Part shown: piece after piece, positions 1 to 38,273 of the stretch
How the letters are laid out: the number at the start of each line of letters is the position of its first letter
How positions within the stretch are numbered: the stretch's first letter is position 1
DNA from: an uncultured Oscillospiraceae bacterium
GTDB lineage: Bacteria > Bacillota > Clostridia > Oscillospirales > Oscillospiraceae
DNA length: 38,273 nucleotides
Assembly (NCBI GenBank): GCA_944386995.1
Contig: CALXDF010000127.1
Coordinates: 1 to 38,273, forward strand
Direction: 5' to 3'
The notes under the pieces: model-generated
Database searches by the model: none
What the model saw: only the letters and a program-made list of their open reading frames with translations
Told to the model about the DNA's origin: nothing
Program-made: the position numbers and the translations under genes

Positions 1-1
1 G

Positions 2-631
2 GAAAAGCCGGACAAGGGGACCATTTCTGTGGGTGGGTCCGTGATCTTTGATGCCGACGACCCTGCCACCCAGCGGGAGAATGAAGTCCGCAGGAAGCGT
101 CTACACTTCGGCATGGTGTTTCAATCTTTCAATCTCTTTCCGCAGTATACAGCGCTGAAAAATGTCACCCTTGCCAAGGAGCTTCTCAGTCAGGAGCGTC
201 CGGACTTTAAAGAGCATAAGAAAGAGATCCTGGAGGAAATCCAGGCGGAGGGGCGGGCGCTACTGGCAAAGATGGGCCTTTCCGAGCGGGCGGACCACTA
301 TCCCCGCCAGCTTTCCGGAGGGCAGCAACAGCGGGTGGCCATCGCCCGGGCCCTGGCCCTGCATCCGGACATTCTCTGCTTTGACGAACCTACCAGCGCC
401 CTGGACCCGGAACTCACCGGCGAGGTGCTGCGGGTGATCCGGAATCTGGCGGAGCAGAAAACCACCATGATTATTGTTACCCACGAAATGGCCTTTGCCC
501 GGGATGTGGCGGATCGCATTATCTTCATGGATGGGGGCTATATCGTGGAGGAGGGGCCGGCCCACGAACTCATCGACCACCCCAGAGAGGAACGCACCAG
601 GCAGTTCCTTTCCAACTACTCCGGATCCTGA
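2..631 (+). CDS. Polar amino acid ABC transporter ATP-binding protein (GlnQ type), 5' end outside the window
   Basis: This is the cytoplasmic ATPase of a polar amino acid importer. The reading frame is open from base 2, so the start codon and the Walker A motif lie outside the window; 209 residues are visible. Seen in order are the Q-loop region (MVFQSFNLFPQ), the ABC signature LSGGQQQRVAIARAL, Walker B with ILCFDEPTSALDPE, and the H-loop IIVTHEM. The GQQQR signature and the short C-terminus without a regulatory domain fit the GlnQ/ArtP/HisP family. The stretch between Q-loop and signature is longer and more charged than in E. coli GlnQ. The permease and binding protein would be expected upstream, outside the window. 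A CBS protein follows 28 bases downstream on the same strand. The amino acid transported cannot be told from this fragment. Confidence 0.9.
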   Translation, partial: EKPDKGTISVGGSVIFDADDPATQRENEVRRKRLHFGMVFQSFNLFPQYTALKNVTLAKELLSQERPDFKEHKKEILEEIQAEGRALLAKMGLSERADHYPRQLSGGQQQRVAIARALALHPDILCFDEPTSALDPELTGEVLRVIRNLAEQKTTMIIVTHEMAFARDVADRIIFMDGGYIVEEGPAHELIDHPREERTRQFLSNYSGS

Positions 632-659
632 CTCACTGCGCGCAAAGGAGGACACCCCC

Positions 660-1082
660 TTGAATATCGCCAAATTTTTGACACCCAAGGCTAATTCCAT
701 CTATCTTCTGGAGTCCCAAACCGTCCGGCAGGGGCTGGAGAAGTTTAAATACCATGGCTATACCGCAATCCCTGTCCTTACTGAGAGCGGCGAATTCTAT
801 GGCTGCGTCAGTGAGGGTGACTTCCTGCGCCATTTGCTGCAGACAGGGACGGTCGATCTGAAGGTTCATGAGCGGTACAAAATCCGGGAAATCATGCGCC
901 AGGATTTCTGCCCGCCCCTGACCATCGTAGCAAGCTTAGAAGATGTGCTGGAACAGATCCAGAAGCAAAACTTCGTCCCCATTGTGGACGACCGCAACTG
1001 TTTCTGCGGCATTGTTACCCGTCGGGATGTTATTAAATATCTCTCGGAGCTGGCCTTTCAAAAAGAGACCACGGAAGTATAA
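660..1082 (+). CDS. CBS domain pair protein
   Basis: A 140-residue protein made almost only of two CBS motifs, roughly residues 5-60 and 75-135; such pairs usually bind adenine nucleotides. The second half contains the typical IVTRRDVIKYL ending of a CBS motif. The start is a TTG at 660, chosen because a strong AAAGGAGG (644-651) lies 8 bases upstream and because the open frame further upstream overlaps the ABC gene. It follows the amino acid ABC ATPase closely and is probably co-transcribed with it. CBS domains regulate some ABC importers (for example OpuA), so an energy-sensing role for the transporter is possible, but this is inference. A strong terminator follows. Confidence 0.85.
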   Translation: MNIAKFLTPKANSIYLLESQTVRQGLEKFKYHGYTAIPVLTESGEFYGCVSEGDFLRHLLQTGTVDLKVHERYKIREIMRQDFCPPLTIVASLEDVLEQIQKQNFVPIVDDRNCFCGIVTRRDVIKYLSELAFQKETTEV

Positions 1083-1103
1083 CCCATCATTTTTCAGCAG
1101 GAA

Positions 1104-1139
1104 AGAACGCCCTCAACCTTTCTGGGTTGGGGGCGTTCT
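1104..1139. terminator. Terminator between convergent genes
   Basis: A 15-bp stem (1104-1118 with 1125-1139, including one T-G pair on the plus-strand RNA) closes a 6-base loop and is followed on the plus strand by GTGTCTTTATATTTT. It ends the ABC/CBS transcript. It lies between convergent genes and may also stop the sipL transcript, although the minus-strand T-run (five Ts within CTGAAAAATG read the other way) is weak. Confidence 0.8.
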
Positions 1140-1145
1140 GTGTCT

Positions 1146-2690
1146 TTATATTTTGCGCCGGGGAATCAGCAGCAATTTATCCGCCGGGATCGCCTGCTCG
1201 CTCTCCACTTGGTTGGCCGACAGGATATCTGCGCAGGTGGTGCGGTACTGCTTGGCGATCTCCCAAAGCCGGCCGCTCCGGTCGAACTTGCGCAGGATCA
1301 CAGATGGCTGCCGCTGGGCGCTGGGTTCCGCCTCCTCCACAGAGGCATCTGCAATACAGAGCTTCTGGACCCGCTTTCCTGTATCCATCCAGAACTCCAG
1401 AGTGAAGCGGATCTCCATCCCTTCCGGCGACGGCGTACCGATAACTTCTCCAGGACAATGGAGCGTAATGCGCGGGGTGCTGTTCTCTCCGGATTCCATT
1501 TCTCCTTTCACCAGGATGGTTTTCTCCGCCAAGAGCACTGCATCGTTCTCGTCCAGATACAGGGCTTTGATGGTTACCGGGATCTCCGCAGTAGCCGTTC
1601 CCTCCCCCACCTGACAGGTGCAGCCTCCACAGGATACGGATACATGGCAGACCTGCCGCACAGCCACAGCGGTTTCCAGCGTCTCCCGCATATTCTGCTT
1701 CTTGGTAAACGAGCGGACCTCCTCTACCAAGGGCAGCGGCTGCGTAACCGGCACCACGTTTTTGGAAATACTGTACAGATCCGCCAAAAAGCGCAGGCGC
1801 TTTGTCTCCATCACCTCCACCGTGGAACGGATATGAAGGGACATGGTTATGGAGTGGGTGTCATCCGGCTCGCTTTCCGTTCCGATCAGATACTCGTAGC
1901 CGGTAAGGTCAAAAACCGCTTTTGCCATCCCTGTTTCCTCAGAGGCGGTGGTTTCCGCAATCTGAGAAAACAGGAACTCCTGGGCCAAAGTTGCCAGCGC
2001 TCCCTCCTGATCCCGATAGAGCACATCGCTGCGGATAATCCCCTTGAGCACCAGTTTATTCCCCACAATCTTAGAGTCAGCGGGATAGATGTAGGTAGCT
2101 GTGTCCAGAATCTCCTGGATCCCGCTGCGGCCGGCAGACAGGCCGAGTTCCTCGGTATAGGGGAACTCCCGCTCCAACACATCGGTGATCACAGTGGTAT
2201 CCGCACACTCCTCCAGCACCTGTAAGCCGCAGGCTTCATCGGCCTCCACCGCCGTACAGAGGCCGGCCTCCTGCTGGCGGTAACCAACGCTCTCCAGGGT
2301 GATTTCTGCCCGTGTCAGGAGTTTCCTAGGATTGAGAAGGCGGGAGTCGATACTCTTCAGCCTGGCGCTGACGGTATAGCGGGCGCAGGCCGCTATATTT
2401 CGTCCCTCGCAGTAGTTATGAAAGGGTACCGAAAGATGTAATGCGCACAAATCTGTGCTGCCCTCCGGGATAAAGAGAACCGTCGCCTTGATGGCGCCGC
2501 CCACCTCCACGCGGCCATCGGGAGTCATCTCTTTGTTGTGTACCAGCACTGTACCAGTGGTATCCACCACCCGTGCTACGTCCTGACAGTAGTCAGGGAC
2601 AATGGTCTCCTGCGTGGTCTCAAAAGAAAATGGCGTCTCGCTGACCGCCTCATAGTATGAGAAGGTCTCTTTTTTCAGATTCAGTTCCAT
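1146..2690 (-). CDS. sipL: SipL-like spore coat morphogenesis protein (SPOCS/DUF3794 repeats plus LysM)
   Basis: A 514-residue protein with SPOCS (DUF3794) modules at about residues 30-115, 175-260 and 340-430, and a C-terminal LysM at about 460-510 (RLWEIAKQYRTTCADILSAN, ending in LLLIP). This architecture and length match SipL of Clostridioides difficile, which binds the coat ATPase SpoIVA at the forespore surface. The ATG at 2690 was chosen because GGGAGG lies just upstream and family members begin MELNLKKE. An in-frame ATG at 2750 exists, overlapping the stop of the upstream micro-gene, but has a poor ribosome site. The upstream micro-gene encodes a SpoVM-like peptide, so both partners of the coat basement layer lie together here. 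The family is clear; the exact coat role is by analogy with C. difficile. Confidence 0.85.
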   Translation of the reverse strand: MELNLKKETFSYYEAVSETPFSFETTQETIVPDYCQDVARVVDTTGTVLVHNKEMTPDGRVEVGGAIKATVLFIPEGSTDLCALHLSVPFHNYCEGRNIAACARYTVSARLKSIDSRLLNPRKLLTRAEITLESVGYRQQEAGLCTAVEADEACGLQVLEECADTTVITDVLEREFPYTEELGLSAGRSGIQEILDTATYIYPADSKIVGNKLVLKGIIRSDVLYRDQEGALATLAQEFLFSQIAETTASEETGMAKAVFDLTGYEYLIGTESEPDDTHSITMSLHIRSTVEVMETKRLRFLADLYSISKNVVPVTQPLPLVEEVRSFTKKQNMRETLETAVAVRQVCHVSVSCGGCTCQVGEGTATAEIPVTIKALYLDENDAVLLAEKTILVKGEMESGENSTPRITLHCPGEVIGTPSPEGMEIRFTLEFWMDTGKRVQKLCIADASVEEAEPSAQRQPSVILRKFDRSGRLWEIAKQYRTTCADILSANQVESEQAIPADKLLLIPRRKI

Positions 2691-2746
2691 TGCTGTCCTC
2701 CCTCTGACGCTCTTGTCATGGACAGTGTATGAGGGAGGGACGACCT

Positions 2747-2821
2747 TCATGCCTTTACTTTAAAGATTTTTCGCAGCAGGGTTCCCAGAAATTTTGGGGG
2801 CTTGACAATGACAACTCGCAT
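2747..2821 (-). CDS. spoVM: SpoVM-like amphipathic spore membrane micropeptide
   Basis: A 24-residue ORF beginning MRVVIVKPPKFLG and continuing with an alternating Leu/Ile and Lys/Arg stretch. Compared with B. subtilis SpoVM (26 residues, starting MKFYTIKLPKFLG) it keeps K7, P9, K10, F11, L12, G13 and R17. Pro9 matters in SpoVM for recognising the curved forespore membrane. SpoVM anchors SpoIVA, the partner of SipL, and sipL is the next gene downstream. The ATG at 2821 is preceded by AAAGGAG (2830-2836), which overlaps the stop codon of the upstream small ORF, so translation is probably coupled. The gene is far below normal gene-calling length cut-offs. Identification rests on motif, length and neighbourhood together. 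Confidence 0.82.
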   Translation of the reverse strand: MRVVIVKPPKFLGTLLRKIFKVKA

Positions 2822-2834
2822 CAAAATCGCTCCT

Positions 2835-2984
2835 TTACCGTCGTCTGATACAGGCCCAGCCGCATCCTATCAGCAGGGATGCTACCAGAAACAGGAGCAG
2901 CCCCGTGGGGAAGATGGCACAGATAAAGATCCCCAGCCCCAGGCACAGGGCGCAGACCCCGATCAGCCAATACTTATTGCACAA
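2835..2984 (-). CDS. Small hydrophobic membrane protein upstream of spoVM
   Basis: A 49-residue ORF with two hydrophobic helices (about residues 6-24 and 26-43), a short polar start (MCNKYW) and an Arg-rich end (CIRRR). It should insert in the membrane as a hairpin. Start choice: TTG at 2984 lies 8 bases after GGAGG (2993-2997). Another in-frame TTG at 2990 is too close to that site. The stop codon overlaps the ribosome site of spoVM, which supports real translation. I do not recognise the family. Position at the head of a spoVM-sipL cluster suggests a sporulation-time membrane role, which is inference only. It contains four or five cysteines, unusual for so small a protein. Confidence 0.6.
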   Translation of the reverse strand: MCNKYWLIGVCALCLGLGIFICAIFPTGLLLFLVASLLIGCGWACIRRR

Positions 2985-3016
2985 GCACAATCCCTCCCGT
3001 TTTTCTGTTCTTTACC

Positions 3017-3022
3017 AGTATA
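3017..3022 (-). promoter_or_regulatory. Possible -10 element for the spoVM-sipL cluster
   Basis: Read on the minus strand this is TATACT, 27 bases before the first ribosome binding site region and directly after the rsgA terminator. No TTGACA-like -35 is present at 17 bases; that position falls in the terminator hairpin. A sporulation sigma factor (E or K) would be expected here, but the match to their consensus is poor. Weak call. Confidence 0.3.
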
Positions 3023-3028
3023 GCAAAA

Positions 3029-3054
3029 GCAGCCGGAGGGGTTCCTCCGGCTGC
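3029..3054 (-). terminator. Terminator after rsgA
   Basis: A perfect 11-bp GC-rich stem (3029-3039 with 3044-3054) with a 4-base loop. On the minus strand it is followed by TTTTGCTA. It lies 13 bases beyond the rsgA stop codon and ends the long cdaA-to-rsgA gene array. Confidence 0.85.
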
Positions 3055-3067
3055 CGTAATTGTGCAG

Positions 3068-3994
3068 CTATTTCCCGCTTGACGTCTTCTCTGCCGCTGC
3101 ACGGGGAGATCTCTGTTCCCATGCCTTTACATGTTTGAGCTCCTGAAACAGGCGCAGATAACTGTCATGGCGGCTCTTCGGGATTATGCCATCCTTCACT
3201 GCCCGAAGCACCGCACAGCCCTTCTCCTTAGTATGGCTGCATCCCACAAAACGGCATTGTCCCAGATAGGGGCGAAACTCCGGAAACGTCTCCGGCAGAT
3301 GCTCTTTCCACTCCAACGTGCCCTCTGACACATCAAAGGAGCTGAACCCCGGGGTATCCACCACTCGGGCACCACAGCGCAGGACAAACAATTCCACATG
3401 CCGGGTTGTATGCCGGCCCCGCCCCAGTTTTTCGCTGACCTCTCCCGTGCTGATGGAAAAGTCCGGTTCAATAGCGTTGAGAATACTGGATTTTCCAACC
3501 CCGGAGTTCCCGGTAAAAGCAGTGAGCTTTCCCTGGAGCAGCGGGATCAGGTCCCTGATGCCCTCGCCAGTCTGGGCGCTGACCGTGACCGTCGTCATCC
3601 CCGCCTGTTCATAAATCGCCCGCAGTTCCTCGGCCCGATCCAAATCACACTTGTTCAGGACTAAAATTGTAGGGCACCCCTTCAAGGCAGCGATCGAGGA
3701 GACACGGTCGATGAGAAAAGGATCTGTCTCCGGGATCGCATGGGAGGCCACCACCACCAGCTGATCGATGTTTGCTACCGCCGGCCTGGAAAAGGCGTTT
3801 TTCCTGGGCTCGATGGACCAGACCATTCCCCCCTCTTCCCCGTCAGCCTCCCGAACTTCTACCCAGTCCCCCACCAGGGGGGACATGCCGTCCTTGCGGA
3901 ATTTGCCACGGGCCCGGCAGCGCAGGACGCTGCCGTCTTCCCCTGCCACATAATAGAAACCGCTGAGGGCTTTGACGATCTGTCCCCGGCTCAT
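3068..3994 (-). CDS. rsgA: Ribosome small subunit-dependent GTPase A
   Basis: RsgA (YloQ/CpgA) is a circularly permuted GTPase that proofreads late 30S assembly. The 308-residue protein shows an N-terminal OB fold, then the permuted order of motifs: G4 NKCD at 114-117, G1 GNSGVGKS at 162-169 and G3 DTPG at 213-216. A C-terminal zinc knuckle has Cys247, Cys252, His254 and Cys260. Length is normal. Its ATG overlaps the stop of the PASTA kinase gene by four bases (ATGA), so translation is coupled. In B. subtilis the equivalent gene also follows prpC-prkC and its product is a PrkC substrate. It is the last gene of the array. Confidence 0.95.
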   Translation of the reverse strand: MSRGQIVKALSGFYYVAGEDGSVLRCRARGKFRKDGMSPLVGDWVEVREADGEEGGMVWSIEPRKNAFSRPAVANIDQLVVVASHAIPETDPFLIDRVSSIAALKGCPTILVLNKCDLDRAEELRAIYEQAGMTTVTVSAQTGEGIRDLIPLLQGKLTAFTGNSGVGKSSILNAIEPDFSISTGEVSEKLGRGRHTTRHVELFVLRCGARVVDTPGFSSFDVSEGTLEWKEHLPETFPEFRPYLGQCRFVGCSHTKEKGCAVLRAVKDGIIPKSRHDSYLRLFQELKHVKAWEQRSPRAAAEKTSSGK

Positions 3995-5844
3995 TGGTCC
4001 GCCTCGCTGCCGGAGGTCTCGCCGGCCTCTGCGTCCGGCAGAGGCTCCGGGTCACTGGGCCTGACCCCCTCTGGATCATACAGCGGTCCGGTGCTGACAT
4101 ACAGGATGATGGAGGACCCCTCCATGACCTGGGTGTCGGCGGGGATGCTCTGGTCATAGATGATGCCCGGCGGGGCGCTGTTGGCCCCCTCCTTGAATTC
4201 ATAGAGAAGCCCCATGGTTTTGAGGTTGCTCTCCGCCTCCTCCCGGGTCATGCCCACAAAGGGGATCACCATTACGGGCTTAGGCTCCCTGCCCTTGCTG
4301 GTCACCACCGTCACCGTGTCGCCGTCGTGGAAGGGATCGCCCGCGGCAGGATCGGTGGAGACAACGCGGCCCGCCTGAATGGTGTCGCGGTAGACCGGCT
4401 CAGCCCATACCACCTCAAACTCCAGGTCGGTGGTGTTCTTCAGGCTGTTCAGCAGGGCCTCAGCGGCATTTCGCTCCTGATCCACCAGGCGGGGCATCTC
4501 TTCCATATGCTCGCCGAGGCTCAGTGTGACGTTGATGACCAGGTCACTCTTGCGGGTGGTCTCCGGGTCCGGGTTCTGGTCGATGATCTCCCCCGCCGGC
4601 GCCTCATCGTAGCGCTCAGAGATCACATTCAACGCAAATTTCCCCTCCGGCGGCTCCTCCAGCGCGCTCTCCGACTCGCTCATGATGCGCTCATCCTGAT
4701 AGGCTTCCTCCAGCGTCATGCCAAGAAGATTCGGAACCACATACTCCCCGGTGTCCACTCCGGTAAAACTGCTGAAAATAGCCCGGTAGACACCGATAAT
4801 AATCAGAACTGACACAATGACAGCCAGGATCGCCAGCACAGCCTTCTTCCACGGAGCCATGGACCGACTATGGGTGTCGCGGCTGTACTCTCCGCCCCGC
4901 CGGTGATCCCGGGTGCTGAACTCCTGCAGATCCTTTGAATTGAGCATCATTGTCGGCTCATCGAGCGGCGCTTCCCCCCGCAGATCCAGCAGGTCATAGT
5001 CAAAATTGATTTCAGGATTCTTGCGGAATTCTTCCAGATCCCGGATCATATCGTCCGCTGTGCGGTAGCGCCGGTCCAACTGGGGGGCCATGGCCTTCAT
5101 ACAGATGAGCTCCAGGGCCTCCGGGATGTCGGGGTTGATCTCCCTTGGATTCAGAGGAACAGCGCTAAAATGCTGGATAGCGATAGACACGGGGGTATCC
5201 CCCTCAAAGGGCAGGCGGCTGGTGAGCATCTCATAGAGGACTACACCGGCGGAGTAGATATCCGAGCGCTGGTCGATCCGCTCCCCCTTGGCCTGTTCCG
5301 GGGAGATATAGTGGACAGAACCCATGGCCTCCTTCCCCGCCATAGTCTGGCTGTTTTTTGCCGTAAGGCAGGCAATGCCAAAGTCGGCCACCTTCACGCT
5401 TCCGTCCCGGAGGATCATGATATTCTGGGGTTTGATGTCCCGGTGGATGATGCCGCGGCTGTGGGCGTGGCTCAGCGCACGCATAACCTGCGTAATGAAA
5501 TGGAGGGCTTCCCGCCAATTAAGCTGGCCACGGCGCTCCATATACTGCTTGAGGGTAATACCATCAATGAGTTCCATGACGATATACTCCAACCCTCCGC
5601 CCTTGGAAACGTCGTAAACCGAGACAATATTGGGGTGGGAAAGCATGGCGACAGCCTGGGACTCGTCATGGAAACGGCGCCGGAACTCCGCGTCGTCCGC
5701 CAGCTCCGGTTTGAGAACCTTGATAGCCACCAGTCGGTTGAGGCGATGACACTTGGCCTTAAATACCACCGCCATACCGCCCTGGCCGATGACCTCCAGG
5801 ATCTCATAGCGGTTGTCCAGCATCTTCCCTATGTATCGCTCCAT
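3991..5844 (-). CDS. pknB: PASTA-domain Ser/Thr protein kinase (PrkC/PknB/Stk1)
   Basis: A 617-residue eukaryotic-type kinase that senses muropeptides or lipid II and controls cell wall growth, and in Bacillus germination. The kinase domain (about 12-275) has the glycine loop GQGGMAVVFKA, Lys42, HRDIKPQN at 134-141, DFG at 154-156 and SPEQA in the activation segment. A juxtamembrane linker is followed by one transmembrane helix at about 334-356 and three extracellular PASTA repeats (about 366-440, 443-512 and 515-585). The extracellular C-terminal tail after the repeats is acidic (DPEPLPDAEAGETSGSEADQ). The gene follows its cognate PP2C phosphatase by 16 bases and overlaps rsgA. Catalytic residues are complete. 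Confidence 0.95.
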   Translation of the reverse strand: MERYIGKMLDNRYEILEVIGQGGMAVVFKAKCHRLNRLVAIKVLKPELADDAEFRRRFHDESQAVAMLSHPNIVSVYDVSKGGGLEYIVMELIDGITLKQYMERRGQLNWREALHFITQVMRALSHAHSRGIIHRDIKPQNIMILRDGSVKVADFGIACLTAKNSQTMAGKEAMGSVHYISPEQAKGERIDQRSDIYSAGVVLYEMLTSRLPFEGDTPVSIAIQHFSAVPLNPREINPDIPEALELICMKAMAPQLDRRYRTADDMIRDLEEFRKNPEINFDYDLLDLRGEAPLDEPTMMLNSKDLQEFSTRDHRRGGEYSRDTHSRSMAPWKKAVLAILAVIVSVLIIIGVYRAIFSSFTGVDTGEYVVPNLLGMTLEEAYQDERIMSESESALEEPPEGKFALNVISERYDEAPAGEIIDQNPDPETTRKSDLVINVTLSLGEHMEEMPRLVDQERNAAEALLNSLKNTTDLEFEVVWAEPVYRDTIQAGRVVSTDPAAGDPFHDGDTVTVVTSKGREPKPVMVIPFVGMTREEAESNLKTMGLLYEFKEGANSAPPGIIYDQSIPADTQVMEGSSIILYVSTGPLYDPEGVRPSDPEPLPDAEAGETSGSEADQ

Positions 5845-5860
5845 TGTATTCCCTCCCTTC

Positions 5861-6604
5861 TCACAGTTTCTGCATCAGCACAGCGGTCACATTGTCTGCC
5901 GCGCCGTTGCTCTTAGAGATCTCCAGCAGACGCTGGAGGCACTGGTCCATATCCGTGGCAGTACGCACCTCATCATACATCTCCTGATCCGTTACCGTCT
6001 CCACCAGCCCATCTGTGCACAGGAGGATAAAGTCCCCTGTCTTCATGGGGACGATAAATCCATCGCACAAGGTGCTCTCCTCCGGCCCCAGGGCACGGGT
6101 GATGTAATTGCGCTGCGGATGGGTACGGGCCTCCGCTTCAGTAATATCGCCCAGATCTACCAGCCGCTCCACCAAGGAGTGGTCCTTGCTGACCCGGCGA
6201 ATCCCGCTTGATTGGATAAGATAGGCACGGCTGTCCCCTACATTGGAGACTACCACGCCATCATTGTAACTCACCGCCGCCACCAGAGTGGTGCCCATAC
6301 CACGGTACTCTGTGCGTGCCTCCACCTCCTGGCGGATAGCTGTGTTGGCAACACTTGCGGCATAGGCGCACACCTCACGGATCTGTTCCGGCTCCATCCC
6401 TGGACGCAGATTGTCCTTGACAGACTGGAGAAATGCGTCCACAGCAATGTGGCTGGCGATATCGCCGCCCACCGGACCGCCCATACCGTCGCAGACCACG
6501 CAGATCACCTGCCCAGTCTCGTTGTTGCTGTCCACGCCATAGGCGTCCTGATTCTGCCTGCGCACCAGTCCGATATCTGTGACGCCCCATACTTTCATTT
6601 TCAC
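5861..6604 (-). CDS. stp: PP2C-type Ser/Thr protein phosphatase (Stp/PrpC)
   Basis: A 247-residue soluble PPM-family phosphatase that reverses the action of the adjacent kinase. Metal-binding motifs are all visible: RRQNQDAYGV near the start (Asp20), CDGMGG with Asp39, the LLCTDGLVETV aspartate motif and GAADNVTAVL near the end. Length and motif spacing match B. subtilis PrpC and staphylococcal Stp1. Its start codon overlaps the rlmN stop by four bases, and the kinase begins 16 bases after its stop, so the phosphatase-kinase pair should be made together. Confidence 0.95.
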   Translation of the reverse strand: MKMKVWGVTDIGLVRRQNQDAYGVDSNNETGQVICVVCDGMGGPVGGDIASHIAVDAFLQSVKDNLRPGMEPEQIREVCAYAASVANTAIRQEVEARTEYRGMGTTLVAAVSYNDGVVVSNVGDSRAYLIQSSGIRRVSKDHSLVERLVDLGDITEAEARTHPQRNYITRALGPEESTLCDGFIVPMKTGDFILLCTDGLVETVTDQEMYDEVRTATDMDQCLQRLLEISKSNGAADNVTAVLMQKL

Positions 6605-7638
6605 AGGTGTCTTCCCTCCTTGGCTTCAGCAGCCCGCTTGCGCAGCTGTCCGCAAGCCGCATCGATATCTCCTCCCAGACTTCTCCGGACAGTAGCGGTG
6701 AGGCCATGACTCTCCAGCCGCTCTTGGAATGCCGAGAGACGGCGGCTTGGTTTCCAGGGACTCTCCCGCACATCATTAAGCGGGATCAGGTTCACATGGG
6801 CCGGCATCCCTCGGACATTCTTGGCAATGAGATCTGCCTGCCAGTCATGGTCGTTGACGCCGTCGATCATGGCATATTCAAAAGAAATGCGCCGGCCGGT
6901 CTTTTGGAAATACCAGCGGCAAGCCCCAAACAGTTCCTCTACATCATAGGCTCTGTTCACCGGCATGATTTTGCTGCGCGTTTCGCTGTCCGGCGCGTGG
7001 AGGGACACCGATAGCGTAAGCTGCAGCCCCAGCTCTCCCAGCCGCCGGATTCCCGGGATCAGGCCGCAGGTGGAGAGAGAAATATGCCGCATGCCGATGT
7101 TCAGCCCTTCCGGGTGGTTTACCAGCTCCAGAAAGCGCAGTACCGTGTCCAGGTTATCCAGCGGCTCTCCGATCCCCATCAAAACGATGTTGGAAACAGC
7201 TTCTCCACTGTCCAACTGGGTAAACATCACCTGATCCAGCATTTCTGATGCTGTCAAGTTTCTTACCTTGCCACCGATTGTAGAGGCGCAGAATGCGCAT
7301 CCCATACGGCACCCAACCTGTGAGGAAATACATACCGTATTGCCGTGGTGGTAGTGCATGAGAACCGTCTCGATGCAGTTGCCGTCTCCCAATTTCCAGA
7401 GGTATTTGACCGTCCCATCCAGGCGGGAAACCTGCTTGCAAGCAACTTGAGGACAGGTAATGAAAAAAGCTTCCGCCAATTTCTCGCGAAGTGCTTTGGA
7501 TAGGTTGGTCATCTCGTCAAAGGAGGCGGCTCCCCGGTGCAGCCAGGTAAACACCTGTTTTCCACGGAAGGCTGGCTCTCCCATCTCCCGCAGTGCCTCC
7601 GTAATTTCCTCCAGAGTCATGGATTTTATGTCAATCAT
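6601..7638 (-). CDS. rlmN: 23S rRNA (adenine2503-C2)/tRNA methyltransferase
   Basis: RlmN is a radical-SAM enzyme that methylates C2 of A2503 in the ribosomal peptidyl transferase centre, and A37 of some tRNAs. The 345-residue protein has an N-terminal accessory domain, the radical-SAM cluster motif CRMGCAFC (Cys110, Cys114, Cys117), the VLMGIGEPLDN segment that contacts SAM, and the C-terminal catalytic cysteine in GGDIDAACGQLR. Both starts and ends overlap neighbours by four bases. The related Cfr resistance enzyme is less likely given this housekeeping location and the canonical RlmN sequence. Confidence 0.95.
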   Translation of the reverse strand: MIDIKSMTLEEITEALREMGEPAFRGKQVFTWLHRGAASFDEMTNLSKALREKLAEAFFITCPQVACKQVSRLDGTVKYLWKLGDGNCIETVLMHYHHGNTVCISSQVGCRMGCAFCASTIGGKVRNLTASEMLDQVMFTQLDSGEAVSNIVLMGIGEPLDNLDTVLRFLELVNHPEGLNIGMRHISLSTCGLIPGIRRLGELGLQLTLSVSLHAPDSETRSKIMPVNRAYDVEELFGACRWYFQKTGRRISFEYAMIDGVNDHDWQADLIAKNVRGMPAHVNLIPLNDVRESPWKPSRRLSAFQERLESHGLTATVRRSLGGDIDAACGQLRKRAAEAKEGRHL

Positions 7639-8933
7639 GCCTGTTTCCTCAGTTTACAGATGTAAAACCCGTCTGTCTGGTGGCGCTGGGGCCAGAGGGT
7701 AATATCCCCCGCTGTCTCCCCAACTGCCCCGGGCAAAGAAAAGGGTTCTCGAACAAAGTGCGGTGCCCCACGCAAAAAAGCTTCCACCACGCTTTCGTTC
7801 TCTTCAGGGCGAATCGTACAGGTGGAATAGATCAGCGTACCGCCCGGCTTTACATAACAGGCGGCATTCGACAAAATGGCCCCCTGGATGGCAGGCAGGC
7901 CCGCCAGGTCCTCCGGACGCTTGTAGCGAATGTCCGGCTTTTTGCGGATAATGCCAAGTCCGGAGCAGGGCACATCGCACACAACCACGTCAGCTGTGCC
8001 CACCAATTCTTCCCGCCTGATCCGACCATCTGCCTGAAGGGTACGGATGCAGGCAATACCCAGACGCGCCGCCCCCTGCTCCACCTGCCGCAGTTTATTG
8101 GCGTGGATATCGCAGGAGAGGATCTCCCCCTCATTGTTCATCGCTATCGCCATGGCAAAAGATTTCCCCCCCGGTGCGGCGCACACGTCGATAACCCTGT
8201 CGCCGCTCCGGCACCCAGAGGCCAGACTGACCAGTTTAGCAGCTGCATCCTGGACGAAAAAATGTCCCTGCTGAAATGCCCGGAGACGCTCCAAATCCCC
8301 TACACCGCGCAAGCTGTAGCAGTCCGGCAACCAGGGATGGGGCACTGCGGACGGCAGTTCTGCCTCCAATTCCTCCCTGGAGACAGACAGGGGATTGCGC
8401 TGGATGGACATTGGCACCGGGCGGTTGTTCTCTGCCAAGACCCGTTCGGCCTCTTCCCTGCCCAACAGCTGAACATAGGTGTCCACCAACCATCTCGGGT
8501 GGCTGTATCGGATGGATAGATCCTCCACAGGCGGCAGTGCATCTTTCTCGCGGCAGAGATTGCGCAGAATAGCGTTCACCAGCCCCGCCGCCTTGGCACG
8601 GCGGTGAAATTTGGCCATCTCCACCGCCTGGTTGACTGCAGCACTGGGCGGGACCCTGTCCATCATCAGGATTTGATAAGCCCCAATCCGTAGGATATCC
8701 AAAATCACCGGCTCCAAACTCCGAAGCCCGTTTTTGCAGTATGCTTCAATGCGAAAATCCAACAGCAGCCGGTTTTGTATCACGCCATACGCCAGCGCCG
8801 CAGCCAGGGCAGCATCCCTGCTCTCCAAACCTGCGCGGTTCAGAGCGCTTTTCAGTGCCCCGTCCGCCCAGGCATCCGCCTTCCGGCAGGCGGTAAGCAC
8901 CTCCAGCGCCACCTCACGGGCATTGGTATTCAT
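7635..8933 (-). CDS. rsmB: 16S rRNA (cytosine967-C5)-methyltransferase
   Basis: RsmB (Sun/YloM) methylates C967 of 16S rRNA. The 432-residue protein has an N-terminal NusB-like RNA-binding domain (about 1-140) and a Rossmann methyltransferase domain with the SAM site VIDVCAAPGGKSFAMA. The two active-site cysteines are in DVPCSGLG and in STCTIRPEEN. Length is normal. The gene overlaps the protease gene upstream and rlmN downstream by four bases each, as in the Bacillus yloM-yloN order. Confidence 0.95.
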   Translation of the reverse strand: MNTNAREVALEVLTACRKADAWADGALKSALNRAGLESRDAALAAALAYGVIQNRLLLDFRIEAYCKNGLRSLEPVILDILRIGAYQILMMDRVPPSAAVNQAVEMAKFHRRAKAAGLVNAILRNLCREKDALPPVEDLSIRYSHPRWLVDTYVQLLGREEAERVLAENNRPVPMSIQRNPLSVSREELEAELPSAVPHPWLPDCYSLRGVGDLERLRAFQQGHFFVQDAAAKLVSLASGCRSGDRVIDVCAAPGGKSFAMAIAMNNEGEILSCDIHANKLRQVEQGAARLGIACIRTLQADGRIRREELVGTADVVVCDVPCSGLGIIRKKPDIRYKRPEDLAGLPAIQGAILSNAACYVKPGGTLIYSTCTIRPEENESVVEAFLRGAPHFVREPFSLPGAVGETAGDITLWPQRHQTDGFYICKLRKQA

Positions 8934-9634
8934 CGGCGGCCTCCGCGGTCATTGCGTCCGGCGAAGAGAAGGATAAAGCGCAGCAGCTGCACCACCGATG
9001 TCAGCAGAGCCGCCACGTAGGTCAGCGCCGCAGCGCTGAGGACCTTTTTTGCACCAAGCACTTCCTCATCGTCCAGCAGATGTGCGCTCTCAATGGTCTC
9101 AATAGCCCGGTGGGATGCGTTGTACTCTACTGGCAGTGTTACCAGCTGAAACACCGTGGTCGCACCAAACAGAACGATCCCAGCCAGAAACATGGGCTCA
9201 AAGGACATCACAATCCCAAGGATCAGCAGAACAATCCCAAATTGCGATCCGATCTGGGTCACGGGAATCAGCGCAGAGCGGAGCCGGATCGGCCCATAGC
9301 CCACGGCGTACTGTACGGCGTGGCCCGCCTCGTGGGCGGCCACGCCAACGGCGGCAATGGTGGGGCTGTCATAGACAGACTGGGACAGCCGGATCACATT
9401 GGTGCGCGGATCATAGTGGTCCGTCAGGTTCCCAGCCACCCGCTCAATGCGCACATCGTAGACTCCGTTCTGACGCAGCACCGCCTCTGCGGCCTGAGCG
9501 CCGGTGAGGTAACGCCGGTTGGTAATACGGGAATATTTATTGAAACTGGAGCTGACCTTTGCCTGCGCATAAATCGTAATAAGCAGCACCGGCAAAAGCA
9601 TCATCCAATAGGTATAATCGTAATAAAACAGCAT
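8930..9634 (-). CDS. yugP: YugP-family membrane zinc metallopeptidase
   Basis: A 234-residue integral membrane peptidase of the YugP family. The zinc motif HEAGH is at residues 101-105. A transmembrane helix lies at about 9-25, two more after the active site (about 130-165), and a C-terminal helix near the end. The ATG at 9634 follows GAGAAAGGAT with good spacing; an in-frame TTG at 9652 would overlap the ribosome site. Substrates are unknown in the family. Its insertion between fmt and rsmB differs from the Bacillus order; it is a familiar arrangement in Clostridia as I recall it. Confidence 0.9.
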   Translation of the reverse strand: MLFYYDYTYWMMLLPVLLITIYAQAKVSSSFNKYSRITNRRYLTGAQAAEAVLRQNGVYDVRIERVAGNLTDHYDPRTNVIRLSQSVYDSPTIAAVGVAAHEAGHAVQYAVGYGPIRLRSALIPVTQIGSQFGIVLLILGIVMSFEPMFLAGIVLFGATTVFQLVTLPVEYNASHRAIETIESAHLLDDEEVLGAKKVLSAAALTYVAALLTSVVQLLRFILLFAGRNDRGGRR

Positions 9635-9648
9635 CGGATCATCCTTTC

Positions 9649-10560
9649 TCAAACTTTGATGGGATGCCCAAGCAGATAGGCATCTGCTGCCATGCGCTTG
9701 CCGCCCTCCGGTTGGACCTGGGTAATCAGCACGCTCCGCCCATCTCCGGCGGCCACGGCGATGCCCCGCTTATCAGCGGAAATCACAGTCCCCGGCCGGG
9801 CTGTGGTAGCCCCTCCCACAGCACCCCGATAAACTTTCAGGCGCTTCCCCTCCAGTTCCATGCTGGCACAGGGCCAGGGGATCAGCCCTCTAATCTGATT
9901 GACGATGGTTTGTGCCGGTTTGTTCCAATCAATGGGGGACATCTCCCGGCTGAGCATAGCGGCATAGGGTTCAATCGCCTCACCCTGCGGAGTGCGCTCT
10001 GCTGTGCCGCTGGCAAGTGCCTTTACCGCCTCGCTGAGCGCTTCCGCTCCCAAAGCAGCCAAGCGCTCGGTGAGTTCTGCGGCATCCTCCTCCGGGTCGA
10101 TCGGGGTTTTCTTTACCAGGATAATATCTCCGGCATCCAATTCCACCCCTAAGTGCTGTACGGTGACCCCAGTCTCCGAATCCCCCTGGAGAATGGCCCA
10201 GTTGATAGGGGCCGCTCCCCGGTAGTGGGGCAGGATACTGCTGTGTACGTTAATGGCCGCCACCGTCGGGATCTCCAGCAGGGATTTTGGCAAAATCTTA
10301 CCATAGGCCACCACCACAAGCAGTTCCGGATGCAGATCCCGCACCTGCTGCAGGACCGCCTCATCCCGGACAGTTGTGGGCTGGAAAACCGTCAGGCCGT
10401 GCGCCAAAGCGGCAGTTTTCACCGGGGAGGGGATCATTTTCATCCGGCTGCGGGGCTTGTCCGGCTGGGTAAACACTGCTGCCACCTCGTGGTCGTCTGC
10501 CAGCAGCCGCTCCAGAGAGGGGACGGCAAAATCCGGCGTTCCCATAAAAACGATCTTCAT
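9649..10560 (-). CDS. fmt: Methionyl-tRNA formyltransferase
   Basis: Fmt formylates initiator Met-tRNA with 10-formyl-tetrahydrofolate. The 303-residue protein has the N-terminal formyltransferase domain with MKIVFMGTPDFA at the start, the catalytic region SSILPHYRGAAPINWAI, and the C-terminal tRNA-binding domain from about 205. The ATG follows GGGGGAGAGG. It overlaps the def stop codon by four bases, so the enzymes adding and removing formyl groups are translationally coupled. Confidence 0.96.
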   Translation of the reverse strand: MKIVFMGTPDFAVPSLERLLADDHEVAAVFTQPDKPRSRMKMIPSPVKTAALAHGLTVFQPTTVRDEAVLQQVRDLHPELLVVVAYGKILPKSLLEIPTVAAINVHSSILPHYRGAAPINWAILQGDSETGVTVQHLGVELDAGDIILVKKTPIDPEEDAAELTERLAALGAEALSEAVKALASGTAERTPQGEAIEPYAAMLSREMSPIDWNKPAQTIVNQIRGLIPWPCASMELEGKRLKVYRGAVGGATTARPGTVISADKRGIAVAAGDGRSVLITQVQPEGGKRMAADAYLLGHPIKV

Positions 10561-11087
10561 GCCTCTCCCCCATCCTCCTTTTCGATCTCCTCCACGTCGT
10601 ATCCCTGTTCCTTATAATAGGCCAGCAGTTCCTCGTCGCTCAGGAAGTGATCAATGTGTTCCGTGTACAGGTGACCGTCCAGATGCTCGAGCTCGTGGCA
10701 GAAGCAGCGGGCCGTGAGATCATACCCCTCCGCCTCGAACCAATTGCCGTCCCGATCCTGGGCCCGCACCCGGACAAATTCCGGCCGGGTTACCATTCCG
10801 GTCTTGCCGGGGATACTGAGGCACCCCTCAGGGCCTGTCTGCTCCCCCTCGGCATCAATGATCTCCGGATTGATCAGTTCCAGGATCTCCTCTTCATCAT
10901 TCATCACCACCACAGCCCGGCGAAGAATGCCCACCTGCGGGGCTGCCAGCCCGACCCCGTTGGCCTGGAGCAGTGTCTCTTTCATATCATCCAGCAGCTC
11001 ATGGAGCCTCTCATCAAAATTGCTCACAGGGCGGCAGACCTTGGTCAGGATCTCATCCCCCTGCAGTACGATCTTTCGTAAGGCCAT
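10557..11087 (-). CDS. def: Peptide deformylase
   Basis: Removes the formyl group from nascent proteins; a metalloenzyme. The three family motifs are present in 176 residues: GVGLAAPQ (44-51), EGCLS (87-91, Cys89 as metal ligand) and HELEH (131-135). The C-terminal tail is acidic. A clear AGGAGG precedes the ATG. It is followed by fmt and preceded 11 bases away by priA, the usual Firmicutes order. Confidence 0.96.
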   Translation of the reverse strand: MALRKIVLQGDEILTKVCRPVSNFDERLHELLDDMKETLLQANGVGLAAPQVGILRRAVVVMNDEEEILELINPEIIDAEGEQTGPEGCLSIPGKTGMVTRPEFVRVRAQDRDGNWFEAEGYDLTARCFCHELEHLDGHLYTEHIDHFLSDEELLAYYKEQGYDVEEIEKEDGGEA

Positions 11088-11098
11088 AATGGCGCCTC

Positions 11099-13564
11099 CT
11101 AATCTAATGCATTGCAGTCAATAAACAAGTTCAGGCTGCGATTTTCTTTCTGATTGTAAAATGCTTTCAAATAATAGCCAAGGAGTTCCCGGGTCTGATG
11201 ATCGTTTTTTCCAACCCACAGCACCCGGTAGCGGTAGCGGTTGTTCATTTTCAGAATCGGGGCTGGCGCCGGTCCCAGCACCTCCACCCCCATGTTGGCG
11301 GCGGAGGGGTAAGCCAGACCCATGCGCATTCCATCCCGCAGCTTGGCGGCCGCCCGGAGGACAGCCCCCTCCTCAGCGCCAGAGACGGTGAGGGTAAAGA
11401 GATCCGCAAAGGGCGGGTAGCGGCGGACCCGCCGCATGCGAATTTCCGACTGGTAGAAAGCGGCATAGTCCTGGTTTGCCGCAGCAAGAATAATATCGTT
11501 GTCCGGGTTGTAGGTCTGGATCACTGCCCGTCCCTCTTTCTCTCCCCGGCCAGCCCGGCCAACCACCTGCGTCAGCAGGCTGAACGTCCGCTCTGCGGCG
11601 CGGAAGCTGTCCAAATACAAAGACAGGTCGGCCGCAAGGACCCCCACCAGCGTTACATTTTCAAAGTCCAGCCCTTTTGCCACCATCTGAGTGCCCAAAA
11701 GGATCGGAACCCGCTGGGTGCGGAAGGTCTGGAGGATCTTCTCCGGTCCGCCGGCGGTGGTATCCGCATCCATCCTCAGGATCTGAACTCCGGGGAAGAG
11801 GGACCTCAACTCCTCCTCCACCTTCTGCGTCCCAATGCCTACATGCTTCATCAGTCCGCCGCAATCATCGCAGGTATCCCAAGCCCGCTCCGAGTGCCCG
11901 CAGTAATGACACATGAGCCGCTGATTGGCACTATGATAGGTCATGGGGACGCTGCACCGGGGACATTCCGGGACTGCACCGCACTCCCCGCAGACAAGCA
12001 TACGGCTGTTGCCGCGGCGGTTCAGGAACAGAATACTCTGTTCTCCCCGCTCTATATTCTGCTGTAACTGCTCATACAATACACCGCTGATGCTACCGCT
12101 GTTGCCGCGCTTCACCTCCTGGCGCAAGTCCGCCAGGAGAACCCGGGGCAGCGGCCGGTCCTGATAGCGCTTCTGAATCGAAAAAGCGTGATAACGGCCG
12201 GTCTTGGCAAAATAGGCGCTCTCCACTGTGGGGGTGGCAGAGCCCAGCAGCAGCACAGCATTTTGCTCTGTACAGAGGAATTTTGCCACATCCCGCGCGT
12301 GGTAGCGGGGCAGGTTCTCGGACTGGTAGCTGTTCTCCTGCTCCTCGTCCAAAATCACCATCCCCAGGTTCGGCAGTGGGGCAAACACGGCGCTTCGGGT
12401 CCCCAGCACCACCTGCACCTCTCCCCGGCGGATGCGCTTCCACTGGTCGTATCGCTCACTCAGGCGCAGAGCACTGTGAAGCATGGCCACCTTGTCTCCA
12501 AAATAGGCGGAGAACTTCTCCATCATCTGCGGGGTTAAGGCGATCTCCGGTACCAGGATCATGCCAGTCCTTCCGGCCGCAATGACCTCCTGCAGAAGCC
12601 GGATATACACCAAGGTCTTGCCGCTGCCGGTAACACCATAAAGCAGAGCACAAGCAGGTTTCCCGGCCCGGAAGAGATCCAAAATTCCCTCATAGGCGCG
12701 CTGCTGCTCCTCATTGAGCCGGATTGGCGCGCCCGGCTCCCGGCCGCTGAGAGTGGGCACCCGGTACTGCTCCTCCTCTTCCATGGTGACAATCCCTGCC
12801 TTCTCCAGATTCCGGAGCGTGGCGGCAGAGGCACCGGTAAAATAGCACAGGTCAGAGGACAGGGCGCTGCCAACCGTACAGAGCAGTTTCACCACCTCGT
12901 AGCGGAGCGGAGCAGATCGCCGTTTGGCCTCCGCAGCAGCCATAGCCTCTTCCGGAGAGACTGCCAAGGTCACCCGCTTGACCATCTTATCGGAGAGGCG
13001 GCGGCTGGTCGTTGTTTCCGCAGAAAGCAGTTCCAGGCCGACCAGCTCTTTGAGAGCAACTGTCACGCTGTCTCCAAACCGGCTCTTGAGCTGATCGAAC
13101 TCCATACTGCCGCCAGCGGCAGTGATGGCACTGTAAACCGCTCCGGCCTGCTCATTTCCGGCCAGCTTGGTTTCAACCAATTCCTCTGTCCACTGCCCGG
13201 AAACATGGTAACTCTCCCGAATGCGATACCAGAGTCCGGCAGGCAGAATGGCTTTCACTGCGTCGTAAATCGTGCAGAAATACCGCTCCCGCAGCCAGAA
13301 CGCCAGGCGCATCTGCCTCTGGTCCATCACGGGCGCACGGTCCAGCACAGCGGTAATGGTTTTCAGCTCCGGTTTCTTCTCCCCCTCATAGGTACTCAGG
13401 ATCAGAGCCTCCGAGCGCTTGTTTCCACGGCCAAAAGGCACAGTGACGCGAACGCCCGCCTGTGCCTTTTCCTCAAGAGATGGAGGAACAATATAATCGT
13501 ATGGCTTGTCATAGACATAAGCAGCGGCAGCTACCGCCACCCTGGCCAGCAAGACCTGCTCCAT
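11099..13564 (-). CDS. priA: Primosomal replication restart helicase PriA
   Basis: PriA reloads the replicative helicase at stalled forks. The 821-residue protein has the N-terminal DNA 3'-end-binding domain (about 1-110), Walker A GVTGSGKT at 310-317, a Walker B written DEEQ at 406-409, and eight zinc-ligand cysteines: 525, 528, 534, 537, 552, 555, 565 and 568. The helicase C-terminal motif VVGRAGRGEKEG is intact. The fourth residue of the DEEH box is Gln here instead of the usual His. The rest is canonical, so I regard this as a lineage variant. The ATG follows GGGAGGCGGA. Confidence 0.95.
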   Translation of the reverse strand: MEQVLLARVAVAAAAYVYDKPYDYIVPPSLEEKAQAGVRVTVPFGRGNKRSEALILSTYEGEKKPELKTITAVLDRAPVMDQRQMRLAFWLRERYFCTIYDAVKAILPAGLWYRIRESYHVSGQWTEELVETKLAGNEQAGAVYSAITAAGGSMEFDQLKSRFGDSVTVALKELVGLELLSAETTTSRRLSDKMVKRVTLAVSPEEAMAAAEAKRRSAPLRYEVVKLLCTVGSALSSDLCYFTGASAATLRNLEKAGIVTMEEEEQYRVPTLSGREPGAPIRLNEEQQRAYEGILDLFRAGKPACALLYGVTGSGKTLVYIRLLQEVIAAGRTGMILVPEIALTPQMMEKFSAYFGDKVAMLHSALRLSERYDQWKRIRRGEVQVVLGTRSAVFAPLPNLGMVILDEEQENSYQSENLPRYHARDVAKFLCTEQNAVLLLGSATPTVESAYFAKTGRYHAFSIQKRYQDRPLPRVLLADLRQEVKRGNSGSISGVLYEQLQQNIERGEQSILFLNRRGNSRMLVCGECGAVPECPRCSVPMTYHSANQRLMCHYCGHSERAWDTCDDCGGLMKHVGIGTQKVEEELRSLFPGVQILRMDADTTAGGPEKILQTFRTQRVPILLGTQMVAKGLDFENVTLVGVLAADLSLYLDSFRAAERTFSLLTQVVGRAGRGEKEGRAVIQTYNPDNDIILAAANQDYAAFYQSEIRMRRVRRYPPFADLFTLTVSGAEEGAVLRAAAKLRDGMRMGLAYPSAANMGVEVLGPAPAPILKMNNRYRYRVLWVGKNDHQTRELLGYYLKAFYNQKENRSLNLFIDCNALD

Positions 13565-13621
13565 TCCTCCGCCTCCCTTCTGCTGTTACACCCCGCCCAT
13601 CTGGGCGAGTTCCGGAAAGTA

Positions 13622-13843
13622 TTATGCCTCCTCTTCCTGGATCACCACATCGGTGGCATCCACACGGATCTTGCTGTCAGCCACCTCCTGGATCGCCATC
13701 GTCACAGGCTTCTCATACAACTCGTAGCCTTCTTTTTCAGCTTCTTCCGCAATCTGGCGGGCCCGACGGGCCACTACATTCACCAGCAAATAACGATTGG
13801 GTACGTTGGCAGTAAGCTTGTTCATAGCGGGATAGAGCATCAT
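13622..13843 (-). CDS. rpoZ: DNA-directed RNA polymerase omega subunit
   Basis: A 73-residue omega subunit, which helps assemble beta-prime into RNA polymerase. It starts MMLYPAMNKL, then NRYLLVNVVARRARQIAE, the conserved helix with the RYxLV...ARRAR pattern, followed by KPVTMAIQEVADSKI. The end is acidic (VVIQEEEA), as is usual. It lies between gmk and priA; coaBC, found at this point in Bacillus, is absent. Confidence 0.93.
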   Translation of the reverse strand: MMLYPAMNKLTANVPNRYLLVNVVARRARQIAEEAEKEGYELYEKPVTMAIQEVADSKIRVDATDVVIQEEEA

Positions 13844-13870
13844 AATGACATACTTCCTTTCTATTGCAGT

Positions 13871-13889
13871 GGGACAGCCAGCCTGTCCC
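13871..13889 (-). other. Intergenic hairpin between gmk and rpoZ
   Basis: A 7-bp perfect stem (GGGACAG at 13871-13877 with CTGTCCC at 13883-13889) and a 5-base loop directly after the gmk stop codon. No T-run follows on the minus strand, so it is not a canonical terminator. It might protect an mRNA 3' end or act as a partial attenuator. Confidence 0.4.
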
Positions 13890-13893
13890 GGTT

Positions 13894-14505
13894 TTACAGA
13901 ATATTCTCCAGACGGCCAGTCACAAAATCGTAGCGTTCCCTGGCCCGGCAGTGCTCAGCAGTGATAATCGCCTGGATCTCCTCCACTGCCTGATCCAGGT
14001 CACTGTTGATCACCAGGTAATCGTAGTATCGGGCCAGCAGGATATCCTCCCGGCTGCGCTCCAGGCGGCGCCGAACCTTTTCCGGGTCCTCAGTCCCCCG
14101 GCCCACCAGCCGGCGCTCCAGCTCTTCCCAGGATGGAGGCGCAATAAAAATACGGACTACGTCCGGGCGCTGCCGATGAACCTGTTCCGCCCCCTGGACC
14201 TCGATATCCAGGATCACATCCTTGCCGCTGTCCATGGCCTCATCCACATATTTCTTTGGCGTCCCATAGAGATTACCGACAAACTCCGCATGTTCCAAAA
14301 AGGCATTGCGGTCAATCCACTCCAGAAAACGCTCCCGGCTGAGGAAGTGATAGTCCACACCGTCTATCTCCCCTGGTCTGGGGGCGCGGGTAGTGGCAGA
14401 GACAGAAAAATACAAGTTTTCTCTGCTCTCAAAAAGCCTCTTGATGATCGTCCCCTTGCCGACTCCAGATGGTCCGGCAATAATAAAAGTCTTCCCCCTA
14501 TACAT
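13894..14505 (-). CDS. gmk: Guanylate kinase
   Basis: Phosphorylates GMP to GDP. The 203-residue protein has the P-loop GPSGVGKGT at 11-19 and the GMP-binding segment around [19 protein letters not shown]. The ATG at 14505 was chosen because GGAGGGGGAAGAGG precedes it and the P-loop then sits at the usual distance; the frame stays open upstream only because it overlaps remA. The gene begins inside the last codons of remA. The remA-gmk-rpoZ order is standard in Firmicutes. Confidence 0.96.
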
Positions 14506-14782
14506 CCTCTTCCCCCTCCAGTTCCGTGGGCTCCACACCCAGCCTCGGCGCAAGCTTTTCCACGGGCAGTCCGGAAAGCACCACATGGTCACTGTCCATG
14601 ATCAACACCGTCCGGGTTTTGCGTCCGAACGTAGCGTCAATCAGCATGCTGCGTTCCCGTGCCTCAGAGACCATACGCTTGATGGGTGCCGAGTCCGGGC
14701 TCACCACAGCGATGAGCCGCTGGGTGGAGATCATATTCCCATAGCCGATATTCACCAGCTTGACCGATGTTTCCTCACTCAA
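14498..14782 (-). CDS. remA: RemA/DUF370 family DNA-binding regulator
   Basis: A 94-residue RemA (YlzA) homologue. It keeps the family core: [36 protein letters not shown] and the strongly conserved [12 protein letters not shown]. In B. subtilis RemA binds DNA as a higher-order ring and activates matrix and osmoprotection genes. Here the acidic C-terminal tail is longer than in Bacillus. It overlaps yicC upstream and gmk downstream. Target genes in this organism cannot be inferred. Confidence 0.93.
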
Positions 14783-15653
14783 TGTTCTGCACCTGCTCCC
14801 GAATCTTCTCCACTTCGGCTTTCAGATCTACCACTTTTCTGGCAATCGCAACATCGTTGCATTTGGAGCCGATTGTGTTGGCCTCCCGGTTGACCTCTTG
14901 GATCAAAAAGTCCAGTTTCCGCCCCACCGGTTCGCTTCCCTGCAGCATGATTCGCAGCTGGGACAAATGACTGCGCAGTCGAACCGTCTCCTCATCCACA
15001 GCCACTTTGTCGGCAAAAATGGCTGCCTCTGTTAAAATTCGGCTTTCATCAATGGTCGTACTGTTCAAGACTTCCTGCATCCGGGCCAGCAGTTTCTCGC
15101 GGTACTCCGCCACCGTCTGGGGGGAGCGCTCCTCCACCGCTGCTGTCAGGGCTTCAATGGTATCCAGCCGGCCGAGAAGATCTTCCGCAAGTTTCGCTCC
15201 CTCGGTCTCCCGCATGGCATTGTACGCCGAGATCGCCCGGGTGAGAACTGCACAAATGTCGGCGCTGACCGCCTCCAGATCCTCCTCGGCTTTGGTAACC
15301 GTGAGCACATCCGGAAAGCGGGCTAACCGGTAAGCAGTCAGGTCCGGCACCAGACCATAGTTCCGCTCCAGCTCACCAATCGCACGGAGATACCCCTCAG
15401 CCAACGGCTTATTTACCGCAACCACGGCGCTCTCTGCCTCGGTCTCATCAATGGTAATGAATACGTCCACCTTGCCGCGGGACACGGCCTTCTGGACCAG
15501 AGCCTTAACTTTGTCCTCTGCAAAGATGTAGACCCGGGGCATTTTGACCGTGCAGTCCAGATAGCGGTTATTGACACTGCGCAGCTCCACAGTGATATCC
15601 CGGCCGTTTCGCGTCTCCCGGGCCCGGCCGTAGCCCGTCATGCTTTTGATCAT
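14775..15653 (-). CDS. yicC: YicC-family endoribonuclease
   Basis: A 292-residue YicC/YloC protein, a family of endoribonucleases involved in RNA turnover. It starts [12 protein letters not shown] and contains [11 protein letters not shown], both hallmarks. The C-terminal DUF1732 half has the [15 protein letters not shown] region and ends with [22 protein letters not shown] 15653 follows GGGAGGAAGATGAGAAT; longer in-frame starts would overlap the DnaJ-like gene. It overlaps remA by eight bases. Confidence 0.95.
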
Positions 15654-15679
15654 ATTCTCATCTTCCTCCCTACACAGTA

Positions 15680-16324
15680 TCAGCACCAGAAAAAGCGCAC
15701 CCCGCCGCAAGTGACAGCGTTGCACAGGCAATAGGCGCAGGCCAGCCGCCCGCACATATTATCGCCGCAGCCGCTGGTAAAAACTTCATACCCCTCCGGG
15801 CGGTATGACTGTGCGCTGCTGGACAGCCGCTCCAGTGCCTGGGCATATTCCATATTTCCAGGCGCAAGCTGACAGGCGGTCTCATAATTGCGCCTGGCCT
15901 CGTCCAGCCAGCCGCGCCGCTGACAGATCACGCCCTTGAGAAAGTACCACTCGCCGTTGTGCTCTAAAAGAATGGACAGCAGGTGGTCGGCCATGTGGAG
16001 GTCGCCTCTGGTGATTGCAGCCCGGATCTCACGGAAACGAGGATCTGTCTGGGCACCATAACTCCCATAGCCGCCATAGCCGGAAGCTGACCGACCATAG
16101 GCACCAGAGGGGTTGCTGGAGGCCCCGCGGCCGCTCCCGCGCATCCTCATGATCGTATCATAGGCCTCGTTGATCTCCTTCATCTTCTCTTGGGCCAAGT
16201 CCTCCAGCGGGCTGTCGTGGTAATTGTCCGGATGATATTTGCGTGCCAATTCCCGATAGGCCTTTTTAACCTCCTCGTCAGAGGCGGTGCTGGGGACATT
16301 CAGAATCTTGTAAGGGTCGTTCAT
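15680..16324 (-). CDS. J-domain protein with TPR-like middle and Cys-rich tail
   Basis: A 214-residue DnaJ-type co-chaperone. The J domain occupies about 1-60 with HPD at 31-33. A Gly/Ser/Tyr-rich linker (about 65-93) leads to a short TPR-like region (about 95-165, with LLEHNGEWYFLKGVICQRRG and ARRNYETACQLAP). The last 32 residues contain seven cysteines, ending in FFWC. It lacks the zinc-finger and substrate domains of true DnaJ, so it is a specialised J protein that would stimulate a DnaK. Its start overlaps the stop of the DUF5685 gene by four bases, suggesting a shared function. The Cys-rich end could bind metal or anchor the protein; function unknown. Confidence 0.85.
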   Translation of the reverse strand: MNDPYKILNVPSTASDEEVKKAYRELARKYHPDNYHDSPLEDLAQEKMKEINEAYDTIMRMRGSGRGASSNPSGAYGRSASGYGGYGSYGAQTDPRFREIRAAITRGDLHMADHLLSILLEHNGEWYFLKGVICQRRGWLDEARRNYETACQLAPGNMEYAQALERLSSSAQSYRPEGYEVFTSGCGDNMCGRLACAYCLCNAVTCGGVRFFWC

Positions 16325-17211
16325 ACCTGCTCCTTCTTACCGCGGAGGCCCCTCCTGCTCTCCGCAGCGCGAAATGTTCCTTCTAAAACCGCATTGCCCA
16401 CACAATACAGGCCCTGGTAGACGGTCGAGCGAATGATCGGACTCCACACGCCGAAATCCCACAGCTCATAGGCCGCAGCCATCTGGCGGATCGAGGCATC
16501 CAGCGTGGACACAACCACGTCCCGGGCTTGTCCGGTCAGAATTCCGTCTTTCAGGGAAAAGCGCAGGGAAATTGGGTTGTAATTCCCGCTTTCCACATCT
16601 TTTTTTAAATCATCCAGGGCATCCACCAGATAGATCCACCGCCCCAAGTGGTAAAGCAAGTGCTCCAGGACCCGCCGCCGGACCGGCTCTTCCACCTCTC
16701 CGGCCACGCTGGACAGCAGTGCGGCAAAGGTGTCTGCCGGCTCGTCCAGAGATGGGCAGCCAGCTTTCTCCAGCTCGGAAAGACGCTCCAACTCCCGCCG
16801 GGCGGCAGCATCCAGCGCCGGATGCAGGCCGGCCGCTCGCCGGTAAGCCCGTCCCATCGCGGCTCCGGCTGCCTGGAACCCCAAGCAACGGACCCCGCGG
16901 CTGTCCTCCGCCCCGTCCCGGAGCTTCCAGTAGGTAAAAAGGATACTCACATCTGCCGCCAGGTCCAGCGCCGGATTTTCACATGCCACCGGGCGCTTTT
17001 TGAAAGGCCCTGCAATACACCGGCGGTTCTCTGTCCCGATCGTTCCAGACAGAAGAGCCGCCAGGAAGGTAAAATCATAGTTGAGCACCATGCGGCATAC
17101 CGCCCCGTACCGTCTGGCCAGGGTATGGCACAGGCCGCAGTACAGGGCGCGGTAGCGCTGTTCTTCTTCCGCCGTCAGTTTATCCGGGGCTGGCTGTACA
17201 TATCCAAACAT
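16321..17211 (-). CDS. DUF5685 family protein
   Basis: A 296-residue protein of unknown function, recognised as DUF5685 by its start MFGYVQPAPDKLT and the motif YRALYCGLCHTLARRYG, followed by a second Cys pair in RRCIAGPFKKRPVACENPAL. Four N-terminal cysteines could form a metal site. The rest is helical and soluble, with LGRWIYLVDALDDLKKDVE, an Asp-rich segment that resembles the metal-binding Asp motifs of all-helical enzymes. It is coupled by ATGA to the J-domain gene, and starts three bases after the rseC stop with only a weak ribosome site. I know of no established function. Confidence 0.8.
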   Translation of the reverse strand: MFGYVQPAPDKLTAEEEQRYRALYCGLCHTLARRYGAVCRMVLNYDFTFLAALLSGTIGTENRRCIAGPFKKRPVACENPALDLAADVSILFTYWKLRDGAEDSRGVRCLGFQAAGAAMGRAYRRAAGLHPALDAAARRELERLSELEKAGCPSLDEPADTFAALLSSVAGEVEEPVRRRVLEHLLYHLGRWIYLVDALDDLKKDVESGNYNPISLRFSLKDGILTGQARDVVVSTLDASIRQMAAAYELWDFGVWSPIIRSTVYQGLYCVGNAVLEGTFRAAESRRGLRGKKEQV

Positions 17212-17214
17212 CGG

Positions 17215-17622
17215 CTACAGCTTTTTCCGGATCGTAAAGCGGATTCCCCCCTGGCGCCGCCAGCGGCGGTCACACAGGATGGCCGGGACACAGCCAGCCG
17301 CTGTGGCGAGCACTGTCAAAACAGTGTGCCAAACTCCGCTGCCGGTCAAGGCTCCCAGTGCGTACCCGGCGAAAAAAGCAGCGAAAGGCACCAGATATAC
17401 CAGCGCCGCAACGCCGAGAATCCTCCCGTTGCCGCTGGCCACTTCCACCCGGTCCCCTACCGATACCCCCAGCGGATCCTCGGCCACAGCCCGGATTGTC
17501 CCCGCCTGGGCGCCGCACCCGGCACAGTTTTCACAGTCGTGTCCGCAGGCGGTCTGCCTAGCCACAGCGATCCGCACACGGCCGCCTTCCAGGATCTGTT
17601 CCACAGTTGCTGTCTGCGTCAT
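17215..17622 (-). CDS. RseC/MucC-like membrane protein (SoxR-reducing system type)
   Basis: A 135-residue RseC-family protein. Residues 25-36 hold a four-cysteine cluster (ACGHDCENCAGC) that may carry an Fe-S centre. A beta-rich domain continues to about 70 with the typical VSVGDRVEV motif, and two transmembrane helices follow at about 70-90 and 96-115, with a basic C-terminus. Relatives work with sigma-E control or with Rnf-type electron transfer. No rnf or rse genes are visible here, so the role is open. Good GGAGG before the ATG. Confidence 0.85.
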   Translation of the reverse strand: MTQTATVEQILEGGRVRIAVARQTACGHDCENCAGCGAQAGTIRAVAEDPLGVSVGDRVEVASGNGRILGVAALVYLVPFAAFFAGYALGALTGSGVWHTVLTVLATAAGCVPAILCDRRWRRQGGIRFTIRKKL

Positions 17623-17633
17623 AGCGCCTCCTG

Positions 17634-18875
17634 CTACCCGCCGATCTGGACGGTGATCTGATAGGAGCCGACAGCTCCGACATCCTCCGCCCCGTCCACA
17701 TAAACCGTGGCCGGAACCGTATAACTGCCGGCCTGGGCGCTGATATCGGTCAGATCGCCCACCACGCGGATATTGTGTGCGGTGACATCCGCCAACTCCG
17801 CCGCCGGTCCCCGGAGCGTAACCTCCAGCGTGTTGGAAACAACGGTGACCGCACTGCCATCAGGCTCGTTGATATAGGAAATGTTGCTGGTCTCAAAGGT
17901 CTCCGTGGTCACCGTATCCTTAAACGTGATCAACACCGTGGCTTCCGTCTCTCCGGAGACACTGGTAGAACCCGCAGGAATGGGGATGGGGACGGTAAAC
18001 GACGTATCCCCGGTGAGCTTGCTCAGGTCGATATCCGTCAACGTCACGTTCTCCAGCCGCCCGATGCTCCGGCTGTCGCCGGAAATGGTGATCGTACTGG
18101 GCTCAACGGTGACATCTGCATCTGCCAATGTGGACCCCGGGGACTCTGTAATGTCAATCACCAGCGGCAGCTCCTTGATCATAAGGATAGGCACATTGAC
18201 CTCCACCGTCTCCACATTTGTCCGGAAGGTGCTGTTTTCAATCACATCGCCATTATAGTCGATCAATTGGAACTCAGCCACCGTAGAGAAAGATTCCGTA
18301 GCCCCGGTGATATCTACGGTGACCAGCGCGTGACTGATGTTGGCAACAGCCATCTGCTCACCGGATACGGTGATGGCATCCTGGTCAAAGGTCATCTCCC
18401 CTACTACATATCCCTCTGCCGGGGTTCCGCTGCGCTCGCCCCGGATGGGGACAGATTTGGTGTAGAGTTCCACCACATCCACAGTAATGCTGTAAGCGCT
18501 GGCATAGTCCACCGTCACACTGTTGCGGTAGACACTGTCCGGCAGGATCAGTTCCCAATCCAGGGTGTTGGGCCCTGTGCTTGTGATGGAATCCAGCCGC
18601 ACCCGCAGCCGGATCTCATCCTTTCCCCGATCCAGGTTGTTAATCACGGTTCGGTTGCTGCTGCTCAGCTCCAGATCAATTGTAATGTTCATATCACTGG
18701 TGACCAGCAGGCCCCGCTCCATCAACACGTCCTCCCCGGTAAACTCTACCGGTATATTGTTGACCCGCACGGTGCGTGGCTCAGTATCCTGGCTGTCCAC
18801 ATAGACCCAGATCACCAGCGCCACCAGGATGGAGATGATAATACGAACTGTTCTTTTATTCCAGAATTCACGCAT
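17634..18875 (-). CDS. cdaR: CdaR-type YbbR-domain regulator of the diadenylate cyclase
   Basis: A 413-residue protein with one N-terminal transmembrane helix (about IIISILVALVIWVYV) and an extracellular region of four YbbR-like repeats, each with the pattern of a Val-rich beta sandwich. CdaR modulates the CdaA cyclase, whose gene it overlaps here. Two starts are possible: ATG 18875, about 12 bases after AAGGA, or ATG 18887 or 18884, which sit almost on that site. I chose 18875. In Bacillus, glmM follows cdaR; here rseC follows instead. Confidence 0.92.
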   Translation of the reverse strand: MREFWNKRTVRIIISILVALVIWVYVDSQDTEPRTVRVNNIPVEFTGEDVLMERGLLVTSDMNITIDLELSSSNRTVINNLDRGKDEIRLRVRLDSITSTGPNTLDWELILPDSVYRNSVTVDYASAYSITVDVVELYTKSVPIRGERSGTPAEGYVVGEMTFDQDAITVSGEQMAVANISHALVTVDITGATESFSTVAEFQLIDYNGDVIENSTFRTNVETVEVNVPILMIKELPLVIDITESPGSTLADADVTVEPSTITISGDSRSIGRLENVTLTDIDLSKLTGDTSFTVPIPIPAGSTSVSGETEATVLITFKDTVTTETFETSNISYINEPDGSAVTVVSNTLEVTLRGPAAELADVTAHNIRVVGDLTDISAQAGSYTVPATVYVDGAEDVGAVGSYQITVQIGG

Positions 18876-19761
18876 GGCGGTCATCATCCTTCTTCGGTTT
18901 CAGGATGTTGCGCACATCCCGCAGCAGCGACGGCTTCTTCTCCTCTTTTGTCTCATCATCCTTGGGAAGAAGCTCGTTGTACAGCAGCATCCTCAGCGTC
19001 TCCGTGGTGAGATGCCGCTTCAGCATCCCGCCCACTGCCACTGAGATAGAGCCGGTCTCCTCGGAGACCAGCACCACCACCGCATCTGAGTTTTCGCTCA
19101 TGCCGATACCAGCCCGGTGACGCATGCCCAGGTCTCGGCTCAAATTGACGTTTCGGGACAATGGAAGCATACAGCCGGCCCCAAGGACCCGCCCCTCCCG
19201 CATGATAAGGGCTCCGTCGTGCATCGGCGCTTTGACAAAGAAAATGTTCTTCAGCAGTTCTGGGCTGGGTTCGGCATCCAGCTTGGTACCGCTGCGCAGG
19301 ACCTCGTCAAGAGCATTCTTCCGCTCAAAGACAATCAGAGCGCCGGTACGGCTCTTGCTCATGTCGCCGCAGGCCTCTACCGTCACGGTAATGGCGTGTT
19401 CGATGTCGCCCAGCTGCTGCTCCTTATTAAAGATCTTTAGAAAAGAGAACCGACTGCCGCCGACCTGCTCCAAAATCCGGCGGATTTCAGGCTGAAAGAG
19501 GATGATCAGCGCCAGAACGCCCCATTCCATCAGCATTCTCAAAACGAACTCCAGGCTGCGCAGCTGGAAAAACGAGGACAACAACAGCGCCAGCAGGACG
19601 ATCAGGACGCCCCTCAGAAGCCTCTCGGAGTTGGTGCTGCGAACCAATCCCAGCAGCCGGTATACCAAATAGGCGATAATTGCAATATCCAAAATATCTG
19701 TCAACTGCATGTTGAACAGGTACTGGTTACACAACGCCACAATATTCGTCCAAATCTCCAT
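18868..19761 (-). CDS. cdaA: Membrane diadenylate cyclase CdaA
   Basis: Makes cyclic di-AMP, the essential second messenger for potassium and osmotic balance. The 297-residue protein has three N-terminal transmembrane helices (about 24-40, 50-66 and 74-90) and a DAC domain with DGA at 182-184 and RHR at 214-216, the catalytic signature. ATG 19761 follows GAGGAGCGGGCA. It is the first gene of the long array, with a good promoter just upstream. Length and order cdaA-cdaR match other Firmicutes. Confidence 0.96.
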   Translation of the reverse strand: MEIWTNIVALCNQYLFNMQLTDILDIAIIAYLVYRLLGLVRSTNSERLLRGVLIVLLALLLSSFFQLRSLEFVLRMLMEWGVLALIILFQPEIRRILEQVGGSRFSFLKIFNKEQQLGDIEHAITVTVEACGDMSKSRTGALIVFERKNALDEVLRSGTKLDAEPSPELLKNIFFVKAPMHDGALIMREGRVLGAGCMLPLSRNVNLSRDLGMRHRAGIGMSENSDAVVVLVSEETGSISVAVGGMLKRHLTTETLRMLLYNELLPKDDETKEEKKPSLLRDVRNILKPKKDDDRHA

Positions 19762-19800
19762 TGCCCGCTCCTCGTTGATGCGTATTCACATAGATACTTT

Positions 19801-19829
19801 ATTTTATAATAGATACCTGGAAATTGCAA
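19801..19829 (-). promoter_or_regulatory. Promoter of cdaA (head of the long array)
   Basis: On the minus strand, -35 TTGCAA (19824-19829) and -10 TAAAAT (19801-19806) are separated by 17 bases. The start point would be near 19794, leaving about 33 bases before the cdaA ATG. GAATACGCA (19831-19839) and TGCGTATTC (19779-19787) form a perfect 9-bp inverted repeat flanking the promoter. Confidence 0.65.
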
Positions 19830-19868
19830 GGAATACGCAGGGGCAATTTGCATCAATTTGTAAATTTT

Positions 19869-20981
19869 TTATTGCCGGAGTCTCTGCAGGAAAGACTCTA
19901 CCTCTCCGCCCGTATTGAAGGCAGAAACGGAGAAGCGAACCGTTCCGCCAGCGAAAGTCCCCGCAGTCTGATGGGCGTATGGCGCACAGTGGAAGCCCCC
20001 ACGCAGGGCAAACCCGGCCTCGGCCATGGCCTGGCAGAAGGTTTCGCTGTCCGTCTCCGTCGGTACCAGTGACAGAACGCCGGCTTGCAGGTGTGGTTCC
20101 TCTGTGCCAAAGACGCGGAAACGGCGGTCTCCGGCTAAGCCGCGGCGCAGCTGCTCCTTTAACTGCCATCCATGGTGGCCGATGGCCTCCACCCCAACGC
20201 GCCGGACAAATCGAATCCCTTCCAGGAGTCCCGCCACACCCGGCATGTTGTGGGTGCCCGCCTCCATCCGGTCTGGCAGAAAATCCGGCATGGACTGCTC
20301 CTTGGAGTTGCTGCCCGTGCCGCCGCAGAGCAGGGGCTTTCCCGCTGATGCGCAGAGCAGAATGCCGGTGCCCTGAGGGCCGTAGAGCCCCTTGTGGCCC
20401 GGCATGGCGACGAAATCTGCGCCCAACTCCCCCATGTGGATGGGGACGGAACCGGCAGACTGAGAAGCATCTACAATCAGCGGCACACCACGTTCCCGGC
20501 ACAGCCGGGCAATTTCCGAAACGGGCAGAATATAACCGAACACATTGGAGACATGGGTACAAATCACCGCATCCGTCCCCTCTGTCACCAGTTCACGAAA
20601 TCCCTGCACCATAGCTGTCTGGTCAAAGAGCGGTGTATTGACCACATGGATCCGCAGGTTTGGAATGGCGTGAAGAGGGCGGGTAACGGCATTGTGTTCA
20701 TATCCGGAAATCACCACCCGTCCCCCGGGCGGAACCAGGGAATGAATGGCGATATTCAGTGCATGGGTTGCGTTGGAGGTAAAAACTACATTTTCCGGGT
20801 CCTCCAAGCCGAACAGGGCGCTGATCTCCTCCCGGCAGGCATAGAGGGTCTCCGCGGCCAGCGCCGCGCTCTGGTAATTGCCCCGTCCAGGCGAGCTCAT
20901 GGTCTCCATAGCCCGCACAACCGCCCGGCGGACAGCCGGCGGCTTTTGAAAGGTGGTGGCTGCTGCATCAAAATAAATCAT
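19869..20981 (-). CDS. Cysteine desulfurase-family PLP enzyme (class V aminotransferase)
   Basis: A 370-residue class V PLP enzyme. It opens IYFDAAATTF, has the cofactor aspartate in VDASQSAG (Asp171), the PLP lysine in GHKGLYGPQG (Lys197) and a cysteine in RGGFHCAP (Cys332) at the place of the persulfide cysteine in this subfamily. It belongs to the group usually labelled cysteine desulfurase family protein in Firmicutes, distinct from IscS/NifS. It is coupled by a four-base overlap to a DUF3343 gene. Together they likely handle sulfur or selenium mobilisation. No selD or scaffold gene is nearby, so the acceptor is unknown. Confidence 0.88.
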   Translation of the reverse strand: MIYFDAAATTFQKPPAVRRAVVRAMETMSSPGRGNYQSAALAAETLYACREEISALFGLEDPENVVFTSNATHALNIAIHSLVPPGGRVVISGYEHNAVTRPLHAIPNLRIHVVNTPLFDQTAMVQGFRELVTEGTDAVICTHVSNVFGYILPVSEIARLCRERGVPLIVDASQSAGSVPIHMGELGADFVAMPGHKGLYGPQGTGILLCASAGKPLLCGGTGSNSKEQSMPDFLPDRMEAGTHNMPGVAGLLEGIRFVRRVGVEAIGHHGWQLKEQLRRGLAGDRRFRVFGTEEPHLQAGVLSLVPTETDSETFCQAMAEAGFALRGGFHCAPYAHQTAGTFAGGTVRFSVSAFNTGGEVESFLQRLRQ

Positions 20982-21199
20982 AGGGCCGCCACCTTCACCG
21001 GGTTGATCTGATGATGGCGCAGAATCCCCATGGCCCGGTCCAACTGCTCAGAGCGGACCCGGACGGAATAACTGCACCCCCGCTCGGTCAGTCCGGCGGG
21101 TGAACGAAACACCTGGTTGGTGATCCCAAAAGAGGTCAACAAGCGCCCGGCACGCTGGGCCTGGGTCACCGACCGGCAGACAATGAGATGATGGTTCAA
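20978..21199 (-). CDS. DUF3343 putative Se/S carrier-like protein
   Basis: A 73-residue DUF3343 protein. It shows the family pattern of an N-terminal strand (HHLIVCRSV), a helix, then a pair of conserved cysteines: C8 and the later C in RGCSYSVRV. The start is TTG 21199, preceded by GAGGGGG. The family is often described as a Se/S carrier because it sits beside cysteine desulfurase-like genes, as it does here with a four-base overlap. Biochemical proof is lacking to my knowledge. Confidence 0.82.
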   Translation of the reverse strand: MNHHLIVCRSVTQAQRAGRLLTSFGITNQVFRSPAGLTERGCSYSVRVRSEQLDRAMGILRHHQINPVKVAAL

Positions 21200-21236
21200 G
21201 AGAATATCCCCCTCTCAGCGTATCATATGAGCGCAA

Positions 21237-21271
21237 GCGGGGAGGCGTGCCCCATGGCTGCGCCTCCCCGC
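21237..21271. other. Strong intergenic hairpin after ispF
   Basis: An 11-bp perfect GC-rich stem (21237-21247 with 21261-21271) with a 13-base loop, between the ispF stop and the DUF3343 start. No T-run follows on either strand, so intrinsic termination is doubtful; it could be a factor-assisted terminator or a processing/stability element. Confidence 0.55.
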
Positions 21272-21282
21272 CGGAAGTCTCT

Positions 21283-21768
21283 TCACTTGTCTGCCTCAAT
21301 CAGACAAACTGCATGTGCAGCAATGCCCTCCCCCGTGCCGGTGAAGCCCAGGTGCTCCTCCGTAGTAGCCTTTACATTAACTTGCCCTTCCGGAATTCTC
21401 AAATCCCCGGCAATCCGCCGGCGCATCTCCGCAATGTAGGGCGCCAGTTTCGGTGCCTGGGCAATAATGGTTGCATCTACATTGACTACATGCCATCCAT
21501 TCTGCGCCAGCATCGCCGCCACCTGCTGCAGCAGGCCGCGGCTGTCCGCTCCGGCATAGTTGGGGTCGCTGTCCGGGAACTGCCGTCCGAGATCCGGCAG
21601 GGCCGCCGCCCCCAGCAGAGCGTCCATCACTGCATGGAGCAGCACATCCGCATCAGAATGCCCCAAAAGGCCGCGCTCCCAGGGGATCTCTACACCGCCC
21701 AGAACCAACCTGCGCCCCTGGGTCAGGCGGTGAACATCATACCCGTGTCCAACACGCAGTCCTGTCAT
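21283..21768 (-). CDS. ispF: 2-C-methyl-D-erythritol 2,4-cyclodiphosphate synthase
   Basis: Fifth enzyme of the MEP isoprenoid pathway. The 161-residue protein has the metal-site motif GHGYDVHRL (Asp11, His13), the [20 protein letters not shown] block and the C-terminal [17 protein letters not shown] loop, all diagnostic. Its ATG overlaps the ispD stop by four bases. It ends the carD-ispD-ispF group. Confidence 0.96.
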
Positions 21769-22502
21769 CCTGCCGCCTCCCGGTTCTCCCAGATGGCCTC
21801 TGCCAGCACGAGGTCAATAGGTGTCGTGATTTTCAGATTCTCATAAGAACCCTCTGTAAGAAAAACCTGCTTGCCAAGGCGTTCTACCGCCGAGCAGTCA
21901 TCAGTAATCGGCGCGGCGCTGTCACGAGCGGCCTGGAGGGCCCCCTGGAGCAGATCCCGGTCAAACACCTGGGGCGTCTGTACCGCATAGAGTGCAGAGC
22001 GGTCCGGCGTTTGCTCCACAATGCCGCCGGAAGCCACCTTGATTGTGTCCTTCACCGGCACCGCCGGGGCCGCAGCGTAGGTCTCCGCCGCACGCCGAAT
22101 TGTCTCATCAATCAGCGCCGCCGTTACCAGGGGCCGCGCTCCGTCATGTACCGCGATAAGATCTGCCGCCTCATTGCACTCCGCCAAGGCAGCCATTACG
22201 GAATCCAGCCGGCTCTCCCCCCCGCAGACTACCTTGACCGGCTTTCCAGTTACATAAGCCCTGCAGATCTCCGCCACAGCCAGCAGTTCATCCTCTCTGG
22301 CCGCCACCACAATTTCGGAGATCAGCTCCGATTGGGACAGCGCCTCTACCGTCCGCCCCAGCACGGGTGCACCGCCCAGAGAGGCGAAGAGTTTGTTCTC
22401 CCCCTCCATGCGGCTGGACGCGCCCGCCGCCGGCACAACGGCACTGCAAAACAGAGGCCGCGTCTCCCCGCGTCCCAAAAATTTCTTCAAAAAGCCAAAC
22501 AT
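21765..22502 (-). CDS. ispD: 2-C-methyl-D-erythritol 4-phosphate cytidylyltransferase
   Basis: Third enzyme of the MEP pathway; transfers CMP to methylerythritol phosphate. Motifs include [17 protein letters not shown] near the start, GGESRLDSV and VHDGARPLV. The 245-residue protein carries about 17 extra N-terminal residues ([17 protein letters not shown]), basic and amphipathic, before the nucleotide-binding strand. The start at 22502 follows the carD stop with no gap, so translation is coupled to a regulator gene. Confidence 0.94.
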
Positions 22503-22991
22503 CTATGCTCCTTCACTCATCAGTGATGCGTTCAGCCGTCCCTCCACTACACCATAGGGCAAATTCTTCGCCAGTACAATCTCTGAGATAAAGATCTGCT
22601 TGGCGCTGTGCAGCATCTTCCGTTCTCCGGTGGAAAGGCCGCGCTGACTGTCCCGAATGGTCAGGCACTTAATAACTCGCGCCACTTCATAGAGGTCGCC
22701 GCTCTTGAGCCGCTCCAGATTTTCCCGATAACGGCGATTCCAATTGCTGGTCACATCAATCTGGAGACCCGCCAGCGCGTCGATCACCTGGTCGGCATAA
22801 TCTGCATCCACGACTGCCCGCAGGCCAACGGCATTGCTGTTTGCAGTGGGGATCTTGAGCACCAGTCCATTCACCGGCATCCGAAAGACATAGTACGCCT
22901 GTGTCTTCCCGTTGATGCGCTCATCGACAATACTGTCGATGACCCCGGCCCCGTGCATGGGATGCACGACCTTATCCCCTATCTGAAACAT
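22503..22991 (-). CDS. carD: CarD/CdnL-family RNA polymerase-binding regulator
   Basis: A 162-residue CarD_CdnL_TRCF protein that binds the beta subunit of RNA polymerase and stabilises open complexes. The N-terminal RID-like domain (about 1-60) starts MFQIGDKVVHPMHGAG, typical of the family; the helical C-terminal DNA-binding domain follows, with NWNRRYRENLERLKSGDLYEVARVIKCL. The ATG follows GGAGGGAAT. It directly precedes ispD, a linkage also seen in other Firmicutes, and its promoter drives both isp genes. Confidence 0.93.
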   Translation of the reverse strand: MFQIGDKVVHPMHGAGVIDSIVDERINGKTQAYYVFRMPVNGLVLKIPTANSNAVGLRAVVDADYADQVIDALAGLQIDVTSNWNRRYRENLERLKSGDLYEVARVIKCLTIRDSQRGLSTGERKMLHSAKQIFISEIVLAKNLPYGVVEGRLNASLMSEGA

Positions 22992-23018
22992 ATTCCCTCC
23001 TATTCCCTTTTCATGCCC

Positions 23019-23036
23019 ATTGACCGCAAAGTCAAT
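23019..23036. promoter_or_regulatory. Inverted repeat in the carD leader
   Basis: ATTGAC (23019-23024) and GTCAAT (23031-23036) form a 6-bp inverted repeat with a 6-base spacer, between the carD promoter and its ribosome binding site. It could be an operator. No matching regulator is evident. Confidence 0.35.
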
Positions 23037-23050
23037 CTCTTATAACAAAT

Positions 23051-23079
23051 AGTATAGACCTGTTTTGCTATAAGTTCAA
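23051..23079 (-). promoter_or_regulatory. Promoter of carD-ispD-ispF
   Basis: On the minus strand, -35 TTGAAC (23074-23079) and -10 TATACT (23051-23056) with 17 bases between. This is a near-consensus vegetative promoter, about 60 bases before the carD start codon. The rest of the 277-base gap up to the ispH-rpsA stop holds a terminator (23221-23254) and nothing else that I recognise. Confidence 0.75.
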
Positions 23080-23220
23080 GGAAATACGGGAATATTTTAC
23101 TAAATTTTTTCCGGATTCTCCCTGTTTCCGTCGCTTATGTGCCGCAAACGTTCTCGGGAATAACTGCGCAGGCATGATGCCCCCCCGGCTTTTCCCCCCG
23201 GTCTCACACCCCTGCACAGT

Positions 23221-23254
23221 AAAACAGCAGGTGACAACCATCACCTGCTGTTTT
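23221..23254. terminator. Terminator after ispH-rpsA
   Basis: A perfect 14-bp stem (23221-23234 with 23241-23254) around a 6-base loop. The outer four pairs are A-T, giving a TTTT tail on both strands. It ends the rpiR-to-rpsA transcript 15 bases after the stop codon. Confidence 0.88.
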
Positions 23255-23268
23255 GAAAGAAACCGCTT

Positions 23269-25248
23269 TTACTCAGCGTCCTCGCTCTCGGAAGCCTCCT
23301 CAGCGGCAGTCTCCTGGCCGAGAAGGGCGCGGATCGACAGGGAGATGCGCTTGCGCTCCTCATCCACCTCAATGATCTTGGCCTCTACAACCTCACCCTC
23401 GCTCAGGCAGTCAGCGGGGCTGTCAATCCGGCGGTCGGCAATCTGGGAAATGTGAACCAAACCGTCCACACCAGGCACAACCTCAGCAAAAGCACCGAAG
23501 GACATCAGCTTGACGATCTTCACCTTGGCTACGTCGCCGACCTTATAGGTCTCCATAAACTTCTCCCAGGGATTGGTGGAGCGATCCTTCACGCCCAGAG
23601 AGATCTTCTTCTTATCCTTGTCAAAGGAAATGACATACACATCCAGGGTGTCGCCAACCTTCACCACCTCGGAAGGATGCTTGATACGGCTCCAGGACAG
23701 GTCGGAGATATGTACCATACCGTCCACGCCGCCGATGTCCACGAACACGCCATAGCTGGTCATACTCTTCACCGTACCGGTATAGTGCTTGCCGGCCTCG
23801 ATACCGTCCCACACAGCGGCAGCGGCGGCAGCCCGGGCCTCCTGCTGCACGGCGCGGATGGAACCAACTACCCGGCGGCGGGCACGATTGACCTCAGTAA
23901 TGCGCAGCTGCACCTTCTGCTTGAGCAGCTGGTTCAGGTCGGCTTCACGAGGCAGGCCAGACTGGGAAGCAGGGACAAACACCCGCACACCCTTGATAAA
24001 CACCACAAGGCCGCCCTTGTTGACCTCAGAGACGGTACCCTCCATCACGGTCTTGCTCTCAACAGCCTCCTCCAGAACCTCCCAAATCTTGTTAGCTTCC
24101 AGGCGCTTCTTGGAGAGGGTGGCATAGCCGTCCACATCATTGACACGGACCACGAACAGCTCCACCTCGTCGCCGATCTTCACAACGTCTGTCGGTTTGA
24201 CATTGGGATCGTCACTGAGCTGATCCAGGGGGATATAGCCGGTCTGCTTGCATCCCAGATCCACATGGACCTCGGTGGGGGTGATGTCAATGACCACACC
24301 GGTGACCTTATCTCCTGTATGCAAAGTATTGGTATACTGTTCAACCATTTCCGCAAAGTTTTCGCCAGTCTCCCCGCTTTCCACGGTCTCGTTCAGGATT
24401 TTTTCTTCACTCATCGTCTTGTTGACCTCCTTTATGATGCCCGCCGGTGCAGAGGCTCCCGCCGTCAGCCCCACCACTCGGCACCCGGATAACTTGTCCA
24501 TCGGAAGGTCTTCCGCCCGCTCCACAAGAAATGTCTGCGGGCACAGCTCTTTACACAAGTCGTACAGATGTCTTGTATTGGCACTTTGCCGGTCACCAAC
24601 CACCACCATCCCGTCCACAGCAGAGGCAATCTCCACTGCCTCTGATTGGCGGTTATGCGTAGCACAACATATTGTATCAAAGATTTTTACGTTTGTACAC
24701 TGTTTTTTTAGAAAATTCACAGATTCTTCCCAGATTTCTCTGGTCTGTGTGGTCTGTGCCGCCACCGACATCGGCAGCGGACAGGGGGCATCCTGCTTTT
24801 TCAGCCATTTTTTCAGAGAATCCGGGTCCGGAAACACTAAAACGCTCTCCCCCCATCCGCAGATCCCACGGATCTCCGGGTGTTCCGGATCCCCGATCAG
24901 CACCATCTGCCGCCCCTCGTCCCGGGCCTGGCGGGCAATGGACTGAATACGCCGGACGTGCGGACAGGTCCCGTCCAGCACACGGCACCCGCGCTCAGCC
25001 AGCGTCCGATAGGTCGCCTCGGCCTCCCCATGGGCGCGAATCACCACCGTCTCTCCCGGCTGCGCATCCTCCGCCCGGGCAATCAGCCGGGCACCCCGGC
25101 GGCACAGGTCCGCGATCACCTGCCCATTGTGGATCACCGGTCCCAGCATAGCCGGCCGCTCTCCGGCGGTTACCGACGCCTCCGCAAGCTCCACCGCGCG
25201 GCGTACACCGTAACAAAACCCGGCGGACCTTGCCTCAATTACCAGCAT
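23269..25248 (-). CDS. ispH-rpsA: IspH-ribosomal protein S1 fusion (HMB-PP reductase / S1)
   Basis: A 659-residue two-part protein. Residues 1-279 are IspH, the [4Fe-4S] enzyme ending the MEP pathway. Its ligands Cys12, Cys95 and Cys194 are present, as are His40, His73, His123, Glu125, a Thr-rich AAQTTQT segment, the SAN motif at 222-224 and Ser266. Residues about 310-640 hold four S1 domains (about 312-382, 400-465, 485-555 and 570-640), with an acidic tail. The frame is continuous, with no stop between the halves. Such fusions are known in Clostridia. An in-frame ATG at 24414 (Met279) with a perfect ribosome site suggests that S1 is also made alone. The gene overlaps plsC by 14 bases. Confidence 0.95.
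   Translation of the reverse strand: MLVIEARSAGFCYGVRRAVELAEASVTAGERPAMLGPVIHNGQVIADLCRRGARLIARAEDAQPGETVVIRAHGEAEATYRTLAERGCRVLDGTCPHVRRIQSIARQARDEGRQMVLIGDPEHPEIRGICGWGESVLVFPDPDSLKKWLKKQDAPCPLPMSVAAQTTQTREIWEESVNFLKKQCTNVKIFDTICCATHNRQSEAVEIASAVDGMVVVGDRQSANTRHLYDLCKELCPQTFLVERAEDLPMDKLSGCRVVGLTAGASAPAGIIKEVNKTMSEEKILNETVESGETGENFAEMVEQYTNTLHTGDKVTGVVIDITPTEVHVDLGCKQTGYIPLDQLSDDPNVKPTDVVKIGDEVELFVVRVNDVDGYATLSKKRLEANKIWEVLEEAVESKTVMEGTVSEVNKGGLVVFIKGVRVFVPASQSGLPREADLNQLLKQKVQLRITEVNRARRRVVGSIRAVQQEARAAAAAAVWDGIEAGKHYTGTVKSMTSYGVFVDIGGVDGMVHISDLSWSRIKHPSEVVKVGDTLDVYVISFDKDKKKISLGVKDRSTNPWEKFMETYKVGDVAKVKIVKLMSFGAFAEVVPGVDGLVHISQIADRRIDSPADCLSEGEVVEAKIIEVDEERKRISLSIRALLGQETAAEEASESEDAE
24414..24433 (-). 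promoter_or_regulatory. Internal Shine-Dalgarno and ATG at the IspH/S1 junction
   Basis: On the minus strand AAAGGAGGT (24425-24433) lies 10 bases before an in-frame ATG (24412-24414) that begins MSEEKIL. The Shine-Dalgarno bases are simultaneously codons of IspH's end (IIKEV). This would start a separate 381-residue S1-domain protein. Confidence 0.7.
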
Positions 25249-25840
25249 CGCAAACCGTCCCCTTCAAGGCATAGATCCGCTCCATCAGTTTCTCTGCGAT
25301 TTCCCGGTTCTCCTCCGGCGTGGGTCTGCGGCCAGCAATCACTGGCTGATAAGGCGACCCGAATACAATCGTATCCCGGCGGAACAGCCGTTTCGGCCCG
25401 CCGCAGTAGACCGGAACCATCGGCACTCCGGTGCGGGTGGAAAGAACCACCGCGCCGCCCTTGGCGCTGGCGTCCCCCTCCTCTGCCACCCGTGTCCCCT
25501 CGGGAAAAACCACCAGCTTTTGCCCTTCCTGGAGGCACTTCATGGCGGTTTTCATAGCACCCAGGTCATTGGAGCCCCGATGCACCGGGAAGGCGCCCAA
25601 TTTCCGAATCAGCCACGCCAGGATCGGATTTTGAAACAACTCCGCCTTGGCCATAAAGCGCAGAGGGACCGTGCGCGGAATTCTGATTGCCAGCAGCACC
25701 GGATCCCAGGCACTGGCATGATTACAGCACAATACCGCACCGCCTGCCGGAATATTCTCCAATCCTTCCGCTGAAATCGGGAACAACAGGTACAGAAGCG
25801 GACGCAAAATCATATGAATCACGCGGTAAAATCGGCTCAT
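25235..25840 (-). CDS. plsC: 1-acyl-sn-glycerol-3-phosphate acyltransferase
   Basis: Makes phosphatidic acid from lysophosphatidic acid at the membrane. The 201-residue protein has an N-terminal hydrophobic segment (about 8-22), the catalytic HX4D motif NHASAWDP, the phosphate-binding FPEGTR motif and a downstream VPVYCGG segment. Its ATG overlaps the cmk stop by four bases, and its end overlaps ispH. The cmk-plsC-ispH-rpsA order is common in Clostridia. Confidence 0.93.
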   Translation of the reverse strand: MSRFYRVIHMILRPLLYLLFPISAEGLENIPAGGAVLCCNHASAWDPVLLAIRIPRTVPLRFMAKAELFQNPILAWLIRKLGAFPVHRGSNDLGAMKTAMKCLQEGQKLVVFPEGTRVAEEGDASAKGGAVVLSTRTGVPMVPVYCGGPKRLFRRDTIVFGSPYQPVIAGRRPTPEENREIAEKLMERIYALKGTVCDAGN

Positions 25841-26511
25841 AACTTCTCCTTGATCGTCCGCAACAACAGGTCAAAGCTCTGCTGGAAGGTGTTGCCTGTG
25901 GTATCCAGCACCACCGCATCCTCCGCCGCCCGAAGCGGGGCAGCAGCGCGGGATGTGTCGTTCCGGTCCCGCTCCCGCATCTCTTCCAGCAGCTTTTCAT
26001 AGGGCTCCGGCGTCCCCCGTTCCTCCAGCTCCAGGAAGCGGCGGCGTGCCCGGTCCTCCGCCGAGGCAGTAAGGAAAAGCTTCACATCTGCCTGGGGCAG
26101 TACCACCGTCCCGATATCCCGGCCATCCATAATGACGCTATGGGTTCTGGCCATCCCCCGCTGCATCTCCAGCAGAAAAGCACGCACTGCCGGAATGGCG
26201 GACACCCTGGAGGCATACAGCGAGATCTCCGGCAGGCGGATCTCCCTTGTCACATCCTGCCCATTGAGAATCATATGCTGTAAACCATCTTCCCCGTACA
26301 GCATTTCCAGCCGGATTTCCGGCAGAAGTGCCTCAACAGCGGCCTCATCAGCCGGATCAACCCCACGCTGGCGGGCAAAGTAGCCCACACTGCGGTAAAT
26401 GGCACCGGTATCCACATAGACAAAGCCCAGCTCCTTGGCCAAGGCCCGGGCCAGGGTGCTCTTCCCGGCACCGGATGGCCCATCAATGGCCACGGCATAG
26501 TAGTGTTCCAT
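25837..26511 (-). CDS. cmk: Cytidylate kinase
   Basis: Phosphorylates CMP and dCMP. The 224-residue protein has the P-loop IDGPSGAGKST near 9-19, DTGAIYRSVG, the DGRDIGTVVLP block and a late SRAAAPLRAAEDAVVLDTT segment, all characteristic. The ATG at 26511 follows AAGGAGAG; the frame is open farther upstream only because it overlaps the flavoprotein gene. CMP recycling fits with lipid synthesis by the following plsC. Confidence 0.95.
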   Translation of the reverse strand: MEHYYAVAIDGPSGAGKSTLARALAKELGFVYVDTGAIYRSVGYFARQRGVDPADEAAVEALLPEIRLEMLYGEDGLQHMILNGQDVTREIRLPEISLYASRVSAIPAVRAFLLEMQRGMARTHSVIMDGRDIGTVVLPQADVKLFLTASAEDRARRRFLELEERGTPEPYEKLLEEMRERDRNDTSRAAAPLRAAEDAVVLDTTGNTFQQSFDLLLRTIKEKL

Positions 26512-26524
26512 GGTTGTTCTCTCC

Positions 26525-27775
26525 TTACTCTTGCTGTTCTCCGGCCCACCGGGCCGCGCTCTCCCCAGCCAAATGACCGGTGGACCAGGCGATCTGCAGA
26601 TTGAATCCCCCAGTATAGGCATCCACATCCAGCACCTCGCCGGCAAAATAGAGGCCAGGGACCAGACGCGAGGCCATAGTGGAGGGGTTCACCTCCCCCA
26701 CTGTCACGCCGCCAGAGGTAATAATTGCCTCCTCCACCGGCCGGGCACCGGCAAGATCAATCGAAAAATGTTTGATCAGCCGCGCCAGGGTGCAGCGCTG
26801 CTCTCTGGTAATGGAGTGGACCTTGCTGTGTGGGGGAATGCCGCTGCGCGCCACCACTGTTGGGATCATTTTCCTGGGCAGGAGATCCCCCAGCGCGTTG
26901 AGGAAGTCGTTGTTGATATGTTTTTCAAAATCTGAAAGCAGCCTGCGGTCCAGCATCTGCTCATCCAGGGCTGGCTTCAAGTCGATCTCCACCCGGTATC
27001 TTCTCTCCCCCAAATGGCGCATATGGGCCGAGGCGGACAATACCAGCGGGCCGCTCAGGCCGAAGTGGGTGAAGAGCAGCTCACCAAAATCCTGATAGAC
27101 CTTCTTTTCCTCCTCAAATGCCGTGAGCGTTACATTCCGCAGGCTGAGTCCCTGCATCTCTGCGCAGAAGTGTCCCCGCTCCACCAGCGGAATCAGGGAT
27201 GGCTTGGGAGGAACCACCGTATGCCCAATGGATTTCGCCAAACGGTAACCGTCGCCGGTGCTTCCGGTAAGGGGGTAGGAGACTCCTCCCGTGGCAATCA
27301 CCACGCTGGACGCCTCATACACACCGCGCTCTCCCCGGATGCCGGACACCCGGCTATCCCGCAGCAGAAGGGCCGCAGCGCGGTCGCGGACCCAGGGGAC
27401 CTGCAGGTCTCTCAGATGCCGCTCCAGAGCACCGCTGATGTCAAAGGAGCGGTCCGAGGCAGGAAATACCCGGTTGCCGCGCTCCGTCTTCAACGGGACA
27501 CCAAGCGCCTCAAAAAAAGCCATCACATCCTGGCTGTCGTATTTTGAGAAAGCACTGTAGAGAAAGCGGCCGTTCTGGGGCACATGCCGCATCAGCTCCT
27601 GCGCATCGCAGTTGTTGGTAAGGTTGCAGCGCCCTTTACCGGTAATATTCAGTTTCTTTCCCAAGCGGCTGTTGGGTTCCAACAACATACAGGCCGCGCC
27701 GTTCTCCGCCGCAGCGATGGCGGCCATCATCCCCGCCGGGCCGCCCCCCACCACCAAAACATCAGGTCTGCTCAT
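26525..27775 (-). CDS. BaiN/HI0933-family NAD(P)/FAD-dependent oxidoreductase
   Basis: A 416-residue flavoprotein of the HI0933 (YhiN, BaiN) family. The FAD motif VVGGGPAGMMAAIAAAENG is at the start, followed by GKKLNITGKGRCNLTN and, near the end, ITSGGVTVGEVNPSTM and LYFAGEVLDVDAYTGGFNLQ. The ATG at 27775 follows GGGAG and lies 14 bases inside the end of the RpiR gene. One family member, BaiN, takes part in bile acid 7-dehydroxylation in Clostridium scindens, but most relatives have no proven substrate, and no bai genes are nearby. I give no substrate. Confidence 0.88.
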   Translation of the reverse strand: MSRPDVLVVGGGPAGMMAAIAAAENGAACMLLEPNSRLGKKLNITGKGRCNLTNNCDAQELMRHVPQNGRFLYSAFSKYDSQDVMAFFEALGVPLKTERGNRVFPASDRSFDISGALERHLRDLQVPWVRDRAAALLLRDSRVSGIRGERGVYEASSVVIATGGVSYPLTGSTGDGYRLAKSIGHTVVPPKPSLIPLVERGHFCAEMQGLSLRNVTLTAFEEEKKVYQDFGELLFTHFGLSGPLVLSASAHMRHLGERRYRVEIDLKPALDEQMLDRRLLSDFEKHINNDFLNALGDLLPRKMIPTVVARSGIPPHSKVHSITREQRCTLARLIKHFSIDLAGARPVEEAIITSGGVTVGEVNPSTMASRLVPGLYFAGEVLDVDAYTGGFNLQIAWSTGHLAGESAARWAGEQQE

Positions 27776-28634
27776 CGTCGGTACTCCCAAACACGCCGTA
27801 CTCCTCCCAGATGTTCTCAAGACTTCCAAAAATCTGGGAAATATCTGCATTTTTCCGCTGTCCAGCTGCCACAATCAGGGCATTGAGCAGGCTAAAAGGC
27901 GCCACCAGGGAATCTACAAAAGAAATCATGTCACTGCGGGCTTTCAGCATGGCGTCAGCCAAGGGGGCCAGCGGGGAACTGGGCCCATCGGTAATGGCGA
28001 TGAGTTTTGCGCCCCGGTCCTTTGCAAACTGGATGCCCTTTACCGTAGACTGGGAGTAGCGCGGGAAGCTGATCCCTACAATGACATCCCCAGGGCCAAT
28101 GCGCAGAATCTTCTCCAGGATATCTCCGGCACTGTTGTTGGTGACCAGCGTCACATTTTCGAAAATCAGATGGAAATAAAAATGCAGATATCCGGCCAGG
28201 AAAGAACTGGACCGGACGCCCAGAATATAGATATGCCGGGCCTTCATCAACTCGTCCACAGCCACGTCAAAATCCCGCCGGCTGATCTCTTCAATCGCCA
28301 TGCGGATTTTTTCCATATCCGTCTGCAGCACAGAGGTCACCAGATCCGTCCCAGAGAGCTGATCATTGGACACCTGGATGCGCTGCACCGATGTCAGCCG
28401 GCTGCGGACCATCTCCTGCAACGCCTTCTGCATGTCAGGATATCCGTCATACCCCAGAGCGGCCGCAAAGCGCACCACTGTGGATTCACTGACCTGAACG
28501 GTTTTCCCCAGCTTACTGGCCGTCATGAAAGCGGCCTTGTCATAATTGTCCAGAATATAATTGGCGATCCGCCGCTGGCCCTTGGAAAAGCCGGTCAGGT
28601 TCGCCTTGATCGTATGTAACACGTCCTTTTGCAC
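27762..28634 (-). CDS. MurR/RpiR-family transcriptional regulator
   Basis: A 290-residue regulator with an N-terminal RpiR helix-turn-helix (about 5-80, with SESTVVRFAAALGYDGYPDMQKALQ split over the recognition region) and a C-terminal SIS sugar-phosphate-binding domain (about 110-240, with GVRSSSFLAGYL and ISFPRYSQSTV). I chose the GTG at 28634, nine bases after GAGG, because it gives the usual N-terminus. An ATG at 28664 without a good ribosome site would add ten basic residues. A palindrome overlaps its promoter. No sugar genes are adjacent; downstream are a flavoprotein, cmk and plsC. Its ligand is unknown. Confidence 0.9.
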   Translation of the reverse strand: MQKDVLHTIKANLTGFSKGQRRIANYILDNYDKAAFMTASKLGKTVQVSESTVVRFAAALGYDGYPDMQKALQEMVRSRLTSVQRIQVSNDQLSGTDLVTSVLQTDMEKIRMAIEEISRRDFDVAVDELMKARHIYILGVRSSSFLAGYLHFYFHLIFENVTLVTNNSAGDILEKILRIGPGDVIVGISFPRYSQSTVKGIQFAKDRGAKLIAITDGPSSPLAPLADAMLKARSDMISFVDSLVAPFSLLNALIVAAGQRKNADISQIFGSLENIWEEYGVFGSTDDEQT

Positions 28635-28685
28635 AAAACAGCGCCTCGCTCTTTTTTTGATCATTTCGAACGATTTCTCTATGGT

Positions 28686-28716
28686 GCATTATGTCATAAT
28701 GCTGGAGAAATTGCAA
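28686..28716 (-). promoter_or_regulatory. Promoter and palindromic operator candidate of the RpiR gene
   Basis: On the minus strand, -35 TTGCAA (28711-28716) and -10 CATAAT (28688-28693) are 17 bases apart. GCATTATG and CATAATGC (28686-28693 and 28695-28702) form a perfect 17-base palindrome with one central base, covering the -10 and half of the spacer. A protein bound here would block polymerase, which suggests autorepression by RpiR. Confidence 0.65.
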
Positions 28717-29421
28717 TTACTTCTTACAGGCGGCCACCTCGTCCGCTGTCAGATACCGCCAGCTCCCCGACGGCAGGTCTCCCAGGTCAAGAGTTCCCTC
28801 CCTTATCCGGCAAAGCCGCCTTACGGAAAGGCCCACCGACCTGCACATCCGGCGGATCTGCCGCTTTTTCCCCTCGTGGATGACCACCTCCAGCACTGCC
28901 TCGCCGCCAGCCCGGGAGAGTAGGCGCACCCGGGCCCTCTGGATCGGCTCTCCGTCCAGCGCGCGGACCGCAGCCAGTTGTTTCTCTGTACCATCCCGGT
29001 AACCGGATACGGTAACATGATAGGTCTTGTCCACCTGATGGCTGGGATGAAGGACCGCATGAGCAAAGCCCCCGTCGTTGGTCAACAGGAGAAGGCCCTC
29101 CGAGGCGACATCCAGCCGTCCCACCGGGTAAACCCGAACGCCGCAGTCCGCCACCAGTTCCGTCACCAGATGCTCAGCGTGGCTGTCAGACAAGGTACAG
29201 GCGTATCCCGGCGGCTTGTGGAGCATGAGATAGACATACGCGGCAGGCCGGGACACGGTCCGACCATCCACTGTAATCCGGTCCCGTTCCGGGTCCGCCT
29301 TCTGCCCCAGCGCGGCAGGGACACCATTGACAAGCACCCGCCCCTTGACCAGCAGTTCCTCCGCAGCCCTCCGGGAACAGAGTCCTGCGTTGGCAATAAG
29401 TTTTTGCAGCCGCTCCTCCAT
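28717..29421 (-). CDS. rluB: 23S rRNA pseudouridine synthase (RluB/RsuA family)
   Basis: A 234-residue pseudouridine synthase. An S4 RNA-binding domain (about 1-60, LQKLIANAGLCSRRAAEELL) precedes the catalytic domain with VGRLDVASEGLLLLTNDG, in which the Asp is catalytic. The C-terminal KRQIRRMCRSVG segment is typical. RluB is preferred over RsuA from context: in Firmicutes the rluB gene follows scpA-scpB and a dac gene, as it does here. It begins just after the dacF terminator with no clear promoter, so readthrough may drive it. Confidence 0.92.
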   Translation of the reverse strand: MEERLQKLIANAGLCSRRAAEELLVKGRVLVNGVPAALGQKADPERDRITVDGRTVSRPAAYVYLMLHKPPGYACTLSDSHAEHLVTELVADCGVRVYPVGRLDVASEGLLLLTNDGGFAHAVLHPSHQVDKTYHVTVSGYRDGTEKQLAAVRALDGEPIQRARVRLLSRAGGEAVLEVVIHEGKKRQIRRMCRSVGLSVRRLCRIREGTLDLGDLPSGSWRYLTADEVAACKK

Positions 29422-29439
29422 GGCGGACCCCCCCTCAGG

Positions 29440-29466
29440 AAAACGGGAGGGGACGCGCCCCTCCCG
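29440..29466 (-). terminator. Terminator between dacF and rluB
   Basis: A 9-bp GC-rich stem (29444-29452 with 29458-29466) with a 5-base loop, followed on the minus strand by TTTTCC. It starts 6 bases after the dacF stop. With only four Ts it may be leaky, which would allow rluB transcription. Confidence 0.65.
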
Positions 29467-29472
29467 GCAAGT

Positions 29473-30546
29473 CTATTCTGCACTCTGTCGGAACAAACCG
29501 GCGTCCAGCGTCAGTGCCTCCCCGGTAAGCAGCGGAACACTTCCCACCGCCTCTCCGTTCAAGGAGACGGATACCATCCCTGCCTCCGTCCCCGCCGGCA
29601 GCGGTGCCGTCAGCGCGGCCGGGGCATCCACCGTAAAGGCCACTTCCTCCCCCGACGCCATGGGATACCACAATGACTTCCCGGCAGTCATGGAAACCAG
29701 ATCCTTCGTCCCGCCCCGTACCGGTAAAGTACAGACTACCTCTCCGGCGGTCAAGACGCACCTGCGCGGATAGACGGTAAATCCGTAATCCAGCAAGGCC
29801 GAATGGTCCAGCCAGTCGTTGCCGTCGGACAGGGTCACCGCCACCAGCGTCTGTCCGTCCCGCCGGGCCGCAGACACCAGGGTCCGTCCCGCAGCCTTGG
29901 TATAACCGGTCTTGACACCGATACACCCGTCATACCAGCTGAGCAGCTTGTTGTGATTGGTCAGTGTCCGGGCGCCGATCGCAATGGACTTGGTCGAAAC
30001 AATGCGGGAAAAAGCGGGGTTTTGCAGCGCATAGGCCGTCAGCACCGCCATGTCCCGAGCGGTGGAATAGTGATCTGCATGATCCAGACCGTTGGGATTG
30101 GCAAAGGAGGTATGCGTCATCCCCAGTTCCTCAGCTTTGGCATTCATCTCCGCCACAAAACTCTCTACCGTGCCGGAAACACAGTGGGCCACTGCCAATG
30201 CCGCATCATTCCCGGAGGAGAGCATCAGCCCATAGAGCAGTTCCTCCAGCGGCAGCGTTTCCCCCACCGCAAGATACATGGAGGATCCCTCTGCCATGTC
30301 TTCTGCGGTGACCGTATAGGGATCGGTGATCTTGCCCTTCTCCAAAGCCACCACAGCAGTCATGATCTTCGTGATGCTGGCAATCAGCATTGGCTCGTCA
30401 GCGTTCTGCTCGTACAGTACCCGGCCGCTGTCGGCGTCCATCAGGATTGCGGAACGTGCAGAGGTCCCGACCGCTCCAGCCGCTGTATGCAGCATCTGTA
30501 TCAGTACCAGCGCCACGCAGATGCTGGTCATCCATTTTCGGCCCAT
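29473..30546 (-). CDS. dacF: D-alanyl-D-alanine carboxypeptidase (DacF/PBP5 type)
   Basis: A 357-residue class S11 penicillin-binding protein that trims pentapeptides in peptidoglycan outside the membrane. A signal peptide (about 1-25) is followed by SITK (Ser57-Lys60), SGN (111-113) and KTG (212-214), then the C-terminal beta domain. The ATG at 30546 follows AAAAGGGG; an in-frame TTG at 30564 would add six residues. No C-terminal amphipathic membrane anchor is obvious. The neighbourhood, with ytfJ and scpAB, favours a DacF/DacB-like role in spore cortex or cell wall. This assignment is by context. Confidence 0.93.
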   Translation of the reverse strand: MGRKWMTSICVALVLIQMLHTAAGAVGTSARSAILMDADSGRVLYEQNADEPMLIASITKIMTAVVALEKGKITDPYTVTAEDMAEGSSMYLAVGETLPLEELLYGLMLSSGNDAALAVAHCVSGTVESFVAEMNAKAEELGMTHTSFANPNGLDHADHYSTARDMAVLTAYALQNPAFSRIVSTKSIAIGARTLTNHNKLLSWYDGCIGVKTGYTKAAGRTLVSAARRDGQTLVAVTLSDGNDWLDHSALLDYGFTVYPRRCVLTAGEVVCTLPVRGGTKDLVSMTAGKSLWYPMASGEEVAFTVDAPAALTAPLPAGTEAGMVSVSLNGEAVGSVPLLTGEALTLDAGLFRQSAE

Positions 30547-30630
30547 AACAGTCCCCTTTTCCAATGCAAAGCGTTGCTGTTATCCTGTCCCGCTCTGGGC
30601 CAAAACAAACCTGGGAATCTCTGCGCAGGC

Positions 30631-31044
30631 TCAGAAATCCTCTTCCTCCGCCTTCCGCTCCTCCGCTTTTTTGCTAAAGAAGGCGGAAACCTTGTCCACA
30701 GCGTCGGGCACCATCTCCACCAGCCGGTCCAGCGTGGTAGCCGCCGGCACCGCCACAGGCAGGACCCGAACCGTACCCTCCTTTACCACAAGGAAGGCCA
30801 CCGGCGTGATCTTCACCCCGGCTCCCAGGCCGGCGGTCAGGTTCTTCTCCGTGCCGCTCTTGGGCGTATAATCCCCGCCTCCGCCGCCAAAGCCAAAGGA
30901 GACCTTGGAAATGGGAATCAAGGTCACACCTTCCGAGAGGATGGGCTGGCCCACGATGGTGTTGGCATCCACCATCTCCCGTACCTTCCCCATCGCCTCC
31001 TGAAGGATATCGCCCAGGGGATTTTTCTTGCTTGACTGCTCCAT
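30631..31044 (-). CDS. ytfJ: GerW-family sporulation protein YtfJ
   Basis: A 137-residue YtfJ/GerW protein. It shows the family core NTIVGQPILSEGVTLIPISK followed by VSFGFGGGGGDY and ITPVAFLVV. In Bacillus the homologue is made in the forespore and is needed for germination with some nutrients. The charged end (KKAEERKAEEEDF) is a probable disordered tail. It lies next to a DUF2953 gene, as in Bacillus ytfI-ytfJ. Confidence 0.93.
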   Translation of the reverse strand: MEQSSKKNPLGDILQEAMGKVREMVDANTIVGQPILSEGVTLIPISKVSFGFGGGGGDYTPKSGTEKNLTAGLGAGVKITPVAFLVVKEGTVRVLPVAVPAATTLDRLVEMVPDAVDKVSAFFSKKAEERKAEEEDF

Positions 31045-31059
31045 CGTATCATCCTTTCC

Positions 31060-31722
31060 TTATGCGGCGCTGGCCGCACCGGCAGCATTGCGCTGCATTT
31101 TTTCCTTCTTCTCCTCACGGGCCCGGTAGCCGCTGAGCCAGACTGCCACGCTTTTCAGCATGGAACAGCCCAGCGCCACCAGTACCCACAGGCGGATGTG
31201 GACCCGGATCCTTCCGGAAACGACTGTCCGCTCCGCCGTATAATCTGTCAAAAATTTGACGTCTGTCTCCCCGATCCGAACCAACGCCTCCAGCAGCGGC
31301 ACCCCTGCCGCAGCGGCAGCCTGGACCCTGCCGTAGAGGACAGCTGTCTCGGCCGGATCCTCCCCGCCGAACACCACATGCAGCCGCAGGACCGGGATCC
31401 GGATCCGCCGGCCGAACCGGACCAGGGCCCGCCACAGAGCCGGTACCAGGGTATCCAGGGTATAAGCCGCCTGCCGCCGGTTGGGAAACCGGAAGGGCTG
31501 TTTCTCCTTCTTCTTCGCCTTCGATCCCTTTTGGGACTCAGCCGTTTTTGCCTTCTTTGCTGTTTTTTCCTTTTTTCGAGGCGGATATACCCGAAAGCGT
31601 AGGAATCCCACCTGGATTTGGACCTGCAGTCCTCCATCAAAAACGGCATCCGCCTCCAGCGGCATCCATCCCAAAACCAGCAGCAGGGCAACGAGACCCA
31701 GCACGATGTACAAGGCCGTCAT
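31060..31722 (-). CDS. DUF2953 membrane protein (YtfI type)
   Basis: A 220-residue DUF2953 protein. One N-terminal transmembrane helix (about 3-20) leads to a beta-rich region with VQIQVGFLRFRVYP, then a Lys-rich loop (about 50-75), and a second hydrophobic segment near the end (about 183-198). It pairs with ytfJ, the usual partner; function unknown but probably sporulation-related. GGAGGGCGATGAA precedes the start. Confidence 0.85.
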   Translation of the reverse strand: MTALYIVLGLVALLLVLGWMPLEADAVFDGGLQVQIQVGFLRFRVYPPRKKEKTAKKAKTAESQKGSKAKKKEKQPFRFPNRRQAAYTLDTLVPALWRALVRFGRRIRIPVLRLHVVFGGEDPAETAVLYGRVQAAAAAGVPLLEALVRIGETDVKFLTDYTAERTVVSGRIRVHIRLWVLVALGCSMLKSVAVWLSGYRAREEKKEKMQRNAAGAASAA

Positions 31723-31754
31723 TTCATCGCCCTCCTCTCCGGTTTCTCCTGTTT

Positions 31755-32375
31755 CTATTCGTTCTCCGCCGCAGGCGCCTGCCCGCCGGTTCCATCCGCA
31801 GACCCCGTCTCATCTGTCACGCTGCCGTCCGGCGCCAGGCGCATCTGGCCCTCAGCCTCCATCCCCGGGATCTCAGGCAGGTCCTCCAGAGAACTGAGGT
31901 GGAAGGAGCGCAGAAAATTTTTTGTCGTGCGGTAGAGGATCGGCCGCCCGGGCACCTGAAGGCGTCCACACTCCTCGATGAGCCCCCGCTCCAGCAGCAG
32001 TCCCACCGTATAGGCGCTGTCCACGCCCCGCACCTGGTCCACATAGGCCCGGGTGGTGGGCTGGTAGTAAGCGATGATGGCCAGCACCTCCAGTGCCGGC
32101 TGGGACAGCTTGGCAGGTTTCCGCACTTCAAAGGCCTTGCGGATCACATCGGCATATTCCGGGGCTGAGCAGAGCTGATAGCTGTCCTCCATACGGATCA
32201 GGCGGATCCCCCGCCGTTCAAAGGCATATCCGTCCCCCAGCTGGCGCAGCACCGTTTCCGCTGTATCCCGGTCCAGATCCAGCGCCAGACAGATTCGTTT
32301 GAGATCCACCGGCTCACCGGCGGCAAACAGGATCCCCTCCATAGCGGAGGCGATCTCCTTCATATCGATCGACAT
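31755..32375 (-). CDS. scpB: Segregation and condensation protein B
   Basis: ScpB is a winged-helix subunit of the SMC-ScpAB condensin. The 206-residue protein has two winged-helix domains, with the typical QPALEVLAIIAYYQPTTRAYVDQVRGVDS and LLERGLIEECGRLQVPGRP segments. The acidic, Gly/Ala-rich tail after about 180 is probably disordered. It follows scpA by 13 bases. The ribosome site is weak, so coupling with scpA is likely. Confidence 0.95.
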   Translation of the reverse strand: MSIDMKEIASAMEGILFAAGEPVDLKRICLALDLDRDTAETVLRQLGDGYAFERRGIRLIRMEDSYQLCSAPEYADVIRKAFEVRKPAKLSQPALEVLAIIAYYQPTTRAYVDQVRGVDSAYTVGLLLERGLIEECGRLQVPGRPILYRTTKNFLRSFHLSSLEDLPEIPGMEAEGQMRLAPDGSVTDETGSADGTGGQAPAAENE

Positions 32376-32388
32376 TGCTTTCTTTACC

Positions 32389-33183
32389 TCACAGGGTCAG
32401 AGAATCTGGGTCCGTATCCAGGGGCGTTACCGTACAGTCCGTCTCGCCGCCGGCCAGTTTCAGCACCCGGTTCCGGCACAGCTCCAGCACCGCAAGGAAT
32501 GTGGCCACCACTTCGCTGCGGCTGCGGCTGCCGCGGAACAGCAGCAAAAACCGGGTGATCCCCCCGCTTTTCAGCCGTCCAATGATCTCTTTGGCCTTAT
32601 CCGCCACCGAGTAGGGCTCGTGGCGGACGATCTCCCGGAAACTGCTGAGAGAGGGCGGCGCCATGCGTTCGCTGCGGTCGCTCATGGCCCGGAAAGCCAG
32701 GAGCAGGTCCTCCGGCTGATGGTGATAGAGAAAGACTTTTCCCCGCTCCACAGGCTCCGGGTTTTTGGTCATGATGTTCCGGCCGAATTCCGCCATGGGG
32801 CCCAACTTCTCCGCCACCGCCTTCACCCTCTGATAGGTCTCGCTGCTGCGCCGCTCCTCCAGGGACTGGATCAGCAGGTCCATCTCGCTCTGGGCCTCCT
32901 CATCCTCCAGGCTCAGCAGCATGCGGGTCTTGATATACATCAGATGGGCGGCCATGGTGATAAACTCGCTGGCCACCTCCAGATCCATCTGCTGGCGTTT
33001 TTCCAAATACTCCAGATACTGGTCCAGGATCAAAGCGATGGGGATATCCTGGATCTCAATTTTATTTTTACCCAAAAGATAGAGGATCAAGTCCAGGGGG
33101 CCCTCAAAATCCTCCAACTCCTCCGCCTGACGGGTGTGGACCACACCCTCCAGCTTAAAAACGGGACTATCCAGCGTTGTCAC
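32389..33183 (-). CDS. scpA: Segregation and condensation protein A
   Basis: ScpA is the kleisin that bridges SMC heads. The 264-residue protein shows the N-terminal motif EDFEGPLDLILYLLGKNKIEIQDIPIALI, the MAAHLMYIKTRMLL helix and a C-terminal winged helix with FLAVLELCRN. The start is a GTG directly after the site-2 protease gene with a poor ribosome site, suggesting translational coupling. Confidence 0.95.
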   Translation of the reverse strand: MTTLDSPVFKLEGVVHTRQAEELEDFEGPLDLILYLLGKNKIEIQDIPIALILDQYLEYLEKRQQMDLEVASEFITMAAHLMYIKTRMLLSLEDEEAQSEMDLLIQSLEERRSSETYQRVKAVAEKLGPMAEFGRNIMTKNPEPVERGKVFLYHHQPEDLLLAFRAMSDRSERMAPPSLSSFREIVRHEPYSVADKAKEIIGRLKSGGITRFLLLFRGSRSRSEVVATFLAVLELCRNRVLKLAGGETDCTVTPLDTDPDSLTL

Positions 33184-33184
33184 C

Positions 33185-33841
33185 TCATAACACGATCAGA
33201 TTCCACAGGGCGTTGAACACCCACAGGATTCCCTGCGAGAGAAAGTCACTGCCCACATCAAACACCACCAGCACCAGCAGCACCAGCATGCCATACCGCT
33301 CGTAGCGCATCAATTTCCAGTACAGCCGGTCCGGCAGCAGGGCGAACAGCACCTTCGACCCATCCAGAGGCGGGATCGGCAGAAGATTGAACAGCCCCAG
33401 GCCAATGTTCAAAATCACCACATTCGCCAGGAAGTTATAAAGCCACAGCATGAACGGTGTGGCCTGTGCATTCCAGTAGATCCAGCCCATGGGAACCAGG
33501 AAGAGGACGGCCATCAAAAAATTGGAAGCCGGCCCCGCCAGGGCGGTAAGCGCCATGCCCTGCTTGGGCTTTTTGAAATAGCGCATATCCACCGGCACCG
33601 GCTTTGCCCAGCCGAACCCCACGATCAGCATGGAGGCAAACCCCAGCCAGTCGATGTGGCGCAAGGGATTGAAGCTCAGCCGGTGCTGCCGCTTGGCGGT
33701 GGGATCCCCCAGGGCATAGGCAGCCAAGCCGTGGCAGGTCTCATGGACCGTAAGGCACAAAAATACCGCCAGGATACGGGAAACCAAGCTCCCCAGCATC
33801 TGCCAGTCTATGCTTTGCCACAGCGCCTGCAAGCTCTCCAA
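33185..33841 (-). CDS. M50-family site-2 protease homologue (YwhC type)
   Basis: A 218-residue intramembrane zinc protease. The active-site motif is HETCH (33-37), followed by GLAAYALGDPTAK and, near 130-160, NLLPIPPLDGSKVL, where the Asp is the third zinc ligand. About five transmembrane helices are visible. The PDZ domain of longer site-2 proteases is absent. The start is a TTG preceded by AAGGAGA. It often neighbours scpA in Firmicutes; substrate unknown. Confidence 0.9.
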   Translation of the reverse strand: MESLQALWQSIDWQMLGSLVSRILAVFLCLTVHETCHGLAAYALGDPTAKRQHRLSFNPLRHIDWLGFASMLIVGFGWAKPVPVDMRYFKKPKQGMALTALAGPASNFLMAVLFLVPMGWIYWNAQATPFMLWLYNFLANVVILNIGLGLFNLLPIPPLDGSKVLFALLPDRLYWKLMRYERYGMLVLLVLVVFDVGSDFLSQGILWVFNALWNLIVL

Positions 33842-33861
33842 TCGACACCGTCTCCTTCTCT

Positions 33862-33885
33862 GTTGATACTCATACAGTTGATACT
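33862..33885. repeat. Two GTTGATACT direct repeats at the site-2 protease promoter
   Basis: Identical 9-base copies at 33862-33870 and 33877-33885, a 15-base period. One copy overlaps the -10 element, the other lies in the leader. Same-side binding of a dimer or two subunits is possible. Confidence 0.6.
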
Positions 33886-33911
33886 ATACCAGAAACTGCC
33901 GTGGATTACAA
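33883..33911 (-). promoter_or_regulatory. Promoter of the site-2 protease-scpAB group
   Basis: On the minus strand, -35 TTGTAA (33906-33911) and -10 TATAGT (33883-33888) with a 17-base spacer. It is placed about 42 bases before the TTG start of the protease. Confidence 0.6.
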
Positions 33912-33938
33912 CCTCAAAAATACCAGTTCCGCGGATGG

Positions 33939-33971
33939 AAAAAAGGAGCTGTCCCTTACCGGGACAGCTCC
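33939..33971 (-). terminator. Terminator overlapping the end of the zinc-ribbon gene
   Basis: A perfect 11-bp stem (33945-33955 with 33961-33971), a 5-base loop and then TTTTTT on the minus strand (33939-33944). The first arm forms the last codons of the zinc-ribbon gene, and its stop codon is in the loop. Confidence 0.9.
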
Positions 33972-34156
33972 TCCGGATTCGCCATGTACAGGGAGATCTC
34001 TCCGCAGCTCGGGCAGACCGCCACTCGGGGTTTTCCCAGCCGCTGGGAGAAGAGTTTCCGTGCGTCAGCCGCTAAAACCACGCCGTTTCCGGCGCCCTCC
34101 ACCCGAATGTCACAGTTCTCCACCATCTCCGCACCGCAGCGGATACATTTGCGCAT
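33956..34156 (-). CDS. Small zinc-ribbon protein
   Basis: A 66-residue protein with two CxxC pairs: CIRCG near the start and CPSCG near residue 49. They would form a single zinc ribbon enclosing a central helix. The ribosome site AAGGAGG is excellent. I do not know a specific function; similar small nucleic-acid-binding zinc-ribbon proteins are common in Clostridia. The gene's end forms part of its own terminator. Confidence 0.75.
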   Translation of the reverse strand: MRKCIRCGAEMVENCDIRVEGAGNGVVLAADARKLFSQRLGKPRVAVCPSCGEISLYMANPEELSR

Positions 34157-34257
34157 ATCGATTCCTCCTTAACCACATTTATTGAAAATACAGCAAATTT
34201 GTCTTCTATGGACATTTATCCCTTGGAGTCCCGGCGTTTCCTCCGCCACGGTCCCCG

Positions 34258-34464
34258 CTATTGCCTGCTCTCATCCACATAGTAGCGTCCGCCTTCACAG
34301 GGAACCAGAATGCCCTGCCGGACCAACTGCTCCAGTTTGAACCCCAAGCCCCGGACCACGCCTGCCTCCCGGCAGGTCTTTGCGGTTGCCGGGGAGGTCG
34401 CCCCTGCAGCCAGAAACGAACGGACGATCCGTTTCTTCCGGATGGCGCCATATGGTACAATCAC
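34258..34464 (-). CDS. Small winged-helix-like hypothetical protein
   Basis: A 68-residue ORF with a GTG start preceded by AGAAGG. The sequence has a basic start (IRKKRIVRSFL), a helix-turn-helix-like centre (ATAKTCREAGVVRGLGFKLEQL) split over two helices, then VRQGILVPCEGGRYYVDES, which resembles the wing and end of small winged-helix domains. It follows the ABC permease gene by 29 bases. I cannot name a family. It may be DNA-binding, but this rests only on the visible pattern. Confidence 0.5.
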   Translation of the reverse strand: MIVPYGAIRKKRIVRSFLAAGATSPATAKTCREAGVVRGLGFKLEQLVRQGILVPCEGGRYYVDESRQ

Positions 34465-34493
34465 GTACTACACCTTCTCCCCACATTGGACCG

Positions 34494-35873
34494 CTACAGC
34501 TTTACCTCGCACCGCCGCAGCATCAGGAGGCTGATTCCGGTGAGCAGCAGCAGCGCTGCGCCCGCCAGTACCGGCCACGGGACACCGGAACAGATGTCAA
34601 CGACCCAGATCACCACATGGCCCAAGCCAGCCATCAGGGAGCCCTCTCCCTCCCGGGCGGCGTAGACTGCCGGGGTCAGGATGGGGTTGAGCAGGCAGAG
34701 GGGGATCCAGATAAAGAAGAACACTTTGATGCCGAAACGGTTGAGAAACGCCGTGAGAAAAAGATTGAACACCGTCATCGCCAGGACGAACAGCAGGGCG
34801 TACTGCCACTGAAAGAGGTTGATCGCGTCCAGCACGTCCCCGTTTCCACCGAACAGGCTCCGGTACAGCAGAAATTCCAGAAGCCCCAGGCCGTAGACCG
34901 CCCCCACAGACACCGCCGTCTCTATGGCTGTGACCAGGGCGTCCGCCGCCGCGAAACGCATCCGCGGCTCCCCCATGCACACTGCCAGACGCAGGCGGTT
35001 GTGGGGGTTCAGATTCCGCCGGGCCAGGATGGCCACCAGAATCCCCAGCAGGGCGAAGAAGGTCCCCATGGGGCCGTACTCACTGATGTGAAAGATCAGG
35101 CAGATCCCCAGCATCAGCGCCACACCGAAGAGATAGGTGCCGCCTACAATGGCCGCCAGCCAGGGGATATCCCGGGAGGCCAGCCGCAGCTCCGCCCGCA
35201 ATGTTTCCGTCATACGTTGTTTCCTCCCTCGCAGTTTGACTTCTCGGCGGCGGAAGTGGAGCCAGAACAGCAAAATTTCCAACGCCGTCACTGCCGCTGC
35301 CGCCAGAAGAAATCCCCACATGCTGTCCAAGCGGAAATCGAAGGACAGGAAGGTATTCTCCTCCATGATGTTGCTGGCCATCAGAAAACTGAACACTCCC
35401 GCAGTCCCCCCGGCCAGCAGGGCGATCATGGCCACGCCCACCCACTTGTACCGGGCATAGACGATTCCCACCAGGCTGCCGGCCATGGCCACCATGACCT
35501 GTATGGAGAGGACCACTGGGATTCCCGACAGCACCGCCCCGCCCGCTCCGGTCAGCAGGGACAGCACCGTCCACAGGAGCGTTCCCAGCAGCGACGCCAG
35601 GATCAGGTAGTAGTGGTAGCCCAGGGCTACATTCCGCCGGGTCTCCCCCAAACTCACCAGCAGGGGCAGGTACAGCACCACAACGCCGCAGCCAAAGGCC
35701 AGGAAACTGAAGAGCATCCCCATGAAGGCCATGCCCGGCAGGAACGACAAGCCTTCCAGGCTGCCGCTCTCAGACCAGCCCACCGTCAGCACCAGCGTAA
35801 AGGCGACAAACAGACCGGCTACCATCAGATTCTGCAGGGTGAACCTGCTCCAGTATCGGAGGCTGCGGCTCAT
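34494..35873 (-). CDS. ABC transporter permease with about twelve membrane helices
   Basis: A 459-residue very hydrophobic protein, with about 12 predicted transmembrane segments by eye, arranged as two sets of six separated by a basic cytoplasmic loop (RRREVKLRGRKQRMTETL). It starts at ATG 35873 after GGAGGAGCGCCA. The start overlaps the ATPase stop by four bases. The protein resembles ABC-2-type exporters that accompany YtrA-type regulators but I cannot assign a subfamily. The expected role is export or sensing of a cell-envelope-active compound. Confidence 0.78.
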   Translation of the reverse strand: MSRSLRYWSRFTLQNLMVAGLFVAFTLVLTVGWSESGSLEGLSFLPGMAFMGMLFSFLAFGCGVVVLYLPLLVSLGETRRNVALGYHYYLILASLLGTLLWTVLSLLTGAGGAVLSGIPVVLSIQVMVAMAGSLVGIVYARYKWVGVAMIALLAGGTAGVFSFLMASNIMEENTFLSFDFRLDSMWGFLLAAAAVTALEILLFWLHFRRREVKLRGRKQRMTETLRAELRLASRDIPWLAAIVGGTYLFGVALMLGICLIFHISEYGPMGTFFALLGILVAILARRNLNPHNRLRLAVCMGEPRMRFAAADALVTAIETAVSVGAVYGLGLLEFLLYRSLFGGNGDVLDAINLFQWQYALLFVLAMTVFNLFLTAFLNRFGIKVFFFIWIPLCLLNPILTPAVYAAREGEGSLMAGLGHVVIWVVDICSGVPWPVLAGAALLLLTGISLLMLRRCEVKL

Positions 35874-36745
35874 TGGCGCTCCTCCTCCCCGCACAGGGCC
35901 AGAAAGACCTTCTGGAGGTTCAGGGGCTGGATGGACACGTCGTATCCCGCCGGCAGGGACTGACCGGGCTTCAGCAGGACAGTGACGCTTTTGGCCCGGC
36001 CGGAGACCTCCGGATGGTGGGTCTCCAACCCGGCGGTGACGGTGTCCACATCCTCAGCCTTTCCGCTGATGTACCGGGCGCTGTCCACCAGGGCCTGAGT
36101 GTCGGCCTCCAGGAGAACCTTGCCGTCCTTGAGGATGATGACCTCCTCCAGCACATCGGCGGCCTCTTCAATGATGTGGGTGGAGACGACGAAGGTGCGT
36201 CCGGTTTCGGTGTACTCCTCGATCAGGAGCTTGTAGAACTGCTCCCGGGCCACCACATCCAGTCCGGCTACCGGCTCATCCAGAAAGGTGAAGGCGGCCT
36301 TGCTGGCCATGGCCACGATGATGGTCACCATGGAGAGCATGCCCTTGGAGAGCTTGCTCATCCGCTTTTTCACCGGCAGCTCGAAGAGATCCACCAGCCG
36401 CTCCGCCATGGCGCTGTCCCAGTCCCGATAGTAGATGGAGGCGGTGCGCAGGTACTCCTTGACCTTCATGGACCCCAGGCCGCTCTCGGCGCTGACATTC
36501 AGTTCCCGGGAGAAACACAGGTGTTCCAGGGCGCTCCGGTTCTCCCAGACCGCCATATCATCCAGGGTGACGCTGCCGCTGGTGGCCGGGTTCTGGGCGG
36601 TCAGTACCGAGAGCAGCGTGGTCTTGCCTGCGCCGTTGCGGCCGATGAGGCCGTAAATCTTTCCCTGCTCCAGGGTCAGGGAGATGTCGTTCAGTGCCAG
36701 TTTGTCTTTGTACTGCTTGGTGATATGTTCACAGATCAGTTTCAT
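35870..36745 (-). CDS. ABC transporter ATP-binding protein (YtrB-like)
   Basis: A 291-residue ATPase. Walker A is GRNGAGKT at 35-42, the signature is the degenerate LSKGM, and Walker B reads TFLDEPVAGLDVVAR; the H-loop is VVSTHIIEEAADVLEE. The LSKGM signature instead of LSGGQ is typical of ATPases encoded with YtrA-type GntR regulators. A C-terminal domain of about 75 residues follows. It overlaps both neighbours by four bases. Confidence 0.92.
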   Translation of the reverse strand: MKLICEHITKQYKDKLALNDISLTLEQGKIYGLIGRNGAGKTTLLSVLTAQNPATSGSVTLDDMAVWENRSALEHLCFSRELNVSAESGLGSMKVKEYLRTASIYYRDWDSAMAERLVDLFELPVKKRMSKLSKGMLSMVTIIVAMASKAAFTFLDEPVAGLDVVAREQFYKLLIEEYTETGRTFVVSTHIIEEAADVLEEVIILKDGKVLLEADTQALVDSARYISGKAEDVDTVTAGLETHHPEVSGRAKSVTVLLKPGQSLPAGYDVSIQPLNLQKVFLALCGEEERQ

Positions 36746-37107
36746 AGGTCATTCTCCTCGATCATGTTGAGTAGTTCACTCTTGGTGAGCCCCAGGCTCT
36801 TGGCCTCAGCCAGCAGCGGACGCAGATGACTCTCCACAAAAGCCGTTCTGCGCTTGCTCAGGATCTTTTCCCGGGCGCCGGTAGCCACAAACATGCCGAT
36901 GCCCCGCTTTTTATACAGGATCCCCTCGTCCACCAGTAGATTCACTCCCTTCCCCGCCGTGGCAGGATTGATGGTATACCGCTTTGCCAGCTCATTGGTG
37001 CTTGGCACTTGCTCCTCCTCCAGCAGGATGCCGCGGAGGATGTCCGTCTCGATCATCTCACTGATCTGAAGATAGATGGACTTGGACTCGGTCAATAATT
37101 CGTTCAA
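36742..37107 (-). CDS. GntR-family regulator of the YtrA subfamily
   Basis: A 121-residue short GntR protein: a winged helix (about 10-75, SIYLQISEMIETDILRGIL and ELAKRYTINPATAGKGVNLL) followed by a short helical tail for dimerisation, without a ligand domain. This is the YtrA type. It begins at TTG 37107 after AAGGGAGG. In Bacillus, YtrA represses its own operon and responds to cell wall antibiotics; here it is first in a GntR-ATPase-permease operon. Confidence 0.93.
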   Translation of the reverse strand: MNELLTESKSIYLQISEMIETDILRGILLEEEQVPSTNELAKRYTINPATAGKGVNLLVDEGILYKKRGIGMFVATGAREKILSKRRTAFVESHLRPLLAEAKSLGLTKSELLNMIEENDL

Positions 37108-37146
37108 GATGGCCCTCCCTTCACTGGTTCGTTACTTGTGTAATTA

Positions 37147-37175
37147 ACCATATAACAAATGAAGTGATTTGTCAA
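37147..37175 (-). promoter_or_regulatory. Promoter of the GntR-ABC operon
   Basis: On the minus strand, -35 TTGACA (37170-37175), a perfect consensus, and -10 TATGGT (37147-37152), 17 bases apart. TGTTATAT and TAATTACA flank the -10 as an imperfect inverted repeat, a reasonable place for the GntR operator. Confidence 0.7.
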
Positions 37176-37186
37176 TAGGGACCTGC

Positions 37187-37218
37187 AAAAAAATTGGGCG
37201 GGGAGTTTCTCCCCGCCC
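37187..37218 (-). terminator. Terminator after the NifX-like gene
   Basis: A 10-bp GC-rich stem (37196-37205 with 37209-37218) with a 3-base loop, followed on the minus strand by AATTTTTTT (37187-37195). A classic intrinsic terminator. Confidence 0.92.
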
Positions 37219-37241
37219 TGGTTCCGTATCTTCTGGGACAA

Positions 37242-37673
37242 TCAGCCGTTGCAGTTACCGTGGCGGCACTCGTGGCCCTCGCCATGGCCATGGTGACCGC
37301 AGGAATGGCCTTCGCTGCCGCAGTCGTGGCCGCCCTCATGGTGGTGGCTGCACACGGTGTCCGGGTTATAGGCCAGATTCCCGGCCAGCAGGGCCTCCAC
37401 CGCCGCATCCGCGTTGCCGGACACGCCGGGATACAGCACGATCCCCGCCTCCGCCAGAGCGGTCCGGGCGCCGCCGCCGATCCCGCCGCAGATCAGGGCG
37501 CTGACCCCTGCCTGCTGCAGGAAACCCGCCAGGGCGCCGTGGCCGCTGCCGTTAGTGGGCAGCACCATGGAGCCCGTGACCTTCCCGTCAGCCACTTCAT
37601 AGACCTTAAACTGCTCTGTGTGGCCGAAATGCTGAAAAATTTCTCCGTTTTCGTACGTTACTGCGATTCTCAT
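37242..37673 (-). CDS. NifX/NifB-like dinitrogenase cofactor-family protein with His/Cys-rich tail
   Basis: A 143-residue protein. Residues 1-110 are a NifX/NifB C-terminal-type domain (MRIAVTYENGEIFQHFGHTEQF, ALICGGIGGGARTALAEAGI). The last 35 residues are extremely rich in His, Cys and Gly and look like a metal store or metal-chaperone tail. It overlaps the DUF134 gene by four bases. The ATG at 37673 follows GGAGGAAACAGGT. No nitrogenase genes are present, so a role in iron, nickel or molybdenum handling is more likely than nitrogen fixation. Confidence 0.88.
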   Translation of the reverse strand: MRIAVTYENGEIFQHFGHTEQFKVYEVADGKVTGSMVLPTNGSGHGALAGFLQQAGVSALICGGIGGGARTALAEAGIVLYPGVSGNADAAVEALLAGNLAYNPDTVCSHHHEGGHDCGSEGHSCGHHGHGEGHECRHGNCNG

Positions 37674-38050
37674 ACCTGTTTCCTCCTGCAAAATTCGTTT
37701 GTGCCGCAGTCCTGGCAGCAGGGCCGTTCCCCCTGTCCGCAGCAGCCGCAGCAGTGACCGCTGTGTTCGCAGACGGCAAAATCGCCTCCCCGGATCACCA
37801 GCTCTTTTCCATAGACCAGGGCCTCCGCCACCTTCCGCCGCGCCGCATCATAGATCGCGGTCACTGTAGCCCGTGCCACCATCATCTGGGCGGCGCACTG
37901 CTCCTGGGTCAGCCCCTCCAGGTCCAGCAGGCGGATGCACTCCAGCTCGTCCACCGTCATGGTGACCTGCTCCTGTTCACCGTTTTCCGGCAGGAACCGC
38001 TGGACCTTTGGAACCATGCAGACCCGGCGGCACTTTTTTGGTCTTGCCAT
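37670..38050 (-). CDS. DUF134 helix-turn-helix protein with Cys-rich tail
   Basis: A 126-residue DUF134 protein. It starts MARPKKCRRVCMVPK and has the RpoD-region-4-like helix-turn-helix with ELECIRLLDLEGLTQEQCAA. The last 35 residues hold nine cysteines, with CC pairs. The start is ATG 38050 after GGAGG; the open frame upstream belongs to no gene. DUF134 genes are usually paired with NifX-like genes, as here. It is probably a metal- or redox-responsive regulator, which is inference. Confidence 0.9.
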   Translation of the reverse strand: MARPKKCRRVCMVPKVQRFLPENGEQEQVTMTVDELECIRLLDLEGLTQEQCAAQMMVARATVTAIYDAARRKVAEALVYGKELVIRGGDFAVCEHSGHCCGCCGQGERPCCQDCGTNEFCRRKQV

Positions 38051-38065
38051 GTCTGCCTCCATTTC

Positions 38066-38077
38066 TGGCATATGCCA
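38066..38077. promoter_or_regulatory. Palindrome in the DUF134 leader
   Basis: TGGCATATGCCA is a perfect 12-base palindrome between the -10 element and the DUF134 ribosome site, a likely operator position for autoregulation. Confidence 0.55.
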
Positions 38078-38085
38078 ATAATTAA

Positions 38086-38113
38086 AGTATAGCACCTTTC
38101 TCCGGAAATGCAA
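38086..38113 (-). promoter_or_regulatory. Promoter of DUF134-NifX
   Basis: On the minus strand, -35 TTGCAT (38108-38113) and -10 TATACT (38086-38091) with a 16-base spacer. About 36 bases before the DUF134 start. Confidence 0.6.
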
Positions 38114-38143
38114 GAGGCTTTGAAAAATTTCCATCCATTGGCG

Positions 38144-38173
38144 AAAAAGGCCCCGCCTGTGAGGCGGGGCCTT
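38144..38173 (-). terminator. Terminator of the gene at the right edge
   Basis: An 11-bp stem (38147-38157 with 38163-38173) with a 5-base loop and, on the minus strand, a run of five Ts (38144-38148), two of which are part of the stem. It ends the partial gene that follows to the right. Confidence 0.88.
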
Positions 38174-38198
38174 CCGGCTCTATGATAGGAGCATGGAG

Positions 38199-38273
38199 TC
38201 AATCTTCCAAGCAGTTCGTTACATCAAATACCCCCATGACCTTGTTGCAGATGGGACAGAAATAGGCATCCGG
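38199..38273 (-). CDS. C-terminal end of a Cys-containing protein, cut by the window edge
   Basis: Only the last 24 residues are inside the window, ending in VFDVTNCLED before the TGA at 38199. It contains AYFCPICNKVMG, with a CxxC that would be half of a zinc ribbon. The start and most of the protein lie beyond base 38273. The ending recalls small DUF6487-type zinc proteins, but a fragment this short does not allow a firm assignment. The frame is supported by the terminator placed 25 bases after the stop. Confidence 0.6.
   Translation of the reverse strand, partial: PDAYFCPICNKVMGVFDVTNCLED

Follow-up and report, generated by a model that had tools for sequence, protein, structure and literature searches.

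A 24-codon reading frame in the window, the whole stretch of 38,273 nucleotides analysed here from an uncultured Oscillospiraceae bacterium, is probably the spoVM gene of its genome and the second of three genes in a sporulation unit ordered hairpin, spoVM, sipL. The first of these is a previously unnamed gene for a membrane microprotein with two predicted helices, here called the hairpin, and it accompanies spoVM more widely than sipL does. The features of the region, all on the (-) strand, are as follows.

1146..2690, (-): sipL, 514 aa, with a SPOCS (SipL) domain (PF12673, E 3.2e-16, 59.7 bits) and a C-terminal LysM domain (PF01476, E 1.9e-4, 21.7 bits)
2747..2821, (-): spoVM, ATG at 2821 and TGA at 2749-2747, 24 codons plus stop, product MRVVIVKPPKFLGTLLRKIFKVKA
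2830..2835, (-): AAGGAG, ribosome site of spoVM read from the sequence, 8 nt ahead of the ATG at 2821
2835..2984, (-): gene for the small membrane hairpin, 49 aa (start TTG 2984) or 51 aa (start TTG 2990), two helices predicted
3016..3024, (-): -10-like element GCTATACTG, preceding the hairpin gene
3028..3055, (-): terminator-like stem after rsgA, between rsgA and the proposed hairpin-spoVM-sipL unit
3068..3994, (-): rsgA, the upstream neighbour, outside the proposed unit

The spoVM reading frame and its conservation

The first-pass annotation had proposed a 24-codon frame with a good ribosome site, and both are present on the (-) strand as proposed. The AAGGAG shares one base with the TAA of the hairpin gene (2837-2835), and the spoVM TGA overlaps an upstream ATG (2750) that is in frame with sipL. 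The residues it had singled out, K7, P9, K10, F11, L12, G13 and R17, are all found in the translated frame, and presumably they are the same residues in B. subtilis SpoVM.

The proposal that this frame encodes SpoVM is supported by the NCBIfam model NF033436 (SpoVM_broad), which matches residues 1-23 with an E-value of 3.1e-7 and 30.2 bits, 0.8 bit short of the curated cut-off of 31; the product has the short length (24 aa, below 30) and the proline (P9) of SpoVM. Pfam gives no match to the peptide at E<=1, and a PDB sequence search with the 24-mer gives zero matches at E<=10. Trained on 33 family peptides, a SpoVM model scores it at 41.0 bits, a fitted value in that the peptide is itself among the 33 seeds; the 83 fetched family loci, when reversed, score no higher than 9.4 bits. 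Of the 169 genomes with a SipL match, 83 supplied one locus each: those from G000 to G106 with a listed place, plus G157. In the assembly of the window genome (222 contigs totalling 2.49 Mb, 79.7% complete) the frame is the sole NF033436 match at E<=10.

The peptide is conserved among relatives of the window genome, which were sampled in a draw of 200 genomes of its family (f1). NF033436 has matches in 82 of the 200 at E<=0.1 and scores above its cut-off in 17. In 27 aligned peptides, hand-picked from the family set, the 24-codon frame is kept and P9 is invariant, with L16 and F20 at 90%; NF033436 recognises 24 of the 27 at E<=0.01, and Pfam SpoV matches just one, weakly (E 0.04). Both same-genus relatives in the draw have the spoVM frame, start, ribosome site and P9 intact, and substitutions between them and the window genome are mostly synonymous (pN/pS 0.08-0.27, a rough value from 24 codons). 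The 33-peptide model adds 21 non-seed loci with a peptide before sipL, two of them taken by eye (G070 and G015, below the 12-bit line among the 54 loci counted with spoVM). Both family models scanned their own training loci, comprising 33 SpoVM seeds and 45 hairpin seeds, one of the latter an odd variant (G078).

Taken with the NF033436 match, the frame and P9 kept in relatives and the mostly synonymous substitutions make it very likely that the 24-residue frame is a real spore-coat SpoVM gene, and three other readings were rejected on the conserved peptide and position, the single match in the genome, and the homologues without an adjacent sipL. A decayed or redundant SpoVM copy, with the working spoVM elsewhere in the genome, would fit a score slightly below the NCBI cut-off, and another copy could be absent from an assembly that is 79.7% complete; however, this is the sole match at E<=10, both same-genus relatives keep the frame intact along with its start, ribosome site and P9, and pN/pS is low, all of which makes such decay very improbable. 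A leader peptide or upstream ORF regulating sipL translation is suggested by the position just ahead of sipL and by the overlap of the TGA with an ATG in the sipL frame, but the peptide sequence is conserved and homologues are present where sipL lies elsewhere, and we give regulation of this kind equally little credence. Least probable is a chance ORF: the frame is short, and 116 ORFs of at least 20 aa overlap the first 8 kb, but both peptide and position are conserved, and 41.0 bits stand against a best reversed score of 9.4.

Gene order upstream of sipL

The annotation named sipL as the next gene, and a SPOCS plus LysM protein indeed begins downstream, its ATG at 2690 lying 56 nt past the spoVM stop and preceded by a ribosome site of its own, GAGGGAGG. 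The PF12673 and PF01476 scores both exceed their cut-offs. SpoIVA is encoded on another contig of the window genome (G000:C19; PF09547, E 1.6e-116).

The spoVM-sipL order is kept in relatives, as had been suggested as a check, and this neighbourhood is a conserved trait of the family. All 60 family SpoVM matches at E<=1e-3 lie directly upstream of sipL on the same strand; 58 are placed by the match table (57-303 nt ahead of the sipL match, or closer bounds) and two by fetched loci, in one of which the downstream sipL is cut by a contig end. At E<=0.01 the order holds in 73 of 75 matches, the two others being a true exception, G110, where hairpin and spoVM lie together on one contig and sipL on a different one, and a fragmentary match in G090. 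With the threshold relaxed to E<=0.1 (86 matches), 75 adjoin sipL by table and two more after fetching (G148 and G004), the remaining nine being G110, G090, G009, G135 and G196 together with second matches in G014, G077, G143 and G150. These adjacency counts are minimum values, among the matches listed, and a missing adjacency is uncertain. A scan of contigs with SipL found two loci in relatives, both ordered hairpin, spoVM, sipL.

The regions ahead of sipL were compared in 80 family loci, each with at least 450 nt upstream of sipL. The hairpin gene (at least 20 bits) is present in 60 and spoVM in 54; 38 loci have both, the hairpin stands alone in 22 and spoVM in 16, and four have neither, so that no spoVM is recognised ahead of sipL in 26 of the 80. 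The 22 hairpin-only genomes have zero SpoVM matches at E<=0.1 across their whole assemblies, and a few of the 16 spoVM-only loci have a diverged hairpin-like ORF in the hairpin slot. We note that in G014, G019, G022, G064 and G068 this slot is occupied by a hydrophobic ORF of diverged sequence that carries a short basic tail (a motif like LLHP...GYRGR), a possible hairpin variant.

The hairpin gene and its distribution

The hairpin start at 2984 was chosen because the nearest relative has GTG at the aligned codon. AlphaFold2 predicts helices at residues 4-26 and 30-50 (mean pLDDT 72.8, pTM 0.37), and with modest confidence we describe the product as a two-helix helical hairpin. Residues M1, G16, P26, L38 and G42 are invariant in 30 aligned members, with M1 hand-written in some rows; pN/pS is 0.08-0.34, and the hairpin model reaches at best 9.4 bits on reversed family loci. 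Searches of Pfam and NCBIfam with the 30 members found no fitting family: the few matches are weak (best E 0.003 and 0.0034) and spread over families, with at most four of the 30 members per family, and were read as chance likeness of hydrophobic helices.

Outside the family, an order-level draw of 147 genomes includes 80 in which SpoVM is matched at E<=0.01. At least 19 of the 80 have a SipL domain in the same orientation no more than 1.5 kb downstream (four of six from f1, and at least 15 of 74 from other families), and sipL is divergent and just upstream in at least seven of the 80; otherwise it is elsewhere or not among the matches listed, with G000 and G145 scored as not downstream solely because they are absent among the SipL matches listed. 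In seven genomes of the order (G447, G467, G448, G468, G484, G499 and G532) a divergent sipL lies just upstream of hairpin-spoVM, an arrangement in which one promoter region could serve both units.

The hairpin gene follows spoVM more closely. Profile A1, made of sequences from the window's family only, matches 77 of the 147 order genomes at E<=1e-3, 40 of which also have a SpoVM match; in all 40 the hairpin precedes spoVM in the same orientation, 15-239 nt away, and among these genomes the window genome alone contributed a row to A1. The hairpin-spoVM order persists where sipL has another location, as six of the seven genomes of family f75 show. At these thresholds, 40 SpoVM genomes have no hairpin match and 37 hairpin genomes no SpoVM match.

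A class-level draw of 245 genomes includes 45 with SpoVM at E<=1e-3, and many SipL matches, among the matches listed, sit far off or on other contigs. Profile A3, which adds order and class sequences and includes some picked for preceding spoVM, matches 110 of the 245 at E<=0.01, although some of the weakest lie within long frames and are probably false. In all 24 genomes where both genes are matched, the hairpin precedes spoVM by 20-141 nt; 12 of the 24 are outside the profile, and a further 21 SpoVM genomes have no hairpin match. Twenty loci with a hairpin and no NF033436 match were fetched, mostly the better-scoring of 86 class genomes, and in 13 a SpoVM-like ORF follows the hairpin immediately, its proline being residue 8 in two of the 13. 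At the phylum level, 71 of 398 genomes have hairpin matches at E<=1e-3; among 29 loci examined, 22 have a clear SpoVM-like ORF with P9 downstream, three are ambiguous, and four have none by the filter, one of which (G363) does carry a SpoVM match. Twenty of the 22 clear loci are outside the class, six of them in a single genus. The hairpin loci surveyed are L065-L147 in the family and L206-L235, L246-L265 and L267-L295 in the order, class and phylum. Tandem hairpin genes are suggested by two nearby matches on one contig and strand in L153 (G332), G355:C144, G281:C13, G309:C38 and G254:C70, and in G332 both matches precede spoVM.

Since the hairpin stays with spoVM across the order, the class and beyond while sipL is often elsewhere, hairpin-spoVM looks like the older unit and sipL like a lineage-specific neighbour. 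The earlier idea of one basement-layer cassette is supported with two corrections: the spoVM-sipL order is kept, but the third, upstream gene had been missed, and sipL is a lineage-specific member, downstream in at least 15 of 74 genomes outside the family.

The proposed unit and comparison with known systems

The sequence ahead of the hairpin gene contains candidate expression signals. The -10-like element matches the pattern [CTG][AGC]TA[TGC][AG][AC]TG, which occurs in the 120 nt ahead of the hairpin in 37 of 59 family loci and in eight of 467 control windows, the pattern having been fitted on the same loci; the element resembles the mother-cell -10 box, CATACAAT. Two-box sigma-E patterns show no enrichment before the hairpin: the two tried occur in 0 and 1 of the 59 loci, and in 6 and 11 of 458 control windows. 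Terminator-like sites number four in positions 1000-3200, where 2.2 are expected in shuffles. A long stem with a T-rich tail at 1104-1139, between sipL and a convergent gene ending at 1082 (+), may be a terminator for both strands.

Upstream of the proposed unit the window has the gene order yicC, priA, fmt, rsmB-like, rlmN-like, PP2C, prkC, rsgA (rsmB and rlmN being named from reading the ORFs), and in the 83 fetched family loci, some of them short, rsgA is upstream of sipL in 61 (tblastn), prkC in 59 and a PP2C gene in 58. The yicC-to-rsgA order is, we presume, that of the B. subtilis spoVM neighbourhood, where spoVM is taken to lie by prkC-rsgA and sipL not to be there; on this likeness, the slot after rsgA would be old for spoVM and sipL would be the newcomer. 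Farther along the window, the region 16321-25248 (-) contains genes for DUF5685, YbbR, a CdaA-like diadenylate cyclase, a class-V aminotransferase, and a 659-aa protein fusing LytB (IspH) with S1 domains.

An alternative accepts the peptide as SpoVM and regards its neighbourhood as passive, with sipL having landed once, in an ancestor, in an old slot after rsgA and the order being inherited without co-regulation or joint function. The frequent location of sipL elsewhere in other families of the order, the ribosome site that sipL has for itself, and the presumed absence of sipL from the prkC-rsgA neighbourhood of B. subtilis spoVM are all consistent with it. Against it, all 60 confident family matches keep the order and a short spacing, a terminator-like stem and a -10-like element lie ahead of the hairpin gene (the place where the element was sought), and other families also have sipL beside hairpin-spoVM (at least 19 downstream and at least seven divergent, of 80). 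We consider passive inheritance unlikely, if a good deal more credible than the decayed-copy, leader-peptide and chance readings, and favor the three-gene sporulation unit.

By analogy with other species, the hairpin-spoVM-sipL unit would be expressed in the mother cell. SpoVM would form an amphipathic helix, kinked at P9, that attaches to the curved outer membrane of the forespore and assists SpoIVA in encasing it, and SipL would bind SpoIVA via its LysM domain, with the coat built on that base; it is from these other species that we infer joint action of SpoVM, SpoIVA and SipL in the window organism. The hairpin would be a small integral protein of the outer forespore membrane that either helps SpoVM to insert or anchors the SpoIVA-SipL layer, and we regard the case for such a membrane partner, placing SpoVM or the SpoIVA-SipL layer, as evenly balanced. 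A broader proposal is that the hairpin (about 49 aa) is a widespread, unrecognised partner of SpoVM, the two being an ancient pair across the class and beyond with C. difficile CD25622 as a member, and that it may take over membrane anchoring where spoVM is not recognised (22 of 80 family loci); this seems to us as plausible as its negation. If hairpin, SpoVM and SipL do form one unit, then coat-base assembly in these gut Clostridia has a membrane component never studied alone, and if the hairpin does take over anchoring, this might be the reason that many clostridia lack SpoVM or can do without it. SpoVM is seldom annotated, and the hairpin offers a positional handle, as in the 13 of 20 class loci described above.

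The available text of several papers bears on these genes. In C. difficile, sigma-E controls spoIVA, sipL and spoVM, and SpoIVA is bound by SpoVM and, through LysM, by SipL (PMC5607322). The same source places spoVM near rpmB and describes CD25622, a 50-aa protein of unknown function termed unique to the Peptostreptococcaceae, whose gene immediately precedes spoVM and shares a transcript with it; C. difficile can largely do without spoVM, and a CD25622 insertion, likely polar on spoVM, is essentially no worse than spoVM loss (PMC5607322). Galperin et al. (2012) did not find SpoVM in several clostridia, and did not decide whether these have divergent forms with the same role (PMC3533761). SpoVQ (CD3457) of C. 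difficile is a bitopic membrane protein at the outer forespore membrane that works with SpoIVA and SipL, both of which its soluble domain binds (PMC8265636). No description of spoVM and sipL as neighbours was found in the available text of PMC5607322, PMC3533761, PMC7985256, PMC6436350, PMC8265636 and PMC9542656. The openly available literature that was searched yielded CD25622 as the only comparable gene upstream of spoVM, and nothing on spoVM with Oscillospira sporulation genes or on spoVM together with small proteins and synteny in clostridia.

The window peptide is like known SpoVM (NF033436; B. subtilis and C. difficile) in its length, P9, basic and hydrophobic pattern, and the one copy found, and its gene follows a prkC-rsgA cluster, presumably as in B. 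subtilis. It differs in scoring 0.8 bit below the NCBI cut-off and in a gene that adjoins sipL behind a hairpin gene. The window SipL is like that of C. difficile in combining SPOCS with a C-terminal LysM domain, whereas the family sipL is encoded directly after spoVM. The hairpin (49-51 aa) is reminiscent of CD25622 in length and in its position directly upstream of spoVM, a likeness of size and gene order, and sipL is not reported in the CD25622-spoVM transcript. SpoVQ may be a functional analogue of the hairpin but, compared by description, it is bitopic with a soluble domain, whereas the hairpin is almost wholly two predicted helices.
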